Source: Isoptericola cucumis | Lineage (GTDB): Bacteria > Actinomycetota > Actinomycetes > Actinomycetales > Cellulomonadaceae | DNA: 64,000 bases | NCBI RefSeq assembly: GCF_014635665.1 | Contig: NZ_BMDG01000007.1 | Coordinates: 1 to 64,000, forward strand | Direction of reading: 5' to 3' | Shown here: positions 1-64,000 of the stretch, in pieces | Layout: every line of letters begins with the position of its first letter | Numbering within the stretch: position 1 is the first letter of the stretch | Translations under genes and position numbers: made by a program | Notes under the pieces: generated by a model | Told to the model about the DNA's origin: nothing | Seen by the model: the letters and a program-made list of their open reading frames with translations, nothing else | The model's database searches: none

Positions 1-3000
1 GGCACGTCGAGGGCGTCGGCGAAGATCAGGCCGTGCATGGAGGAGGAGAGGACGACGTGGCAGGCCGCGATCTCGCGGGCGACTTCTTCGGGCGTCCAGG
101 CGACGTCGATGCGGCGGGTGCCGGGCAGGGTGGTGAGGGCGCGGATGGTGGGGTCGGTGGCGTCCTTGTAGTGGGGGATGACGCCGAGGGTGTATCTCTT
201 CGTGACGGGTCCGTCGACGAGGCGGTCGGCCAGGATGCCGGGATCGCCCAGCGCGGTGCTCGCCTGCGCCGCCGGCGAGAGGCTCTCCAGGCTGAGACGG
301 CCGCGGACGGCCAGCGGGACGAAGTCGGCCGGCGCCTCCTTCGTGAACGGCCGGATCATGCCGGCGCCCCAGACGGCGGGCATGTCGGAGCCGCGCTCGC
401 GCAGGGCCATCTGGAGCACCGACCCGGCGCCCACGAGCTCGGCCTGCGCCATCGGGGTCCAGACGACCCGCCGGCCCGTCAGGCGCTCGACCAGCGGCGC
501 CGTCACCTCGTCGCCGAAGTTGAGCTCGGTGGGGAAGCGCCAGCGCCACCACCACATGCGGATGGGGTCGTCGGCACCGCTGGCGGCCGCCGCGCCGGTG
601 CGCGGGCGCTCCGGCGCGCGGGCGCCGGACGTCCGCGTGACGCGGACCGTGGCGGCCGTCCGCGGGCCGGGCCCGCCGGGGGCGCTCTGGGCCACGACCG
701 TCGCCGAGCCCTCCCGGAGCGGGACGTCGCCGACGACGGGGGACAGGAGCTTCCGCTGCGACAGCGCGAGCGTCATCGTGGACGTGCTCGCGGTGAACGG
801 CACCGGGAGCCGGGCGGCGACGTGCTCGTCGTCGACGCGGGACCACGGGAGCCGCTGGCGGCTCTCGGCCTGCTCGAGGTAGGCGTACACGCGGACGGCC
901 GACGTGCCCGGTCCGACGTGCAGGACGGCCTCGGGCCGGCCGTCGGCGTCCGGGCGCAGCGCCGTGAGCCGCGCCGGCCGCACCGTGTGGTGGGCGCCGT
1001 CGCGGTCGATCGCGAGGTGGCCGGTCCGGTCGGACCGGAACAGCACGGACTCCGTGCCCTCGAGGGCGACGGCGTCCGTGTCCACGGAGCGGTCGCGTTC
1101 CGCGCCGAGCTGCACCGGCGCGCCGGCCGCGGCCCCCCAGAAGGGGGTGACCCACAGGTCCCACAGCCCGGCGGCCGGCAGCGTGCCGACCTCCGTCTCG
1201 ATCGAGAACCGCACGGCGTCCGGGGCCCGTGAGCCGGCGGTGGTGCCCAGGACGGTGCCGCGGGCCTCGACCGACTCCGCGGTGGCCCTGCGGGGCCCGC
1301 GCCGGCGCCAGTGCGCCTGGACGCCGGTCGGGAGTGCGGCGCCCGACGGCGGGTGCATCCGGCCGAGCGCGGTGACGTGGCCGCCGGCGGTCGTGAGCCC
1401 GGTGAGCTGGAGCTCGACCGGCGGTGGGTCCACGCGGAGCGCGTCGCGGCCCACGGCTTCCTCGACGCTCGCCGGGACGGCCAGCCGGATCCCGTCCTCG
1501 TCGGTGATGACGGCGAGACGGCGCGGATCGCCCCCCGCGTGCTCCACCAGGGCCGTGAGGTTCTCCGGGTCGCGCGCGAACACGAGGTCGTACACCGGGC
1601 GGGCGTGGTGCACGACCCGCGCGCGCAGGCCGGGGGTCCACAGGTGCCCGAGCTCGTCGGCCACCCGGTCGACGAGCTCGGCCCGTGCGGACGGTTCCAG
1701 GGCGAGGTAGGCCTTCCGGAACGCTCCCTCGAGCGCGCGGTCGCCGAACGGTCGCGGCAGCAGGGCATCCCGGCGGTCCCCGGGCTCGGTGTGGCGCTCG
1801 ACCAGCCGCGTCAGCAGGCGCGTCTTGCGCAGCCGGATGTCGATGACCGACTCCGTCGGCGGCGTGTGCCGCACCTCGTGGCCCCGGACCCGGTAGTACA
1901 CCGCGTCCGTGAGGATGACGATGCGGCGCGCCGTGAACTCGGCCTCCACGACGAACGCCTGGTCCTCGCCGTGGCGCAGGCCCGCGGGGAACCGGATGCC
2001 CTGGCGCTTGATGTGCTCCGCGCGGAACATCTTGGTGGGCCCGAGAGCGTTCATCATGGAGTTCGCGACCATGTCGGCGTCCACGGTGGTGCGCCGGAAC
2101 ACGCGGCGGGGAACGTTGGTGCGCCCGGCGAAGCCCTCCATCTTGCCGAGCACCACGTCCGCCTCGAGGGCGTCCGCGGCGTCGGCCATCTTCTCCAGGG
2201 CGGTCGGCGTGAGCAGGTCGTCGGAGTCGAGGAAGAACAGGTGCCGGCCCGTCGACGCCTCGATCCCCGCGTTCCGCGGGGCTGCCGCCGTCCCGCTGGG
2301 CGCCTGGGTGAAGACCTGCATCCGGGGGTGCTGGCGCTGCAGCCGTCGCAGGATCGCCAGGGAGTCGTCGGACGAGCCGTCGTCGACGGCGATGATCTCG
2401 ACCTGCTCGGGCGGCAACGACTGGGCGAACGCCGAGCGGACGGCCTCCTCGACGGTGTCGGCGGCGTTGTACACCGGCATGACGACGGACACGCGCGGCG
2501 GTGCCGACACGGCCGCGGCCGCCGGCTCCGCCGGCGCTGCGACGACCTGCGCGGAGCCGTCCCTGCCGAGGCGCACCAGCAGCGGGAGCGGGGTGCGGGA
2601 CCCGTGGGCCGTCGTCGCGACCCGCCACAGGCCGGGCGTCGCCGCCACGGTGACGTGCAGGACGGCGTCGTCGCCCTCGGCCACCACGGTGAACCTGCCG
2701 GTGGCCGCGGGCGCGCCGGCACGGCGACGCATCTTGCGCAGCACCCGGTCGGCGAACGAGACGTCCGCCGCCTCCAGCTCGACGGTGCCGCGCCCGACGG
2801 CGTCGCCCCCGCCGGCGGGGAAGACGCGGACGCCCTCCACGGGGACGGCGACCCGGACCGTGGTCCGCCCGCCCTCGCCGGGCGCGGTGTCGACCCGGGC
2901 CGCGGCGGTGCGCAGCCGCCGGCCGTCGACGAGGGTGCGCGCCTCGACGCCCGACTCGAGGCACAGCGTGCCGTCCTGGTCGCCGCGCGCGAGGTACGGC

Positions 3001-3443
3001 ACCGTGCCGACGACCGCGGGCCGTGCCGGGACCTCGTGCTCGTCCTCCACCAGGACCGGGTGGAGGTCTCCCCGGGCGGAGGGCTCGGCGCACACGTCCC
3101 AGGTGCCGCCGTCCTCCTGCGGAAGCTCGCGCGGGTCGAGGCGGGCCTCGGTGCGCACCCGGACGGTCACGCGGTCGTCGTCGCCGGGGACCGGGACGAG
3201 GACGGCGGTGCTGCTGGTGGGCAGGTCGTGGGTGGTGCGTCCCGCGCGCGACCGCGCCAGGAGGCGGCAGGTCAGCCCGTCGGCGACGTCGTCGGCGCCC
3301 GGCCGGCGCACCGTCCGCTCCGCCCCGTGCTCGTCCACCCAACGGGTGGTGCCGCGCAGGTGCAGCACGCCGTCGATCCACACCGTGCCGTCGACGGACG
3401 ACCGCGCCTGGTGGCGGCCCTCGTCCCTGTGCTCAGCGTCCAC
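1..3443 (-). CDS. GT2 glycosyltransferase fused to polysaccharide pyruvyltransferase (3' end outside window)
   Basis: This is one uninterrupted reverse-strand frame that runs off the left edge, leaving at least 1147 codons visible. Residues 1-310 look like beta-rich carbohydrate-interaction sequence. A GT-A family 2 domain begins near residue 316 (SVVMPVYN) and carries FLDSDDLL near 406. After a further beta-rich stretch, a polysaccharide pyruvyltransferase domain starts near 960 (NFGDEVTAPLVERLTG) and keeps the family signature SSSMHGLIFADALDV close to the edge. I checked the frame at four spaced points and it is continuous. The chosen GTG start has a GAGGAG four bases upstream. By family, the first domain transfers a sugar and the second adds a pyruvate ketal from PEP; joint action on one glycan is inference. 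A separate pyruvyltransferase lies at 11058-12428. Confidence 0.85.
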   Translation of the reverse strand, partial: MDAEHRDEGRHQARSSVDGTVWIDGVLHLRGTTRWVDEHGAERTVRRPGADDVADGLTCRLLARSRAGRTTHDLPTSSTAVLVPVPGDDDRVTVRVRTEARLDPRELPQEDGGTWDVCAEPSARGDLHPVLVEDEHEVPARPAVVGTVPYLARGDQDGTLCLESGVEARTLVDGRRLRTAAARVDTAPGEGGRTTVRVAVPVEGVRVFPAGGGDAVGRGTVELEAADVSFADRVLRKMRRRAGAPAATGRFTVVAEGDDAVLHVTVAATPGLWRVATTAHGSRTPLPLLVRLGRDGSAQVVAAPAEPAAAAVSAPPRVSVVMPVYNAADTVEEAVRSAFAQSLPPEQVEIIAVDDGSSDDSLAILRRLQRQHPRMQVFTQAPSGTAAAPRNAGIEASTGRHLFFLDSDDLLTPTALEKMADAADALEADVVLGKMEGFAGRTNVPRRVFRRTTVDADMVANSMMNALGPTKMFRAEHIKRQGIRFPAGLRHGEDQAFVVEAEFTARRIVILTDAVYYRVRGHEVRHTPPTESVIDIRLRKTRLLTRLVERHTEPGDRRDALLPRPFGDRALEGAFRKAYLALEPSARAELVDRVADELGHLWTPGLRARVVHHARPVYDLVFARDPENLTALVEHAGGDPRRLAVITDEDGIRLAVPASVEEAVGRDALRVDPPPVELQLTGLTTAGGHVTALGRMHPPSGAALPTGVQAHWRRRGPRRATAESVEARGTVLGTTAGSRAPDAVRFSIETEVGTLPAAGLWDLWVTPFWGAAAGAPVQLGAERDRSVDTDAVALEGTESVLFRSDRTGHLAIDRDGAHHTVRPARLTALRPDADGRPEAVLHVGPGTSAVRVYAYLEQAESRQRLPWSRVDDEHVAARLPVPFTASTSTMTLALSQRKLLSPVVGDVPLREGSATVVAQSAPGGPGPRTAATVRVTRTSGARAPERPRTGAAAASGADDPIRMWWWRWRFPTELNFGDEVTAPLVERLTGRRVVWTPMAQAELVGAGSVLQMALRERGSDMPAVWGAGMIRPFTKEAPADFVPLAVRGRLSLESLSPAAQASTALGDPGILADRLVDGPVTKRYTLGVIPHYKDATDPTIRALTTLPGTRRIDVAWTPEEVAREIAACHVVLSSSMHGLIFADALDV

Positions 3444-3624
3444 TGGGCTCCTCGAGAAGGTATCGGCGCCGCGCGGCGTCAAGGGTGGCGGGCTGTCGCC
3501 GTGGTGCCGTCAAGGTCATGCTTCCTGCTCCTCGTGCCTGCGCGTTCCGGCGGCGTCCGGTACCCCCTGGGCGGAGGGGATCGCCGCTGGATGCTGCCGA
3601 GGCGGTCGACGAGCCGAGCCATCT

Positions 3625-3686
3625 TCCCATACGGGAAATCGTCGTTCCGACACCCGCGCCGGCGCGCGTCGGAACGGCGGTAGAGT
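3625..3686. promoter_or_regulatory. Divergent promoter region with two palindromes
   Basis: The 283-bp gap between the left-edge gene and the sulfotransferase holds a perfect 5-bp inverted repeat, TTCCC-ATAC-GGGAA (3625-3638), and a perfect 9-bp one, CGTTCCGAC / GTCGGAACG (3644-3652 and 3668-3676). A candidate -10 hexamer for the forward gene, TAGAGT, follows at 3681-3686. The palindromes sit where operators would overlap or precede a promoter. The regulator is unknown and no -35 is convincing. Confidence 0.35.
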
Positions 3687-3726
3687 GTGCGGTCATCCAC
3701 CCCGCCCCGTGACTGATGGAAGTTCG

Positions 3727-4950
3727 ATGACCGCCACTGAACCGCGCCAGACATCGCTGCTGCTGCCCGAGCGCGCCCGCCTCTTTCACATCGGTCTGCC
3801 GAAGACCGGGACCACCCATCTGCAGAACGCCGCCGCCGCGCTGCGCCCCGAGCTCCTCGCGCACGGTGTGCACTACCCGGGGCGGACGTTCAACCACCGG
3901 CGCGAGGTCTCCTCGTTCATGGGGCGTGGCTGGGGCTGGGGGGAGAAGCCCACGCGCGAGAACTGGGACCGCCTCATGGCCGAGGTGGAGGCGGACACGG
4001 AGAACCGGATCTGGCTGGGGCACGAGTTCGCCTCGGAGAGCTCCGAGAAGACGGTGCGCAGCTTCCGCGAGGCGCTCGGCGAGCGCATCCACGTGGTCGT
4101 CACCCTCCGTCACTACGGCTCGATCCTCGCCTCGTCCTGGCAGCAGTACATGAAGATGGGCGACGTCGTCGGCTTCGAGGCATGGCTCGACGCCGTCCTC
4201 GCCGACCCGCCGAACCGCAAGGTCACCAAGACGTTCCACACCCGCAACGACCAGGGGCTCGTCGTGTCGCGGTGGGCCGACGTCGTCGGTCCCGAGAACG
4301 TCACCGCGATCGTCATCGACAAGGCGACCCCGAACCTGCTCACCGACGCCTTCGAGGACCTGCTCGGGCTCCCGCGCGAGCTGCTCGCGACCGCCGAGCA
4401 GGACGGCTACTCGTCCAACCGGGGCATGTCGGTCGAGGAGGCGGAGCTGCTGCGGGCGATCAACGCCGAGTTCCGCCGGCGCGAGCTGCCCTGGACGGCC
4501 TACGAGCACTGGATGCGCCAGGGCGTCGCCGGGCACATGATGAGCGCCCGCCTGCCCGGCGACCGCGACAGCTCGTTCGAGCTGCCGGAGTGGGCGGCGG
4601 CCAAGGCGACCGCACGGGGCAACCGGTACGTCGACCAGATCGAGGCGACCGGGGTCCGCGTGGTCGGGGACCTGGACGTGCTGCGGGTGCCCGCCCGGAG
4701 CAGCAAGGACCCGGTCTTCACCGTCGACCAGGTGCCCCTGGACGCGGCCACCGAGGCGGTCCTGGGGTCGATCGAGGCCGGGCTGAAGAAGGAGGAGAAG
4801 CTCGAGGCCGCGAAGGAGAAGCTCGCCGCCCAGCGCCGGCGGCAGCAGCAGCAGCGGCCGACTCTCGACAGCTTCCGCGCCTCCGAGCTGGCGACCGAGG
4901 TGGGCCGTCGCGCGGCACGCCGGGCCAAGGGCCTGCTGCGCCGCGGCTGA
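3727..4950 (+). CDS. Sulfotransferase-like protein
   Basis: A 407-residue protein with the PAPS 5'-phosphosulfate-binding motif near its start (HIGLPKTGTTHLQ, about residues 21-33) and a candidate 3'-phosphate-binding strand (VVVTLRHYGSILASSW) about 100 residues later. The last 60 residues are Lys/Glu/Gln/Arg-rich and look like a coiled coil or basic tail. PAPS-dependent sulfotransferases move sulfate from PAPS to hydroxyls. The acceptor here is probably a surface glycan, judged from the surrounding glycosyltransferases. The ATG at 3727 was chosen because it lies just upstream of conserved sequence and follows the TAGAGT-like -10. No transmembrane segment is visible, so it should be cytoplasmic. 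It is the first of three sulfotransferase-type genes in the window (also 20388 and 39870). Confidence 0.8.
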   Translation: MTATEPRQTSLLLPERARLFHIGLPKTGTTHLQNAAAALRPELLAHGVHYPGRTFNHRREVSSFMGRGWGWGEKPTRENWDRLMAEVEADTENRIWLGHEFASESSEKTVRSFREALGERIHVVVTLRHYGSILASSWQQYMKMGDVVGFEAWLDAVLADPPNRKVTKTFHTRNDQGLVVSRWADVVGPENVTAIVIDKATPNLLTDAFEDLLGLPRELLATAEQDGYSSNRGMSVEEAELLRAINAEFRRRELPWTAYEHWMRQGVAGHMMSARLPGDRDSSFELPEWAAAKATARGNRYVDQIEATGVRVVGDLDVLRVPARSSKDPVFTVDQVPLDAATEAVLGSIEAGLKKEEKLEAAKEKLAAQRRRQQQQRPTLDSFRASELATEVGRRAARRAKGLLRRG

Positions 4951-4963
4951 CGGACCGACGACG

Positions 4964-5005
4964 GCGGCCCGCGGCCGGCACCTCCAGGTGCCGGCCGCGG
5001 GCCGC
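4964..5005. terminator. Bidirectional hairpin between convergent genes
   Basis: A perfect 20-bp inverted repeat (4964-4983 with 4986-5005) with only two bases at its centre. It lies 13 bp past the sulfotransferase stop and 47 bp before the stop of the convergent GT2 gene. The position fits a terminator shared by both strands. There is no U-tract, as is common in GC-rich actinobacteria. Confidence 0.75.
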
Positions 5006-5052
5006 TCGTCTCTGTACCGCTCCGTACCGCTCGCCTCAGGGTCGCGCGGGCC

Positions 5053-7014
5053 TCACGGGGCGGGGACGTCCCACCCGCGCTTCGTGCGGGCGCCGCCCGC
5101 CAGGCGCGGGCGGAGCTGCCAGCGCCACGCCGGGGCGCTGAACGTCGCCAGCAACCGGCTGCCGGACGGAGCGGCCTCGAGCGTCGCGGTCCCGCGCGCG
5201 GGCAGGTTCCGGGCCAGCGGCCGCGCGACCGGGCCGACCGCGGCGTGACGCTCGGCCGCCGAGTGCGGGACGACTCCCGCGGCGCCGGTGAGGCGGGCCT
5301 CCGCGTCGACGTAGAGGTCCGGCACCGGCACGTCGACCGTGTGCCGGCGCCACGGACCCCGGCCCGAGACCGTCACGGTGCCGTGCGCCCAGTCCGGCCG
5401 GAGGTGGTCCAGCACCCCGTGGCCCACCTGCCCGACGTCGATCGTCAGCGCGCCACGCCGGGTACGCGACGCGACGACGGTGCGTCCGCCCACGACGGCC
5501 GGACGGGCGGGCTCCGAGGAACGCACGGGGTGCAGGGAGAGCTCTCCCAGCAGCCGGTTCTTGGCGTGCACCACCCACTCCGCGTCCGCCAGGGCCTTTC
5601 CCTGGGCAGCCGTGGCAGGGGAGAGCTGGGTGATCGTCGACACCGCGACGCTCACGACGGAACCCTCCGGGGGCTCCGACTCGGCGCCGGGCCGAGCCAT
5701 GCGCTCCAGGACGACCCGGCTGCGCGCCCGCAGGCTCCAGGTGTCCTTCGAGCGGTCGTCGCGCAGGACCAGGTGCGACGACGCCGCGCGGACGTCGTCG
5801 GTCACGTCGCGCAGCGCGGGTGGCAGGTCGGAGAGCGAGGGCGGCAGCACCCGGTGCAGTCGCCCGTCCGCCTCGCGGAAGCGCACGGGCCGGCCGCTCG
5901 TGTCGGTCCACCGCGCGGTCGCGCGGATGCGCAGCGTGCCCTTCTCCCACCAGATCGCGTCGACCGTGGAGTGCCCGACGACGGACGAGTCGACCCGCTG
6001 GAGCTCGCGCAGCAGGTCGACGCGCCGGCGTCGCAGCAGCCACGCCTTGGGCCGGTCGAGCGCGGGCAGGTCGGCGTCCCACGCCTCCGGGACGTGCTTC
6101 TCCACGATCTCGACGGCACGCTCGACGGCGTGCTCCGCCCGGTCGGCGTGGTGGCCCGAGCGCAGGTAGCTGGTGAGGCGTGAGAGCACCCGCAGGCGGT
6201 ACTGGTGCATGAGCTGCGTCTTGCGGGCGTCGGCGAGCTCGTCGGTGTCGAGCGTCGCCGCGATGAAGTCGAACAGGGCGCCGAGCTTGTCCCAGAACTC
6301 GTCCTCCCACGGGCCGTACGTGGCGGAGTTGTTCTGGTCGGTCGCGTGCCACAGGTAGACGGGCGTGTCGGACAGGACCGACACGACCTGGGCGTGCTTG
6401 AAGCAGGCGACGTTGAAGTAGACGTCCTCCCACAGCATCCGGCGGCCCTCGGGGAACCGGATGTCGTGCTCGAGGAGGAAGTCCCGGCGGTAGAACTTGT
6501 GCGGCATCATCGGCATCAGGGCGTTGATGCCGCGGCGGGGCAGCGCGTTGGGGATGTTCCCCGTGTAGTTGCCGAGCCCCCAGCGCGGGTCGGAGGTCTT
6601 GAGCTCCTTCGGGCTGAGCACGTCGGCGTGGTGGGCCGCGGCGTACTCGTAGGAGGCGCGCAGGCCGTCCGGGAGGATCTCGTCGTCGTGATCCATGAAC
6701 AGCACGTACTCGCCGCGCGCCATGCCGATGCCGACGTTGCGCGGGCGGCTCGGCCAGCCGGAGTTCTCGATGCGCTCGATCCGGACGTTGGGCCGTTCGG
6801 CACGGATCGCCTCGAGCCGCGACCAGGTGTCGTCGGGCGAGCCGTCGTCGACGATGATCAGCTCGAACTCGTCCTGCGGCAGCGTCTGCGCCGCGAGCGA
6901 GTCCACGACGCGCCGGATCCCGTCGCCCGGCCGGTACGCCGGCACGACCACCGAGATCTTGAGGGTGGCAGGCGGCACGGTCTCTCCGGTCGAGGGGGCG
7001 AGCGGCTGGGTCAC
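5053..7014 (-). CDS. GT2 family glycosyltransferase with long C-terminal beta-rich region
   Basis: A 653-residue protein. The N-terminal 20-250 residues are a GT-A family 2 domain: SVVVPAYRPG, then IIVDDGSPDDTW, and the metal/nucleotide-binding FMDHDDEILPDG. The remaining ~400 residues are not a recognisable catalytic domain. They resemble the beta-rich accessory region of the neighbouring left-edge fusion and may bind the growing polymer. The GTG start at 7014 overlaps the upstream gene's TGA by four bases (GTGA), which indicates translational coupling. A longer in-frame extension upstream is only the other gene read in the wrong frame, so it was not used. The sugar donor and acceptor cannot be told from sequence. 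Confidence 0.85.
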   Translation of the reverse strand: MTQPLAPSTGETVPPATLKISVVVPAYRPGDGIRRVVDSLAAQTLPQDEFELIIVDDGSPDDTWSRLEAIRAERPNVRIERIENSGWPSRPRNVGIGMARGEYVLFMDHDDEILPDGLRASYEYAAAHHADVLSPKELKTSDPRWGLGNYTGNIPNALPRRGINALMPMMPHKFYRRDFLLEHDIRFPEGRRMLWEDVYFNVACFKHAQVVSVLSDTPVYLWHATDQNNSATYGPWEDEFWDKLGALFDFIAATLDTDELADARKTQLMHQYRLRVLSRLTSYLRSGHHADRAEHAVERAVEIVEKHVPEAWDADLPALDRPKAWLLRRRRVDLLRELQRVDSSVVGHSTVDAIWWEKGTLRIRATARWTDTSGRPVRFREADGRLHRVLPPSLSDLPPALRDVTDDVRAASSHLVLRDDRSKDTWSLRARSRVVLERMARPGAESEPPEGSVVSVAVSTITQLSPATAAQGKALADAEWVVHAKNRLLGELSLHPVRSSEPARPAVVGGRTVVASRTRRGALTIDVGQVGHGVLDHLRPDWAHGTVTVSGRGPWRRHTVDVPVPDLYVDAEARLTGAAGVVPHSAAERHAAVGPVARPLARNLPARGTATLEAAPSGSRLLATFSAPAWRWQLRPRLAGGARTKRGWDVPAP

Positions 7015-7361
7015 GCGCCGGGCTCCTGCGTCGCGGTACCTCGGCCCTTCTCGGACTCGAGGCGCTCCTCCAGCGCGGCGACGGCGCGGTCCGTGACCTC
7101 GCGGTCGGGGGTCGGGGCGACCCCGCGCTCGGCGGCGTCGCGGCGCGCCTGCTCGAAGACGACGTCGTAGAGCTCGGCGACGCGACGGCTGTCGCGGCGC
7201 AGCGCGTCGACCTCGCGGCGCAGGTCCTGCAGCTCGCGCTCGTAGGCGACGAAGCGCAGGGGCCCCTCGCCGTGGTCGGCCGTGAGGTCGCTGAGCGCCT
7301 CGAGGTTGCGGACGGTGCGCGGGGCGACGCGGCGGGCGATGCGGGCGACGTAGGTCTTCAT
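7011..7361 (-). CDS. Small coiled-coil protein of unknown function
   Basis: A 116-residue protein I do not recognise. The first 20 residues are basic and hydrophobic (MKTYVARIARRVAPRTV). Residues ~40-115 are rich in Glu, Arg, Leu and Asp in a pattern typical of a coiled coil. An AGGAG lies about 11 bases before the ATG. It lies between the LicD/methyltransferase fusion gene (26 bp upstream) and a GT2 gene whose start overlaps its stop, so all three are probably one transcript. A role as a small scaffold or chain-length partner for a glycosyltransferase is possible, but only from position. Confidence 0.6.
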   Translation of the reverse strand: MKTYVARIARRVAPRTVRNLEALSDLTADHGEGPLRFVAYERELQDLRREVDALRRDSRRVAELYDVVFEQARRDAAERGVAPTPDREVTDRAVAALEERLESEKGRGTATQEPGA

Positions 7362-7387
7362 GGTGCAACGGCTCCTGTGGGGTGGGG

Positions 7388-8926
7388 TCAGCGCCAGATC
7401 AGCGTGGTGAGGAACTGCCGGTCGCCGATGGACGTCGGCTGCTCGCTGGACTCGATGGTGTGGATGCCGAGCTTGAACCGGCGCGTCTCGGACCGGAGCT
7501 TGGCGACGGAGAGCGCCCAGGTCTCCGGGTCCTGCGGGTCGCGCAGCGGCCGGTCGGTTGCCACCGTCGCGAAGCAGAACGTCTGGGCGTCGAGGGATCC
7601 GTGCAGCAGGGTCTGGAAGAGGTCGGCGCGGCCGAGCTCCGGCATCTCGTGCAGCAGGTGGTGGGCGAAGAAGTACGGCTGGCGCCCCTTCGCGATGAGC
7701 TCCAGCGTCAGCCGGAGCAGCATGTGCCGGTCGTTGAAGTTGCAGAACCGGTACTCGACGTTCTCGGGCCGGGTCTGGCCGGCGAGGCGCAGCGCCTCGT
7801 AGCTGTAGTCGAGGCCGAGCACGTCGTGGCCCGCCGCGGCGATCCGTTCGGTGAGCCGGCCGTCGCCGGAGCCGAGGTCGACGACGAAGGCGTTCTCGGG
7901 CAGCAGCGAGAGGAACTGGTCCACCTGTCGCTCGCCGCCGGCCGGCCCCTCGGGACGGGTCGAGTACTTCTCGTAGTGCTTCTCCCAGTAGACGCGCTGC
8001 CGGTTGAAGACGCCGAAGTGGTTGTCGAAGCGGCGCCGCGTGGAGCGCGGGGAGACGAAGACGAACGAGGGGTCGGGCACCCGCCACGAGGGCCCGTACG
8101 CGAACTCGAGCCAGGCCTCCGGGCTGGCGGGCGCGGGCAGGTCGACGCCGTCGATCCGCATCGTCGACACCGGGACCAGCGTCTCGCGCGGGAGCTCGCC
8201 CCGCAGCGCGAACGGCTGGTTGTAGAGGCCGTCCTCCGTGTGGTAGCCGGTGAAGATGTCGATGTAGTGGTCGGTCTCGCCGTCGTCGGTGAAGAAGGTC
8301 ACCTGCAGCTGCGCGAGGCTCAGCACGATCGCGGTGAACCCGGCGTCGGCGAGCTTGCGCTGCAGGTCGTAGCTGACCTGACCGGCCTCGAGGTCCGTCC
8401 GCGCCTCGGACAGGAAGGCGAAGTCGATGTCGTCGTCGTGCGGCAGCATCCCGCCGTTGCGCATGGCGCCGAGCAGGCTGCCGCCGACCATGTAGATCGG
8501 GTAACCCCACGACTCCATGAGGTCGGCGAGCCGGCGACCGTTGGCGAGCAGCCGGTCGCGCACCCCGTTCTCCGAGCCCTCGAGGACGGGACCCAGCCGG
8601 TTCCACTTGTTCATGGCCAGCCAGCGGCCCTGCGTGTCGGTCACGCTCACCCGGGTGTCGCGGTCGCCGCCACCGAAGCGCACGTCGCCGGTCGCCAGCA
8701 CGGCGTCGTCGGCGGAGCGGCGGACGGTGAGGGTGGTGCGCCCGCGCAGGTACGGCCGCAGCGAGTCGGGCCAGGAGAGGCGCCGGCCGAACAGCGAGCG
8801 GCGGTGCGGGGGCAGCTTCGTCGACCACACACGATGCCCGTCGAAGAGCACGTCCACCGTCTCCGCGGGCTGTTCGGCGGGGACGCGGACGCGCAGCCCC
8901 AGACGGGAGGCGGACACGGAGGTCAT
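7388..8926 (-). CDS. LicD-type phosphotransferase fused to SAM-dependent methyltransferase
   Basis: A 512-residue protein. Residues ~130-250 contain the LicD-family nucleotidyltransferase-fold signature GGSLLGAMRNGG followed by LPHDDDIDFAF, the acidic cluster expected to bind metal. Residues ~330-512 form a class I methyltransferase, with glycine-rich motif I VVDLGSGDGRLTE and the acidic ribose-binding segment VLGLDYS. LicD proteins transfer phosphocholine or related phospho-groups to surface sugars. Here the attached methyltransferase could modify the same group or the sugar; this is inference. Residues 1-120 are beta-rich and unassigned. The ATG at 8926 is followed in the same operon by the small coiled-coil gene and the GT2. 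No strong ribosome-binding site is visible. Confidence 0.8.
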   Translation of the reverse strand: MTSVSASRLGLRVRVPAEQPAETVDVLFDGHRVWSTKLPPHRRSLFGRRLSWPDSLRPYLRGRTTLTVRRSADDAVLATGDVRFGGGDRDTRVSVTDTQGRWLAMNKWNRLGPVLEGSENGVRDRLLANGRRLADLMESWGYPIYMVGGSLLGAMRNGGMLPHDDDIDFAFLSEARTDLEAGQVSYDLQRKLADAGFTAIVLSLAQLQVTFFTDDGETDHYIDIFTGYHTEDGLYNQPFALRGELPRETLVPVSTMRIDGVDLPAPASPEAWLEFAYGPSWRVPDPSFVFVSPRSTRRRFDNHFGVFNRQRVYWEKHYEKYSTRPEGPAGGERQVDQFLSLLPENAFVVDLGSGDGRLTERIAAAGHDVLGLDYSYEALRLAGQTRPENVEYRFCNFNDRHMLLRLTLELIAKGRQPYFFAHHLLHEMPELGRADLFQTLLHGSLDAQTFCFATVATDRPLRDPQDPETWALSVAKLRSETRRFKLGIHTIESSEQPTSIGDRQFLTTLIWR

Positions 8927-9021
8927 CGCAGGAACGGCCCTTCGTCGGTGGCTGGAGCAGGTCGAGAGTCTACGGGACCGCCCGGAAGGGGCGGTTCGTG
9001 GTCCTGCTCTCGCGCCGCCGC

Positions 9022-9054
9022 GACGGACGCTCGACGGACGCTCGACGGACGCAG
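9022..9054. repeat. Three 11-bp direct repeats in a divergent promoter region
   Basis: The unit GACGGACGCTC occurs three times head to tail at 9022, 9033 and 9044. The first two are identical and the third differs in its last two bases. The repeats lie between the divergent LicD/methyltransferase and GlfT2-like genes, about 20 bp upstream of a TAGGGT that could be a -10 for the latter. They may be iterated regulator sites or a slippage-prone spacer. Period 11 keeps all copies on about the same face of the helix. Confidence 0.6.
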
Positions 9055-9117
9055 GGGGCAGTGGTTCCGAACGTTAGGGTAGGCACGCTCCCGATGACCA
9101 GCCGACGGAAGGTCTCC

Positions 9118-10956
9118 ATGCACGTCGCCCACGTGCTGTCCCTGCCCAGCGCGGAGGACCGCCGCTCGCTCTATCTCGAGGGAAGGGGCGGCAAGGACGA
9201 CCGCGCGGTCGTGCGCACGGACGGCACGCTGCTCGTCCCGGCCGACTCCTCCCAGGGCTTCGCGACCTACTTCGCGGCCTTCCCGGCGTCCTACTGGGTG
9301 CGGTGGGCCGGTGCGTCCGTGGTGCGGCTCGAGCTCGAGCTGTCCGGGGCCGGCACCGTGCGGGTGCTGCACAGCGACGCGGCCGGGACCGCGCGCGAGG
9401 TGGGGCGGGCGGACGTCGCCGCCCGGGCGGCGGTCGACGTCCCCGTCGACGGCGCCGCGGACGGCGGCTGGCTCTGGTTCGAGATCGACGCGCAGGACGA
9501 CGTCGTGCTGCACGGCGCCCGGTGGCTCGTCGACGTCGCGCCGCGCCGCGAGGGCCGGGTGTGCCTGGCGATCACCACCGTCAACAAGCCGGACTACTGC
9601 GTGGCCACGCTGCGGGCGATCGCGGCGGCCCCGGCGCTGCGCGAGGTGGTCGAGACGGTCCTCGTGGTGGACCAGGGCACGCGCAAGGTGGCGGACGAGG
9701 AGGGCTTCGCCGAGGTGGCGCGGGAGCTCGGCGCGCAGCTCACCGTCATCGACCAGGGGAACCTCGGGGGCTCGGGAGGGTTCTCCCGCGGGATGCTCGA
9801 GACGCTCGACCGCCCGGGCTGCGACGCGGTCATGCTGATGGACGACGACGTCGCCGTCGACCCCGAGGCGCTCCTGCGGGCCGTGCGGTTCCACCGGTCC
9901 GTCGTCGACCCGGTCGTCGTGGGCGGGCACATGCTCGACTACAACGAGCCGACCGTGCTGCACGCGTTCAGCGAGGTCGTGGACCAGCGGCACTTCATGT
10001 GGGGCTCGCCCGACCGGGAGCACGAGCGGCACGACCTCGCGACGGGCCCGCTGCGCGACACGCCCTGGATGCACGAGCGCGCCGACGGCCAGTTCAACGG
10101 CTGGTGGATGTGCCTGATCCCGGTGACCGCCCTGCGGGCCGTGGGGCTGTCGATGCCGTTCTTCCTCAAGTGGGACGACGCCGAGTTCTGCCTGCGCTCC
10201 GGCGAGGCCGGGTTCCCGACCGTCTCGCTGCCGGGCGCGGCGCTGTGGCACGTCGCCTGGGTGGACAAGGACGACACGGTGGAGTGGCAGGCGCTGCTGC
10301 ACACACGTAACCGGGTGGTCACCGCGCTGCTGCACGCCGAACGACCTCGGGGCGGCGCGCTGCTGCGCGACCTCCTCGCGACCGACCTCAAGATGCTGCT
10401 CGGCATGCGCTACTACCCCGTGGAGCTGCACGTCCAGGCGCTGCGCGAGGTGCTCTCGGGCCCGGAGAAGCTGCACGCCGAGCTCGAGAGCACCGTCACG
10501 GACGCGCGGGCCGTGGGGGCCCGGCACCCGGAGACCGTGCGGCACGCGGCGGGCGAGGACGTCTTCGACGCCGCCGTGGCCGGGCCTCGCGCGGGCGGGG
10601 GCCGGCCCAAGCCGGCCACGCGCGGCGCGCAGGCGGCGTTCGCCGCGCGCAGCGTCCTGGGGACGTTGCGGCCCGTCCCGGCCGCGGCCCGCCGCCGGCC
10701 CGCCGTCGCGCTCGAGCGGACGCAGGCCACCTGGTGGGAGGTGCCGCACCACGACTCCGTGCTGGTCCTGGCCGCCGACGAGCGGTCGGGGACCTGGCTG
10801 CGCCGCGACCCCGCGACGTTCTGGCGCCTCGCGGCCGCCACGCTCGGGGCGCACCTGCGTGTCGCCGTCCGGTGGCGCTCGCTCGCCAGGACGTGGCGCA
10901 ACGCCGCGCCCGGGCTGACCTCCACGGACGCGTGGCGGCGCACTTTCGGGGCGTGA
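9118..10956 (+). CDS. glfT2: GlfT2-like galactofuranosyltransferase
   Basis: A 612-residue protein with the architecture of the mycobacterial galactan polymerase GlfT2 (about 637 residues). A beta-rich N-terminal domain (~1-145) is followed by a GT-A domain opening with LAITTVNKPDYC, the DDD metal site MLMDDDVAVDP near residue 240, the acceptor-site element FNGWWMCLIP, KWDDAEFCLRS, and a late WHVAWVDKDD near 377. The C-terminal ~180 residues are helical. GlfT2 adds galactofuranose from UDP-Galf to a growing galactan at the membrane. glf, which makes UDP-Galf, lies four genes downstream on the same strand. The ATG at 9118 was preferred for its GGAAGG; an in-frame ATG at 9094 is the alternative. 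Whether this organism builds a true galactan is not shown. Confidence 0.85.
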   Translation: MHVAHVLSLPSAEDRRSLYLEGRGGKDDRAVVRTDGTLLVPADSSQGFATYFAAFPASYWVRWAGASVVRLELELSGAGTVRVLHSDAAGTAREVGRADVAARAAVDVPVDGAADGGWLWFEIDAQDDVVLHGARWLVDVAPRREGRVCLAITTVNKPDYCVATLRAIAAAPALREVVETVLVVDQGTRKVADEEGFAEVARELGAQLTVIDQGNLGGSGGFSRGMLETLDRPGCDAVMLMDDDVAVDPEALLRAVRFHRSVVDPVVVGGHMLDYNEPTVLHAFSEVVDQRHFMWGSPDREHERHDLATGPLRDTPWMHERADGQFNGWWMCLIPVTALRAVGLSMPFFLKWDDAEFCLRSGEAGFPTVSLPGAALWHVAWVDKDDTVEWQALLHTRNRVVTALLHAERPRGGALLRDLLATDLKMLLGMRYYPVELHVQALREVLSGPEKLHAELESTVTDARAVGARHPETVRHAAGEDVFDAAVAGPRAGGGRPKPATRGAQAAFAARSVLGTLRPVPAAARRRPAVALERTQATWWEVPHHDSVLVLAADERSGTWLRRDPATFWRLAAATLGAHLRVAVRWRSLARTWRNAAPGLTSTDAWRRTFGA

Positions 10957-11000
10957 GCAGGACTTCCGACGGCCCGAGCGCGAGGGGCCACGGGGCGGGT

Positions 11001-11030
11001 ATGACAGCCCCCAGGAATTCCGACTAGTAT
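11001..11030 (+). promoter_or_regulatory. Candidate sigma-70-type promoter for the pyruvyltransferase gene
   Basis: A -35-like ATGACA (11001-11006) and a -10-like TAGTAT (11025-11030) are separated by 18 bp. The ATG of the following gene is 28 bp further on, with a TGGAGG in between. The 100-bp gap after the GlfT2-like gene therefore probably holds an internal promoter. Confidence 0.5.
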
Positions 11031-11057
11031 CATCGGACTTTCTCTCCTGGAGGCCAC

Positions 11058-12428
11058 ATGACTTCGACCTCGCCCGGCCCGTCCGCACGCCGGCGTGTGC
11101 TCTTCGTCGGCGCCTACGAGCGCGACAACTTCGGCGACCTGCTGTTCCTCCTCGTGAGCGAGCAGTACCTCGCCGAGGCCGGTTTCGAGGTCGTGGCGGC
11201 CGCACCGCTCGCCGCGGACATGACGGAGCTGCTCGACCGGAAGGTCGGCGCCTTCGTGCCGCTGCTCGAGTCGGAGCGCTACGACCAGGTGTGGACGGTC
11301 GGCGGCGAGGTCGGCGGCACCCGGGTGCACACGGCGCTGTGGATGTCCGTGCCGCGGGCGACCTTCCGGCGGTACAAGGCCGCGAGCCCGGCGGAGAAGA
11401 GCGCCATGCGCGCCGAGCTGATCGGCGGGACGGACATCGAGTCGCCCTACATGCCGCGCCTCTCGCAGTTCCCGCTCAACGCCACCACCCCGTCCGTCCT
11501 CAACTCGGTCGGCCTCGCGGGGATCGGCGGTCGCGACGCCGCCGACCAGGAGAAGCTGCTGCGCATCCTGCGCGAGGCCACCGCGGTCTCGGTGCGCGAC
11601 CAGCTCTCGAGCGACCTGCTCGACCGGCACGGGGTGGAGCACCGTCTGGTGCCCGACGTCGTGCACACCATCCGCTACACCCACCCTCGCCCGCAGGGCG
11701 AGGAGGGCAGCGGCGCGGTGCTCGTCCAGGTCGCGCGGCGGATGCTCGCGAACGTCGGCCTCGACACGTTCGCGCAGGCCCTCGCGACCTCCGAGGCGCT
11801 CGCGCCGTACCCGATCCGGCTCTTCGCGGCCGGCCTCGCGCCGAACCACGACTCCCTCGAGGACTACGAGAAGATCGTCGAGGCGGTGCGCCGGCACGAC
11901 CCGGACCGCGACATCGCCGTGCTGGACGGCTCGCGCCGGCCCTGGGACCTCGTCGACGAGATCCGGCGGGCACACCTGTGGATCGGCGGCTCCCTCCACG
12001 GCCGCATCGTGTCGTCGGCGTACGACGTCCCCCGCATCAGCTTCCCGAAGCGCAAGCTCGACACGTACGCGCGGACGTGGGACCCCCACATGCCGTACGG
12101 CACCACGCCGGAGAGCCTCGACGACGACGTGCGCCGGGCCCTCGACCCGCGGACGCAGAAGCGCGCGGCGGGGACCGGCGAGCGGCTCGCGAGGCTCGCC
12201 GACGAGAGCATCCGGGCGGCGGTCGCCGAGGCCTCCCGCGTCACTCCCGACGAGACGGCGGCCCGACGACGCACCGCGACGCAGCTGGCGGTCGAGGAGC
12301 GCGAGGCGCGGGAAGGTCGCGAGCAGCAGCCGGAGGGCCCGGCCCCGACGGCAGGGCTGGTCTCCCGGCTGCGGCCGCTGGCCGGCGCGGTCCGGCGGCG
12401 GGCGGGGCGGCTGCTCGGGCGGGTGTGA
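11058..12428 (+). CDS. Polysaccharide pyruvyltransferase family protein
   Basis: A 456-residue protein. The N-terminus has the family's early motif (GAYERDNFGDLLFLL, residues ~18-32), and the conserved C-terminal-half signature WIGGSLHGRIVSSAYDVP begins near residue 308. Between them is VSVRDQLSSDLLDRHG, matching the family's usual VRD segment. These enzymes place a pyruvate ketal on a sugar using PEP, giving surface polymers negative charge. The last ~80 residues (Arg/Ala/Glu-rich) are a variable tail. It lies between the two galactofuranosyltransferase-type genes on the same strand, so the likely acceptor is the glycan those enzymes build. Confidence 0.82.
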   Translation: MTSTSPGPSARRRVLFVGAYERDNFGDLLFLLVSEQYLAEAGFEVVAAAPLAADMTELLDRKVGAFVPLLESERYDQVWTVGGEVGGTRVHTALWMSVPRATFRRYKAASPAEKSAMRAELIGGTDIESPYMPRLSQFPLNATTPSVLNSVGLAGIGGRDAADQEKLLRILREATAVSVRDQLSSDLLDRHGVEHRLVPDVVHTIRYTHPRPQGEEGSGAVLVQVARRMLANVGLDTFAQALATSEALAPYPIRLFAAGLAPNHDSLEDYEKIVEAVRRHDPDRDIAVLDGSRRPWDLVDEIRRAHLWIGGSLHGRIVSSAYDVPRISFPKRKLDTYARTWDPHMPYGTTPESLDDDVRRALDPRTQKRAAGTGERLARLADESIRAAVAEASRVTPDETAARRRTATQLAVEEREAREGREQQPEGPAPTAGLVSRLRPLAGAVRRRAGRLLGRV

Positions 12429-12449
12429 TCGGCACGGGTTGCGCACCAC

Positions 12450-12455
12450 TAAGAT
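12450..12455 (+). promoter_or_regulatory. Candidate -10 for a leaderless transcript
   Basis: TAAGAT ends seven bases before the ATG at 12463. That is the spacing expected if transcription starts on the A of the start codon. There is no clear ribosome-binding site between them and no convincing -35, so this is a pattern-based call. Confidence 0.4.
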
Positions 12456-12462
12456 GTGCGGG

Positions 12463-15484
<3,022 letters not shown>

Positions 15485-15486
15485 CG

Positions 15487-15544
15487 CCGAACAGGCAGTT
15501 GCGCTCGGATTCGTCGCCCAAAGCAAGCGGAACTGCCTGCTCGG
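15487..15544. repeat. Palindromic intergenic repeat, copy A
   Basis: The left arm at 15487-15505 and right arm at 15526-15544 are inverted copies matching at 17 of 19 positions, around a ~20-base loop. The left arm reads CCGAACAGGCAGTTGCGCT. The same element, with only a few changes in the arms, occurs at 16701-16758 on the other side of the AbiEi/DUF559 gene. It could act as a terminator for glf, but matching arm sequence at two sites is more than a terminator needs. Confidence 0.85.
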
Positions 15545-15612
15545 GCTTGGCTGGTCGGGAGTTCTCCACAGACCGGCCGCCACCCCCCGCGGAGGACGGT
15601 CGTCCTGGTGGG

Positions 15613-16695
15613 ATGAGCGCCGTGCGCACCTTCGCCGAGATCCCCGCCGCGCTCCTCGCGCTCGCCGACGCACAGGAAGGGCTGCTGAGCGTGCAGCAGT
15701 GCGACCGGAACGGTGTCGACCACTCGCGGCGGACACACCGGGTACGCGCCGGGCTCTGGCGCGTGGCTGCCCGCGGTGTCGTCGACACGTGCCCGGTCCT
15801 GCCTGGCGCCCGCTCCGCCTCGGACCTCCCGCAGCGGCCCGTCGCCCCCCTGGTGGTCACGGACGACGCAACCGCCTGGGCGCGGTCTCGCGAGGCGTGG
15901 GCGGCAGCTCGACGGTCCCGCTCGCCGGCGGACCGGCTGTTCGACCATCTGCGCCGTCGGTCGGCATGGGCAGGGATGCTCGCCTATGGACCGGACGCGA
16001 TCGCGGTCGCCTCGTGCGCGCTCGCCTGCCACGGGGTCGAAGGGCTCCCGGTGCACATCGCACCGCAAGCGGCGTTGCCCACCGGATCGAGACGACGAAG
16101 CAAGGCGGGGGTGCGGCTCAGGCAGTTCGACGACGGCATGATGACGGTCGCGTTCGGAGACCGTCGGACGGGCGTGCGCCGGATCGCGAGCGCGGAGCGG
16201 GCGTTGGCGCAGGCAGTGCCGGAGCTGCCGGCGATGCACGGTCTGGCGGTGCTGGACTCGGCGCTGCGGCTCGAGGTCGTGAGCCGGGCCGGCGCCGCAC
16301 GGGCTCACGACCACGCCCGAGGACGACGGGGCGTGGCGGCCCGGCACGAGCTGTGGGACCTCGCGGACCCACGCGCGGAGTCGCCGCTGGAGTCGTTCGG
16401 GCGTTGGCAGTGCATCGAGGCGGGCGTTCCGCCGGACACCCTGCAGCGTCCCGTGCGCGATCGACACGGCCGGCTGCTCGGCGTCGGCGACATGGCGTGG
16501 GAGCTGAACGGGGGCGGCTGGCTCGTCGTCGAGATGGACGGGTACACCTGGCACGAGGGTGACGCCGGGCGGGCGCGCCGTGACCGTGATCGCGACAACG
16601 ACTTCGCCGCCGCGGGCATCCATGTGCTGCGTTTCGATGCCCGGCACGTGCGGGAGCATACGGTCGGGACCCGGGTGCGTTCCTTCCTCGGCTGA
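15613..16695 (+). CDS. AbiEi-type N-terminal domain plus DUF559 (Vsr-like) nuclease-fold protein
   Basis: A 360-residue protein. Residues ~8-55 resemble the AbiEi antitoxin N-terminal winged helix (LLSVQQCDRNGV, then HRVRAGLWRVAARGVV). The C-terminal ~100 residues match DUF559, a PD-(D/E)xK fold related to very-short-patch repair nucleases: GDMAWEL, LVVEMDGYTWHE, an Arg/Asp repeat (ARRDRDRDNDF) and IHVLRFDARHV. The Asp, Glu-x-Asp and His positions expected for metal binding are present. Such AbiEi/DUF559 proteins are common and multi-copy in actinobacteria with unknown function. No AbiEii toxin gene is adjacent. The gene sits alone between two copies of one palindromic repeat, 69 bp and 6 bp from its ends. 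The ATG at 15613 was chosen as the first ATG after the repeat. Confidence 0.8.
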   Translation: MSAVRTFAEIPAALLALADAQEGLLSVQQCDRNGVDHSRRTHRVRAGLWRVAARGVVDTCPVLPGARSASDLPQRPVAPLVVTDDATAWARSREAWAAARRSRSPADRLFDHLRRRSAWAGMLAYGPDAIAVASCALACHGVEGLPVHIAPQAALPTGSRRRSKAGVRLRQFDDGMMTVAFGDRRTGVRRIASAERALAQAVPELPAMHGLAVLDSALRLEVVSRAGAARAHDHARGRRGVAARHELWDLADPRAESPLESFGRWQCIEAGVPPDTLQRPVRDRHGRLLGVGDMAWELNGGGWLVVEMDGYTWHEGDAGRARRDRDRDNDFAAAGIHVLRFDARHVREHTVGTRVRSFLG

Positions 16696-16700
16696 CGTCG

Positions 16701-16758
16701 CCGAACAGGCGGTTCCGCTCGTCTTGCCCCGCCGATACGAGCGAAACTGCCTGCTCGG
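16701..16758. repeat. Palindromic intergenic repeat, copy B
   Basis: The left arm at 16701-16721 and right arm at 16738-16758 are inverted copies matching at 18 of 21 positions. Compared with copy A, the left arms agree at 19 of 21 bases and the right arms at 18 of 19, while the loops differ. The conserved part is therefore the stem, in the same orientation at both sites. It starts six bases after the AbiEi/DUF559 stop and ends 12 bases before the stop of the convergent acyltransferase. Confidence 0.85.
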
Positions 16759-16769
16759 CGGGGTGGTAG

Positions 16770-18878
16770 TCAGTCCAGCGCCCCCGCGCGGCGCAGCTCG
16801 CGCAGCAGGTACGGCGCCATGGTCTTGGTGTAGGTCGTGGTGAGGTGGTGGGCGTCGCGGTAGACGTTGACCCCGCCGATCACCGCCGGGCAGGTGACGT
16901 CCCGGCAGTAGAAGTCCGTGAGGTCGACGTACGACGCGCCCGGCACCGACTCGGCCGCCGCGGCGAGCGTCTGGTGCTCGGGGAGGACCTGCCGGCGCGG
17001 GGACGCGCAGCGGTCCGCCTCGGCCCGGGTGACCTCGCCCAGGCACCGGGCCGGCTCGCGCGGGTGGGACGGGTTGTCGGAGAGCGCCACGACGGGCACG
17101 CCCCGGTCGGCGACCGGTCGCCATGCCGTCGCCATCTCGCGGGCCTGCTGGTCGGCGCCGCCCGTGAGCTTTCCCTGGTAGGCGGTCGTGACGACGAGGT
17201 CGGTCTCGGCCGCGTGCCGCACGAGCCACGGCGCGAGCCGGTCCCGCCACCGTTCGCAGGTGCGGGCCTGCTCGCCCTCGGGGTCGGAGGCGACGGCGCC
17301 CGTGCTCCAGGCGCACGCGGACTTGACGTGCGCCGTCAGGCTGATCCGTCCCTGGGCGGCCAGCCCGACGAGCGCCGGCATCATCGCCCGGGCGTGCGAG
17401 TCGCCCACCAGCACGACGTGGGGCACGTCCGCGTCGTCGACGGGGCCGAAGGTGCAGTCCTTCAGCTCGTCCTCGTCGACGTCCACCCAGCAGCCCGGGT
17501 AGTCCGCCTTGTCCTCGCTGACGGCCTCCGGGGACGGCACGACCATCCGCTCGAGCCCGGGGTTCTCGCAGGGCTCCTCCGGGTCCATGGCGGCGGCGCC
17601 GAAGCATTCCGGCTCGTCCCGGACGAGCTGCTGGGCGAGCTCCCCCTGCTTCTTCGTCTCGTGTGCCGCGACCCCCCACGCGCAGCCGGCGGCGAGGGCG
17701 AGGACCGCGGCCCCGGCGGCGGTGAGGCCGAGGGCCCGACCGGTGCGCTGCATCCCCCACCGGTGGGAGAACCGGGCCGGGTCCTCGACGAACCGCTTGG
17801 TCGCCACGGACAGCAGCACGACGCCCGCCAGCAGCGCGACGCGTTCGGCGAGCCCGGGCTCGTGACGCAGGACGAACGGGGCGAGGACGATCGCCGGCCA
17901 GTGCCACAGGTAGAGCGCGTACGAGATCTCGCCGGCGTACTGGACGGGCCGCCAGGTGAACAGCGGCGCGGGGGACAGGCGCCCCGCCGGGGTGCCGGCC
18001 CAGATCACGGCGGCCGTGCCGAGCACGGGCACCAGCGCGGCCGTCCCCGGGAACGGGGTCTCGGCGTCGTACACGAAGGCGCACGCGACGACGACCGCCA
18101 GCCCGGCCCAGCTCACCGGCGTCCGCCAGGCGTCCGGGACCGGGCGCCGGCGCTGCCGGGCGAGCGCCAGCGCGAGCAGCGCCCCCGCGCCGAACTGCCA
18201 GGCGCGCGTCGTGGTGACGAAGTAGGCCGACGAGGGGTTCTCGGTCGTCAGCCACAGCGAGTACCCGAACGAGGCGACGGAGGCCACGCCCAGCACCGCG
18301 GCCGTCACGCCCCGCGCGGAGCGGCCCGCGCGTGCGGCGCCGAGCGTCGCGAGCAGGACGAGCAGCGGCCAGACGAGGTAGAACTGCTCCTCCGCCGAGA
18401 GCGACCAGTGGTGCTGCACGGGCGACGGGTCGGTCTCGGCCGCCAGGTAGTCGACGGCGTCCGCCGCGAGCACCCAGTTCTCGGCGTAGAGGGTGGCGCC
18501 CAGGATCTCCCGGAACCACTGCTGCCACAGGATCGGCGGGACGAGCAGCAGGGTCGCGGCGGCGGAGACCGCGATCACGAGGTAGGCGGCCGGCAGCAGA
18601 CGGCGGGCGCGCCGCGCCCAGAACCGGCCGAGCCGGACCCGGCCGGTCGTCTCCGCCTCCCGCAGCAGGTGGCCGGTGATGAGGAACCCGGAGATGACGA
18701 AGAAGACGTCCACCCCGACGTACCCGCCGGGCAGGCGGCCGGGCCAGAAGTGGAAGGCGACGACGAGGCCGACGGCGAGCGCGCGCAACGCCTGCACCTC
18801 CCACCGCAGGGCGCGCCGGGGCGCGGCGGTGGTGCCGTCGTGCGGTGTCGGTCGGGACTGGTCCAGCGTGTGGCTCAC
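16770..18878 (-). CDS. AT3-SGNH acyltransferase (OafA-like)
   Basis: A membrane protein of 702 residues from the GTG at 18878, or 731 from a GTG at 18965; the shorter form has a GAGG nine bases upstream and loses only disordered sequence. The N-terminal half is an acyltransferase-3 domain of about ten membrane helices: LRALAVGLVVAFHFWPG, GVDVFFVISGFLITGHLL, RRLLPAAY and HHWSLSAEEQFYLVWPL. The C-terminal ~230 residues are a periplasm-side SGNH domain with nucleophile motif VLVGDSHARAM near residue 489 and the closing Asp-x-x-His as DAHHLTTTY. OafA-type enzymes acetylate surface sugars. A paralogue is at 37696-39768. The acceptor is presumably the local glycan. Confidence 0.88.
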   Translation of the reverse strand: MSHTLDQSRPTPHDGTTAAPRRALRWEVQALRALAVGLVVAFHFWPGRLPGGYVGVDVFFVISGFLITGHLLREAETTGRVRLGRFWARRARRLLPAAYLVIAVSAAATLLLVPPILWQQWFREILGATLYAENWVLAADAVDYLAAETDPSPVQHHWSLSAEEQFYLVWPLLVLLATLGAARAGRSARGVTAAVLGVASVASFGYSLWLTTENPSSAYFVTTTRAWQFGAGALLALALARQRRRPVPDAWRTPVSWAGLAVVVACAFVYDAETPFPGTAALVPVLGTAAVIWAGTPAGRLSPAPLFTWRPVQYAGEISYALYLWHWPAIVLAPFVLRHEPGLAERVALLAGVVLLSVATKRFVEDPARFSHRWGMQRTGRALGLTAAGAAVLALAAGCAWGVAAHETKKQGELAQQLVRDEPECFGAAAMDPEEPCENPGLERMVVPSPEAVSEDKADYPGCWVDVDEDELKDCTFGPVDDADVPHVVLVGDSHARAMMPALVGLAAQGRISLTAHVKSACAWSTGAVASDPEGEQARTCERWRDRLAPWLVRHAAETDLVVTTAYQGKLTGGADQQAREMATAWRPVADRGVPVVALSDNPSHPREPARCLGEVTRAEADRCASPRRQVLPEHQTLAAAAESVPGASYVDLTDFYCRDVTCPAVIGGVNVYRDAHHLTTTYTKTMAPYLLRELRRAGALD

Positions 18879-19023
18879 GGTGCGAGGCCTCGTGGTGCGG
18901 GGTCTGGCGGGTGCGTCACGTGCGTCGGATGCCTCCAGCGTGGGGTGCGGGGTGCGACGGGCCACGCTAGCCCGAACCTGTTGCTCCGCCGAACCGGCAG
19001 GTCAGGCGTGTCTGAGGGCCCGG

Positions 19024-20295
19024 TCAGGGCACCCAGGCGCAGACCACGTGGGCGCCGCCGTCGACGGTGAGCGGGCCGGCGGCGTCCGGGACGAGGCACG
19101 ACTCGCCGCGCCGCAGCGTGACGTCCCCGGCGGTGGTGAGGAGCCGTGCCTCGCCGTCGAGGGCGAGCACGATCCGCGGGCCGTCGGCCGCCAGCGCCAC
19201 GGGCTCGCCGCCGACGACGTCGGCGAACGTCAGCGCGAACTCGCCCACCGGGGCACGGTAGGTCGTCACGACGCTCAGCTCCCCGGACACGGTGGTCTCC
19301 GGGCGCGCGGGCGGCCGGGGCGCGAACGAGGCGCACTCCAGCAGGGCGTCGGCGTCGACGTGCTTGGTGGTCAGGCCCGCCCGCAGCACGTTGTCGGAGG
19401 CGGCCATGACCTCGATGCCGAGGCCGGACAGGTAGGCGTGCACCTCGCCCGCGGGCACGAACATCGCCTCGCCGGGCTCGAGCGTCACGCGGTTGAGCAG
19501 CATCGAGACCAGGGCCCCGGGGTCGCCGGGGTGCTGCGCGGCAAGCGCGAGGACGGTCGCGTCGGCGCGGGCGGTGGACGACGCGGGCGCGCCGGCCGGA
19601 GCCGGGCCGGCGTCGTGCCGGGCGGCGACCGACGCCACGGCCTCGGCGACGTCGGCGGCGCAGGTGGGCGAGGTGCGGGCGGCGACGAGGACCTCGGTCG
19701 CGGCCCGGACCCCGGACGTCGACGGGCCGGCGTCCAGCGCCGCGCGGACGTCGTCGAGCAGCGTGCCCGCGAGCCCGTCGAGCAGCGCGCGGGCGGACCG
19801 GCGGCTGCGGAACCCGGCGAGGGCCTCGAACGTGCTCAGGGCGACGACCATCTCGGGCTTGTGCTGCTCGTCGTGGAACGACCGGCGGGGGTCGCCGGCC
19901 TGCAGGCCGGCCCGGACCTCGCGGTGGTAGCCAGCGCGGGCGAGGTGCGGGTGCGGGTGCACCTGCAGGGACAGGGCCCGCTCCGCCGCGAGCACCTTGA
20001 GCAGGTAGGGCAGCCGGGGGCCGAACCGGTCGGAGACCCGCGAGCCCAGCGTGCCGAGCGGGTCGGACGCCACGAGGTCGGCGAGCGAGCGCCGCGGGCC
20101 GCCGTCCGGGGCGTGGACGTCCGACGGCGCGCCCGGGTGGGCGCCGAGCCACAGCTCGGCGGCCGGGCGCCCGTCGGGCTCGTGGCCGAGCAGGTCGGGG
20201 ATGAGCGTGGGGGAGCCCCAGTCGTAGGTGCGGACCGCGTTGCGCATCCGCAGCACGGGGAGTGCACCGATTGTTGTCCTGGCGTTCATCACCAT
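19024..20295 (-). CDS. manA: Mannose-6-phosphate isomerase, class I
   Basis: A 423-residue enzyme interconverting fructose-6-phosphate and mannose-6-phosphate, the entry to GDP-mannose. Near the start is RNAVRTYDWGS. Zinc ligands appear in LSLQVHPHPHLA and in DEQHKPEMV, and the cupin region has FVPAGEVHAYLSGLGIEVMAASDNVLRAGL followed by a Lys-His (two segments of one conserved block). The start is uncertain: ATG, GTG and ATG codons lie at 20295, 20292 and 20289, and I use the first. The gene is divergent from the sulfotransferase at 20388. manA near sahH and mtrA is familiar from mycobacteria, so this may be core chromosome rather than part of the glycan locus. Confidence 0.95.
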   Translation of the reverse strand: MVMNARTTIGALPVLRMRNAVRTYDWGSPTLIPDLLGHEPDGRPAAELWLGAHPGAPSDVHAPDGGPRRSLADLVASDPLGTLGSRVSDRFGPRLPYLLKVLAAERALSLQVHPHPHLARAGYHREVRAGLQAGDPRRSFHDEQHKPEMVVALSTFEALAGFRSRRSARALLDGLAGTLLDDVRAALDAGPSTSGVRAATEVLVAARTSPTCAADVAEAVASVAARHDAGPAPAGAPASSTARADATVLALAAQHPGDPGALVSMLLNRVTLEPGEAMFVPAGEVHAYLSGLGIEVMAASDNVLRAGLTTKHVDADALLECASFAPRPPARPETTVSGELSVVTTYRAPVGEFALTFADVVGGEPVALAADGPRIVLALDGEARLLTTAGDVTLRRGESCLVPDAAGPLTVDGGAHVVCAWVP

Positions 20296-20387
20296 GTCGT
20301 CGACTTTCTTCTCGAATGGATGCTGCACTGTGCGACCGGACGCAACGCTGTGTCCCACCCGGTGACCCGAAGAAAGGCCGTTCCTTC

Positions 20388-21161
20388 GTGCACGCATTCG
20401 TCTCGCTCGCTTATCTGGACGTCGAGAAGTCCGGGTCCACCTTTGTCTCGGGGTTCCTGCGGGACTTTCTCGACGACGAGGAGGTCGGCTTCGGCAAGCA
20501 CGAGCCCCTCGAGGACTCCCCGCCCGCGGGGCGCCTGCACGTCCTGTCGGTCCGCGACCCGTTCGACACCTACCTGTCCCTGTACTCCTACGGGTGCCAG
20601 GGGCGCGGCGTCCTGGGGCGCAGCCTGCGGCGGGAGGGCTTCGGCGTGCTCTACGACGGCACCGCCGAGGGGTTCCGGCGTTGGCTCGACGTCGTGCTGG
20701 ACCCGGCGCACGCCGCCCTGATGCGACCGCTGGGCTACCACCGGTCGGGCGTCGCCGAGCACGTGGGCCTGCTCTCGTTCCGCGTGGCGAGGCTCTCGGC
20801 GCCCCGGCCGCTCGAGTGGTTGTCGCAGGTGGGCAGCGCCGACGAACTGGTCGCGGCGTACCGGTCGCGGTCGGTCGTGGACGAGGTGCTGCGCAACGAG
20901 TCCCTCGTCGCGGACCTGGAGCGGCTGGTGCGCCGGCCGGACCTGCGCTGGCGCCCGACCCGGGAGGCGGCCCTGGAGGCGCTCGGGGGCCTGGCGCGCG
21001 TCAACGCGAGCGAGCGGGTCGACCGCGGCCCGGGCTTCACGGTCCCCCCGGGGGCCTGGGAGGCGGTCGCCGAGCGCGAGGTGCTGCTCACCGAGGTCTT
21101 CGGCTACGACGGCGCCCGGTGGTCCGGTGAGGCTCATCGTGGGCTCCGATCGCGGGTGTGA
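20388..21161 (+). CDS. Sulfotransferase-like protein (second copy)
   Basis: A 257-residue protein whose first residues carry a PAPS-binding-type loop (LAYLDVEKSGSTFVSGFL). A second conserved strand, VLSVRDPFDTYLSLYSY, has the Arg-Asp-Pro and Ser/Tyr positions typical of the 3'-phosphate site. The GTG at 20388 is preferred because AGAAAGG lies ten bases upstream. An in-frame ATG at 20316 would add 24 residues, but these show no conserved sequence. It is short for a sulfotransferase and lacks obvious membrane segments. It lies between manA (divergent) and the nonulosonate gene (same strand, 157 bp downstream). A role in sulfating the exported glycan is inferred from the neighbourhood. Confidence 0.72.
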   Translation: MHAFVSLAYLDVEKSGSTFVSGFLRDFLDDEEVGFGKHEPLEDSPPAGRLHVLSVRDPFDTYLSLYSYGCQGRGVLGRSLRREGFGVLYDGTAEGFRRWLDVVLDPAHAALMRPLGYHRSGVAEHVGLLSFRVARLSAPRPLEWLSQVGSADELVAAYRSRSVVDEVLRNESLVADLERLVRRPDLRWRPTREAALEALGGLARVNASERVDRGPGFTVPPGAWEAVAEREVLLTEVFGYDGARWSGEAHRGLRSRV

Positions 21162-21305
21162 CAACTGCGGTTCCGCCTCTATGAAAGGCCACGAAAAAGG
21201 CCGTCCCGGCCGTTCCGCAGGCCGATCGACAAGAGTTCACCTGACCGCGTCATGATGTTTGCCGACAGTTATCCGAAAAAGTCCGGTCGGGTCTTGTCGC
21301 GCTCT

Positions 21306-21311
21306 TAGTGT
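21306..21311 (+). promoter_or_regulatory. Candidate -10, leaderless spacing, before the nonulosonate gene
   Basis: TAGTGT ends seven bases before the ATG at 21319, with no ribosome-binding site between. This resembles a leaderless start. The preceding 130 bp are unusually AT-rich for this window and contain no gene. Confidence 0.4.
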
Positions 21312-21318
21312 CAGCCCC

Positions 21319-23478
21319 ATGAACGACAACCACCCCGACGGTGGCGCCCTCGTCGTGATTCCCGCCCGAGGCGGTTCTGCGGGGATCCCGCTGAAGAACC
21401 TGCAGCGGGTCGGGGGCACGACGCTCGTCGCCCGGGCCGTGCGGTCCGCGCTGGCCGCCCCGTCCGTGACCAGGGTCGTGGTCTCGACCGACCACGACGA
21501 GATCGCCCGCGAGGCGGCGGCCCACGGCGCGCAGGTCGTGTCGCGACCGGCGGACCTCGCCGGCGCGGCCGCGAGCTCGGAGTCCGCCGTCCTGCACGTC
21601 CTCGACACGCTGCTCAGCGAGGCGGGCGCCGACGGGCGCGACCCGGCCGTGACCGTGCTGCTGCAGGCGACGTCGCCGTTCGTCGACCCGGCCGACCTGG
21701 ACGCCGCGGTGCGCCGGGTCGCGGGCGGTGCCCAGGACGTCGTGGTGGCGGTCGCGCCGACGCACGACTTCCAGTGGCGGCTGGACGGCGACCTGCCCGT
21801 CCCCGTCGGCCACGGCACCGACCACCGGCCGCGCCGCCAGGACCGGGCGCCGCACTTCCGCGAGACCGGCGCCTTCTACGCCATGGACACCGCCGGGCTG
21901 CGCGCGTCGGGCAGCCGGTTCTTCGGCGCCGTCGGCCTGCAGCCGGTCGCGCCCGAGTGGTCGCTCGAGATCGACGAGCCGCGGGACCTGTGGCTCGCGC
22001 GCACGCTGCTCGAGCAGCCAGGGGCCTCGACCGGCCCGGCCGACGTGATCGACGTCGACGCCCTGGTCACCGACTTCGACGGCGTGCACACCGACGACGC
22101 GGCGTACGTCTCGCAGGACGGCACCGAGCAGGTGCGCGTGCACCGCGGCGACGGCATGGGCGTGGCCCGGCTGCGCCGCGCCGGCGTCCCGATGCTCATC
22201 CTGTCGACCGAGACCAACCCGGTCGTCGCGGCCCGCGCCCGCAAGCTCGGCGTCGAGGTCCTGCACGGCGTGGACGACAAGGCCGCCGCGCTGCGCGACT
22301 GGTGCGCCGTGAACCGCCTCGACCCCGACCGCGTCGCCTACGTCGGCAACGACGTCAACGACCTTCCTGCCCTGGACGTCGTCGGCTGGCCCGTGGCCGT
22401 CGCCGACGCCCGCCCCGAGGTGACCGCCGTCGCGCGCGTCGTCCTGGACCGACCGGGCGGCCACGGTGCCGTCCGGGAGGTCTGCGACCGCGTGCTCGGC
22501 GCCCTCGACACCGCCCGCGGGACCTCCCGCGCGGCGGGCACAGCACGACCCGCACCCCGAAAGGACATCCCGATGACCAGCACCACCGCCACCACCGCCC
22601 CCGCCGAGCGCTCGGTCCAGATCGGCGACCACGAGGTCGGCACGGGGCAGCCCGTGTACGTCATCGGCGAGATCGGCATCAACCACAACGGGGACGTCGA
22701 CATCGCCAAGCAGCTCATCGACGTCGCGGTCGCCGCCGGCTGCCAGGCCGTGAAGTTCCAGAAGCGTACGCCGGAGATCAGCACCCCCAAGGACCAAAGG
22801 GACAAGATCCGCCAGACGCCGTGGGGCGAGATGACGTACCTCGAGTACAAGTACCGGGTCGAGTTCGAGCAGGACCAGTACACGGAGATCGACCAGTACG
22901 CCAAGGCGAACGGCATCCAGTGGTTCGCCTCCCCGTGGGACGTGCCCTCGGTCGAGTTCCTCGAGGGCTTCGGGGTGCCGACGCACAAGATCGCGTCCGC
23001 GTCGGTGACCGACCTCGAGCTGCTGCAGGCGCTCGCCGACACCGGCAAGCCGATGATCCTGTCGACCGGGATGTCCACGCTCGAGCAGATCGACACGGCG
23101 GTGGAGATCCTCGGCACCGACGGGCTCGTCATGCTGCACGCCACCTCGACGTACCCGCTGCCGCCGGAGGAGGCGAACCTGCGCACCATCGCGACGCTGC
23201 AGGAGCGCTACGGGGTCCCCGTGGGGTACTCGGGCCACGAGACGGGCCTGCAGATCTCCCTCGCGGCGGTCGCCCTCGGCGCCGTCGCCGTCGAGCGGCA
23301 CATCACCCTCGACCGGGCGATGTGGGGCTCCGACCACGCGGCGTCGCTCGAGCCGAAGGGCCTCACCAACCTGGTGCGTGACATCCGCATCCTGCAGGAC
23401 GCCCTGGGCGACGGCGAGAAGCGGGTCATGCCCGGCGAGCTCGCGCCGATGTCGCGCCTGCGCCGCGTCGACGCCTGA
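21319..23478 (+). CDS. CMP-nonulosonate synthetase - HAD phosphatase - NeuB-type synthase in one open frame
   Basis: A 719-residue frame with three enzymes of sialic-acid-type sugar synthesis. Residues 1-230 are a cytidylyltransferase (VIPARGGSAGIPLKNLQ, VTVLLQATSPFV, RETGAFYAMD). Residues ~245-400 are a KdsC-like HAD phosphatase (VTDFDGVHTDD, LSTETNP, AYVGNDVNDLPAL), as also found on animal CMP-sialate synthetases. From residue 419 comes a NeuB-type TIM-barrel synthase (YVIGEIGINHNGD, AVKFQKRTP, GYSGHETGL, ERHITLDRAMWGSDHA). NeuB condenses PEP with a hexosamine derivative; the first domain then activates the product with CTP. Normally NeuB is a separate gene. Here no stop intervenes, yet a good ribosome-binding site and ATG remain at 22573. 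The synthase ends at ...RLRRVDA and lacks the usual C-terminal SAF domain. Products may be a fusion, a free synthase, or both. Confidence 0.88.
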   Translation: MNDNHPDGGALVVIPARGGSAGIPLKNLQRVGGTTLVARAVRSALAAPSVTRVVVSTDHDEIAREAAAHGAQVVSRPADLAGAAASSESAVLHVLDTLLSEAGADGRDPAVTVLLQATSPFVDPADLDAAVRRVAGGAQDVVVAVAPTHDFQWRLDGDLPVPVGHGTDHRPRRQDRAPHFRETGAFYAMDTAGLRASGSRFFGAVGLQPVAPEWSLEIDEPRDLWLARTLLEQPGASTGPADVIDVDALVTDFDGVHTDDAAYVSQDGTEQVRVHRGDGMGVARLRRAGVPMLILSTETNPVVAARARKLGVEVLHGVDDKAAALRDWCAVNRLDPDRVAYVGNDVNDLPALDVVGWPVAVADARPEVTAVARVVLDRPGGHGAVREVCDRVLGALDTARGTSRAAGTARPAPRKDIPMTSTTATTAPAERSVQIGDHEVGTGQPVYVIGEIGINHNGDVDIAKQLIDVAVAAGCQAVKFQKRTPEISTPKDQRDKIRQTPWGEMTYLEYKYRVEFEQDQYTEIDQYAKANGIQWFASPWDVPSVEFLEGFGVPTHKIASASVTDLELLQALADTGKPMILSTGMSTLEQIDTAVEILGTDGLVMLHATSTYPLPPEEANLRTIATLQERYGVPVGYSGHETGLQISLAAVALGAVAVERHITLDRAMWGSDHAASLEPKGLTNLVRDIRILQDALGDGEKRVMPGELAPMSRLRRVDA
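22560..22575 (+). promoter_or_regulatory. Internal ribosome-binding site and ATG for the NeuB-type domain
   Basis: AAGGA, seven bases, then ATG (22573-22575), in frame with the upstream cytidylyltransferase/phosphatase coding sequence. The next residues (MTSTTATTAPAERS) are a typical disordered start. This suggests that the ~301-residue synthase can be made on its own. The in-frame CGA a few codons upstream (22546-22548) could be a former TGA. Confidence 0.65.
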
Positions 23479-23519
23479 CGGATGGGCCACAGGTCCGCGG
23501 TCCGCTCGCGGGAGGTGTC

Positions 23520-24593
23520 GTGACGCAGGTGCGTGCCGACGCCGACGCGCGGGCGGACCGCCGCCCGCCCGCCGCCCCGCCCGGGGTCGCCGTCGTCGCG
23601 TGCGTGCGCGACGAAGAGCCGTACCTGGCGGAGGCGGTGGGCTCCGTGCTCGCGCAGGACTACGACGGCACGTTGCAGGTGGTGCTCGCCGTCGGGCCGT
23701 CGCACGACGCCACCGCGCAGGTGGCGGCGGCGCTCGCCGCCGCCGACCCCCGCGTGGTGGTCCTCGACAACCCGACCGGGTCGCGGTCCGTCGGCCTCAA
23801 CGCGGCGATGGCGCTCGCGGGCGCCGCCGACGAGGTCCTGTTGCGGGTCGACGGGCACACCGTCCTCCCGCCGGACTACGTCCGGCGCGCGGTCGCCACG
23901 CTGGAGCGCACGGGGGCCGCCGGCGTCGGCGGCCTGATGAGCCCGGTGGGGACCGCCACCGTCCAGCGGGCCGTCGCGCGGGCGATGAGCCACCCGGCCG
24001 GGATCGGCGCGGCGTCGTTCCACGTGGGCGGGGCGGCCGGGCCGTCCGAGACCGTCTACCTGGGGGCGTTCCGCCGGACGGCCGTCGAGGCCGTGGGCGG
24101 GTACGACCCGTCGCTGGTGCGCGCCGAGGACTGGGAGCTGTGCCTGCGGCTGCGCCGGGCGGGCGGGCTGCTCTGGTTCGAGCCCGCCCTGCAGGTCACC
24201 TACCGGCCGCGGCGCACGGTGCGGGCGGTCGCGAAGCAGTTCTGGCGCACGGGCATGTGGCGCCGCGAGGTGATCCGCCGCGACCGCTCCACGGCGAGCG
24301 TGCGCTACCTCGCGCCGCCGCTGCTCGTCCTTGCGCTGGGGCTGTCGGCGCTGGTCGGCGTCGCCGGCGCGCTCGCGGGGCTGCCGGTGCTCGGCGCGCT
24401 CGGCGCCGTGCTGCCCGCCGGCTACGTCGTCGGCGTCGTCGCGGCGTCCACGCACGCGGCGGTGCGCCGGCCCCGGCTCGGCCTGCGGGAGGCGCTCGTC
24501 CTGCCGCTGGTCGTCGCGACCATGCACCTCGCCTGGGGGGCGGGGTTCGTGCGCGGGCTCACCGCGCGGGCGGTCGCCGACCACCGCGCGTGA
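23520..24593 (+). CDS. Membrane-anchored GT2 glycosyltransferase
   Basis: A 357-residue protein. A GT-A domain (about 22-250) opens with VAVVACVRDEEPYL and has the metal-binding LRVDGHTVLPPDYV and the acceptor-side RAEDWELCLRLRRAG. Three hydrophobic helices follow (about 265-335), so the enzyme should sit at the inner face of the membrane, like ExoA-type chain-extending transferases. The GTG at 23520 has GGAGG three bases upstream. It lies 41 bp downstream of the nonulosonate gene on the same strand and is probably co-transcribed. The downstream gene is convergent. Donor and acceptor sugars are unknown. Confidence 0.85.
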   Translation: MTQVRADADARADRRPPAAPPGVAVVACVRDEEPYLAEAVGSVLAQDYDGTLQVVLAVGPSHDATAQVAAALAAADPRVVVLDNPTGSRSVGLNAAMALAGAADEVLLRVDGHTVLPPDYVRRAVATLERTGAAGVGGLMSPVGTATVQRAVARAMSHPAGIGAASFHVGGAAGPSETVYLGAFRRTAVEAVGGYDPSLVRAEDWELCLRLRRAGGLLWFEPALQVTYRPRRTVRAVAKQFWRTGMWRREVIRRDRSTASVRYLAPPLLVLALGLSALVGVAGALAGLPVLGALGAVLPAGYVVGVVAASTHAAVRRPRLGLREALVLPLVVATMHLAWGAGFVRGLTARAVADHRA

Positions 24594-24647
24594 GACGCGC
24601 GCCGCGATCCCCGGACCGCCTGTGCGGCGGGCGCGGTCGCAGGCCGG

Positions 24648-25862
24648 TCAGCGGCGCAGGGCGCGGGCGAGCGGCGCCGGCAGCGCCGAGCGGGCCGCCG
24701 TGTACACGTAGCGCGGCCGGGACCAGGGCCGCAGGCGCACGGCCGGCAGGTCACCCTCGCGGGCCCGCCGCGCCAGGTCGGCGACGGCGGCGGGCAGGCC
24801 CGAGGCCTGGGGGTGCAGGTAGTGGTCAGCCCGCCACGCCGGGGCGGGCACGGGCCCCCCGGCACGCAGCGTCGACGCCACGTCGTCGAGGCGGCGCAGG
24901 CACCCCGACGCGGCGAACGGCTCGTTGAGCAGCTCGGGGGAGACGCCGAAGTCGGCGACGAAGACGGTCGGCAGGCCGCGCGCGAGGGCCTCCAGGCCGG
25001 CGGTCGAGCTGACGGTGAGCAGCGCGGCGTCGGGCGTGAGCTGGTCGCTCATCGGCCCGGTCGCGAAGCCGACCGCCCCCGGCGCGTGCCCGAGCGTCGC
25101 GTGCTCCGCCGCCCACAGGGCGTCGAGCGGGTGCTCCTCGTGGTGGGTCTGCGGCTCGCCCGCGCGGGCCCGCAGCTTCACGACGACCTCGTAGCCCTCG
25201 CCGGCCAGCCGCGCGAGGCCGTCGAGCAGCGCCACGCGCTCCGGGCGCGTCGCCGGGACCTTGGCCTGGGCCGCGAGCACGACGCGGCGCACCGGGGCGC
25301 TGGCACGGTTCGCGGCGCCCGCCTCGAGCGTGTCGAGGAAGGGCAGGCGCGTGAGGACGAGGTCCGGTCGCGCACCCCGCCGCGCGAACTCCTCGGCGTA
25401 CGGGGCGGCCTCGGCGTGCGCGTGCACGACGAAGGCGTCGCACCAGCGCCGCCAGCCGGTGCCCTGCGGCGTGGCGGGCAGCGCCATCCCGGGCAGCCCG
25501 GTCACCAGCGCGGGACGACGGCCGGGCGGCAGCGCCCGCAGGACCTGCCCCGCGGCCAGCTCGGCGACGGGGCCGGTGGCCGCGACCAGGACGACGTCGG
25601 GCCGGGTGCGGCGCACCAGCCGTCGCAGCGCGCCCGGCGTCACCACCACCGGCGGCGCGACGCCCGTGCCGTCGACCGCGGCCGCCACCTGGTCGCCGCT
25701 GGGCGCGAGGGGCGAGCGGACCACGACGGCGGACACGCGCGGCGCGTCGCCCGGGAGCGGGGACGCGGCGTCGCGGAGGCGGGCGAGGGTCCACACCGCC
25801 CACTTGAGGTAGGAGTCGGAGTCGGCGACGGCCAGCACCCGCGGGGTCGTGCCTGCGGTCAT
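24648..25862 (-). CDS. Putative glycosyltransferase (DUF6716-like)
   Basis: A 404-residue protein with the two-domain layout of GT-B enzymes. The N-terminal half starts VLAVADSDSYLKWAVWTL. The C-terminal half has VVLAAQAKVPATRPERVALL, the loop HEEHPLDALWAAEH, and the nucleotide-sugar-binding-like stretch LLTVSSTAGLEALARGLPTV. It resembles the uncharacterised DUF6716 family of actinobacteria. Its ATG overlaps the stop of the upstream gene (ATGA), so the two are translationally coupled. Placed beside CMP-nonulosonate synthesis, it may transfer a nonulosonate or build the acceptor. There is no signal peptide or membrane helix. Confidence 0.7.
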   Translation of the reverse strand: MTAGTTPRVLAVADSDSYLKWAVWTLARLRDAASPLPGDAPRVSAVVVRSPLAPSGDQVAAAVDGTGVAPPVVVTPGALRRLVRRTRPDVVLVAATGPVAELAAGQVLRALPPGRRPALVTGLPGMALPATPQGTGWRRWCDAFVVHAHAEAAPYAEEFARRGARPDLVLTRLPFLDTLEAGAANRASAPVRRVVLAAQAKVPATRPERVALLDGLARLAGEGYEVVVKLRARAGEPQTHHEEHPLDALWAAEHATLGHAPGAVGFATGPMSDQLTPDAALLTVSSTAGLEALARGLPTVFVADFGVSPELLNEPFAASGCLRRLDDVASTLRAGGPVPAPAWRADHYLHPQASGLPAAVADLARRAREGDLPAVRLRPWSRPRYVYTAARSALPAPLARALRR

Positions 25863-26896
25863 GCGGCGACGGTGCGGCGCGGTGCGCCGGCAGGACGCGC
25901 CGCCGGTGCGGCGCTCTGCGCCGCCGCCCGGGTGGCGAGCTCGTGCGTGCGGCCGAGGTGACGCCGCAGCTCGGGGACGGCGCGCTCCGTCCACCAGGCG
26001 TCGGGCACGGCGTGCGGGGCGACGGCCACGCCCCGGGACACGAGCAGCCGCGACAGCGTGACCGCCGACGTCGACGGCAGCGTCACGACGCGCTGCCCCG
26101 CGCGCAGCCCCCGCAGCCGGAGCTCGACCGGCGCCCGCGGCTCGTCCACGACGATCCCGGGCAGCCCCTCCAGCAGGGCGGTGACCAGCGGGTCGTGACG
26201 ACGGTGCGGCACGTAGCGCACCGGCCCGTCCGCGGCGATGCCACGCACCCAGGCCGCGTACCGGTCGGCGTGCACGAGCCGGTCGGCCACCAGCGCCGAC
26301 CCGACGACGACCGTCGGCTCCGCGGGCGCGTCCCGCTGGGGCCGCGACCGCAGCCAAGCGAAGTCGTGCGTCCGCACGTCGACCCCCATCCGGTCGAGGC
26401 CGTCGAGGGCGTCGTCGTCGAGCGGGACGGTCGTGCACAGCGTGAGCCGGCCGGCGTCGACGACGCGGCGCAGCCGGCGCGCGGCGAGCGTGCCCAGCCC
26501 GTAGCGCAGGGGCCCGGGCGGCGCGGTGAGCCGCACGAGCGGGGCGCCGGTCAGCAGGCGCCGCGCCAGGTCCAGCGTGGCGAGGCCGTCGTCGACGACG
26601 ACGATCCGCTCCGGCGGGCGCGGTGCGCGCAGGAGGGCGGACTGGAACGCGCCCGAGAACGGGTCGCCGACCACGACCACGCCGCCCGGCAGCCGGCGCG
26701 GCGCCGGCGCGACCTCGACGTCCAGGCCCGGCGGGAGGCCGAGCGCCTGCACGGCGTCGATCCCCGCGGTGAGCGCCGGGACGTCCGCACGGGCCAGGAC
26801 CCGGGTGCGCGGGCCGGCGAGGCCCTGGGCGTGCGCCTCGACGGCGCACAGCAGCTGGAGCGGGGACTCGACGAACGCGGTCACGGTCCCGAGCAT
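25859..26896 (-). CDS. Putative polysialyltransferase/sialyltransferase-like protein
   Basis: A 345-residue protein that begins VTAFVESPLQLLCAVEAH, the ESPLQLL-type opening found in bacterial sialyl- and polysialyltransferase-like GT-B proteins. A later VVVVGDPFSGAFQSAL and a C-terminal RYVPHRRHDPLV followed by LPSTSAVTLSRLL fit that fold. In GT52-type enzymes the His-Pro/Arg region contacts the CMP-sugar; I infer the same here. The gene faces away from the exporter operon and is coupled by ATGA to the DUF6716-like gene. The start may be the GTG three bases earlier (26899). The call rests on the opening motif plus the nearby CMP-nonulosonate synthetase, so the family name is tentative. Confidence 0.6.
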   Translation of the reverse strand: MLGTVTAFVESPLQLLCAVEAHAQGLAGPRTRVLARADVPALTAGIDAVQALGLPPGLDVEVAPAPRRLPGGVVVVGDPFSGAFQSALLRAPRPPERIVVVDDGLATLDLARRLLTGAPLVRLTAPPGPLRYGLGTLAARRLRRVVDAGRLTLCTTVPLDDDALDGLDRMGVDVRTHDFAWLRSRPQRDAPAEPTVVVGSALVADRLVHADRYAAWVRGIAADGPVRYVPHRRHDPLVTALLEGLPGIVVDEPRAPVELRLRGLRAGQRVVTLPSTSAVTLSRLLVSRGVAVAPHAVPDAWWTERAVPELRRHLGRTHELATRAAAQSAAPAARPAGAPRRTVAA

Positions 26897-27037
26897 CACA
26901 GCCCCGGGCGTCGCCCCGGCATCGTACGGACGGCCGGGGGGCGTCGAGCAGGTGACCAGGCGGTGAAGGCCTGACGGCGCACCGATGTCGAACCTGCGTC
27001 CCGACCCCGGAAGGCCTGATGAGGATGCCCGCTCTAG

Positions 27038-27043
27038 TAGGAT
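27038..27043 (+). promoter_or_regulatory. Candidate -10 for the ABC exporter operon
   Basis: TAGGAT lies 42 bp before the GTG of the permease gene, in a 189-bp divergent gap. An upstream CTGATG at 27016-27021 is a weak -35 candidate at 16-bp spacing. GAAGGA follows at 27064-27069. Confidence 0.4.
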
Positions 27044-27085
27044 TACGCGGTCGATTCATTCCTGAAGGACGGGTTTCCCCACACC

Positions 27086-28069
27086 GTGACCACTCAGACC
27101 AGCGAGGCGACACCCGCTCCGGGTCCCGGCGGCGATCTGCCGTCACCGCCCGCACCGATCGTCCCCGACCTCACGTCGGCGGAACGACACGCTCTCGCCG
27201 AGCAGCACTCCCTGCGCCCGATGGGCGTGCGGCCCCCGCTGCTCGACTACGTCCGCGACGTCTTCTCCCGCTGGGCCTTCATCCGGGTGCTCGGCACCTC
27301 GACCGCCTACGCGAAGAACCAGAACAACTACCTGGGCCAGCTCTGGGCCCTGCTGAACCCGATCCTCAACGCCACCGTCTACGTGCTGGTGTTCGGGATC
27401 CTGCTCGACGCGAGCCGAGGCGTGGACAACAGCATCGCGTTCATCGTCATCGGGGTCTTCCTGTTCCGCTTCATCGACCAGTCGGTGCACGGCGGGGCGC
27501 AGTCCATCGCCAAGAAGACGAACCTCATCCGGTCGTTGCACTTCCCGCGCGCCGTCCTGCCGATGTCGCAGGTCGTGTCGCTGCTGACCACCCTGGTGCC
27601 GACGCTGGTCGTGATGTGCGCGATCGTGCTGCTCAGCGGACTGGTGGGGAGCAACGAGCCGATCCCGGTCACGTGGGAGTGGCTGCTGCTGCCCTGCATC
27701 GTGGCGCTGCTGTGGCTGTTCAACACCGGGCTCGCGTTCATCATGGCGCGGATCGTGGCGATCACCCCGGACCTCGACAACATCATCAACTTCGTGATGC
27801 GTTTCGCGATGTACGGCTCGGGCGTGATCTTCCCCGTCACCAAGTACGCGGAGGAGCTCCCGCAGGCGGCCCAGGCGATCGTCGAGCCCATCCTCGAGTA
27901 CCAGCCCATCGGGGTGTTCCTCTACGTGGCGCGGTCGATCCTCATGCAGGAGGAGTCCTTCCCGCCCAGCGGCGAGATGTGGCTCTGGGCGGTCGGATGG
28001 GCCGTGGTGACCCTGGTCGTGGGCTTCATCGTGTTCTGGCGTGGCGAGGAGAGGTACGGGCGTGACTGA
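27086..28069 (+). CDS. Polysaccharide ABC exporter permease (Wzm/ABC-2 type)
   Basis: A 327-residue membrane protein. About 50 cytoplasmic residues precede an ABC-2 fold with roughly six hydrophobic helices. The pre-TM segment KNQNNYLGQLWALLNPILNA is the typical amphipathic element of Wzm/TagG permeases, and YQPIGVFLYVARSILM follows later. With the ATPase whose start overlaps its stop by eight bases, it should flip a lipid-linked glycan across the membrane. The nearest relatives by layout are the mycobacterial galactan exporter (Rv3781-Rv3783) and teichoic acid exporters. This is consistent with the galactofuranose genes upstream, but the cargo is inferred. The GTG start is poorly spaced from GAAGGA. 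Confidence 0.88.
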   Translation: MTTQTSEATPAPGPGGDLPSPPAPIVPDLTSAERHALAEQHSLRPMGVRPPLLDYVRDVFSRWAFIRVLGTSTAYAKNQNNYLGQLWALLNPILNATVYVLVFGILLDASRGVDNSIAFIVIGVFLFRFIDQSVHGGAQSIAKKTNLIRSLHFPRAVLPMSQVVSLLTTLVPTLVVMCAIVLLSGLVGSNEPIPVTWEWLLLPCIVALLWLFNTGLAFIMARIVAITPDLDNIINFVMRFAMYGSGVIFPVTKYAEELPQAAQAIVEPILEYQPIGVFLYVARSILMQEESFPPSGEMWLWAVGWAVVTLVVGFIVFWRGEERYGRD

Positions 28070-29099
28070 GGCAGACCTGGATCTCGACGTCGACCTGGAG
28101 GGCGAGTTCGAGCCGGAGGACCTCCAGGGTCCGAAGCCCGTCGCCCACGTGGGGCCGCCCGTCCTCGTCGTCGACGACCTGCACATCGTCTACCGCGTGT
28201 TCGGCGGCAAGGCTCGCGCGGCGGCGAAGTCCGGCGCCGCCAACGTGCGCGCCGCGAAGGTCGAGAAGCCGTCGTTCGTCAAGCGCCTGCTGAGCTCGGG
28301 GTCGGGACACGTCGGCGCCGTGAGCGAGGTGCACGCCGTCCGGGGGATCTCGTTCGTAGCCCGCCACGGCGAGGCGATCGGGATCGTCGGCGTCAACGGG
28401 TCGGGCAAGAGCACCCTGCTGCGGGCCGTCGCGGGGCTCATCCCGCCGGCCTCCGGGTCGGTCTACGTGGACGGCGAGCCCGCGCTCCTGGGCGTCAACG
28501 CGGCCCTGATGCCGCAGCTCACCGGGGAGCGCAACATCATGATCGGCGGCCTGGCGCTGGGGATGACGCCCCAGGAGGTCGACGAACGCTTCGACGAGGT
28601 GGTGGAGTTCGCCGACATCGGCGACTTCGTCTACCTGCCGATGAAGACGTACTCCTCGGGCATGGCGGCACGGCTGCGGTTCGCGATCTCGTCCGCGGCG
28701 CGCCCCGAGATCCTCATGATCGACGAGGCGCTCGCCACGGGCGACGCCGCGTTCAAGGCGCGGTCCAAGGCGCGCATCGACGAGGTCCGCAAGAACGCCG
28801 GCACGGTGTTCCTGGTGAGCCACTCGATCGCGACGATCGAGGCGATGTGCACCCGGGTGCTGTGGGTGCACCAGGGCCAGCTGGTGATGGACGGCCCGGC
28901 GGACGAGGTCGCGGAGGCGTACAAGGAGTTCGTCCGCGCGCACCGTCGGGCCAACACCTCCGCTCGGGCGGGCGGGGTCGGGCCTCGCGCCCGCAGCAAG
29001 CGCCGCAACCGGGAGGTCGCCGAGGCCAAGACCGGCGACGCGACGCCCAGCGACGGTCAGGCCACCGACGCCGCGGACGCGAAGCCCACCGCCGAATAG
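28062..29099 (+). CDS. Polysaccharide ABC exporter ATPase (Wzt/TagH type)
   Basis: A 345-residue nucleotide-binding protein. After an acidic 25-residue start comes the ABC domain with a long insertion before the Walker A (GIVGVNGSGKSTLLRAVAG, about residue 110), as in Wzt/TagH ATPases. The signature is YSSGMAARLRFAIS near 196, Walker B ILMIDEALATGD near 217, and the switch His in FLVSHSIATIE. The C-terminal 50 residues are a short Ala/Asp/Lys-rich tail; there is no Wzt-type carbohydrate-binding domain, so export probably does not depend on recognising a chain-end cap. The GTG lies inside the permease gene, with GAGGAGAGG upstream. Confidence 0.9.
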   Translation: MTEADLDLDVDLEGEFEPEDLQGPKPVAHVGPPVLVVDDLHIVYRVFGGKARAAAKSGAANVRAAKVEKPSFVKRLLSSGSGHVGAVSEVHAVRGISFVARHGEAIGIVGVNGSGKSTLLRAVAGLIPPASGSVYVDGEPALLGVNAALMPQLTGERNIMIGGLALGMTPQEVDERFDEVVEFADIGDFVYLPMKTYSSGMAARLRFAISSAARPEILMIDEALATGDAAFKARSKARIDEVRKNAGTVFLVSHSIATIEAMCTRVLWVHQGQLVMDGPADEVAEAYKEFVRAHRRANTSARAGGVGPRARSKRRNREVAEAKTGDATPSDGQATDAADAKPTAE

Positions 29100-29211
29100 G
29101 GCGTCCGGCCCGTCGGTCCACAGGTGACCTGATCGAGGTCGTGGTCCGTGTATTCTCGCGTCGGCCGCAGCCGACGAGGATGGCGGTTCGGACTCTCGAC
29201 GGGACGACTCG

Positions 29212-30615
29212 ATGGCTCTGCGACACGTGCTGATCACCCAGTGGCGGATGTGCCAGTTCACGGGCTCGGAGATGGTGACCCTCGAGCTGGCGGAGCACTT
29301 CGCGGCTTCGGGCGCAAAGGTGACCGTGGTGGTGCACGAGGGCGGCGAACCTGTCAGCGCGCTCTTGGCCGCGGCGGGGGACGTCCGGCTCTGGTCCTCG
29401 ACGGACGCGGGGCTCGACGAGTTCCTGCGCGCGGACCCTCCGGACCTGGCCTGGCTCCAGCACCAGATCATCCCTCGGTTCGTGCTCTCGGACGACTTCG
29501 CCGGGCACGTCGTCGTCAACCATATGTCGGCGTACCAGCCGCTCGAGAACGCTCTCGCACCCGAGGTCGAGCGGCGCCTGGCGACCGTCTCCGTCTTCAA
29601 CTCGGCAGAGACCCTTGACCGCCTGCGGGACAGCGGGGTCCTCGACCGGTTCGACCCGGAACGGCTGCGGGTCTTCCCGAACCCCGCACCGGACGACATC
29701 GCGGAGGTCAAGCCCCGGGTCAGGGGCGACGGCCCGGTGCGTCTGCTGCTCATCTCGAACCATGTGCCGCAGGAGCTGGCGGAGGCTGTCGATCTGCTTC
29801 CGTCCGGGGTCGAGATCGTCTTCGTCGGGGCGCAGACGGGCAAGGGCGCGTCGCCGGCCCGTGTCGACGCGGAGCTCTTGTCGACGGTCGACGGAGTGGT
29901 GAGCATCGGGAAGTCCGTGCAGTACGCGATCGCGGCAGGCCTGCCCGTCTACTGCTACGACCGGTTCGGCGGTCCCGGCTGGCTCGACCTCGACAACGTG
30001 TCCAGCGCTCGGTACCACAACTTCTCGGGACGGGGGTTCGAGCGCAAGGACGCCGCGACGATCGCCGAGGAGCTCGCCCACGGCTACGCCGGTGCGGCCG
30101 AGTCGGTCGACGCCATGCGAGCCGCCTGCGGACCTGATCTCGTCCTCGGGCCCGCGCTCGACGCCCTGTGGGAGCACTGTGAGGAGAACCCTCGGCCTGT
30201 CCCCGGGATCGACCCCGCCGCCCGGGCGGCGCAGCAGAGCGTCGCCGCCCTCGGCCGCCTCTGGACCACCACGCACGCCCGGGCCAAGCGGCACGGCACC
30301 GCCTTGACGAAGTCCCGCAGCGACCTCGCCCGCCTGTCAGACAGGCGCCGTGCGGAGGACGCCCGAAATGCTGAGACGATGGCCAGGCTGCGGTCTCGCC
30401 ATGCCGAGCAGCTGGCCACGCTGCGGTCTCGCCATGCGACGAAGCTCGAGCGCCGGACGGCGACGATCGCCACCCTCAAGAGCCGCCTCGCCAGCACGGA
30501 AGCCGAGCTCGGTCGACTGCAACGGTCCCACGACCGCCGGATCATGCGCGCAGCCGCCGCGGTGGCGCGCCTCGTCGACGCCCTCGCCCAGGTCGTGCGC
30601 CGCCGGCCCGCCTGA
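29212..30615 (+). CDS. GT-B type glycosyltransferase with C-terminal coiled coil
   Basis: A 467-residue protein. The first 170 residues (VLITQWRMCQFTGSEMVTLELAEHF in two parts, then VVNHMSAYQPLENAL) and the next 160 (LLLISNHVPQELAEAVDLL, GKSVQYAIAAGLPVYCYDRFGG) give a GT4-like GT-B fold. Residues ~350-450 are a strongly charged coiled coil containing LRSRHAEQLATLRSRHATKL, which is also an exact 17-base DNA repeat at 30388 and 30421 (period 33 bases, 11 residues). The coiled coil could scaffold a complex or measure chain length; this is inference. Codon use is slightly less GC-biased than its neighbours (e.g. TTG and CAT codons), hinting at a different history. A TATTCT at 29151 is a possible -10. 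Confidence 0.75.
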   Translation: MALRHVLITQWRMCQFTGSEMVTLELAEHFAASGAKVTVVVHEGGEPVSALLAAAGDVRLWSSTDAGLDEFLRADPPDLAWLQHQIIPRFVLSDDFAGHVVVNHMSAYQPLENALAPEVERRLATVSVFNSAETLDRLRDSGVLDRFDPERLRVFPNPAPDDIAEVKPRVRGDGPVRLLLISNHVPQELAEAVDLLPSGVEIVFVGAQTGKGASPARVDAELLSTVDGVVSIGKSVQYAIAAGLPVYCYDRFGGPGWLDLDNVSSARYHNFSGRGFERKDAATIAEELAHGYAGAAESVDAMRAACGPDLVLGPALDALWEHCEENPRPVPGIDPAARAAQQSVAALGRLWTTTHARAKRHGTALTKSRSDLARLSDRRRAEDARNAETMARLRSRHAEQLATLRSRHATKLERRTATIATLKSRLASTEAELGRLQRSHDRRIMRAAAAVARLVDALAQVVRRRPA

Positions 30616-30646
30616 GCGGGCGGCGCCGTCGGCCCCTGGTGGCGGC

Positions 30647-31888
30647 TCAGCCGTCGAGGCGGGCGACCAGCGCCGCGCGCACCTGGGCGACGGCGTCGGC
30701 GACGTCCACCTGCGAGGTGTCGATCACGAGGTCGGCGTCGGTCGGCACCTCGTACGGGGACGAGATGCCCGTGAACTCGGGGATCTCGCCGCGGCGCGCC
30801 TTGGCGTACAGGCCCTTGCGGTCGCGGGCTTCGCACACCTCGAGCGGCGTGCTGACGTGCACCAGGAGGAACGTGCCCGCCGCCTCGGCGTGCTCGCGGA
30901 CGCGGGCGCGCCCGGACGCGAACGGTGCGATGGGGGCGGCCACGGCGACGCCACCGTGCGACGCGACCAGCGACGCGACATAGCCGATGCGTTCCACGTT
31001 GAGCTCGCGCGACTCCTTGTCGAAGCCGAGGCCCTTGGACAGGTGGTGACGCACCTCGTCGCCGTCCAGCAGGGTCGTGTGCAGCCCCTCGTCGTCGAGC
31101 TCGGCGGCGAGCGCGCGGGCGACGGTCGACTTCCCCGACCCGGACAGCCCGGTGAAGAAGACGACGGCCCCGGACCGGCGGGCGGTGCGTGCGGCGCGCA
31201 CGACCTCGCGGGCCGACGGCTCGGGGTAGAGGTCCGCGACCTCGTCGGCCCACAGGGAGCCAAGGTCGCCGACGCGCTCGCGGTCGGCCTGGTCCCGGTG
31301 CTCGGCGAGCACGACGCTGCGCGTGGCGCCATAGCGGGCGGCGACGTCCGCCCAGCCGGGCCGGGCGGGCGAGGACGCGGGCCACGGCACGACGACGACG
31401 TCGACGCGGGTGGCGTCGGTGCGCAGCCCGTCGGCGAGGTCGGCCGCCACGCGGACCAGTCCGGGGGCTCCGACGGCGCCGGCGGCGGGGGCGCGGCGCG
31501 AGGCCGGCACGAGGAGCAGCACGCGATCCGCACCGGACGTGAGCGCCGGCAGGACGGTGACCTCGCTGCGCGTGGGCGCCTCGGCGACGACCACCGCGGC
31601 CACGTCGGCCCCGCGCACCTCGGCCCGCACGTCGTCGGCGCCCCGGCGCAGGGCCGGGTCCCAGTGCGGACCGGCGGCGCGAGCGAACGGCTTCACGGCG
31701 CGCACGCCGTCGTCGTCCGCCACCGCCAGGGGGGTGTTCTCCGCGTCGGTGAGCGTCACCGGCGTCGGGCCCTCCGGTGACCAGGCGGGACCGCCGGAGA
31801 GCGCGAGCTCGAGCAGGTCGAGCTCGTCGGCGGTCAGGACGCGGGTGCGGGCGGGGAGGTTCTTGGTCGGGTGCGCGGGGAGGTTCAT
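30647..31888 (-). CDS. cysC: Adenylylsulfate kinase with degenerate ATP-sulfurylase-like N-terminus
   Basis: A 413-residue protein. The C-terminal ~185 residues are a complete APS kinase: P-loop [44 protein letters not shown], and the family block [21 protein letters not shown] kinase phosphorylates APS to PAPS, the sulfate donor for sulfotransferases. The N-terminal ~210 residues resemble the PUA-like and catalytic parts of ATP sulfurylase ([32 protein letters not shown]). However, the site where sulfurylases have a histidine-bearing motif reads [13 protein letters not shown], without histidines, so this part is probably inactive or regulatory. Real sulfurylase activity should come from CysD/CysN nearby. 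Its ATG overlaps the stop of the TauE-like gene (ATGA). Confidence 0.88.
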
Positions 31889-32919
31889 GGGCGGGCGGGA
31901 CCGTCCTTCGGGTCGGCGGGCGGCGTCGTGGTGGCCGCGGAGGTGGTCGTCGGAGGGTCGGCCGGTAGCCCGGGCGGGGCGGGGGCCGGTGCACTGACCG
32001 TACCGAGCCGCAGCGGCTTCGGCGGCAGCGTCTTGATCCGCTCACGCACGACGATCCACAGGACGTTGCCGATCACGAGCGCCCCGGCCGCTGCGCCGAT
32101 GACGATGCCCAGCGACGCGCCGAGCAGCTTGAGGCCCGAGGCGAGGAGCAGGATCGCGAGCGCGCGGCGGATGATGCCGCCCGGCGCCCGGCTGGAGACC
32201 TGGGCGCCGAACCATGCGCCCGGGATGGCGCCGATGAGCAGGGAGGTCGTGAGGCCGAGCTCGAAGTCGCCGTACAGGATGTGCCCCAGGGACGCCGCGG
32301 CGACGAGCGGGACCGCCTGCACCAGGTCCGTGCCCACGAGGTTGGACGCCTTGAGCGCCGGGTACAGCATCAGCAGCACGACGATGATGATGGAACCCGC
32401 GCCGACCGACGTCAGCCCCACCATGAGGCCGGCCACGGCGCCGAGGATCAGCGTGGGGACCTTGCGGACGACGACGTCGGCGTTGCTCGGCGCGGCCGGC
32501 CCTTCCCCGAGCGCCGTGCGGCGCTGCAGCATGCCGAGCACGGCGCGCACGACGAGGCCCGCCGAGGCGATGAGCAGGGCCACGCCGAGCACCTTCTTGA
32601 GCGCCTCGTCGAACCCGTCGCCCAGGGGGAGCCACTGGATGAGCAGCGCCCCGGAGAAGGCGGCGGGCACGGAGCCGATGCACAGCCACAGCACCAGCTG
32701 GAGGTTCACGGTCTTGCGGCGCAGGTGCACCACCGCGCCCGCCGGCTTCATGAACAGGCTCGCCACGACGTCGCTCGAGACCGCCGTGAGCGGGTCGACC
32801 TTGAAGACGAAGATCAGCATCGGCGTCATGAGTGCGCCGCCGCCCATGCCGGTGAGGCCCACGATGAATCCGACGATCAGCCCGCCGAGGATCAGAGGCA
32901 GGTCGATGTCCATGTCCAC
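31885..32919 (-). CDS. TauE/SafE family anion transporter
   Basis: A 344-residue membrane protein with about eight hydrophobic helices in two repeated halves. Each half has a glycine-rich motif, [19 protein letters not shown] near the start and [20 protein letters not shown] in the middle, which are hallmarks of TauE/SafE proteins. The family moves sulfite, sulfonates or related anions. Coupling to cysC (ATGA overlap) and divergence from cysQ-cysD-cysN suggest sulfate or sulfite movement, with direction unknown. The last 45 residues are Pro/Thr/Ala-rich and disordered. The start may be the GTG at 32919 or the ATG at 32913. This gene and cysC form one two-gene operon. Confidence 0.88.
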
Positions 32920-33055
32920 CAGTTCTGTCGGGAATAAGAAGAGCAGTGCGCGCGGGCCGGGCGGTGATCACCTCACAGTCGCACGCATGGGGGGAATGGT
33001 AGCCTCGGCGGCGGCCTGCACGGGCCTCCGACGAACCCCTCGACCGAGGAGCTGC

Positions 33056-33913
33056 ATGTCCGAGCCGAGTCCGACGTACCCGGACCCGTCGCTGAACGAC
33101 GCCGCGCTCGCCGCGGCCCTGGCCGACGGTGCGGGGGCGGTCCTGCTGGGCCTGCGCGCGGCCGTCGACGCCGCCGGCGGCGGCTTCGAGGCGCGCGCCT
33201 TCAAGGATGCCGGGGACGCCGCGAGCCAGGAATGGCTCGCCGCCGCGCTGGCGCACGCGCGGCCCGGCGACGCCGTCCTGTCGGAGGAGGCGAAGGACGA
33301 CGCGTCCCGCCTCTCCGCCGACCGGGTCTGGATCATCGACCCCCTCGACGGGACCCGCGAGTTCGCCGAGCGGCACGCCGACGGCGACCGGTGGCGCGAC
33401 GACTTCGCCGTGCACGTCGCACTGTGGCAGCGCGGCCGGGGGCTGACCGCGGGAGCGGTGGGCCTGCCCGCACGCGGCACGACGTTCGCCACGGCCGACG
33501 CCGCGGGGCCCGCCGCCGAGGCGGCCCGCGAGGTCCTGGAGGGCCGGCGGCCGCTGCGCATCGCGGCGAGCCGCAGCCGCCCGCCGGAGTTCGTGACCGC
33601 CCTCGCCGCGCGGGACGACGTCGAGCTGGTCCCGATGGGGTCGGCAGGCGTCAAGGTCGTGTCCGTCGTCGACGGGACCGTCGACGCCTACGTGCACGGT
33701 GGTGGCCAGTACGAGTGGGACTCCGCCGCCCCGGTCGCCGTCGCGGCCGCCGCGGGCCTGGACTGCACGCGCCTGGACTCCTCCCCGCTCGAGTACAACC
33801 GCCAGGACCCCTGGCTCCCTGATCTTTTCGTGTGCCATCCGGCCCTGGCGTCGCACCTGCGCGCGGCGCTGACCCAGGTCGGGGTCGACATCAAGGAAGG
33901 TGCCCAGTCGTGA
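33056..33913 (+). CDS. cysQ: 3'(2'),5'-bisphosphate nucleotidase (CysQ)
   Basis: A 285-residue inositol-monophosphatase-fold enzyme. Metal-binding signatures are VLSEEAKDD and WIIDPLDGTREFAER, with the C-terminal EWDSAAPVAVAAAAGL, where the Trp-Asp completes the site. CysQ dephosphorylates PAP, the by-product of sulfotransferases and PAPS reductases, to AMP and so relieves product inhibition. A GAGGAG lies six bases before the ATG. The stop overlaps the cysD GTG (GTGA). Placing a PAP-recycling enzyme first in a sulfate-activation operon fits a cell that uses PAPS for sulfation. Confidence 0.9.
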   Translation: MSEPSPTYPDPSLNDAALAAALADGAGAVLLGLRAAVDAAGGGFEARAFKDAGDAASQEWLAAALAHARPGDAVLSEEAKDDASRLSADRVWIIDPLDGTREFAERHADGDRWRDDFAVHVALWQRGRGLTAGAVGLPARGTTFATADAAGPAAEAAREVLEGRRPLRIAASRSRPPEFVTALAARDDVELVPMGSAGVKVVSVVDGTVDAYVHGGGQYEWDSAAPVAVAAAAGLDCTRLDSSPLEYNRQDPWLPDLFVCHPALASHLRAALTQVGVDIKEGAQS

Positions 33914-34812
33914 CGTCCCACGTCCTGAGCCAGCTCCGCAGCCTCGAGGCGGAGAGCATCCACATCATCCGCGAGGTCGTGGCGGAGATGGAACGCCCCT
34001 GCCTGCTCTTCTCGGGCGGCAAGGACTCCATCGTCATGCTGCACCTGGCGGCCAAGGCGTTCGCCCCCGCGCGCATCCCGTTCCCGATCATGCACGTGGA
34101 CACGGGCCTGAACTTCCAGACCGTGCTCGACACCCGGGACCGCTGGGTCGAGCGCACCGGGGTGCAGCTCGTCGTCGCCTCCGTCCAGGACGCGATCGAC
34201 CGCGGCCTGGTCGCCGAGGAGCCGAACGGCTCGCGCAACCGCATCCAGACGCCGGTGCTGCTGGAGGCCGCGGAGAAGAACGGCTTCGACGCGCTGTTCG
34301 GCGGCGGCCGCCGCGACGAGGAGAAGGCCCGCGCCAAGGAGCGCGTGTTCTCCTTCCGTGACGACTTCGGCCAGTGGGACCCGAAGAACCAGCGTCCCGA
34401 GGTCTGGAGCCTGTACAACGGCCGCGTCCACCAGGGCGAGTCGATCCGCGTGTTCCCGCTGTCCAACTGGACCGAGCTGGACATCTGGGCCTACATCGCG
34501 GCCGAGGGCATGGACATCCCGGACCTGTACCTCGCCCAGGAGCGCGAGGTCGTGGACCGCGGCGGCATGCTGTTCGCCGTCAACGAGTTCACCCCGCTCA
34601 AGGAGGGCGAGACCGCCGAGGTGCGGTCCGTCCGCTACCGCACCGTGGGCGACGCCAACCTGACGGCGGCGGTCGAGTCGACCGCCACGACGCTGCACGA
34701 GATCGTCGAGGAGGTGGCCGCCGTCCGGCTCACCGAGCGCGGCGCGACGCGCGGCGACGACAAGGTCAGCGAGGCCGCCATGGAGGACCGCAAGCGAGAG
34801 GGCTACTTCTAA
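33910..34812 (+). CDS. cysD: Sulfate adenylyltransferase subunit 2
   Basis: A 300-residue ATP-pyrophosphatase-fold enzyme, the usual length for CysD. The PP-loop is LLFSGGKDSIVMLHL (about residues 32-46). MHVDTGLNF, FGGGRRDEEKARAKER and the C-terminal MEDRKREGYF are conserved CysD segments. With the CysN GTPase it makes APS from ATP and sulfate. The GTG start overlaps the cysQ stop and has GGAAGG upstream; cysN follows three bases after its stop. PAPS or APS reductase and sulfite reductase genes are absent from the visible neighbourhood. Confidence 0.97.
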   Translation: MTSHVLSQLRSLEAESIHIIREVVAEMERPCLLFSGGKDSIVMLHLAAKAFAPARIPFPIMHVDTGLNFQTVLDTRDRWVERTGVQLVVASVQDAIDRGLVAEEPNGSRNRIQTPVLLEAAEKNGFDALFGGGRRDEEKARAKERVFSFRDDFGQWDPKNQRPEVWSLYNGRVHQGESIRVFPLSNWTELDIWAYIAAEGMDIPDLYLAQEREVVDRGGMLFAVNEFTPLKEGETAEVRSVRYRTVGDANLTAAVESTATTLHEIVEEVAAVRLTERGATRGDDKVSEAAMEDRKREGYF

Positions 34813-34815
34813 GCC

Positions 34816-36126
34816 ATGACCACCACGATCGAGACCACGGCCGAGGCTCTGACCGACGGCTCCACGGACCTCCTGCGCTTCGCGACGGCGGGCTCGGTGG
34901 ACGACGGCAAGAGCACGCTCATCGGGCGCCTGCTGTTCGACTCCAAGACGATCTTCGAGGACCAGCTCGAGTCGGTGGAGAAGGTCAGCACCGAGCGGGG
35001 CAACGACTACACCGACCTGGCGCTGCTCACGGACGGCCTGCGTGCCGAGCGTGAGCAGGGCATCACGATCGACGTCGCCTACCGCTACTTCGCGACCCCC
35101 AAGCGCAAGTTCATCATCGCGGACACCCCGGGCCACATCCAGTACACCCGGAACATGGTCACGGGCGCCTCGACCGCCGACGTCGCGCTGATCCTCGTGG
35201 ACGCGCGCAAGGGCGTCATCGAGCAGAGCCGCCGCCACACGTTCCTGGCCACGCTGCTCGGCGTGCCGCACATCGTGGTGTGCGTCAACAAGATGGACCT
35301 CGTCGACTACTCCGAGGAGGTCTTCGAGAACATCCGCAAGGACTACACGGACTTCGCCTCCCGGCTGCGCGTGCCCGACCTGACGTTCATCCCGGTGTCC
35401 GCCCTCGCGGGGGACAACGTGGTGAACCGCAGCGAGAACATGCCGTGGTTCGACGGCCGCCCCCTGCTGAGCCATTTGGAGAGCCTGCACGTCGCCAGCG
35501 ACCGCAACCTGCAGGACGTGCGGTTCCCGGTGCAGTACGTGATCCGGCCGCAGTCGCACGACGCGCGCGACTACCGGGGCTACGCCGGCACCGTCTCGGG
35601 CGGCGTCATGAAGCCGGGCGACACCGTGCGCGTGCTGCCGTCGGGCCTCGAGACGACCATCGAGGCCATCGACACCGCCGACGGTCCGGTGGACGAGGCG
35701 TTCCCGCCGATGGCGGTCACCGTGCGCCTGGCCGACGAGATCGACATCTCGCGGGGCGACATGATCTGCCGGCCGCAGAACAGCCCGGCCGCGCTGCAGG
35801 ACATCGACGCGCAGATCTGCTGGATGGACGAGACCGCGCCCCTGGTCAAGGGCAAGAAGTACGCCATCAAGCACACGACCCGGTGGGCCCGCACCATGGT
35901 CAAGGACATCAACTACCGCATCGACGTCAACACGCTGCACCGCGACGAGGACGCGACCGAGATCGGGCTCAACGAGATCGGCCGCATCCAGCTGCGCGTC
36001 ACCCAGCCGCTGTTCGTCGACCCGTACCGGCAGAACCGCGAGACGGGCGCGTTCATCCTGGTCGACGAGTCCACGAACAAGACCGTGGCGGCCGGCATGG
36101 TGGGCGGCCTGCCGCACGCCTCCTGA
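34816..36126 (+). CDS. cysN: Sulfate adenylyltransferase subunit 1 (GTPase)
   Basis: A 436-residue elongation-factor-like GTPase. The N-terminal G domain has the P-loop FATAGSVDDGKSTLIGRLL, the switch region EREQGITIDVAYRYF, DTPGHIQYTRNM and the specificity motif VNKMDLVDY. Two EF-Tu-like beta domains follow. Its GTP hydrolysis drives APS formation by CysD. In mycobacteria CysN is fused to CysC; here the kinase is a separate gene at 30647-31888. It ends the cysQ-cysD-cysN operon, with a strong hairpin 58 bp downstream. Confidence 0.97.
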   Translation: MTTTIETTAEALTDGSTDLLRFATAGSVDDGKSTLIGRLLFDSKTIFEDQLESVEKVSTERGNDYTDLALLTDGLRAEREQGITIDVAYRYFATPKRKFIIADTPGHIQYTRNMVTGASTADVALILVDARKGVIEQSRRHTFLATLLGVPHIVVCVNKMDLVDYSEEVFENIRKDYTDFASRLRVPDLTFIPVSALAGDNVVNRSENMPWFDGRPLLSHLESLHVASDRNLQDVRFPVQYVIRPQSHDARDYRGYAGTVSGGVMKPGDTVRVLPSGLETTIEAIDTADGPVDEAFPPMAVTVRLADEIDISRGDMICRPQNSPAALQDIDAQICWMDETAPLVKGKKYAIKHTTRWARTMVKDINYRIDVNTLHRDEDATEIGLNEIGRIQLRVTQPLFVDPYRQNRETGAFILVDESTNKTVAAGMVGGLPHAS

Positions 36127-36183
36127 CGACGGGGTGACCGACCCGGCTCGGACACCCGCCTGACCCCGCGGCACCGCCGCACC

Positions 36184-36223
36184 GACGTCGGCCTCGCGCT
36201 CGAACGAGCGCGAGGCCGACGTC
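36184..36223 (+). terminator. Hairpin terminator after cysN
   Basis: A perfect 18-bp inverted repeat (36184-36201 and 36206-36223) with the loop GAAC. It follows the cysQDN operon and precedes the separately expressed secreted protein gene. Confidence 0.8.
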
Positions 36224-36322
36224 GTGCTGCCGGGGGAGTGCGACGAAGCCCCAGATTTCACCCTGGCCCGGGGCACCCGGTTCCACCATCATGAGCCCAG
36301 ATCTCAAGAGGAAGAGGGCTCA

Positions 36323-37561
36323 ATGAAGCGCATTCTCGGTGCCGCGGTCGTCGCGGTGCTCGCTGCGGGTGCCGGTCTCGGTGTACCGGCGGCCGCGACG
36401 GCGGCCGTCCCGTCCGGCGTCGTGACGTCGAAGGAGTTCGCCAAGGTCGCGTACGGGAACTCGATCTCGTACGTCCGGTCCACCTTCGGCAGCAACGGCA
36501 AGGTCGTCGACCGTTACGACGGTCCCGGCACGGCGGACGACTACGTGCGGGTCGAGTTCCCGACCTACTACGCGGCCGGGACCGTCGAGATCGAGTTCCT
36601 CCGCCGCTCGTCCGGGACCTGGTACCTCGTGGCCAAGTACGCCCTGTGGGGCAACACGGCGAAGCGGACGGCCGACAAGGCCACCCAGTCGGAGTTCCAC
36701 ACCGTCAAGCAGGGCAACACCATCACGCACGCCCGCAGGGCCTTCGGCACGAGCGGCACGATCACGGAGGTCTACGAGGCGCCCGGGACGAAGTTCGACG
36801 GCGTGGTGCTGGAGTGGCCGACGGCGTCGGTCGACGGCTGGGTCCAGGTCTACTTCACCAAGAGCCCGTCCGGCACGTGGAAGGTCGACACGCGCTCGGC
36901 CTACTGGGCGGTCGAGCCCAGGCGGACCGCCGACAAGGCGACCGAGGCGGAGTTCGACGCGGTCAGGATCGGCAACTCGCTCGACCACGCCCGCAGCACC
37001 TTCGGTACCGGGGGGACGATCGGGTACTCCTACGACGCACCCGGCACGGTCGACGACGCGACGATCATCGGCTGGCCGACGGAGTCCCCCGACGGGTACG
37101 TCGAGCTCGAGCTCGGGAAGCGGTCCTCGGGCGCCTGGGCGGTCGCCGCGAGGCACGCGTACTGGGCGGTGCCCGCGAAGGCGACCACGAACCCCGCGAC
37201 GGAGGCGGAGTACGGCACGCTCAGGGACAAGCTCGCGAACGGGTACCAGGTCTCGCTCAGCGAGGCGCGCGGCGTCTTCGGCAGCGCCGGCACCGTGGTC
37301 TACCGGGGCGACGGCCCGGGGACGGACGGCGACCAGCTGCTCGTCCACTGGTACACCGGGACCGACGGCGCGGACGTGCTCATGAACTTCGTCGTGTCGG
37401 GCGGCACGTGGACGGCCCTGACCGTCGACGACATCGCCGGGCCGTGGAGCGGTGCGGCGGCCCGACGCTCGCTCAGCTCCCCGGAGCCCTCGGAACCGGC
37501 ACCGGCTCTCGACCGGGACCAGCCGGAACGGCCGTCGTGGGACCTCCGCTCCGACGGCTGA
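36323..37561 (+). CDS. Secreted four-repeat protein, BLIP-like fold
   Basis: A 412-residue protein with a signal peptide (MKRILGAAVVAVLAAGAGLG, likely cleaved after ATAA near residue 28). Four repeats of 80-86 residues begin near 36, 121, 207 and 293. Each has an alpha/beta start such as FAKVAYGNSISYVRSTFG, then (D/E)GPGT or (D/E)APGT, a Trp-Pro or Phe-Pro strand, and a closing SGTW/SGAW strand ending YWAV. The pattern recalls the tandem repeats of beta-lactamase inhibitory protein and related SmpA/OmlA-like domains. The tail (373-412) is Pro/Ser-rich. A GAGG lies about ten bases before the ATG. A binding or inhibitory role outside the cell is inference; no catalytic motif is visible. Confidence 0.78.
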   Translation: MKRILGAAVVAVLAAGAGLGVPAAATAAVPSGVVTSKEFAKVAYGNSISYVRSTFGSNGKVVDRYDGPGTADDYVRVEFPTYYAAGTVEIEFLRRSSGTWYLVAKYALWGNTAKRTADKATQSEFHTVKQGNTITHARRAFGTSGTITEVYEAPGTKFDGVVLEWPTASVDGWVQVYFTKSPSGTWKVDTRSAYWAVEPRRTADKATEAEFDAVRIGNSLDHARSTFGTGGTIGYSYDAPGTVDDATIIGWPTESPDGYVELELGKRSSGAWAVAARHAYWAVPAKATTNPATEAEYGTLRDKLANGYQVSLSEARGVFGSAGTVVYRGDGPGTDGDQLLVHWYTGTDGADVLMNFVVSGGTWTALTVDDIAGPWSGAAARRSLSSPEPSEPAPALDRDQPERPSWDLRSDG

Positions 37562-37590
37562 GCCCGGGCGGCGGAACCTGACGAGTACCT

Positions 37591-37627
37591 CGGTGGTCGT
37601 GCCCCTGGTGCGGGGGCACGACCACCG
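37591..37627 (+). terminator. Hairpin terminator after the repeat protein gene
   Basis: A perfect 15-bp inverted repeat (37591-37605 and 37613-37627) around a seven-base loop. It starts 30 bp after the stop. The following acyltransferase gene has its own -10-like TAAGAT at 37644-37649. Confidence 0.75.
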
Positions 37628-37695
37628 GTTTGTGCGCGGGGCCTAAGATGTCCTGGGCCCGTTCTCGGGTGCCGACGACCGACGGAAGGCCTGGT

Positions 37696-39768
37696 TTGCT
37701 GGAGACTGCTCAGACTGCGGAGCCGCGCGCCGAGCGCGCCGCACCCCGCGCAGGCGGGACCCGCAAGGACATCCAGGCGCTCCGCGCGATCGCGGTGGGC
37801 GTCGTCGTGGTGTACCACCTGTGGCCCGGGCGGCTCCAGGGCGGCTTCGTCGGCGTCGACGTCTTCTTCGTCATCTCCGGCTTCCTGATCACGTCGCACC
37901 TGCTGCGCCGGCCGCCCCGCAGCGGGCGGGACCTCGCGACCTTCTGGGCCCGGCGGGTGCGCCGCCTGCTGCCGGCGTCGTTCCTCGTGCTCCTGGTCAC
38001 GGTGGCGGCGACGTTCGCCCTGGCCCCCAGCACGCTGTGGGCGGACACGCTCCGGGAGGTCGGTGCGGCGGCGCTCTACGTCGAGAACTGGTCGCTCGCC
38101 GCGTCGTCGGTGGACTACCTGGGCGCCGAGGCCGCGGCGTCGCCCGTGCAGCACTACTGGTCGCTCTCGGTCGAGGAGCAGTTCTACCTCCTGTGGCCCC
38201 TGGTGCTGGTGGTCGTCGCGTGGTTCGCCGCCCGTCGTGGCGGCGACCTCGTGCGGCGGGCGTCGGTGGCCATCGGCGTGATCGTCGCGGTCTCCCTGAC
38301 CTGGTCGGTCGTGGCGACCGCGCTGCGACCGGCGAGCGCGTACTTCATCACGCCCACGCGGATCTGGGAGCTCGGCGTCGGGGCGCTGCTCGCGACGCTG
38401 AGCATCCACGTCGCAGCCCGGTGGCGCACCCCGCTCGCCTGGACGGGCATCGCGATGATCCTGGCCGCGGCGGTGGCCTACGACGGCTCGCTCCCGTTCC
38501 CCGGGTACACCGCCGCGCTCCCCGTCGTCGGGTGCGCGCTGGTGATCGCGGCCAGCAGCGAGCGCACCCGCTGGTCGCCGCGGGCGATCGGCGACGCCCG
38601 CCCGGTGCAGTGGCTGGGTGACGTCTCCTACTCGGTGTACCTCTGGCACTGGCCGCTCATCGTGCTCGCGCCGTTCGTCCTGGGGCACAACCCCGGGCTC
38701 CTCGAGCGGGTGGGCGTGCTCGTGGCGGCGCTCCTCCTCGCCGGGCTCACCAAGCCGTTCGTCGAGGACCGGTTCCGTCGTGGCCGCGGGAGCTCCGGGC
38801 GCGCGATCGCGCTGGCGCTGGGCGCGTCCGTCGTCATCGGCGGGGCCGCGATCGCCGGCTCGTACGCGCTCGAGGCCTCGGCCGAGGCGAACATCGAGCG
38901 GGCCGCCCAGGCCGCGCAGGGGCCGTGCGCCGGTGCGGCGGCGATGGCGCCCGGCGCCGACTGCGAGACGTCCGGCGACGACGAGCTCATCCTCTCCCCG
39001 GTGGAGGCCGCGGACGACAAGCCGGCCGCGTACGAGGACGGGTGCTGGGAGTCGCCGCCCTTCGAGGGCACCAAGACCTGCCACTACGGCTCCCCGGACG
39101 CCGGCACCCGGGTGGCGCTCGTCGGCAACTCGCACGCGGGCAACCTGCTTCCGCCGCTGCAGGACCTGGCGGAGAAGAACGGGTGGTCCGTCACGACGGT
39201 GGTCGCCTCGCAGTGCCCGACGTCGGACATCCGGTGGCAGTTCGACACGCCGCAGGACACCGAGGGGTGCCACGCGTGGGGCCAGCGCGTCCTGGACGAG
39301 GTCGACGAGGGCGACTTCGACCTCGTCGTCACGTCGCAGCTGACGCCGTTCACCGCCGCGGGCGTGGCCCCCGCCGAGAGCGACCAGGCGATCGCCGACG
39401 GCTACGCCCGGTACCTCGAGGACCTCACGGCCACGGGCACACCGACGCTCGTCGTGCGCGACTTCCCGTACCCGAAGCACACGATCCCGTCGGTGCCGGA
39501 CTGCCTGGCGGCCGCCGGCTCGCCCTCCGAGTGCGACGGGGAACGGTCGCAGTGGCTCACCCCGGACCCGCTGTACGACGCGGCCGAGGGGCTCGACGAC
39601 CCCGCGCTGTCGACCGTCGACCTCAGCGGCTACACCTGCACCGAGGAGACGTGCCCGGCGGTGATCGGCGGCATCGTCGCCTACTTCGACGCGTCGCACC
39701 TGACCGCGACGTTCTCGCGGACGCTGGCGCCCTACCTCGAGGAGGCCGTGGTCTCACGACTGCACTGA
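37696..39768 (+). CDS. AT3-SGNH acyltransferase (OafA-like), second copy
   Basis: A 690-residue paralogue of the protein at 16770-18878, alike throughout. The membrane domain has IQALRAIAVGVVVVYHLWPG, GVDVFFVISGFLITSHLL and HYWSLSVEEQFYLLWPL. The secreted SGNH domain has VALVGNSHAGNLLPPL near residue 472 and the closing FDASHLTATFS. The nucleophile serine is kept, but the preceding Asp of the usual GDSH is Asn here. The start is probably the TTG at 37696, seven bases after GGAAGG; no ATG or GTG fits as well. It likely adds acetyl or another acyl group to a surface sugar, on a different acceptor from its paralogue. Confidence 0.87.
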   Translation: MLETAQTAEPRAERAAPRAGGTRKDIQALRAIAVGVVVVYHLWPGRLQGGFVGVDVFFVISGFLITSHLLRRPPRSGRDLATFWARRVRRLLPASFLVLLVTVAATFALAPSTLWADTLREVGAAALYVENWSLAASSVDYLGAEAAASPVQHYWSLSVEEQFYLLWPLVLVVVAWFAARRGGDLVRRASVAIGVIVAVSLTWSVVATALRPASAYFITPTRIWELGVGALLATLSIHVAARWRTPLAWTGIAMILAAAVAYDGSLPFPGYTAALPVVGCALVIAASSERTRWSPRAIGDARPVQWLGDVSYSVYLWHWPLIVLAPFVLGHNPGLLERVGVLVAALLLAGLTKPFVEDRFRRGRGSSGRAIALALGASVVIGGAAIAGSYALEASAEANIERAAQAAQGPCAGAAAMAPGADCETSGDDELILSPVEAADDKPAAYEDGCWESPPFEGTKTCHYGSPDAGTRVALVGNSHAGNLLPPLQDLAEKNGWSVTTVVASQCPTSDIRWQFDTPQDTEGCHAWGQRVLDEVDEGDFDLVVTSQLTPFTAAGVAPAESDQAIADGYARYLEDLTATGTPTLVVRDFPYPKHTIPSVPDCLAAAGSPSECDGERSQWLTPDPLYDAAEGLDDPALSTVDLSGYTCTEETCPAVIGGIVAYFDASHLTATFSRTLAPYLEEAVVSRLH

Positions 39769-39869
39769 CCCTCTGCCCGCGATCCGGGACGTCGAGGAAA
39801 CGCCGGGGGAGAGTCCGTACGGTGCCCCGAGGCAATCGAGTTTCCGGCACCAGAGGAGTTTTCTGCGCC

Positions 39870-40508
39870 ATGCCTGTCTTCATCAAGGACGACAAGGCCG
39901 TCCTGTTCGTCCACATCCCCAAGGCCGGCGGCTCCGCCATCGAGAAGCACTTCCGGGCGGCCGGGTACCGGATGCACTACCGCGACGGGCGGACCGGACC
40001 GGGCACCCTCAACCGGCTGATGCACTGCTCGCCGCAGCACATCCATGCGGCCCTGTGCGCCGACCTCTTCAGGCTGGAGCGCTTCACCGGCATCTTCACC
40101 GTCGTACGCGAGCCGATGGCCCGGTTCCGCTCCGAGTACGCGATGCGCAACACGAAGGCCGTCGACGGCGAGCGCCGGCTCGACACGAGCGCGTCCGCGG
40201 TCGACCGCTGGGTGGACGACGTGATGAAGCGCTACCTGAAGGACCCGTACGTGTACGACAACCACATCCGGCCGCAGTCGGACTTCGTCGTGCCCGGTGC
40301 GCTGGTCCACCGTCTCGAGGACGGGATGAACGGGCTCATGACCAAGCTCAACGAGTCGTTCGGGCTCGGCCTCCCCGAGTCGGTGGAGGCGGTGCGCACG
40401 AGCGAGAAGGTCAGCGGCGTCTCCAGCGACCGGGTGGAGCTGTCGCCGGCCGTGGAGTCGCGGTTGCGGACCTTCTACGCGGACGACTTCACGACCTTCG
40501 GCTACTGA
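39870..40508 (+). CDS. Sulfotransferase family 2-like protein (third copy)
   Basis: A 212-residue protein with a clear 5'-phosphosulfate loop at its start (LFVHIPKAGGSAIEKHF, about residues 11-27) and a 3'-phosphate-type strand, GIFTVVREPMARFRSEYAM, 55 residues later, including the conserved Arg and Ser. Its C-terminal half has YVYDNHIRPQSDFV, also typical of the carbohydrate sulfotransferase family. AGAGGAG lies about 11 bases before the ATG. The convergent gene downstream starts its 3' end only 13 bp away. It is the most confidently recognised sulfotransferase of the three. The acceptor is unknown. Confidence 0.85.
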   Translation: MPVFIKDDKAVLFVHIPKAGGSAIEKHFRAAGYRMHYRDGRTGPGTLNRLMHCSPQHIHAALCADLFRLERFTGIFTVVREPMARFRSEYAMRNTKAVDGERRLDTSASAVDRWVDDVMKRYLKDPYVYDNHIRPQSDFVVPGALVHRLEDGMNGLMTKLNESFGLGLPESVEAVRTSEKVSGVSSDRVELSPAVESRLRTFYADDFTTFGY

Positions 40509-40521
40509 GCCGACGCGGCGG

Positions 40522-42174
40522 TCAGGCGGGCGCCGCCCCGTCGAGCACCCGCCGCAGGAACGCGCCTTCGCGGTCGGCGTCGAAGGTGAACGGGGCGTGC
40601 AGCCGCGCTCGGGACTTGATGGGGACGCCGGGCGGGGCCTCCCCGCGGCACCACGCCATGTAGAGCCGATGGCCGTTGATCGCGGTGATCATCGCCTCGT
40701 TCTGGACGTAGTAGGTGTCGGCCGAGACCAGGATGACCCGCTTGGGCTCGGGCGCGAACGCGAGGCTGAGCATCGCGCTGCCACCGAAGCCCGCGACGTC
40801 GCGGGCGGAGCGGAACAGCTGCGCCTGCTCGGTCAGCGGGTAGTCCTCGGGGAACAGCACCTCGAACCCTCGGGAGGCGAAGAACTCCTCGACCTCGCCG
40901 GTGTTGCGGCACTCCCGCTTGGAGATCCGGCGCGAGCAGAAGATCCGGTCCGGGTAAGCCCGGTCAGGGGCTTTGGACGCCAGGGCGTCGCCGGTGCGCC
41001 GGTACACGTCCCGGACCGCGGGGTGCACGTAGTTGGGCTGCGAGAAGGCCGGCGTCGCGGCCACGAGCCGGTCGGGCCGGACCGGACCGTCGACGAGCAC
41101 CAGGTCGGCCGGCGCGACGCCCGCCGCCTCGTAGAGCTGGTGCTCCCAGCCGGCGAGCGTCGGGTACGGCCTCCGGGTGTGCACGAGCGCCTTCGCGTCC
41201 GGGTAGCGCCGCTTGACCTCGGGCCAGGCCCACAGCCGGGAGAGCTGCTCCGTCATGGCGTGCCCGAAGTGCCCGCGGAACTCGGAGTCGAGGAGGAAGT
41301 AGACGCCTTCGAGCCGGGCCGGGGACTGCATCGTCCTCAGGTGGGCGAAGTTCCGGTCCACGCGCTGGATGAAGTGGTTCGTGAGGACGGGGCGGATGAA
41401 GTGCCGGAAGGTGTCCGGGAGCACGACACGCCCCTGCGTCACGACCTGGCCGCGTCGCGAGACGGGCTTCTCGTACTCCCGCAGCTGGAGCGGCGGCGCG
41501 TCGTACGCGTTCGCGCAGTCGACCGCGTCGTCGCTGGCGCTCGCCACCACCTCGTCGTGCCGCACCACCCGGGCTGCCGGCAGCTCGTGCAGCACGCGGC
41601 CCGCGCGCGGGCCCATCCGGGTGAGGTACTCCGCCGCCTCCTCCTCGCGCACCTTCGTCCAGGTGCGGCGGCCGCTGACGAGCCACAGGTGCGTCTCGTG
41701 GACCCCCACGCGCGCCAGCACCGGGACGGTCGGCGGGCGGTCGCCCTGGGCCGGTCCGGCGCACACGGAGGCGCGCAGCCCTGCCTCGACGAACGGTCCC
41801 ACGCGGCGCATGAGCACGTCGGCGCCGACGACGCGGGCCGCGTCGCGGAGCACGAGCACCCCGCCCTTCCTGAGGTGCGGCAGCAGCTCCCGGGCACGGC
41901 GTGCACGACCGTCGCCGTTCGTGGTCAGGTCGACGATCGCGTCGAGCGTCCCGGAGGTCGCGAGCACGAGCCGGACACCGGCCCGCCCGGCCCCGGCGTC
42001 GACGTCGAGGACCACGACCCCCGGGCACAGGTCCCGGATCTCCCGGGCGAGCTCGGGCTCGGGCACGCGCGAGACGAGGGCGAGCCGCCGCAACGAGCTC
42101 ACCCCTGCCTGCCGGGTCGCCCCGACCAGTGACCGTGCCTGTGCCTCGCACGCCCCCGTCACGGCGCCGGTCAC
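40522..42174 (-). CDS. GT61-family (DUF563-like) glycosyltransferase
   Basis: A 550-residue protein. The C-terminal ~320 residues match GT61: LDSEFRGHFGHAMTEQLSRL with the conserved His-x-x-His, then PDRIFCSRRISKRECRN, FPEDYPLTEQAQLFRSA and FGGSAMLSLAFAP. The N-terminal ~200 residues look like a decayed or accessory nucleotide-binding-fold domain (LVLATSGTLDAIVDL, LRKGGVLVLRDAARVVG) reminiscent of a methyltransferase fold, without a clear SAM motif. GT61 enzymes transfer xylose, GlcNAc or other sugars. The GTG overlaps the stop of the upstream methyltransferase (GTGA), so both act in one operon, probably on one glycan. Confidence 0.8.
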   Translation of the reverse strand: MTGAVTGACEAQARSLVGATRQAGVSSLRRLALVSRVPEPELAREIRDLCPGVVVLDVDAGAGRAGVRLVLATSGTLDAIVDLTTNGDGRARRARELLPHLRKGGVLVLRDAARVVGADVLMRRVGPFVEAGLRASVCAGPAQGDRPPTVPVLARVGVHETHLWLVSGRRTWTKVREEEAAEYLTRMGPRAGRVLHELPAARVVRHDEVVASASDDAVDCANAYDAPPLQLREYEKPVSRRGQVVTQGRVVLPDTFRHFIRPVLTNHFIQRVDRNFAHLRTMQSPARLEGVYFLLDSEFRGHFGHAMTEQLSRLWAWPEVKRRYPDAKALVHTRRPYPTLAGWEHQLYEAAGVAPADLVLVDGPVRPDRLVAATPAFSQPNYVHPAVRDVYRRTGDALASKAPDRAYPDRIFCSRRISKRECRNTGEVEEFFASRGFEVLFPEDYPLTEQAQLFRSARDVAGFGGSAMLSLAFAPEPKRVILVSADTYYVQNEAMITAINGHRLYMAWCRGEAPPGVPIKSRARLHAPFTFDADREGAFLRRVLDGAAPA

Positions 42175-43040
42175 CTGCCTCGGGCCCGGGACGAGCCGAG
42201 GGCCCGTCCCGGCACGGGTGCGCGGGCGCCGACGCGCTCGGCCTGCTCGCGCAGCGCCCGCCGCCGGCGCCGGTAGTCGGCGGGACGGTGCAGCGCCTCC
42301 TGGACCTGCGCCAGCCCGCGCTCGCGCCTGCGCCACGGCCGGTCGCCGCGGTGCAGGAGCCCCCAGACCGGGAGGGCGGCCAGGGCGTGCGCGTCCCACG
42401 CGCCGTCGCGCCGCAGGACGGAGGCGGGCACCTGCTGGGGGTCGTCGCGCACGTACTCCGCGACGATCTCGTCGTAGTGGTCCTGGAGCACCGTGCTCGA
42501 CGGGTCCGCTCCGAGGACGACGACCACGCCGGTCGGCCTGGTGTCCACCGGCAGGACCGTGAGGTCGGGCCGGTACGCGCGCAGGACCTCCGCGAGCCAG
42601 AACACGTCGCCGGCCCAGGCGCCCGTGTGACGGCCACGGGCCGCCTCGCCGGTGTTCCGCGGCAGCATGTCGTCGAGGACGATCACGCTGGACCACCGGC
42701 AGTGCTTCTCCACGTTGATGAAGTCGCGCAGGGCGTACTCGAAGAGGTGCATGCCGTCGATGAACGCCAGCTCCACGGGGCCGCCGAGCCAGTCCTCGGG
42801 GTCGGTCGTCGCGAAGTAGTCGTCGGAGGTCGTCCGGGCGAGAGCGACCTTGGCGTGCAGCTCGGACCTGACCCGGAACGCCGGATCGATCCCGACGCTG
42901 GGCACCGTCGACAGCCCGAGGCTCTTGCCGGTGGACACGCCGACCTCCAGGTACGTGCGAGGTCTCAGCCGTTCGTGCAGACGCGTGAGGAACTCGTGCC
43001 TGCTGAGACGCTTCTTCGCCCGGCGACACGTCTGTGACAT
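42171..43040 (-). CDS. Class I SAM-dependent methyltransferase (Methyltransf_24-like)
   Basis: A 289-residue protein. Motif I is YLEVGVSTGKSLGL near residue 30, followed by SVGIDPAFRV for the ribose hydroxyls and VELAFIDGMHLFEYALRD, the hallmark of the Methyltransf_24 group, which often modifies sugars in surface-glycan loci. VIVLDDMLPRN follows. The C-terminal ~60 residues are Arg-rich and variable. It is coupled by GTGA to the GT61 gene downstream. The substrate is unknown; O-methylation of a sugar in the polymer is the simplest guess from context. Confidence 0.82.
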   Translation of the reverse strand: MSQTCRRAKKRLSRHEFLTRLHERLRPRTYLEVGVSTGKSLGLSTVPSVGIDPAFRVRSELHAKVALARTTSDDYFATTDPEDWLGGPVELAFIDGMHLFEYALRDFINVEKHCRWSSVIVLDDMLPRNTGEAARGRHTGAWAGDVFWLAEVLRAYRPDLTVLPVDTRPTGVVVVLGADPSSTVLQDHYDEIVAEYVRDDPQQVPASVLRRDGAWDAHALAALPVWGLLHRGDRPWRRRERGLAQVQEALHRPADYRRRRRALREQAERVGARAPVPGRALGSSRARGR

Positions 43041-43115
43041 GGGTCATATGGTCGCGCGTCGCGCCCGGCGTGGGAAGGACGGCGGCGGATGAGATCGACG
43101 GGGACGTGGCCGCCC

Positions 43116-43145
43116 GGCTCTCGGGCGCGCGGCTCTCGGGCGCGC
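43116..43145. repeat. Perfect 15-bp tandem duplication
   Basis: GGCTCTCGGGCGCGC occurs twice head to tail (43116-43130 and 43131-43145), ending two bases before the stop codon of the gamma-glutamyltransferase gene on the other strand. The 107-bp gap between the two reverse genes holds nothing else recognisable. It is probably a slippage duplication. Confidence 0.8.
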
Positions 43146-43147
43146 GG

Positions 43148-45058
43148 TCAGCGGCCCGTCGCGTACCCCTGCGCCCCCCGGGGGTTGGCCGCGGCGCCCA
43201 GGACGCCCGTGGCCGGGTCGCGGGTGACGGCGGACAGCCGGCCGAGCGCCCAGTCGCCGGCGAGGGTGAGCACGTGCCCGCGGTCGGCGAGACCGGCCAG
43301 CACGTCGGCGCCGAGCCGGTCCTCCACGACCGCGCCGCCGGGGGTCCAGGTGCGCGGCCAGAACGACCCCGGGGCGGACGTGGTGTGCAGGGCGGGCGCG
43401 TCGATCGCCTCCTGCGGCGTGTAGCCGCCCACCAGCACGCGCAGCAGGAACGCGAGCTGCCACTGGTCCTGCTGGTCGCCGCCGGGCGACCCGCACGCGA
43501 GCACGGGCTCCCCGTCGCGCAGCACGAGCGTGGGCGTGAGCGTGGTGCGCGGTCGGCGCCCCGGCTCCAGGCGGGAGGGCGACGACTCGTCGAGCCACGT
43601 CATCTGCAGCCGCGTGCCGAGAGCGAAGCCGAGCCCCGGGACGGTGGGGGAGGACTGCAGCCAGCCGCCCGACGGTGTCGCGCTGATCATGTTGCCCCAC
43701 CGGTCCACGACGTCCAGGTGGCAGGTGTCGCCGCGGGTCGCGCCGGCGGCGTCGGTCTCGAGGCCGTCGCCCGCAGACGCCGCGGCGGCGGGAAGGACCA
43801 CCGTGGGCTCGCCGACGCCCGCGGCGCCGCCCGCCGGGGCGCCCGGCAGGGCGGCAGCAGGCATGTCGGTCGCGTACGTGGTGCGCAGCGGCGGCACGGC
43901 CGGGGTGGTCCGCCCGGCCACGGCGCCCGGGCGCACGTCGTGAGACGCCCGCTCCCCGACGAGATCGCGGCGCGCGGCCGCGTACTCCGGCGACAGCAGC
44001 ACGTCCAGCGGCACGCGGTCCTCCGCGCCGTCCTGGTGCCCGCCGTCCCCGTACCAGGTGTCCCGGTCCGCGAGGGCGAGCTTCAGCGCCTCGAGGACGG
44101 TGTGGGCGCCGAGCTCGGTGGAGGGGTCCAGGCGCTCGTCGTCGAACCCGTCGAGGATGCACAGCGCCTGCAGCAGCGCCGGCCCCTGGCCCCAGGCGGC
44201 GGTCTTGGCCACGGTGTGCCCGCGGAAGTCGATCGTCGTGGCGTCCTCGGAGGAGGCCTCGAACGCGGCCACGTCCGCCGCGGTGAGCACGCCGGCGTGG
44301 TCGCGGCCGTCGGAGTGCCGGTGCGGGGTGCGCAGGAACTCCTCGGCCGCCTCGCCCACGAGCGTGCGCCAGGCGTCGCGGGCGGCGTCGACGGCCGCTG
44401 CCCGGGACGCGCCGCCGGCCGCGGCGGCGTCGGCCACGGCGGCCAGCCGGTCCAGGACGGCGGCGAGCTCCGGGTTCGTCACGAGCTCGCCCGGCCGCGG
44501 CGCCCGGCCGCCCGGGAGCCAGCGCTCGGCGGACGTGGGCCAGTGCTCGCGGAACAGCTCGGCGACGCCCTCGACGGTGCGGCACACGCCGGCCAGGACG
44601 GGGTGGCCGTCGCGGGCGTAGCCGGTCGCGGTGGCGAGCACGTCGGCCACGGTCCAGGTGCCGTGGTCGCGCAGCAGGAGGAGCCAGGCGTCGACGGCGC
44701 CGGGCACGGCGGCGGCGAGGGCGCCCGAGCCCGGGACGAGGTCGAGGCCCTCGACGTCGCGGTAGTGCGCGACCGTGGCGCCGGCGGGTGCCGGCCCCTG
44801 CCCGACGAGCACGCGCGGGCGGGCGGGCTCGTCGGCCGCCGCGAAGACCGCCGTCATGTCCCCGCCGGGGCCGTTGAGGTGCGGCTCGACGACGTGCAGC
44901 ACGAACGCGCCGGCGACGGCGGCGTCGAAGGCGTTGCCCCCGCGCTCCAGCACCGACTGGGCACTCGATGACGCGAGCCAGTGCGTGGACGACACCATGC
45001 CGAACGTGCCGCGCAGGTCGGGTCGGGTGGGGTGCGTGCCGGGCGGCGTGAACGTCAT
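43148..45058 (-). CDS. Gamma-glutamyltransferase family protein
   Basis: A 636-residue N-terminal-nucleophile hydrolase. The start has MVSSTHWLASSSAQSVLERG and GGNAFDAAVAGAFVLHVVEP, conserved in the large subunit. The expected processing site is GDTCHLDVVDRWGN: most enzymes have Thr-Thr-His, here Thr-Cys-His, so the nucleophile threonine is kept and the second is Cys. The oxyanion-hole Gly-Gly is in ACGSPGGDQQDQWQ. There is no signal peptide, so the protein may be cytoplasmic. It cleaves or transfers gamma-glutamyl groups, for example from glutathione-like peptides; the physiological substrate is unclear. The ATG shares its first base with the upstream TGA (TGATG). GGAGGAAG lies upstream. Confidence 0.88.
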   Translation of the reverse strand: MTFTPPGTHPTRPDLRGTFGMVSSTHWLASSSAQSVLERGGNAFDAAVAGAFVLHVVEPHLNGPGGDMTAVFAAADEPARPRVLVGQGPAPAGATVAHYRDVEGLDLVPGSGALAAAVPGAVDAWLLLLRDHGTWTVADVLATATGYARDGHPVLAGVCRTVEGVAELFREHWPTSAERWLPGGRAPRPGELVTNPELAAVLDRLAAVADAAAAGGASRAAAVDAARDAWRTLVGEAAEEFLRTPHRHSDGRDHAGVLTAADVAAFEASSEDATTIDFRGHTVAKTAAWGQGPALLQALCILDGFDDERLDPSTELGAHTVLEALKLALADRDTWYGDGGHQDGAEDRVPLDVLLSPEYAAARRDLVGERASHDVRPGAVAGRTTPAVPPLRTTYATDMPAAALPGAPAGGAAGVGEPTVVLPAAAASAGDGLETDAAGATRGDTCHLDVVDRWGNMISATPSGGWLQSSPTVPGLGFALGTRLQMTWLDESSPSRLEPGRRPRTTLTPTLVLRDGEPVLACGSPGGDQQDQWQLAFLLRVLVGGYTPQEAIDAPALHTTSAPGSFWPRTWTPGGAVVEDRLGADVLAGLADRGHVLTLAGDWALGRLSAVTRDPATGVLGAAANPRGAQGYATGR

Positions 45059-45759
45059 CAGGCTTCCTCCGAGGTGTGTCCGAACGGGTGTCCCAGCGCG
45101 GCGACGGCGAGCGTGAGCACGGCGCTCACCGCCACGCCCCACGCGAGGTGCGCCTGCAGCAGCAGGGCGCCGGCGGCGGCCCCGGCGCAGATGAGCGCGA
45201 TGGCGAGGATGCGTCGCGCGGCGTTGTCGCCGTGCCCGCCCGCGAGGCGCGAGTCGGCGGCCAGGCCGGTGATGGTCGACGTGACGACGACCGTCGTGAC
45301 GTCCTTGACCGCCAGGTGCCGCGCCGTCGCGGCCTGCGTGCCCATCGCGAACGCCAGCAGCCCCGTCACGGTGAGCTGCACGCCGTGCGGCAGGTCGTCG
45401 TCGCTCACGACGAGCACGACCGCGATCGCGGCGAGGACCAGGCCCACGGTGACGAGCATCCCCGTGGTGCGTGACGTCCAGCCCACCGGGGCCGGCCGCA
45501 GCACGACCCCCGCGACGACGGCGCCCGCCATGAAGGTGCCGAGCGCCAGCAGCGGCCCGGCGACGGGCAGGTCGTCGCCGCCTGCGAGCGCCATCCCGAG
45601 GATGACGACGTTGCCCGTCATGTTGCCGGTGAACACGCGGTCCAGGCCGAGGTAGCCGACGGCGTCCGCGATGCCGGTGGAGAAGGTGAGGGCGAGCATG
45701 AGGACCAGGTGCAGGCGGTCATGGTCGCGGCCGAGCGGGCCGAGGAACGAGCGGGGCAC
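45058..45759 (-). CDS. DUF1275 (YoaK-like) membrane protein
   Basis: A 233-residue protein with about six hydrophobic helices. The opening LTFSTGIADAVGYLGL and VFTGNMTGNVVILGMAL, and the later MGTQAATARHLAVKDVTTVVVTSTITGL (two adjacent segments), match DUF1275 proteins, whose function is unknown although transport is suspected. It is translationally coupled to the gamma-glutamyltransferase gene by TGATG. The pair is separated from the betaine-uptake operon by a strong hairpin. The GTG at 45759 is the only good start and lacks a strong ribosome-binding site. Confidence 0.85.
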   Translation of the reverse strand: MPRSFLGPLGRDHDRLHLVLMLALTFSTGIADAVGYLGLDRVFTGNMTGNVVILGMALAGGDDLPVAGPLLALGTFMAGAVVAGVVLRPAPVGWTSRTTGMLVTVGLVLAAIAVVLVVSDDDLPHGVQLTVTGLLAFAMGTQAATARHLAVKDVTTVVVTSTITGLAADSRLAGGHGDNAARRILAIALICAGAAAGALLLQAHLAWGVAVSAVLTLAVAALGHPFGHTSEEA

Positions 45760-45832
45760 CAGGTCACCGTACCGACCGTCGCCGCCGGGCCGGGACGCGC
45801 GGGGCCGGGCGGATCGGGCCGGGGACGAGAAA

Positions 45833-45876
45833 GCGCCGGGGTGGTGCGGGCCCGAAGGCCCGCACCACCCCGGCGC
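45833..45876 (-). terminator. Hairpin terminator of the betaine-uptake operon
   Basis: A perfect 20-bp inverted repeat (45833-45852 and 45857-45876) around a CGAA tetraloop. It lies 26 bp past the stop of the substrate-binding lipoprotein gene and before the DUF1275 gene on the same strand. Confidence 0.85.
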
Positions 45877-45901
45877 GATCCGTGCTACCTCGGCGGGAAG
45901 G

Positions 45902-46822
45902 TCACTTCGCGGCGCCGCCGGTGACCTGGTCGACGAAGTCGGGGTTCTCCTCGAGCCACGCGTCGACGGCGGCCTCCGGGTCGTCCGCGTACTCCTCGTT
46001 GTTGAACATGAGGTTCTCGAGCGAGAACAGCTGCTCGTCGTCCAGGGTGAAGTTCTTCAGCCAGCCCTGGAGCTCCGGGTAGCGGTCGCCGAAGTCCTCG
46101 GCGCCCCACATGTGGATCTCCTCGGCCTCGCCGAGCGCGCCCTCCGGGTCTTCCAGGTCGCGCACGGGGAACTCGTCGTAGGCCCAGTGCGGGCGCCACA
46201 GGGTGACGGCGATGTTCTCGCCGGCGTCGGTCGCGCCCTTGAGCTCGGCGAGCATCGCCGGGGTCGAGGAGATCGAGTAGTCCATGCCCTCCAGGCCGTA
46301 GGTCGGGATGACCTCGTCCTGGGTGATCTGGGTGAGGCCGGCGCCCGCCTCGATGCCGACGAGCTTGTTGCCGTACTCGTCGGACATCTTGGCCAGGTCC
46401 TCGAGGCTCTTGGCGGGCGAGTCCTCGTTCACGGCGATGGTGAGCTTGGCGTTGTCGTACCAGACACCGAGGTCGGTGACCTGCTCGCCGTACTTCTCCT
46501 CGTAGGCGGCGTGCGTGTAGGGCAGCCACACGTCCATCGTGAGGTCGAAGTCGCCGCCCGCGAGGCCGGTGTAGATGACGCCGACGTCCGCGGTCTGCGA
46601 CTCGACCTCGTAGCCCTTCTCCTCGAGGATCGAGATCCACAGGTTGGAGACGGCGATGCCCTCGTCCCAGCCGGAGGGGATGCCGATCGAGATCTCCTTC
46701 TCGTCCCCGCCCTCGCCGTTCGTGGCCTCGGGCTCGTCGGAGCTGCAGGCGGCCAGGGAGACCGCCAGGGCCAGCGTGCCGCCGATGGCGGCGAACCGTC
46801 GGGTGCTACGTCCGAAAGTCAT
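45902..46822 (-). CDS. Glycine betaine/proline-type substrate-binding lipoprotein
   Basis: A 306-residue lipoprotein. The signal ends in a lipobox (SLAACSS, Cys near residue 25), then an acidic linker (DEPEATNGEGGDEKE) and an OpuAC-type domain: ISIGIPSGWDEGIAVSNLW, DLTMDVWLPYTHAAY, GIEAGAGLTQITQDEV and NIAVTLWRPHWAYDEF. The tryptophans in the last segments are those expected to box a quaternary amine. AAGGAAGGA precedes the ATG. It should capture glycine betaine or a similar osmolyte outside the membrane for the permease and ATPase encoded just upstream. Confidence 0.92.
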   Translation of the reverse strand: MTFGRSTRRFAAIGGTLALAVSLAACSSDEPEATNGEGGDEKEISIGIPSGWDEGIAVSNLWISILEEKGYEVESQTADVGVIYTGLAGGDFDLTMDVWLPYTHAAYEEKYGEQVTDLGVWYDNAKLTIAVNEDSPAKSLEDLAKMSDEYGNKLVGIEAGAGLTQITQDEVIPTYGLEGMDYSISSTPAMLAELKGATDAGENIAVTLWRPHWAYDEFPVRDLEDPEGALGEAEEIHMWGAEDFGDRYPELQGWLKNFTLDDEQLFSLENLMFNNEEYADDPEAAVDAWLEENPDFVDQVTGGAAK

Positions 46823-46881
46823 GATGTCCTTCCTTGTCGTTCCCCGCGCCGGGCCGGCCGGGCGGGCTGAGGTCAACGGGC

Positions 46882-47766
46882 TCAGCGCGTGGCCTTGAGT
46901 GCCTTCGCGACGGGGGCACGGTCGGCCAGCGCCGAGGTCACGCGGTCAAGGAAGATCGCGAGGATCACCACGGCCAGGCCGGCCTCGAACCCGAGCGCGA
47001 CGTCCACGCGCTGCAGTGCCGCGACGACGTCGTCCCCGAGGCCGCCGGCGCCGACCATGCCGGAGATGACGACCATGGACAGCGCGAGCATGATCACCTG
47101 GTTGACGCCCGCCATGATCGTGGGCATCGCCAGCGGGATCTGGATCTGGCGCAGGATGCGCCGGTCGGTCGAGCCGAACGCGCGGCCGGCCTCGACCACC
47201 TCGGCGTCGACCTGCCGGATGCCCAGCTCGGTGAACCGGACGCCCGGCGCGATCGCGAAGATGACCGTCGCGATGATGCCCGGCACGGGGCCGGTGAGGA
47301 AGATGACGACCGTCGGGATCAGGTACACGAAGGCCGGCATCGTCTGCATGAAGTCGAGGATCGGCCGGACGACGCGCGAGACGTGCTCGTTGCGCGCGGC
47401 CCAGATGCCCAGCGGTATCCCGACCACCAGCGCGACCACGGAGGCCACGATCACCAGCGCCAGGGACTCCATCGCGTTGTCCCACTGGTTCATGGCCGCG
47501 ACGAGGCAGAAGCCCAGGAACGTGCCGATGCCGAGCTTCCAGCCGCGCGCCCAGAAGGCGAGCGCGGCCAGCACCAGGGCGACGACGAAGAACGGGGGAG
47601 TGCTGAGCACCCACGCGAGCCCGTCGTACGTCGACTCGAAGAACGTCTTGATCGCGTCGAAGACCGGGTCGAACGTGTCCGTCATCCAGCTGATGAAGGA
47701 CTCGACCCAGGCACCGAGCTCGATGCGGGGGACGAACGTCCCCGTGTCGGTGGCGGCGGCGATCAT
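46882..47766 (-). CDS. Glycine betaine/proline-type ABC permease
   Basis: A 294-residue membrane protein with about seven hydrophobic helices. The ABC permease EAA loop is EAGRAFGSTDRRILRQIQIP, and PTIMAGVNQVIMLALSMVV with MVGAGGLGDDV is typical of OpuAB/ProW. The N-terminal 50 residues are amphipathic, as in OpuAB. Its ATG overlaps the ATPase stop (ATGA), and the lipoprotein gene follows 59 bp after its stop. It transports an osmoprotectant together with those two. Confidence 0.93.
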   Translation of the reverse strand: MIAAATDTGTFVPRIELGAWVESFISWMTDTFDPVFDAIKTFFESTYDGLAWVLSTPPFFVVALVLAALAFWARGWKLGIGTFLGFCLVAAMNQWDNAMESLALVIVASVVALVVGIPLGIWAARNEHVSRVVRPILDFMQTMPAFVYLIPTVVIFLTGPVPGIIATVIFAIAPGVRFTELGIRQVDAEVVEAGRAFGSTDRRILRQIQIPLAMPTIMAGVNQVIMLALSMVVISGMVGAGGLGDDVVAALQRVDVALGFEAGLAVVILAIFLDRVTSALADRAPVAKALKATR

Positions 47767-49094
47767 GCCGAGGCTCCTTCCGTCGGGTGGTCGCCGTCCG
47801 CGAGAACCTCCGCCGGCGTGCTGTCGGCTGCGCTCTCGGGGCTGTCGTCACCGTTGCTGTCGTCACCGTTGCCGTTGCCGTTGTCGCCGGGGGCCATGGC
47901 CTCCAGCAGCGTCACGCGGGGCACGATGCCGAGCAGGCGGCCCTCGTCGTCGACCACCGCGAGCGGGACGGAGGTCCCGGCGGCGGGCGCGAAGAGCTCG
48001 GCCAGCGGGGTGTCCGGGTGCACGGTCACGACGTCGGGGTCGACGAGGCCCTCGAGCTTCTCGACGCCCTCCCGGGCGGCGGGCACCGCGGCCTCGGCGT
48101 GGACCAGGCCCTTGAGGGTGCGCTTGCGGTCCACGACGTACGCGGACGTCACGTCGGCGTCGCGCATCTCGCGCGCGGCGAGGCGCGGCCCGCTCCCGAT
48201 CGTCACGGTGACGCGGGGGCGCTGCATGACGGACGACGCCGTGAGCACGCGGGACCGGTCGACGTCGGCGACGAACTTCTCGACGTAGTCGTTGGCGGGG
48301 TCGGACAGGATCTGCTCGGACGTGCCGATCTGGACGATCCGGCCGTCACGCATGACCGCGATGCGGTCGCCGAGGTGCATGGCCTCGTTGAGGTCGTGCG
48401 TGATGAAGATGATCGTCTTGCCGAGCTTCTCCTGCAGCTCCAGGAGCTGCTCCTGCATCTCCGAGCGGATCAGCGGGTCGAGGGCGCTGAAGGCCTCGTC
48501 CATGAGCAGGACGTCGGTGTCGGCGGCTAGCGCGCGGGCGAGGCCGACGCGCTGGCGCATGCCGCCCGAGAGCTGGGAGGGCAGCGAGTCCGCCCAGCCG
48601 CTGAGGCCGACCATGTCGAGCGCCTCCTGGGCCTTCTGCTGCCGCTCGGCCTTGCCGACCCCCTGGATCTCCAGCGGGTAGGCGGCGTTCTCGAGCACCG
48701 TGCGGTGCGGCAGGAGGGCGAAGTGCTGGAACACCATGGACACCCGGCTGCGGCGCAGCGCGCGCAGCTGCTTGCCGTCCACCTTGGCCAGGTTGGCGTC
48801 GCCGAGCAGCACGTCGCCCGCCGTCGGCGCCCACAGGCCGTTGAGCATGCGGATGAGGGTGGACTTGCCGGAGCCGGACAGGCCCATGACGACGAAGATC
48901 TCGCCGGGCGCGACGTCGAAGCTCGCGTCGATCACCGCGGCGGTGCCGAGGCTCTTCACCTCGTCGCGCGAGGAACCGGCCTGCAGTCGCCGCACGGCTT
49001 CGCCGGGCTTGGGGCCGAAGACTTTGTAGACGCCGCGCACCGAGACCGCGGGGGCCTCGGCGGGCGCTGGGGTGGTACTGCTGTCTCCCGTCAT
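47763..49094 (-). CDS. Glycine betaine/proline-type ABC ATPase with CBS domains
   Basis: A 443-residue ATPase of the OpuAA/ProV group. Walker A is [17 protein letters not shown]-loop VSMVFQHFALLPHR, signature LSGGMRQRVGLARALA, Walker B VLLMDEAFSALDP, and the switch His in FITHDLNEAMH. Residues ~290-415 form a paired CBS region (AYVVDRKRTLKGL; VPLAVVDDEGRLLGIVP), which in this family senses ionic strength or c-di-AMP. The Asn/Gly/Asp-rich tail is disordered. The ATG at 49094 is used; a GTG at 49112 would add six residues. It heads a three-gene operon and is preceded by a long non-coding stretch. Confidence 0.93.
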   Translation of the reverse strand: MTGDSSTTPAPAEAPAVSVRGVYKVFGPKPGEAVRRLQAGSSRDEVKSLGTAAVIDASFDVAPGEIFVVMGLSGSGKSTLIRMLNGLWAPTAGDVLLGDANLAKVDGKQLRALRRSRVSMVFQHFALLPHRTVLENAAYPLEIQGVGKAERQQKAQEALDMVGLSGWADSLPSQLSGGMRQRVGLARALAADTDVLLMDEAFSALDPLIRSEMQEQLLELQEKLGKTIIFITHDLNEAMHLGDRIAVMRDGRIVQIGTSEQILSDPANDYVEKFVADVDRSRVLTASSVMQRPRVTVTIGSGPRLAAREMRDADVTSAYVVDRKRTLKGLVHAEAAVPAAREGVEKLEGLVDPDVVTVHPDTPLAELFAPAAGTSVPLAVVDDEGRLLGIVPRVTLLEAMAPGDNGNGNGDDSNGDDSPESAADSTPAEVLADGDHPTEGASA

Positions 49095-49718
49095 ACGGGC
49101 AGGGCTCGCCACCTTCCATCACGTTCGGACGCACCCACGGTCTCACCGGACGACGTCGAGCGCCGGTCACGAGTTGCCGTGCTTCCGGGATCGGGTGGGC
49201 ACAAGGGCAACATGCACCTTGCAACGTCGACAGGGGCCGTGGCTAACTGCTCCTTCGGGACCATATTGCCCCCATATTCGGCTGTGCGCTGGGGTTTCAC
49301 CGTCGAAACCAGGGCTGAAAGGCCTCCGTCATCGTTATTCGAATGTGATCTTTGCCGTGATCTGCCTCACGACCTGGGCGTTTGTCCACCATCGTGCCAC
49401 GAAGGGGCGGTCAGGCGTCGCGCCGCCCGGGTCAAGCCGCGGTCTGTGCCGCTTCATGTCCGGACCGGACGGCGTCGGCACGAGCGCGGTCGACGAGATC
49501 CGCACGGCCGGAGGCCCGGGCGGTCGACGGGCGAAGTTCACCCTCGGCAGGCGGGTGATCTCTCGCGCTTTCCTGCCGGTTCCGGCGTTTCCGTCGGATA
49601 CTTGACGCGCGACACCGTCCGCACCTCAGGCAGGACACGCCCCCACCGTCCTGCCGGTGCGGCACCGGTGTCGCACCACGCCCCCGCCCGCCCCGTCGGC
49701 GCACCCCAGGAGCAGACC
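49095..49718. other. 624-bp intergenic region between divergent genes
   Basis: No convincing gene is present on either strand; small open frames lack conserved sequence and ribosome-binding sites. The stretch is less GC-rich around 49260-49390, as expected for promoters. On the reverse strand a TATGGT (bases 49260-49265) could be a -10 for the betaine operon, although 166 bases upstream of the ATG. A CCATATT repeat lies at 49261 and 49273. Further right, TTGACG at 49602-49607 could belong to a promoter for the secreted protein at 49719. A long leader on the betaine operon would allow RNA-level control, but I recognised no riboswitch. Confidence 0.6.
49357..49370. promoter_or_regulatory. CRP-like palindrome
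   Basis: GTGATCTGCCTCAC is a palindrome of the GTGA-N6-TCAC type bound by CRP/GlxR regulators in actinobacteria. A second TGTGATC lies 15 bases upstream (49344). It sits in the AT-richer part of the gap between the betaine operon and the secreted protein gene. A single match of this kind can occur by chance. Confidence 0.35.
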
Positions 49719-50360
49719 GTGAACCACCCCATGCCCGCGCGCGGTCGCGGCCGCCTCGTCGCCCTCGTCACGGCCGTGACGCTGCTGGCCGCTCCGCTCG
49801 CCGTCGTGCCGGCGACCGCAGCCGCGCCGACGGCCGCCGCCGCGACGTCCGCGACCTCGCTGACGATCAAGAAGATCGGCACGAAGACCGCGCCCTACAA
49901 GAAGAAGGCGACGGTCAAGCCGCGCGTCACCCGCAAGGGGAAGGTCTCGGTGAAGTCCGCGACCCTCACCGTCGCGCAGCACGGCAAGCACATCGCGAAG
50001 AACAAGAAGAAGGTGGCCCTCAAGGCGGGCACCTACCGGGTGCGGACGAACGTCACCTACCGCACGTACACGATCAAGCCGTCGACGGGCGCCAAGGTCT
50101 GGTCGAAGGACAAGGTGAAGACGAAGGCCCAGAAGCTCGTCGTCAAGCAGGGCAAGAAGCCCTCGCGCACGTCGCCGATCAGCCAGAAGAACTGCCCGAC
50201 GTGGGCGCCGATCAAGGGCAACCGGACGACGGCCAAGAAGGGCGACTGGATCTACCACGTGCCGGGCGGCCGGTACTACAAGGCGACCGCCCCGGAGGAG
50301 TGCTTCACCACGGCAGCGGCGGCCCGCAAGGCCGGCTACCGCGCGTCGCAGAACGGCTGA
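49719..50360 (+). CDS. Secreted lysine-rich protein with C-terminal sunset domain
   Basis: A 213-residue protein with a signal peptide (basic start, then VALVTAVTLLAAPLAVV, likely cut after ATAA). Residues ~45-150 are very lysine- and threonine-rich with beta-strand periodicity, perhaps an immunoglobulin-like or cell-wall-associated segment. Residues ~158-213 match the actinobacterial sunset domain: GDWIYHVPGGRYYKATAPEE, two cysteines (NCPTW and EECFTT), and ARKAGYRASQNG. The two cysteines could form a disulfide. Function is unknown. The GTG at 49719 is preceded by AGGAG, and a hairpin follows the stop. The strong positive charge suggests binding to anionic wall polymers (inference). Confidence 0.8.
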   Translation: MNHPMPARGRGRLVALVTAVTLLAAPLAVVPATAAAPTAAAATSATSLTIKKIGTKTAPYKKKATVKPRVTRKGKVSVKSATLTVAQHGKHIAKNKKKVALKAGTYRVRTNVTYRTYTIKPSTGAKVWSKDKVKTKAQKLVVKQGKKPSRTSPISQKNCPTWAPIKGNRTTAKKGDWIYHVPGGRYYKATAPEECFTTAAAARKAGYRASQNG

Positions 50361-50379
50361 CCTTCCGGCACGCCGCGAC

Positions 50380-50410
50380 GAGGCCGGCACCCGACTCGGG
50401 TGCCGGCCTC
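50380..50410 (+). terminator. Hairpin terminator after the sunset-domain gene
   Basis: A perfect 15-bp inverted repeat with a one-base centre (50380-50394 and 50396-50410), 20 bp past the stop. In practice the loop would open to a few bases. A TACTCT at 50436-50441 just downstream may be the -10 for ahcY. Confidence 0.75.
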
Positions 50411-50545
50411 GCTGCGTCCCCGAGGCACCGCGGACTACTCTGGGTGCTGGCTCGCGCCGACGACGGCGGGCCACGCGCAGACGGGAGCCCCCAGCGCGCA
50501 CGTCATGACCCATGAACGACTCCGCGACTCCCTGGGAGGGTCACC

Positions 50546-52096
<1,551 letters not shown>

Positions 52097-52107
52097 GCGA
52101 CGGCGGC

Positions 52108-52146
52108 GCCGTCCCCGGGCGGGGGACTGCCCCCGCCCGGGACGGC
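52108..52146 (+). terminator. Hairpin terminator after ahcY
   Basis: An inverted repeat of 17 bp with one bulged C (52108-52125 and 52130-52146) around a four-base loop, 12 bp past the ahcY stop. Confidence 0.75.
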
Positions 52147-52192
52147 GGCCCGCCCCGTGGCCCGGCGGCGTCGTCGTCGCGATCCTGGCACC

Positions 52193-53572
52193 ATGACCGC
52201 CACCATGACCAGCACGACGACGCCAGCCGCGGCGGGGCCGCCCTTCCTCCTCGCCCCGTTCGACCGGCGCACGTGGCGCGCGTACGGCTACCTGTGGGTC
52301 GCGGTGCTGGTCGCGCCGTTCGCGCTGGCGTACGCGCTCTTCACCCTGGCGCTCACCGCGGGCATCGCCGTAACGGTCGTGGGCCTGTTCGTCGCGGGCG
52401 GGGTGCTGCTCGGCACGCGCGGCTGGGGCTCGATGTACCGGCGGATGGCGCGGCGGCTGCTCGGCGTCGACGTCGCCGCACCGTTCCCCCGCTCGCCCCG
52501 TCGCGGGTTCTGGCGCCGCCTGGGCAGCATGCTGGGCGACGCGACCGCCTGGCGCGCGCTGCTGTACATGGTCGTGACGTTCCCGCTGGCCCTCGTGGGG
52601 TTCGTCGTGAGCACCGTCCTCCTCGCCGTCGCCGCCGGCAGCATGACGCACTGGCTCTGGTCGCAGTGGCTGCCGCTGCAGCGCGCGTCCGACGGGACGC
52701 TGCACCGCGGGGCGTCGTTCGGCACCGACTGGTTCGTCGACACCCCGTCGCGGCAGCTCATGCTGATGGCCGCCGGCGTGATCCTGCTCTACCTGTGGCC
52801 GCAGGTGCAGCGCATCTTCGTGACCCTGTTCGCGCTGCTCGCCGCGAGCCTCCTCGGCCCCACGCGGGCCAGCATGCGGGTCGCCGACGTCGAGCGCGCC
52901 CGCGCGGTGACCGTCGAGGACGCCGACGCGCGCCTGCGCCGCATCGAGCGCGACCTGCACGACGGCACGCAGGCGCACCTGGTGGCGGTGGCGATGCAGA
53001 TCGGCGAGGCGCGCGAGCTGGTGCGCGACGGCGCCGACCCGGCGGAGCTCGCCGCGGTGCTGGAGACCGCGCACTCCAGCACCAAGGACACCCTCGCGGA
53101 GCTGCGCGAGCTCGCCCGCGGCATCCGGCCCCCGGCGCTGGACGCCGGCCTGTCCGTCGCGCTCGAGACCCTCGCGGCCCGGGCGGCGTTGCCGGTGCGC
53201 GTGCACGCGGTCGGGCTGGACTCCGCCGACCTGCCCGCCAGCGTCACGGCGATCTCGTACTTCGCCGTCGCCGAGCTGGTCGCCAACGCGACCCGCCACG
53301 CCAGCGCCAGCGGGGTCGACGTCGTCGCCGGGATCGAGCCCCTCGCCGAGGGGCGCGGCCCGGCCGGGCGCGCCCTCGTGCTGCGCGTGCACGACGACGG
53401 CGTGGGCGGGGCCCGCGTGCGCGCCCCCGACTCCTCGGGCCGGGGCAGCGGCCTGGCGGGCCTGACCGACCGGCTCTCCGGCGTCGACGGCACCCTGCGG
53501 GTGGTCAGCCCGGCCGGCGGGCCTACGGTGGTCACCGTGACGATTCCCCTGAACCTCTCGGACGGGCAGTGA
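52193..53572 (+). CDS. NarL-type sensor histidine kinase
   Basis: A 459-residue kinase. Residues ~20-220 are a membrane sensor region with about four to five hydrophobic helices, resembling the putative-sensor domain found on many actinobacterial kinases. The dimerisation/phosphoacceptor motif is RRIERDLHDGTQAHLVAVAM near residue 252, with His as the phosphosite. The catalytic ATPase has ELVANATRHASAS, RVHDDGVGGARV and GSGLAGLTDRLS. No extracytoplasmic loop is long, so the signal is probably sensed in the membrane. Its stop overlaps the GTG of the response regulator (GTGA), which identifies the partner. Several ATG codons crowd the start; 52193 is used. Confidence 0.9.
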   Translation: MTATMTSTTTPAAAGPPFLLAPFDRRTWRAYGYLWVAVLVAPFALAYALFTLALTAGIAVTVVGLFVAGGVLLGTRGWGSMYRRMARRLLGVDVAAPFPRSPRRGFWRRLGSMLGDATAWRALLYMVVTFPLALVGFVVSTVLLAVAAGSMTHWLWSQWLPLQRASDGTLHRGASFGTDWFVDTPSRQLMLMAAGVILLYLWPQVQRIFVTLFALLAASLLGPTRASMRVADVERARAVTVEDADARLRRIERDLHDGTQAHLVAVAMQIGEARELVRDGADPAELAAVLETAHSSTKDTLAELRELARGIRPPALDAGLSVALETLAARAALPVRVHAVGLDSADLPASVTAISYFAVAELVANATRHASASGVDVVAGIEPLAEGRGPAGRALVLRVHDDGVGGARVRAPDSSGRGSGLAGLTDRLSGVDGTLRVVSPAGGPTVVTVTIPLNLSDGQ

Positions 53573-54267
53573 CGGCGCCCGACACGTCCCGGCCGGCGCT
53601 GCGCGTGGTCGTGGCCGAGGACTCCGCGATCCTGCGCGACGGCCTCGTCGCGCTGCTCGCCCGCCGCGGCCACGACGTCGTCGCCGCCGTGGGCGACGGC
53701 GACGCCCTGGTGCGCGAGGTGACCGCGCTCGCGGCCGCCGACGACCTGCCCGACGTCCTGGTCGCCGACATCCGGATGCCGCCCACCCACACCGACGAGG
53801 GGCTGCGCGCGGCCGAGGCGCTGCGCGCCCTGCACCCGGGGCTGCCCGTGCTGGTGTTCTCGCAATGGGTCGAGACGCGGTACGCGTCGCGGCTGCTGGA
53901 GGGCGACCCGCACGGCGTCGGCTACCTGCTCAAGGACCGGGTCGCGGACGTGGGCGAGTTCGTCGCCGCGCTGGGCCGTGTCGCCGCGGGGGAGACCGTG
54001 CTGGACCCGGAGGTGGTGCGCCAGCTCATGGGCGCGCACCGCACGGCCGAGGACGGCATGTCGAGGCTGACGCCGCGCGAGAGCGAGGTGCTCGAGCTCA
54101 TGGCCCTGGGCCGGTCCAACGGGGCGATCGCCCAGGAGCTGTACCTGTCGTACGGGGCGGTGGAGAAGAACGTGGCGTCCATCTTCACCAAGCTCGACCT
54201 GCCGCAGGACTCCGCCGACCACCGGCGGGTGCGCGCGGTGCTGCGCTACCTCGGCGTCGACGCCTGA
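53569..54267 (+). CDS. NarL/LuxR-type response regulator
   Basis: A 232-residue regulator. The receiver domain starts RVVVAEDSAILRDGLVALL and has the phosphoacceptor Asp in VLVADIRMPP and the conserved Lys in GYLLKDRV. The C-terminal LuxR helix-turn-helix is LTPRESEVLELMALGRSN followed by VEKNVASIFTKLDL. It is translationally coupled to the upstream kinase. Targets are unknown; the AT3 gene 164 bp downstream on the same strand is a candidate only by position. Confidence 0.93.
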   Translation: MTAPDTSRPALRVVVAEDSAILRDGLVALLARRGHDVVAAVGDGDALVREVTALAAADDLPDVLVADIRMPPTHTDEGLRAAEALRALHPGLPVLVFSQWVETRYASRLLEGDPHGVGYLLKDRVADVGEFVAALGRVAAGETVLDPEVVRQLMGAHRTAEDGMSRLTPRESEVLELMALGRSNGAIAQELYLSYGAVEKNVASIFTKLDLPQDSADHRRVRAVLRYLGVDA

Positions 54268-54431
54268 CCGACGTCGTCGCCGTGGGGGTGCCCGCGCAGC
54301 GGCGTAGTGGGGGATTCCCCCGCACCGGGCCGGGGGATGCGCCGCCCGGGGCCGGAGGCCAGCCGGATTCCTCGTGAACATGCAGGTCACGAGGCTGGAG
54401 GGGTCAAGCCCTCGAGCCTACGGAGCCCGTC

Positions 54432-55670
54432 ATGGCAGTCGCCGCACCCGCCCCCGCACCACCCGCCGTCCTCCCGGGCGCGCCGCCGCGGGCGGTGCGG
54501 TCCGCCCCGCCTGCGGGAGGGCGGTCGCGGCGGGTGCCGCGCGACCCGTTCGTCGACGTCGTCCGCGCGATCGGCACCGTCGCGGTCGTGCTGCTGCACT
54601 GGCTCATGGCGGAGGCGACGTGGGACGGGTCCACCCTGCAGGTGGGCAACGCGCTGGGGCACGGCAGCGCCTGGGTCCTCACCTGGGGCCAGCCGCTGGC
54701 GCTGCTCTTCTTCGCGTCGGGCGCGTCGGGCGCCTACCAGCGGGTCGCCACGGCGACGGCGGGCCGTGGCTGGTCGGGCGTCCTCGGCTCCGCGCTGCGG
54801 TCCGTCGCCCGGCCGGTGGGCGCGTTCGTCGTCGCGTGGGGCGCCGGGGTGGCGGTGCTGCTGGCGGCCGGCGTCCCGGACGACGCGGTGTGGCGGATGG
54901 CGCGGATGGCGCCGCAGCTCCTGTGGTTCCTCGCGGTGTGGGTGGTGCTCCTGGCCCTCGTGCCGGTGCTGCAGGCTGCCTGGCGGCGCTGGCGGTGGGG
55001 GGCGCTCGCCCTCGCCGTCGCGCTGCCGCTCGCCGTCGACGCGCTGCGGTTCGGGCTGCCGGGGGACACGACGGCCGCCCTGGCCGGGGTGAACGTGGTG
55101 CTCGCCTGGGCCGCGCCCTTCGTCGCCGGGGTCGCGTACGCCACCGAGCGCTCGCAGCCGCGGCGCCCGGAGGCCGGGTCCGGACGGGGTGGCCGCGCGG
55201 TGCTCGTCGCCGTCGGCCTCGCCGCGGCGCTCACGACGGCGGTGCTCGTCGCCGTCGGCCCGTACCCGCGGAGCCTCATCGGCATGCCGGGGGACACGAT
55301 CTCCAACCTCGGGCCGCCGACGGCGCCGATCGTGACGCACGCCGTCGCGCTGGTGTGCGCGGTGCTGCTCGCGCGCCGGGCGGCCGTGCGCTGGGCGACG
55401 TCGCCCGGGGGCCGGGCCGTCACCTCGACGCTGGCCCGCCGGTCGATGACGGTCTACCTGTGGCACCTCACGGCGATGTTCGCCGTCGTGGGGGCCGCGC
55501 TGCTCGGCCTCGGGCAGGAGCTGCCCGCGTCGTGGGGCGCCGACTGGTGGGCGTCGCGACCCGTCTGGTTCGCCGCCTACCTGCTGGTGCTCCTCGTGCT
55601 GGTCCGGGCCTTCGGCCGGTTCGAGGACCGGCGCCGGACCGTGCCTCAGCGGGGGTCGGGCACGCCGTAG
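54432..55670 (+). CDS. Acyltransferase-3 family membrane protein
   Basis: A 412-residue protein with about ten hydrophobic helices. The AT3 start is FVDVVRAIGTVAVVLLHWLM, where the Arg and His match the family's catalytic region, and RSMTVYLWHLTAMFAVVG near the end matches its last conserved block. Unlike the acyltransferases at 16770 and 37696 it has no SGNH domain, so acyl transfer would finish on a different partner or a small molecule. The first 35 residues are Pro/Ala/Arg-rich and cytoplasmic. Its 3' end overlaps the convergent RDD gene by 25 bp. Confidence 0.8.
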   Translation: MAVAAPAPAPPAVLPGAPPRAVRSAPPAGGRSRRVPRDPFVDVVRAIGTVAVVLLHWLMAEATWDGSTLQVGNALGHGSAWVLTWGQPLALLFFASGASGAYQRVATATAGRGWSGVLGSALRSVARPVGAFVVAWGAGVAVLLAAGVPDDAVWRMARMAPQLLWFLAVWVVLLALVPVLQAAWRRWRWGALALAVALPLAVDALRFGLPGDTTAALAGVNVVLAWAAPFVAGVAYATERSQPRRPEAGSGRGGRAVLVAVGLAAALTTAVLVAVGPYPRSLIGMPGDTISNLGPPTAPIVTHAVALVCAVLLARRAAVRWATSPGGRAVTSTLARRSMTVYLWHLTAMFAVVGAALLGLGQELPASWGADWWASRPVWFAAYLLVLLVLVRAFGRFEDRRRTVPQRGSGTP

Positions 55671-56461
55671 GGGAGGCGGTGCAGCGACTGCGCGCGCAGC
55701 CGCGCGCGCTCGTGCTCGGCGCGGCCGCGGGCCAGCTCGCGGTCGCGCCGTTCGTGCAGGACGGCGTGCAGGAAGGCCTCGGCGGGCGTGCCCGCCGGGG
55801 GCCCGGGGGCCACGTACGGCTCGACGCGCCCGGCGAGCTCGTCGGCGAGGCTCCGGCGGGAGGCCGCGGAGAGCCGCGGCGCCCGGTCGAGCAGCTGGCG
55901 CGAGGCCAGCGCGAGCCCGTCCGGCAGCCGGCGGATGTCGGCGGTCCGCGCCCAGGCCGCCAGCTCCGGCGGCATCGCCAGCGGCACCGACCAGCCGCGC
56001 CCGCCGCGCACCCGGATGACGTACGTGCCCGCGAGCATGTCGCCGAGCCGCTTGCCGCGCGCGTTCGCCAGGGACGTGATCAGCGCGACGCTGCCGAAGG
56101 TGAGCCACAGCTCGCCCACCCCGACGAGGGCGCGCACGAACGCGTGGCGGAAGCGCACGGGGCCGCCGTCGTCGCGCACCACCCGCAGGCCCGCGGCGAG
56201 CTTGCCCACCGAGCGCCCGCGGGTGAGCGTCTCCACCGTGACGGGCACGACGACCATCACGACCACCGACAGGACGACGAAGACGACCCGGAGCCACTGC
56301 TCGTCCAGCGAGCCGAGCTGCAGGTAGCCGACGAGGACCACGGCCAGGACGACGATCCCGACGACGGCCAGGTCCAGCAGCGCCGCCAGCGCCCGCGTCA
56401 CGAAGGACGCCGGGCGCGCGTCGAGGACCACTCCCTCGCCGATGAGGATCCCGTCGTGCAT
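55646..56461 (-). CDS. RDD family membrane protein
   Basis: A 271-residue protein. The RDD domain covers residues ~15-150: ARPASFVTRALAALLDLAVV, then GRSVGKLAAGLRVVRDDGG and GKRLGDMLAGTYVIRVR, with three or four hydrophobic helices. The C-terminal 110 residues are Arg/Glu/Ala-rich and cytoplasmic. The function of RDD proteins is uncertain. In actinobacteria this gene typically lies beside SpoIIM-like and DUF58/MoxR genes, as here. GGGAGAG precedes the ATG. Confidence 0.9.
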   Translation of the reverse strand: MHDGILIGEGVVLDARPASFVTRALAALLDLAVVGIVVLAVVLVGYLQLGSLDEQWLRVVFVVLSVVVMVVVPVTVETLTRGRSVGKLAAGLRVVRDDGGPVRFRHAFVRALVGVGELWLTFGSVALITSLANARGKRLGDMLAGTYVIRVRGGRGWSVPLAMPPELAAWARTADIRRLPDGLALASRQLLDRAPRLSAASRRSLADELAGRVEPYVAPGPPAGTPAEAFLHAVLHERRDRELARGRAEHERARLRAQSLHRLPYGVPDPR

Positions 56462-56536
56462 GTGTCTCTCCCGCCTGTGCAGCCGGCCTGTGCAGCCGAG
56501 CCGTCGTGACCCGTCCCGTGTGGAAGGCTAGCGGCC

Positions 56537-57526
56537 GTGGACCTCGATGCCTTCACCGCCGTGCACAGCGACGAGTGGGACCGGCTGCACCGACTCGCAC
56601 GCAGGCGCCGGCTCGACGGCGCCGAGGCGGACGAGCTGGTGCGCCTGTACCAGGCGGTCGCCACGCACCTGTCCACGGTGCGCTCGGCGGCCCCCGACCC
56701 GGTGCTCGTCACGCGGCTTTCCGACCTGCTGACCCGCGCCCGCGTGCGCATCGGCGGCACGCACGAGCCGGCGTGGTCCGACGTGACCCGGTTCGTCGCC
56801 GTCGACGTCCCCGCGGCCCTGTACCGGATCCGGTGGTGGTCGCTCGCCGTCATCGTCGGCTGCCTGGCGATCGGCGTCGTGTCCGGGGTGTGGGTCGCGA
56901 CCCAGCCGGAGGCGCTCGCCGCCATGGGCACGCCGTCGGAGCGCGAGGAGTACGTCCAGAACGCCTTCGCGTCGTACTACGACCCGGGGGCGTCGTTCGC
57001 CGCCATGGTGTGGACCAACAACGCGTGGATCGCGGCGCAGTGCGTCGGCCTCGGGATCACCGGGGTGTGGCCCGTGTGGGTGCTGCTGCAGAACGCCGTG
57101 TCGGTGGGCGCCACCGGCGGGATGATGGCGGCCTACGACGAGCTGGACGTCTTCCTGCAGCTCATCGCGCCGCACGGGCTGCTGGAGCTCACGGCCGTCT
57201 TCGTCGCGGGAGCCGCGGGCCTGCGGATCTTCTGGACCTGGGTGGACCCCGGCCCGCGGCGCCGGGTCGTGGCCCTCGCGCAGGAGGGGCGCGCGCTGAT
57301 CACCGTGGCCGTCGGGCTCGCCGGGGCGCTCGCGCTGTCCGGCCTGGTCGAGGGGTTCGTCACGGGCTCCGCCCTGCCGTGGTGGCTCAAGATCGCGATC
57401 GGCGCCCTCGCGCTCGCGGCGTTCTGGACGTACGTGCTGGTCCTCGGGCGGCGGGCCACGCAGGCCGGGTTCACCGGTGACCTGGACGCCGACCGCGCCG
57501 GCGAGGTCGTGCCCACGGCGGGCTGA
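56537..57526 (+). CDS. SpoIIM-like (stage II sporulation protein M family) membrane protein
   Basis: A 329-residue protein. A cytoplasmic helical start (~1-100; ADELVRLYQAVATHLSTVRS) is followed by about five hydrophobic helices. YVQNAFASYYDPGASFAAMV and FLQLIAPHGLLELTAVFVAG are conserved in the SpoIIM/DUF95 family. It does not imply sporulation: homologues in non-sporulating actinobacteria accompany RDD, DUF58 and MoxR genes, as here. GGAAGG lies about nine bases before the GTG. It is divergent from the RDD gene and convergent with the DUF58 gene. Confidence 0.88.
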   Translation: MDLDAFTAVHSDEWDRLHRLARRRRLDGAEADELVRLYQAVATHLSTVRSAAPDPVLVTRLSDLLTRARVRIGGTHEPAWSDVTRFVAVDVPAALYRIRWWSLAVIVGCLAIGVVSGVWVATQPEALAAMGTPSEREEYVQNAFASYYDPGASFAAMVWTNNAWIAAQCVGLGITGVWPVWVLLQNAVSVGATGGMMAAYDELDVFLQLIAPHGLLELTAVFVAGAAGLRIFWTWVDPGPRRRVVALAQEGRALITVAVGLAGALALSGLVEGFVTGSALPWWLKIAIGALALAAFWTYVLVLGRRATQAGFTGDLDADRAGEVVPTAG

Positions 57527-57582
57527 CGGGCGGGCCCGACGAGCGGGGCGCCGGCGGGGAGGTCGCGGTCGGCGCCCGGGCG

Positions 57583-58989
57583 TCAGAGGCGCCCGGCGGC
57601 CTTGAGCGCGAGGTACGTGTCGGCGAGCCGCGGGGCGAGCTCGTCCGGCATCGCCTCGACGACCTCGACACCGTGCTGGCGCAGCACCGCCGAGACGGCC
57701 GAGCGCTCGAGGTCGCCGCGGGCGGCCGCGGCGGCGTCGTAGACGGCGGCCGACGACGACCGGTCGGCCCGCAGCCGGGCGACCTCCGCGTCGGCCACCG
57801 ACGCGACGACGACCTGGTGGGTTCCCGTGAGCTGCCCGACCACCGGCAGCAGGCCGGTCTCGACCGCGGCGGGGTCGAGCGTCGTGAGCAGCACGACCAG
57901 GGACCGTTGCGAGACCCGGGAGCGCACCTGCCCCACCAGCCCGGTCCAGTCGGTCTCGAGGAGCGCGGGCTCCACGACGGCCAGGCCGTCGGCGAGCGCG
58001 GGCAGCAGCCGTGGCCCCGACGCCCCCGCCACCCGGGTGCGCAGCGCGCGGTCGTAGGCGAGCACCTGGACGCGGTCGCCGGCCCGGTCGGCGAGCGCGG
58101 ACAGCAGCAGCGCCGCCTCGACGCTCGCCTCCAGCCGCGTGCCGCCGAGCGTCGGCTCGGTCGTGTCGTCCGGCTCGGCCGCCTCCGTCGGGGCGTCCGG
58201 CGCGGGCTCGGGCCCGGTGCCGCCGATGCGGGCGGCGGAGGTGCGGCCGGTGTCCAGCACGACCACGACGCGGCGGTCGCGCTCCGGCCGCCAGGTGCGC
58301 ACCACGACCTCGCTGCGTCGCGCGGTCGCCCGCCAGTCGATGGAGCGCACGTCGTCGCCCACCACGTACTCGCGCAGCGAGTCGAACTCGGTGCCCTCGC
58401 CGCGCACCTGCACGGCGGCGCGGCCGTCCATCTCCCGCAGCCGGGCGAGCCGGGAGGGCAGGTGGCGGCGGCTGGAGAACTCGGGCAGCACGCGGATCGT
58501 GCCCGGCACGGGCAGGGAGGCCTGGCGCCCCGCGAGGCCGAGGGGTCCGAGCGACCGGACCGTCACGGGCCCGGCGGTCCGGTCGCCCCGGCGGGTGGGC
58601 CGCAGCGGGGTGCGCACGCGCGCCGACTCGCCGGCGGCCAGCCGGACGTCGTGCCGCGCGGAGCGGGCCAGCACGGGGCCGCCCGCGGTGCGCGCCGGCG
58701 CGTCGGTCACGAGGGACGGCGGCCACGCGTCGCGCACGACGGCGCGCAGCCGGCGCCGGGACGTGTTGGTCAGCACCAGCTCCGAGCGGGTGAGCACGCC
58801 GAGCCGCACCGCGCGCGGCACCCGTCGCTGCAGCGCGACGTCGCGGGGGGACGCCGCCCACACGACGTCGACCACGCACGCCGCGGCGACGACGAGCGCC
58901 CACACGAGGACCGTCCCCGGCACGGGGAACAGCACGACGGGCACGACGCCGAGGGCCGCCAGGGCCACGGCCCGCCAGGTCAGCGCCAT
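57583..58989 (-). CDS. DUF58 family protein
   Basis: A 468-residue protein with two N-terminal hydrophobic helices (residues ~8-45) and a large cytoplasmic or peripheral part. The DUF58 signature is EFDSLREYVVGDDVRSIDW with RRSEVVVRTW, and a vWA-like region follows (VVVVLDTGRTS, VLLTTLDPAA). DUF58 proteins pair with MoxR AAA+ ATPases in chaperone-like complexes. The partner ATPase is encoded 37 bp upstream in the same operon. The acidic, Pro-rich insert near residues 245-275 is variable. Confidence 0.93.
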   Translation of the reverse strand: MALTWRAVALAALGVVPVVLFPVPGTVLVWALVVAAACVVDVVWAASPRDVALQRRVPRAVRLGVLTRSELVLTNTSRRRLRAVVRDAWPPSLVTDAPARTAGGPVLARSARHDVRLAAGESARVRTPLRPTRRGDRTAGPVTVRSLGPLGLAGRQASLPVPGTIRVLPEFSSRRHLPSRLARLREMDGRAAVQVRGEGTEFDSLREYVVGDDVRSIDWRATARRSEVVVRTWRPERDRRVVVVLDTGRTSAARIGGTGPEPAPDAPTEAAEPDDTTEPTLGGTRLEASVEAALLLSALADRAGDRVQVLAYDRALRTRVAGASGPRLLPALADGLAVVEPALLETDWTGLVGQVRSRVSQRSLVVLLTTLDPAAVETGLLPVVGQLTGTHQVVVASVADAEVARLRADRSSSAAVYDAAAAARGDLERSAVSAVLRQHGVEVVEAMPDELAPRLADTYLALKAAGRL

Positions 58990-59026
58990 CGCACCGACCT
59001 CGCGGGCGATCCGGGTCCGGGCGCGG

Positions 59027-60118
59027 TCATCGGGGGACCGGCACCGAGGCGAGCACGGACGACAGCACGCTCTCGGCGGTGACGCCCTCCAGCTCCGCCT
59101 CGGGCCGCAGCTGCACGCGGTGGCGCAGGGTCGGGTGGGCGAGCGCCTTGACGTCGTCGGGCGTGACGTACGAGCGCCCGGACAGCCACGCCCACGCCCG
59201 GGACGTCGCGAGCAGGGCGGTGGCGCCGCGCGGCGACACCCCGAGCGACAGCGACGGCGACTGCCGGGTCGCGCGGCACACGTCGACGGCGTACCCGAGC
59301 ACCTCGGGCGCGACCTGTACCTCCCGGACCTCGGCCCGGGCCCGGCCCAGCACCTCGGCGCCGGCGACGGCGCGCACGCCCGCGGCCGCGAGGTCGCGCG
59401 GGTCGAAGCCGGCGGCGTGACGGGCGAGCACCTCGATCTCGTGGTCCCGGTCCGGCACCGGCAGCACGACCTTGAGCAGGAACCGGTCGAGCTGGGCCTC
59501 CGGCAGCGGGTACGTGCCCTCGTGCTCCACCGGGTTCTGGGTCGCGATCACGACGAACGGGTCCGGCAGCGGGCGCGGGACGCCGTCGACGGACACCTGC
59601 CGCTCCTCCATCGCCTCCAGCAGGGAGGCCTGCGTCTTCGGCGGCGTCCGGTTGATCTCGTCGGCGAGCAGCAGGTTCGTGAAGACCGGGCCCTCGCGGA
59701 ACGAGAACTCCGCGGTGCGGGCGTCGTAGACGAGCGAGCCCGTGACGTCGCCCGGCATGAGGTCGGGCGTGAACTGCACCCGCTTGGTGGACAGGTCCAG
59801 CGACGCGCCCAGGGCCCGCACCAGCAGCGTCTTGGCCACGCCGGGCACGCCCTCGAGCAGCACGTGCCCGGAGCACAGCAGCGCGATGAGCAGGCTCGTC
59901 ACGGCGGAGTCCTGGCCGACCACCGCCTTGCCCACCTCCTGGCGCACGCCCGCGAGCGCGGTGCGCAGCTCGCGCGACGGCGACGCGGCGGCCGGCGCGC
60001 CGGCAGCGGCCTGCTCGGTCGGCGGCTCGCTGGGCTGCTCGCTGGGCTGCTCGCTGGGCTGCTCGCTCGCCGGTGCGGCCTCGGCGGCGGGCGTCGGGGT
60101 GTCGTCGGGGGTCGTCAC
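59027..60118 (-). CDS. MoxR family AAA+ ATPase
   Basis: A 363-residue ATPase. Walker A is LLEGVPGVAKTLLVRAL, Walker B NLLLADEINRTPPKTQ, sensor-1 VVIATQNPVEHEGTYPLPEA, and the C-terminal LGVSPRGATALL is the usual MoxR helical region. The first 45 residues are disordered and include three Ser-Glu-Gln-Pro units. The GTG overlaps the upstream stop (GTGA). It probably works with the DUF58 protein to mature a protein or complex at the envelope. Confidence 0.95.
   Translation of the reverse strand: MTTPDDTPTPAAEAAPASEQPSEQPSEQPSEPPTEQAAAGAPAAASPSRELRTALAGVRQEVGKAVVGQDSAVTSLLIALLCSGHVLLEGVPGVAKTLLVRALGASLDLSTKRVQFTPDLMPGDVTGSLVYDARTAEFSFREGPVFTNLLLADEINRTPPKTQASLLEAMEERQVSVDGVPRPLPDPFVVIATQNPVEHEGTYPLPEAQLDRFLLKVVLPVPDRDHEIEVLARHAAGFDPRDLAAAGVRAVAGAEVLGRARAEVREVQVAPEVLGYAVDVCRATRQSPSLSLGVSPRGATALLATSRAWAWLSGRSYVTPDDVKALAHPTLRHRVQLRPEAELEGVTAESVLSSVLASVPVPR
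60027..60062. repeat. Three 12-bp tandem repeats in the moxR gene
   Basis: The 12-base unit TCGCTGGGCTGC (top strand) occurs three times in a row, encoding Ser-Glu-Gln-Pro repeats in the disordered start of the MoxR protein. Being a multiple of three, copy changes would keep the frame. Confidence 0.8.
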
Positions 60119-61365
60119 GATCGGTGGACCTCGCTCTCCAGGATGTCGAGCCGGCGGGCGAGCGCGGTGAGCGCCTCGTCGTCGGCCGGTGGGGGACCGT
60201 ACAGCAGGTCGACGACCTCCTGCGGCGGGCGGCCGGTGGCGCGCCCGACGGCGTCGGTGAGTGCGGTGGCGTCGGCGGACCGGGGCACGCCCAGGCGCCG
60301 CGCGACGCGCTCGGCGGCCGCGGCCCGCAGGCCGGCCGCCGCGTGCCCGCGGGACCGGGCGCGCCGGTACAGGCGCCCGCGCCCGCGGGTCGTCTCGGAG
60401 GCGCGCACGACGACGGGCAGCGTCTCGGGCACGACGGCGCCGAGCCGGCGGCCGCGCCACACGGCCGCGACGAGCGCGACCAGGAGCGCCCACAGCCCGA
60501 CCGTGCCGGCCCAGGGCGGCAGCAGCGAGCCCGTCGGGGCCGAGGGGTCGTCGTCCTCGCGCGTGGTCGTGATGTCGAGCGGGTCCTGCACGAGCCACAC
60601 CAGCCGCTCGTGGCCGCCCAGCAGGCCCAGGGCGAGGGCGGCGTTCCCGTCGTCCAGCACGGCGTCGTTGCGCAGGAACGACGGGTCGTCGACGAGCGTC
60701 ACCGGGCGGACGTCGCCGGGCACGCCGCCGCCGTCGAGGGCGGGGCGTACCGCGACCTGGGCGAGCCCCGCGCCGTCGTCCCCGGGCCAGCAGAGCGTGA
60801 CGTCCGAGGACGCGCCGGTCGCGGCGCGCAGCCCGCTCGCGAGGGTCAGGTCACCGGCGGCGCGCGCCACCGGCAGGTCGCACCGTGGGGCGACGGGGCC
60901 GACCGGGTCGCCGACGGGCGTGCGCGAGACGGCGCCCTCGGAGACGGTGCGCACCAGGTCGTCGCCGGCGCCCGCGAGGACCAGGTCGGCGCCGGCGGTG
61001 GCCAGGGCGTCGGCCTGCTCGGGCAGCATGTAGGGCGACGGGGTGACCAGCAGGGTCGTGCCCGGGCCGGCGGCGGCGACCGCGTCAGCCACGCGGGTGA
61101 CGTGCTCGATCTCGACGCCCTGGTGCTCGAGCACCTGGGCGGTCGCCCGCGCGCCCGTGGGCTGGGCGTTGTCGGGGGCGTAGGCGGTCGTCGACGACGG
61201 GGGCCGCGAGATCGCGAGGACGGTGACGACCAGGGCGAGCACGGCGAGCACGAGCACCGCCCAGCGGGCCCGGTGCCAGCGGCGGGCGGTGCGGCTGCCC
61301 GCGGTGGTCCCGTCCCCGGTGACGACGGGCGCGACGACGGTGTCGTCCATGACGGGTGCGGTCAC
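60115..61365 (-). CDS. DUF4350 domain membrane protein
   Basis: A 416-residue protein. One hydrophobic helix (residues ~35-53) precedes an extracytoplasmic-looking DUF4350 segment (TTAYAPDNAQPTGARATAQV, PGTTLLVTPSPYMLP). A second helix lies near 288-306 (WAGTVGLWALLVALVAAVW), followed by a cytoplasmic tail. Both ends show 4-nt overlaps with neighbours (GTGA), so the whole DUF7847-like/DUF4129/DUF4350/MoxR/DUF58 set is one operon. Function is unknown; a structural role with MoxR is the usual guess. Confidence 0.88.
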   Translation of the reverse strand: MTAPVMDDTVVAPVVTGDGTTAGSRTARRWHRARWAVLVLAVLALVVTVLAISRPPSSTTAYAPDNAQPTGARATAQVLEHQGVEIEHVTRVADAVAAAGPGTTLLVTPSPYMLPEQADALATAGADLVLAGAGDDLVRTVSEGAVSRTPVGDPVGPVAPRCDLPVARAAGDLTLASGLRAATGASSDVTLCWPGDDGAGLAQVAVRPALDGGGVPGDVRPVTLVDDPSFLRNDAVLDDGNAALALGLLGGHERLVWLVQDPLDITTTREDDDPSAPTGSLLPPWAGTVGLWALLVALVAAVWRGRRLGAVVPETLPVVVRASETTRGRGRLYRRARSRGHAAAGLRAAAAERVARRLGVPRSADATALTDAVGRATGRPPQEVVDLLYGPPPADDEALTALARRLDILESEVHRS

Positions 61366-62114
61366 GGCGCCGACCCGCCCTCCGCGTCGCCGGTGCCACC
61401 GCCGGCCGCCGCACCGACGACGGGCCGCGGCGGACGCTGGGCGGAGACCTGCGCGTCGAGCTCGCGCATCGCGGCGTCGTCGCCCGGACCGGCGGGCAGC
61501 GTGCCGTAGCAGATGTCGTCGAACCGGCGGGCGCCGTCGTGCAGGCCCGCCGCCACCGACGGCAGCCGCGCGCCGGCCGCGGACGCCGCCTCCTGGGCCG
61601 TACGGCCGGGGCGCTCGTCCAGCACGACCCGCTCCTCGAGACCGCGCACGACGGCGCGGAACCGGTCGAGCACCGCGGCGGCCCAGTCGCCGCGGGCGGC
61701 CGCGGCGTCGGCGGCGGACCGCAGCTCGGCGGAGGTGCGCGAGTCGTCGTCGAGCACGGTGACCGAGCGGCGCGGGCGGCGCGAGAGCCGCACCGGACCC
61801 GCCACGCGCCAGGCCACCAGCGCGACCACCACGACGGCGAGCACCAGCAGGATCGCCAGCGGGAGCCGCCCGCCGTCGAACGCGGGCAACCCGTCGAACA
61901 GGTCACCGAACCAGGTCAGCAGGCGCTCCAGCAGCGACGGGGACTGCGCGTACTCCGGCCGCGACAGCTCCTCAAGCAGCCACTGGTGGGCGGTCTCGCG
62001 GTCCGGGTCCACCGGGACGTCGGTGAGCACGGCGCGGGCCACCTCGGGCAGGTACGAGGTCGCGGCCGAGAACAGGGCCGCGAGCGCGGGCCCGACCGCC
62101 GCCGGGGTGGTCAC
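61362..62114 (-). CDS. DUF4129 domain protein
   Basis: A 250-residue protein with one central hydrophobic helix (LPLAILLVLAVVVVALVAW, about residues 83-101). The C-terminal DUF4129 region holds the family's helical core: ARGDWAAAVLDRFRAVVRGL, EERVVLDERPGRTAQEAA and RRFDDICYGTLPA. The start is the GTG that overlaps the upstream stop. Its C-terminal tail is Gly/Ala-rich. It is part of the MoxR operon; DUF4129 is often found fused to transglutaminase domains, but not here. Confidence 0.9.
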   Translation of the reverse strand: MTTPAAVGPALAALFSAATSYLPEVARAVLTDVPVDPDRETAHQWLLEELSRPEYAQSPSLLERLLTWFGDLFDGLPAFDGGRLPLAILLVLAVVVVALVAWRVAGPVRLSRRPRRSVTVLDDDSRTSAELRSAADAAAARGDWAAAVLDRFRAVVRGLEERVVLDERPGRTAQEAASAAGARLPSVAAGLHDGARRFDDICYGTLPAGPGDDAAMRELDAQVSAQRPPRPVVGAAAGGGTGDAEGGSAP

Positions 62115-63331
62115 CGGGTGGTGCCCGACGGGCCGCCGGCCTGGGGCTGGGCCGCGGCCGTGGCGAGCTGGACGTCGAGACCCTCGCGGCGCATGCGCAC
62201 GTCGATGTACAGGATGGCGACCACCGAGGACAGGAAGATCGTCGTGATGGCCGTCGAGATCACGGTCGCGAGCACCAGCGTCAGGACGGTGCCGAGCGTG
62301 GCAGCGCCCGTCCCGGACGTGCTGAGGAAGCCGGAACCGAGCTGGATCGGGTACGTGATGATGCTGGAGGCGACGTTGACGATGATCGACGCCAGCAGGT
62401 AGATGCCGAACAGGCGCCAGAACGAGCCGCGGGTGAGCCGCCAGGCCCGGGCGAGCGTCGTGCCGAGCCCTCGGCCCTCGAGCGCGAGCGCCGGGGCGAC
62501 GAGGCCGAGGCGGACGCCGAACCACACGGCGCCGGCGATCAGGACCAGGATCATGAGCACCGTCAGCGCGACCGCCGCGCCGGTCGCCTGCTCGCCGAGG
62601 CCGACGATGACCAGGACGAGGACGAGCGTCCACACGGCCATCAGGACGATGACGCCCAGCGTGCGCAGCAGCGCCCAGCCGATGAGGACGCCGACGCGCG
62701 GGCGGACGCGGGACCAGACCTCGCGCACCGTGAGCTTGCGCCCGATGACCGACTGGCTGACCGACACCGTGAGGATGCCCTCGACGACCGGCGCGGCCAG
62801 CAGCACGGTCACCAGGGAGCCGAGAGACGTGGCGACGACCTGGGCGTACATCGTGTCGAAGCCGGCGAGCTCGGGCTCCTCCGCCGTCACCGAACCGAAG
62901 GTCGCCGCCAGGCTCGGCACCACCAGCTGCCCGACGAGCACCCCCAGCACCGTCGCGACCAGCAGGACGAGCGTGGCGACACCGAGCATCACGCCGGGGT
63001 TGTGCCGGATCGCGGAGAACGCGCCGTCGTAGATCTCGCCGAGCGTGAGCGGACGCAGCGGCACGATGCCGGGCTTGGCCGCCTGCGGGCCGTAGGGGGA
63101 GCCGTACGGGTTCGGGGCACCCGGCCCCGGCTGCCCGCCGCCGTACTGGCCCTGCCCGTGCTGGCCCCCGTGCTGGCCCTGGCCGTACTGGCCGCCGCCG
63201 TACTGACCCTGCCCGTGCTGGCCCGGCGGCGGGCCGGGAGGCGCGGCGTCCGGTCCGGGCTGGCCGTACCGGGGCGGCTGCGGTGCGTCGCCCCAGCCGG
63301 ACGGCGGGGCGGGCTGGTCGGGGGTGGACAT
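62111..63331 (-). CDS. Multi-pass membrane protein with Gly/Gln-rich N-terminus
   Basis: A 406-residue protein. Residues 1-85 are low-complexity Pro/Gly/Gln/Tyr/His repeats (QHGQGQYGGG-type units). The rest has about six hydrophobic helices starting after IVPLRPLTLGEIYDGAFSAI, a segment typical of the glycerophosphodiester-phosphodiesterase membrane-domain-like family found upstream of DUF4129 in actinobacteria. RAWRLTRGSFWRLFGIYLLA is another conserved part. No catalytic domain is attached. GGGAGG precedes the ATG at 63331, preferred over a start 14 codons upstream. It heads the MoxR operon and diverges from mtrA. Confidence 0.83.
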   Translation of the reverse strand: MSTPDQPAPPSGWGDAPQPPRYGQPGPDAAPPGPPPGQHGQGQYGGGQYGQGQHGGQHGQGQYGGGQPGPGAPNPYGSPYGPQAAKPGIVPLRPLTLGEIYDGAFSAIRHNPGVMLGVATLVLLVATVLGVLVGQLVVPSLAATFGSVTAEEPELAGFDTMYAQVVATSLGSLVTVLLAAPVVEGILTVSVSQSVIGRKLTVREVWSRVRPRVGVLIGWALLRTLGVIVLMAVWTLVLVLVIVGLGEQATGAAVALTVLMILVLIAGAVWFGVRLGLVAPALALEGRGLGTTLARAWRLTRGSFWRLFGIYLLASIIVNVASSIITYPIQLGSGFLSTSGTGAATLGTVLTLVLATVISTAITTIFLSSVVAILYIDVRMRREGLDVQLATAAAQPQAGGPSGTTR

Positions 63332-63500
63332 CGCGGCCTCCCGGGCTGCAGGGCGGTCGGTGGGCCCGGACACGGGACGTGGGCCGGGCGGCGGGGGCGG
63401 GACGCTGCGCGTCCGCCGGTGAGCACGACCCTAGTACGCGCGAACCCGCGGCGGCGCGACGTTTCCACCGGTGAGGGCTGCCGCCTGGCATCATGACCCC

Positions 63501-64000
63501 ATGAAGTCCCGAATCCTCGTGGTCGACGACGACATCGCCCTGTCCGAGATGATCGGCATCGTCCTGCGTTCCGAGGGCTTCGAGCCGACGTTCTGCGCGA
63601 GCGGCGACGGCGCGCTCACGGCCTTCCACGACGAGCAGCCCGACCTCGTCCTGCTCGACCTCATGCTGCCGGGCAAGGACGGCATCGAGGTCGCCCGCGA
63701 GATCCGCGCCGAGTCGGGCGTCCCCATCATCATGCTCACCGCGAAGACGGACACGGTCGACGTCGTCCTCGGCCTGGAGTCCGGCGCCGACGACTACGTG
63801 ACCAAGCCGTTCAAGCCCAAGGAGCTCGTGGCCCGCCTCCGGGCGCGCCTGCGCCGCACCGACGAGCCGGGCCCCGAGCGGCTGCGCGTCGGCGACGTCG
63901 AGATCGACGTCACGGGCCACAGCGTGGTCCGCGACGGCCACCGCATCAGCCTCACGCCGCTGGAGTTCGACCTGCTCGTCGCGCTCGCCCGCAAGCCCTG
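63501..64000 (+). CDS. mtrA: Response regulator MtrA (3' end outside window)
   Basis: The first 166 codons of an OmpR-type regulator. The receiver domain opens ILVVDDDIALSEMIGIVLR, has the phosphoacceptor in LVLLDLMLPGKDG and the conserved Lys in DDYVTKPFKPKEL. The start of the winged-helix domain is visible (RISLTPLEFDLLVALARKP) before the edge. The sequence closely matches actinobacterial MtrA, which with MtrB and LpqB controls cell-wall and division genes, among others. mtrB is expected just beyond the window. A CATCAT six bases upstream of the ATG is a weak -10 candidate. Confidence 0.95.
   Translation, partial: MKSRILVVDDDIALSEMIGIVLRSEGFEPTFCASGDGALTAFHDEQPDLVLLDLMLPGKDGIEVAREIRAESGVPIIMLTAKTDTVDVVLGLESGADDYVTKPFKPKELVARLRARLRRTDEPGPERLRVGDVEIDVTGHSVVRDGHRISLTPLEFDLLVALARKP

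What the first reader, a model, noticed from the sequence alone, without database searches (positions are those of the whole stretch)
15487..16758. One gene bracketed by two copies of a conserved palindrome: possible mobile or self-maintaining unit
Seen: an AbiEi/DUF559 nuclease-fold gene lies alone between two ~58-bp elements. Left arms agree at 19/21 bases, right arms at 18/19, loops differ, and orientation is the same. Known: REP palindromes with RAYT transposases show that stem-conserved repeats can be moved by a single endonuclease, and DUF559 is related to Vsr-type nucleases. Inference: this protein may recognise, cut or spread the palindrome. Alternatively the repeats are a REP-like family that the gene landed in.
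Basis: partly seen in the sequence, partly recalled or inferred. Interest (0 to 1): 0.8.

Follow-up and report, generated by a model that had tools for sequence, protein, structure and literature searches.

The report
Nuclease gene framed by matched palindromes
In many actinobacteria a gene for a predicted DNA-binding and DNA-cutting protein is framed by two copies of its own long palindrome, the palindrome also occurs alone at scattered sites, and at the same site in related species the whole unit can be present, flipped, reduced to one palindrome or absent, which points to an unrecognised kind of palindrome-spreading genetic unit.

Summary
In detail: CDS 15613-16695 lies between palindromes 15487-15544 and 16701-16758. 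It is not a local oddity. Of 80 distinct homologs with enough flank, 69 carry matched flanking repeats above every within-gene control; hairpins are about 50 times denser at these genes' ends than farther away. The palindrome differs from gene to gene but matches on the two sides. At three orthologous sites, species show the full unit (in either orientation at two of them), a lone palindrome, a remnant, or nothing. Palindromes also occur without the gene: 13 places in the window's genome for its second element, and up to 166 arm matches per Mycobacterium genome, more where the gene is a closer homolog, relatedness uncorrected. Copies differ by paired changes in both arms. The protein is predicted to be an AbiEi-like part fused to an I-Bth0305I-type nuclease fold. 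Y1 (RAYT) transposases are absent from 8 of 8 genomes tested in the window's family. Best reading: a REPtron-like unit with an unrelated enzyme. Binding, cutting and spreading are inferred. Matching of lone copies to their own genome's gene was mixed.

The parts
15487..15544 (.). left palindrome, arms of about 19-21 bp and a variable middle; starts 2 bp after the glf stop codon
15613..16695 (+). gene for the 360-aa AbiEi-like/nuclease fusion protein (P0001)
15628..16368 (+). [not shown]
   Evidence: family level
16378..16692 (+). [not shown]
16701..16758 (.). right palindrome, starts 5 bp after the stop codon; pairing extends to 16699-16760
14348..15484 (+). left neighbour glf (UDP-galactopyranose mutase), anchor of the orthologous site
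16770..18965 (-). right neighbour, acyltransferase-SGNH protein, convergent; also follows glf at the empty site of G013 and the lone-palindrome site of G003

Best explanation
The stretch is a self-contained genetic unit: palindrome - gene - palindrome. The protein most likely binds its own palindrome as a two-fold complex through the AbiEi-like part (as an AbiEi antitoxin binds a long inverted repeat in its promoter) and nicks or cuts DNA at or near it with the homing-endonuclease-type domain. Repair of these cuts, by copying from another copy or by recombination between palindromes, would spread lone palindromes to intergenic sites, keep copies alike, flip the gene, and delete it to leave one palindrome. 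In organisation it works like a REPtron (RAYT gene plus REP sequences), but with an unrelated enzyme. Shown: matched flanks, gene-specific palindromes, lone copies, presence/absence and both orientations at orthologous sites, paired arm changes, and the two folds by prediction. Inferred: binding, cutting, autoregulation and the way of spreading.
For: Matched flanks: 69 of 80 distinct homologs exceed the largest of 76 within-CDS controls; flank pairs of different elements do so in 62 of 2000. Hairpins of score 18 or more: 1.76 per kb at gene ends, 0.034 per kb beyond 700 bp. Mycobacterium: of the 30 best-matching loci read, 20 have palindromes on both sides, 7 on one, 3 on none (sorted by eye). 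Protein and palindrome similarity are correlated, Mantel rho 0.28, reached by 0 of 2000 permutations, 70 elements. Allelic states: glf site, Cellulosimicrobium site, Promicromonospora site, one lone-palindrome site in Mycobacterium. Copy number: median arm matches 94 in the 8 genomes with gene match E<=1e-130, 13 in 66, 5 in 32, and 2 in 42 genomes without a match; Spearman 0.55. Paired changes: 20 copies, 8 positions and 23 cells, against a shuffle mean of 7.9 and maximum of 14 cells. Folds. E260, D293, D309, H314, D324 in 53 of 53 rows, E307 in 52. AbiEi of S. agalactiae binds inverted repeats at its own promoter (PMC3985639, passages read). No Y1 transposase in 8 of 8 genomes of the window's family.
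Against: No binding or cleavage data. Insertion boundaries and target duplications were not resolved; relatives are too distant. No strain-level polymorphism was available, so movement today is not shown. Inversion and deletion could come from ordinary recombination between repeats. The copy-number link is confounded: the arm pattern was taken from G204, and genomes close to G204 have both the closest gene and the likeliest arms; relatedness was not corrected, and some no-match genomes are incomplete. Three of the 42 no-match genomes have 21, 33 and 61 arms, and G350 has a gene match (1e-117) with no arm. Lone copies resemble their own genome's gene flanks best in G000 (4 of 4), G003 (3 of 3, one tied) and G009 (1 of 1), but not in G014 (0 of 4), G015 (0 of 1), G204 (1 of 8) or G129 (0 of 5); G204 and G129 have a second gene match that I did not test. 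11 of 80 elements fail the flank test; hairpins of score 13 or more stand on both sides in 42, one side in 28 and neither in 12 of 82. Y1 transposases are present in 4 of 5 Mycobacterium genomes tested. No match on plasmids or phages, unlike an active transposon. One of four covariation measures (extra pair types) was reached by 24 of 500 shuffles.
Confidence: 0.6

Rival explanations
1. The palindrome is only the operator of an AbiEi-like autoregulator: the protein binds it to control its own gene, and lone copies are operators of a regulon. Nothing is spread.
For: AbiEi binds inverted repeats at its own promoter; the upstream palindrome ends at a median of 58 bp before the start codon, quartiles 54-79.
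Against: A downstream copy is as regular, median 3 bp after the stop codon. Of 34 palindromes placed (37 tried; rough gene calls), 15 lie between convergent genes, 17 between tandem genes and 2 between divergent genes, which is not where operators usually sit. A nuclease fold with conserved acidic and histidine residues is present. Lone copies come and go at orthologous sites.
Confidence: 0.15
2. The palindromes are host transcription terminators or mRNA-end hairpins that are kept for that use, and the gene is a passenger that often sits between two of them.
For: Many copies lie just after stop codons or between convergent genes; arms change in pairs, as expected if the hairpin matters. A mycobacterial hairpin terminator family (TRIT) is recalled from the RNIE paper, which is not held.
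Against: No terminator-like site with a T-run is found in 15300-16900. Each gene lineage has a private palindrome on both sides, and copy number follows gene similarity. Use as terminators may be secondary and is compatible with the best explanation.
Confidence: 0.12
3. A known mobile element class moves the unit or the palindromes: a RAYT/IS200-type Y1 transposase acting in trans, or another insertion sequence.
For: The layout resembles REPtrons; Y1 matches exist in 4 of 5 tested Mycobacterium genomes.
Against: No Y1 match in 8 of 8 Cellulomonadaceae-type genomes (the window's family) although the same search rang in 5 of 14 control genomes. The flanked genes show no Y1 domain (36 members). 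The IS110-family gene seen with a palindrome starts inside it, as a guest.
Confidence: 0.05
4. Chance or assembly artefact.
For: Short repeats in a high-GC genome.
Against: 0.01 matches expected against 4 found; repeated in separately sequenced genera.
Confidence: 0.01

Closest known systems
REPtron: RAYT (REP-associated tyrosine transposase) gene with REP/REPIN sequences
   Same: One gene for a DNA-cutting enzyme beside palindromic repeats of its own type, with further copies between genes and few gene copies per genome (RAYT side: passages of PMC3116915 and PMC3733652).
   Different: Enzyme is AbiEi-like with a homing-endonuclease-type fold, not HUH/Y1; palindromes are about 45-80 bp and typically stand one on each side; no GTAG tag at the ends of the window copies.
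AbiE type IV toxin-antitoxin system (AbiEi antitoxin)
   Same: AbiEi-like N-terminal part (36 of 36 members match a PADLOC AbiEi model; fold 6y8q); AbiEi binds inverted repeats at its promoter.
   Different: In the window no AbiEii toxin gene beside it; a nuclease fold is added; palindromes on both sides and scattered.
Homing endonuclease I-Bth0305I catalytic domain
   Different: Flanked by palindromes rather than sitting in an intron or intein; the rest of the protein is AbiEi-like.
M. tuberculosis stem-loop family Myt-1 (PMC2267715, passages read) and TRIT hairpins (recalled; paper not held)
   Same: Repeated stem-loops of similar length in mycobacteria.
   Different: Identity with the GAGCAGACGC palindrome was not tested; no nuclease gene is mentioned in the passages read.

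Membership tests
RAYT / REPtron | gene product has the Y1 transposase (HUH) domain | tested here: not met
   Pfam scan of 36 family members at E<=0.01 gives only AbiEi_4, MTES_1575 and DUF559
RAYT / REPtron | gene flanked by palindromic repeats that also occur elsewhere in the genome | tested here: met
   flanks; further copies; for the window's own palindrome only one related lone copy was found
RAYT / REPtron | REP tagged with GTAG at one end | tested here: not met
   window copies read CCGAACAGG...CTCGG
AbiE type IV toxin-antitoxin | adjacent AbiEii toxin gene in one operon | tested here: not met
   neighbours are glf and an acyltransferase; other loci were not scanned for AbiEii
AbiE type IV toxin-antitoxin | AbiEi winged-helix domain | tested here: met
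   at family level, for the model; the window protein alone gave no AbiEi_4 hit
Homing endonuclease | homing-endonuclease catalytic fold | tested here: met
   [not shown]
Homing endonuclease | cuts the empty allele and is copied into it | not testable with these tools
   empty, lone and filled alleles exist but there are no cleavage data
Classical insertion sequence | known transposase family | tested here: not met
   no transposase family
Classical insertion sequence | target-site duplication | tested here: inconclusive
   relatives too divergent outside the genes

The most novel reading that the evidence does not exclude
A new class of genome-resident selfish unit in Actinobacteria: an AbiEi-type DNA-binding protein that has acquired a homing-endonuclease domain spreads and maintains its own long palindrome, with each lineage changing protein and palindrome together; the abundant mycobacterial GAGCAGACGC hairpins are its products, some of them later used by the host.
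Probability: 0.5. Interest if true: 0.92.

Novelty: categorically new. Interest (0 to 1): 0.85.

Why it matters
REP-type palindromes are widespread; the enzyme tied to their spread in the papers I read is the RAYT transposase, and one survey states that a second large class (CGTC REPs) apparently lacks a dedicated transposase (PMC3733652, passages read). A second, unrelated enzyme family that goes with palindromes would show that this lifestyle arose more than once, give a source for many actinobacterial hairpins, and offer matched pairs of protein and DNA site for testing how a DNA-recognition module and its target change together.

Tried and rejected
Chance: rejected. Family restricted to the window's genus: rejected. 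Carriage on plasmids or phages: no match with two queries in plasmids and one in phages. Rfam: only sub-gathering microRNA-type matches in 6 loci, taken as chance hits on hairpins. Defence-system reading: PADLOC matches are AbiEi models, plus one member each for two other models; no AbiEii in the window. Outward extension of pairing beyond the shared core, as a sign of insertion into host hairpins: weak overall (40 pairs; runs of 6 or more in 2 of 80 copies, mean complementarity 0.38), although two lone copies in G000 (L335, L337) have flanks complementary to each other over about 9-11 bp (read by eye). Matching of lone copies to the same genome's gene flanks: mixed; two palindromes of the site were also compared, neither clearly best with its own genome's gene. 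Faulty steps replaced: the control (overlapping stretches in short genes); the column table (mixed registers).

Rows dropped: L063, matched, was not found by my tblastn and was left out (a re-run found only a weak piece); it has no hairpin of score 13. L265 was cut wrongly by my script; by match length (451 of 502 bases) it lacks the palindrome. Of the three sites typed only the first was analysed. At the Cellulosimicrobium site nine more genomes of the family match the joined flanks in one continuous piece and so, by length, hold nothing there; they were not read.

Literature: ten searches. Eight on gene and palindrome terms, one by sequence and one on TRIT. No listed paper linked these genes to palindromes; held more papers (387, 39, 47) than the 12-15 listed. 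Passages were read in seven papers, none as a whole. Subscription papers and preprints are not held, so absence from print is not established.

Full report
OBSERVATION. They agree at 44 of 58 positions, 19/21 in the left arm, 18/19 in the right arm and 7/18 in the middle. Their arms give four matches in 64 kb where 0.01 are expected. Between them lies one gene, CDS 15613-16695 (+), 360 aa. The unit sits between glf and a convergent acyltransferase gene. The window's genus is inferred to be Isoptericola: same-genus genome G017 has a contig of 3,576,703 bases, as has the named record of Isoptericola sp. AK164.

GENERAL LINK OF GENE AND PALINDROME. A search of 58 genomes, the own one included, with the protein gave matches in 25 at E<=1e-20. 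I read 64 places (L063 dropped, see Tried and rejected) and 24 more loci, 21 of them from named records; 82 of these 88 are distinct. Of the 82, 70 have a hairpin of score 13 or more within 260 bp of a gene end: 42 on both sides, 28 on one, 12 on neither. Scored by direct comparison of the upstream and downstream flanks, which also sees decayed palindromes, 69 of 80 distinct elements with enough flank exceed the highest of 76 controls taken inside the genes; flanks of different elements do so in 62 of 2000 random pairs. Hairpins of score 18 or more are found at 1.76 per kb at the gene ends (86 in 48,960 bp) and 0.034 per kb beyond 700 bp (8 in 238,464 bp); the window's own two, at scores 13 and 15, are not among them. 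The palindrome differs from gene to gene while the two sides match. Similarity of proteins and of palindromes is correlated (rho 0.28, 0 of 2000 permutations, 70 elements), carried mainly by the 25 pairs above 65% protein identity. A distant homolog in the window's genome (L105) shows decayed matched flanks too.

OTHER TAXA. A profile search of 296 genomes of the phylum gave four genomes at E<=1e-30: the own one and three of other orders. Two of these belong to one genus, which I take for Mycobacterium because the gene in L149 lies between rpoC and a gene like endonuclease IV (by eye). In that genus 106 of 148 genomes have a homolog at E<=1e-25. Of the 30 best-matching loci read, 20 have palindromes on both sides, 7 on one and 3 on none; the outer arm is mostly GAGCAGACGC or close to it, the inner part varies and tends to match between the two sides (by eye).

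LONE COPIES. In the window's genome the palindrome of a second element (L095) matches 13 places, of which two flank the gene and a third lies about 0.7 kb away; 6 of 18 genomes of the genus match, the other 12 do not. One of the six, G004, has copies but no clearly cognate gene among those I read. For the window's own palindrome I found one related lone copy, 60 bp, at C6:112803, with no homolog of the gene within 1.5 kb. In Mycobacterium, matches of the arm pattern range from 0 to 166 per genome, with at most 3 for the reversed control on both strands together. The median is 94 in 8 genomes with gene match E<=1e-130, 13 in 66 genomes at 1e-100 to 1e-129, 5 in 32 weaker ones and 2 in 42 without a match. 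The pattern was taken from G204, so relatedness to G204 is a confounder that I did not correct; within the 74 genomes at 1e-100 or better the correlation is 0.30. Exceptions are told under evidence against.

ALLELIC STATES. At the glf site (16 of 18 genomes have glf): full unit in five genomes, with the gene along glf in G000, G008 and G007 (its left palindrome decayed) and against it in G010 and G004; a lone 62-bp palindrome directly after the glf stop in G003; a remnant end in G005; and in G013 only 9 bp between the two stop codons. In G012, G009, G002 and G011 glf is followed by what I read as manA, without a palindrome at the junction (window manA by Pfam; the relatives by eye); G010 and G004 have the unit between glf and that gene. 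G017, G016, G015, G006 and a second glf of G005 show neither gene nor palindrome in what was read; their neighbours were not identified. On a glf tree G000 is grouped with G013 (support 86/77) inside one clade that holds every state. At a site in Cellulosimicrobium (15 genomes fetched): gene in one orientation in four, in the other in five, a decayed gene piece in one (G611), a lone palindrome in G610, a degenerate palindrome without gene in G603 (by eye), and neither gene nor palindrome in G035, G666 and G001. At a site in Promicromonospora (5 genomes): unit in G651 and G023 with different palindromes and proteins identical at 217 of 344 aligned columns, a lone palindrome in G653, a short remnant in G650 (by eye) and nothing in G647. 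At one lone-palindrome site in Mycobacterium, of 27 best-matching relatives aligned: 14 have a palindrome (two degenerate), 3 a remnant, 1 unrelated sequence and 9 nothing (sorted by eye); palindromes at this same site have different inner parts in different species, on both arms.

PAIRED CHANGES. Twenty copies of the L095-type palindrome (13 in G000, 6 in G003, 1 in G004) are paired at 95% of cells; 8 positions carry changes on both arms, 23 cells in all, against a shuffle mean of 7.9 and maximum of 14 in 500 shuffles. Three of four measures exceed all shuffles; the fourth, extra pair types, is reached by 24 of 500. Relatedness of the copies is not corrected for. So either the hairpin is under selection or one arm serves as template for the other.

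MECHANISM. Putting these together, I think the protein recognises its palindrome as a pair of subunits and cuts at or near it. Cuts and repair would explain flips, deletions to a lone palindrome, likeness of copies and new copies. None of these steps was observed. Y1 transposases, the enzymes tied to REP sequences elsewhere, are absent from 8 of 8 genomes of the window's family but present in 4 of 5 Mycobacterium genomes tested, so for Mycobacterium a role of a Y1 enzyme is not excluded by this test.

COMPARISON AND NOVELTY. It works like a REPtron but is not one: the Y1 domain and the GTAG tag were tested and not met. It is not an AbiE toxin-antitoxin operon: no AbiEii neighbour in the window. 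It shares a catalytic fold with a homing endonuclease. I found no paper that links these genes with palindromes, within the limits of the library and of the listings seen. I rate it categorically new as a combination of enzyme and repeat, with the mobilising role at 0.6.

Noticed in passing
L170 1501-3012 (G204:C1:900628 onward): An IS110-family transposase gene (DEDD_Tnp_IS110, Transposase_20) begins inside a palindrome, shortly after its left arm; two further arm pairs in G204 are about 1680 bp apart instead of 42, suggesting the same IS at three palindromes; only one was read.
   Followed up: partly
L041, L042, L061, L062, L079 (near acpS): A related lineage of the unit sits beside an acpS-like gene in several genera (named by eye), often with an extra palindrome on the far side of that gene or of its neighbour.
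   Followed up: partly
L095 1444-2243; L096 1476-2253: A third palindrome frames a neighbouring gene of about 203 aa next to the unit in both genomes.
   Followed up: no
L335 and L337 (G000:C2:422394-422534, G000:C1:204690-204830): Two lone palindromes have flanks complementary to each other over about 9-11 bp, as if inserted in the middle of a host hairpin.
   Followed up: partly
L132 (record titled Sphaerisporangium cinnabarinum ATCC 31213): Its contig length (33593) equals that of G606 contig C100, and the genome search puts G606 in the same genus as G608, whose contig length equals that of Cellulosimicrobium funkei JCM 14302 contig4; the title is probably wrong.
   Followed up: no
L105 (G000:C7:186378-191749): A distant AbiEi/REase homolog in the window's genome has decayed but matched flanking repeats.
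   Followed up: partly
PMC4155686, oligonucleotide table: A primer at the M. tuberculosis Rv1219c promoter region contains GCGAGCAGACGCA, the arm of the mycobacterial palindrome.
   Followed up: no
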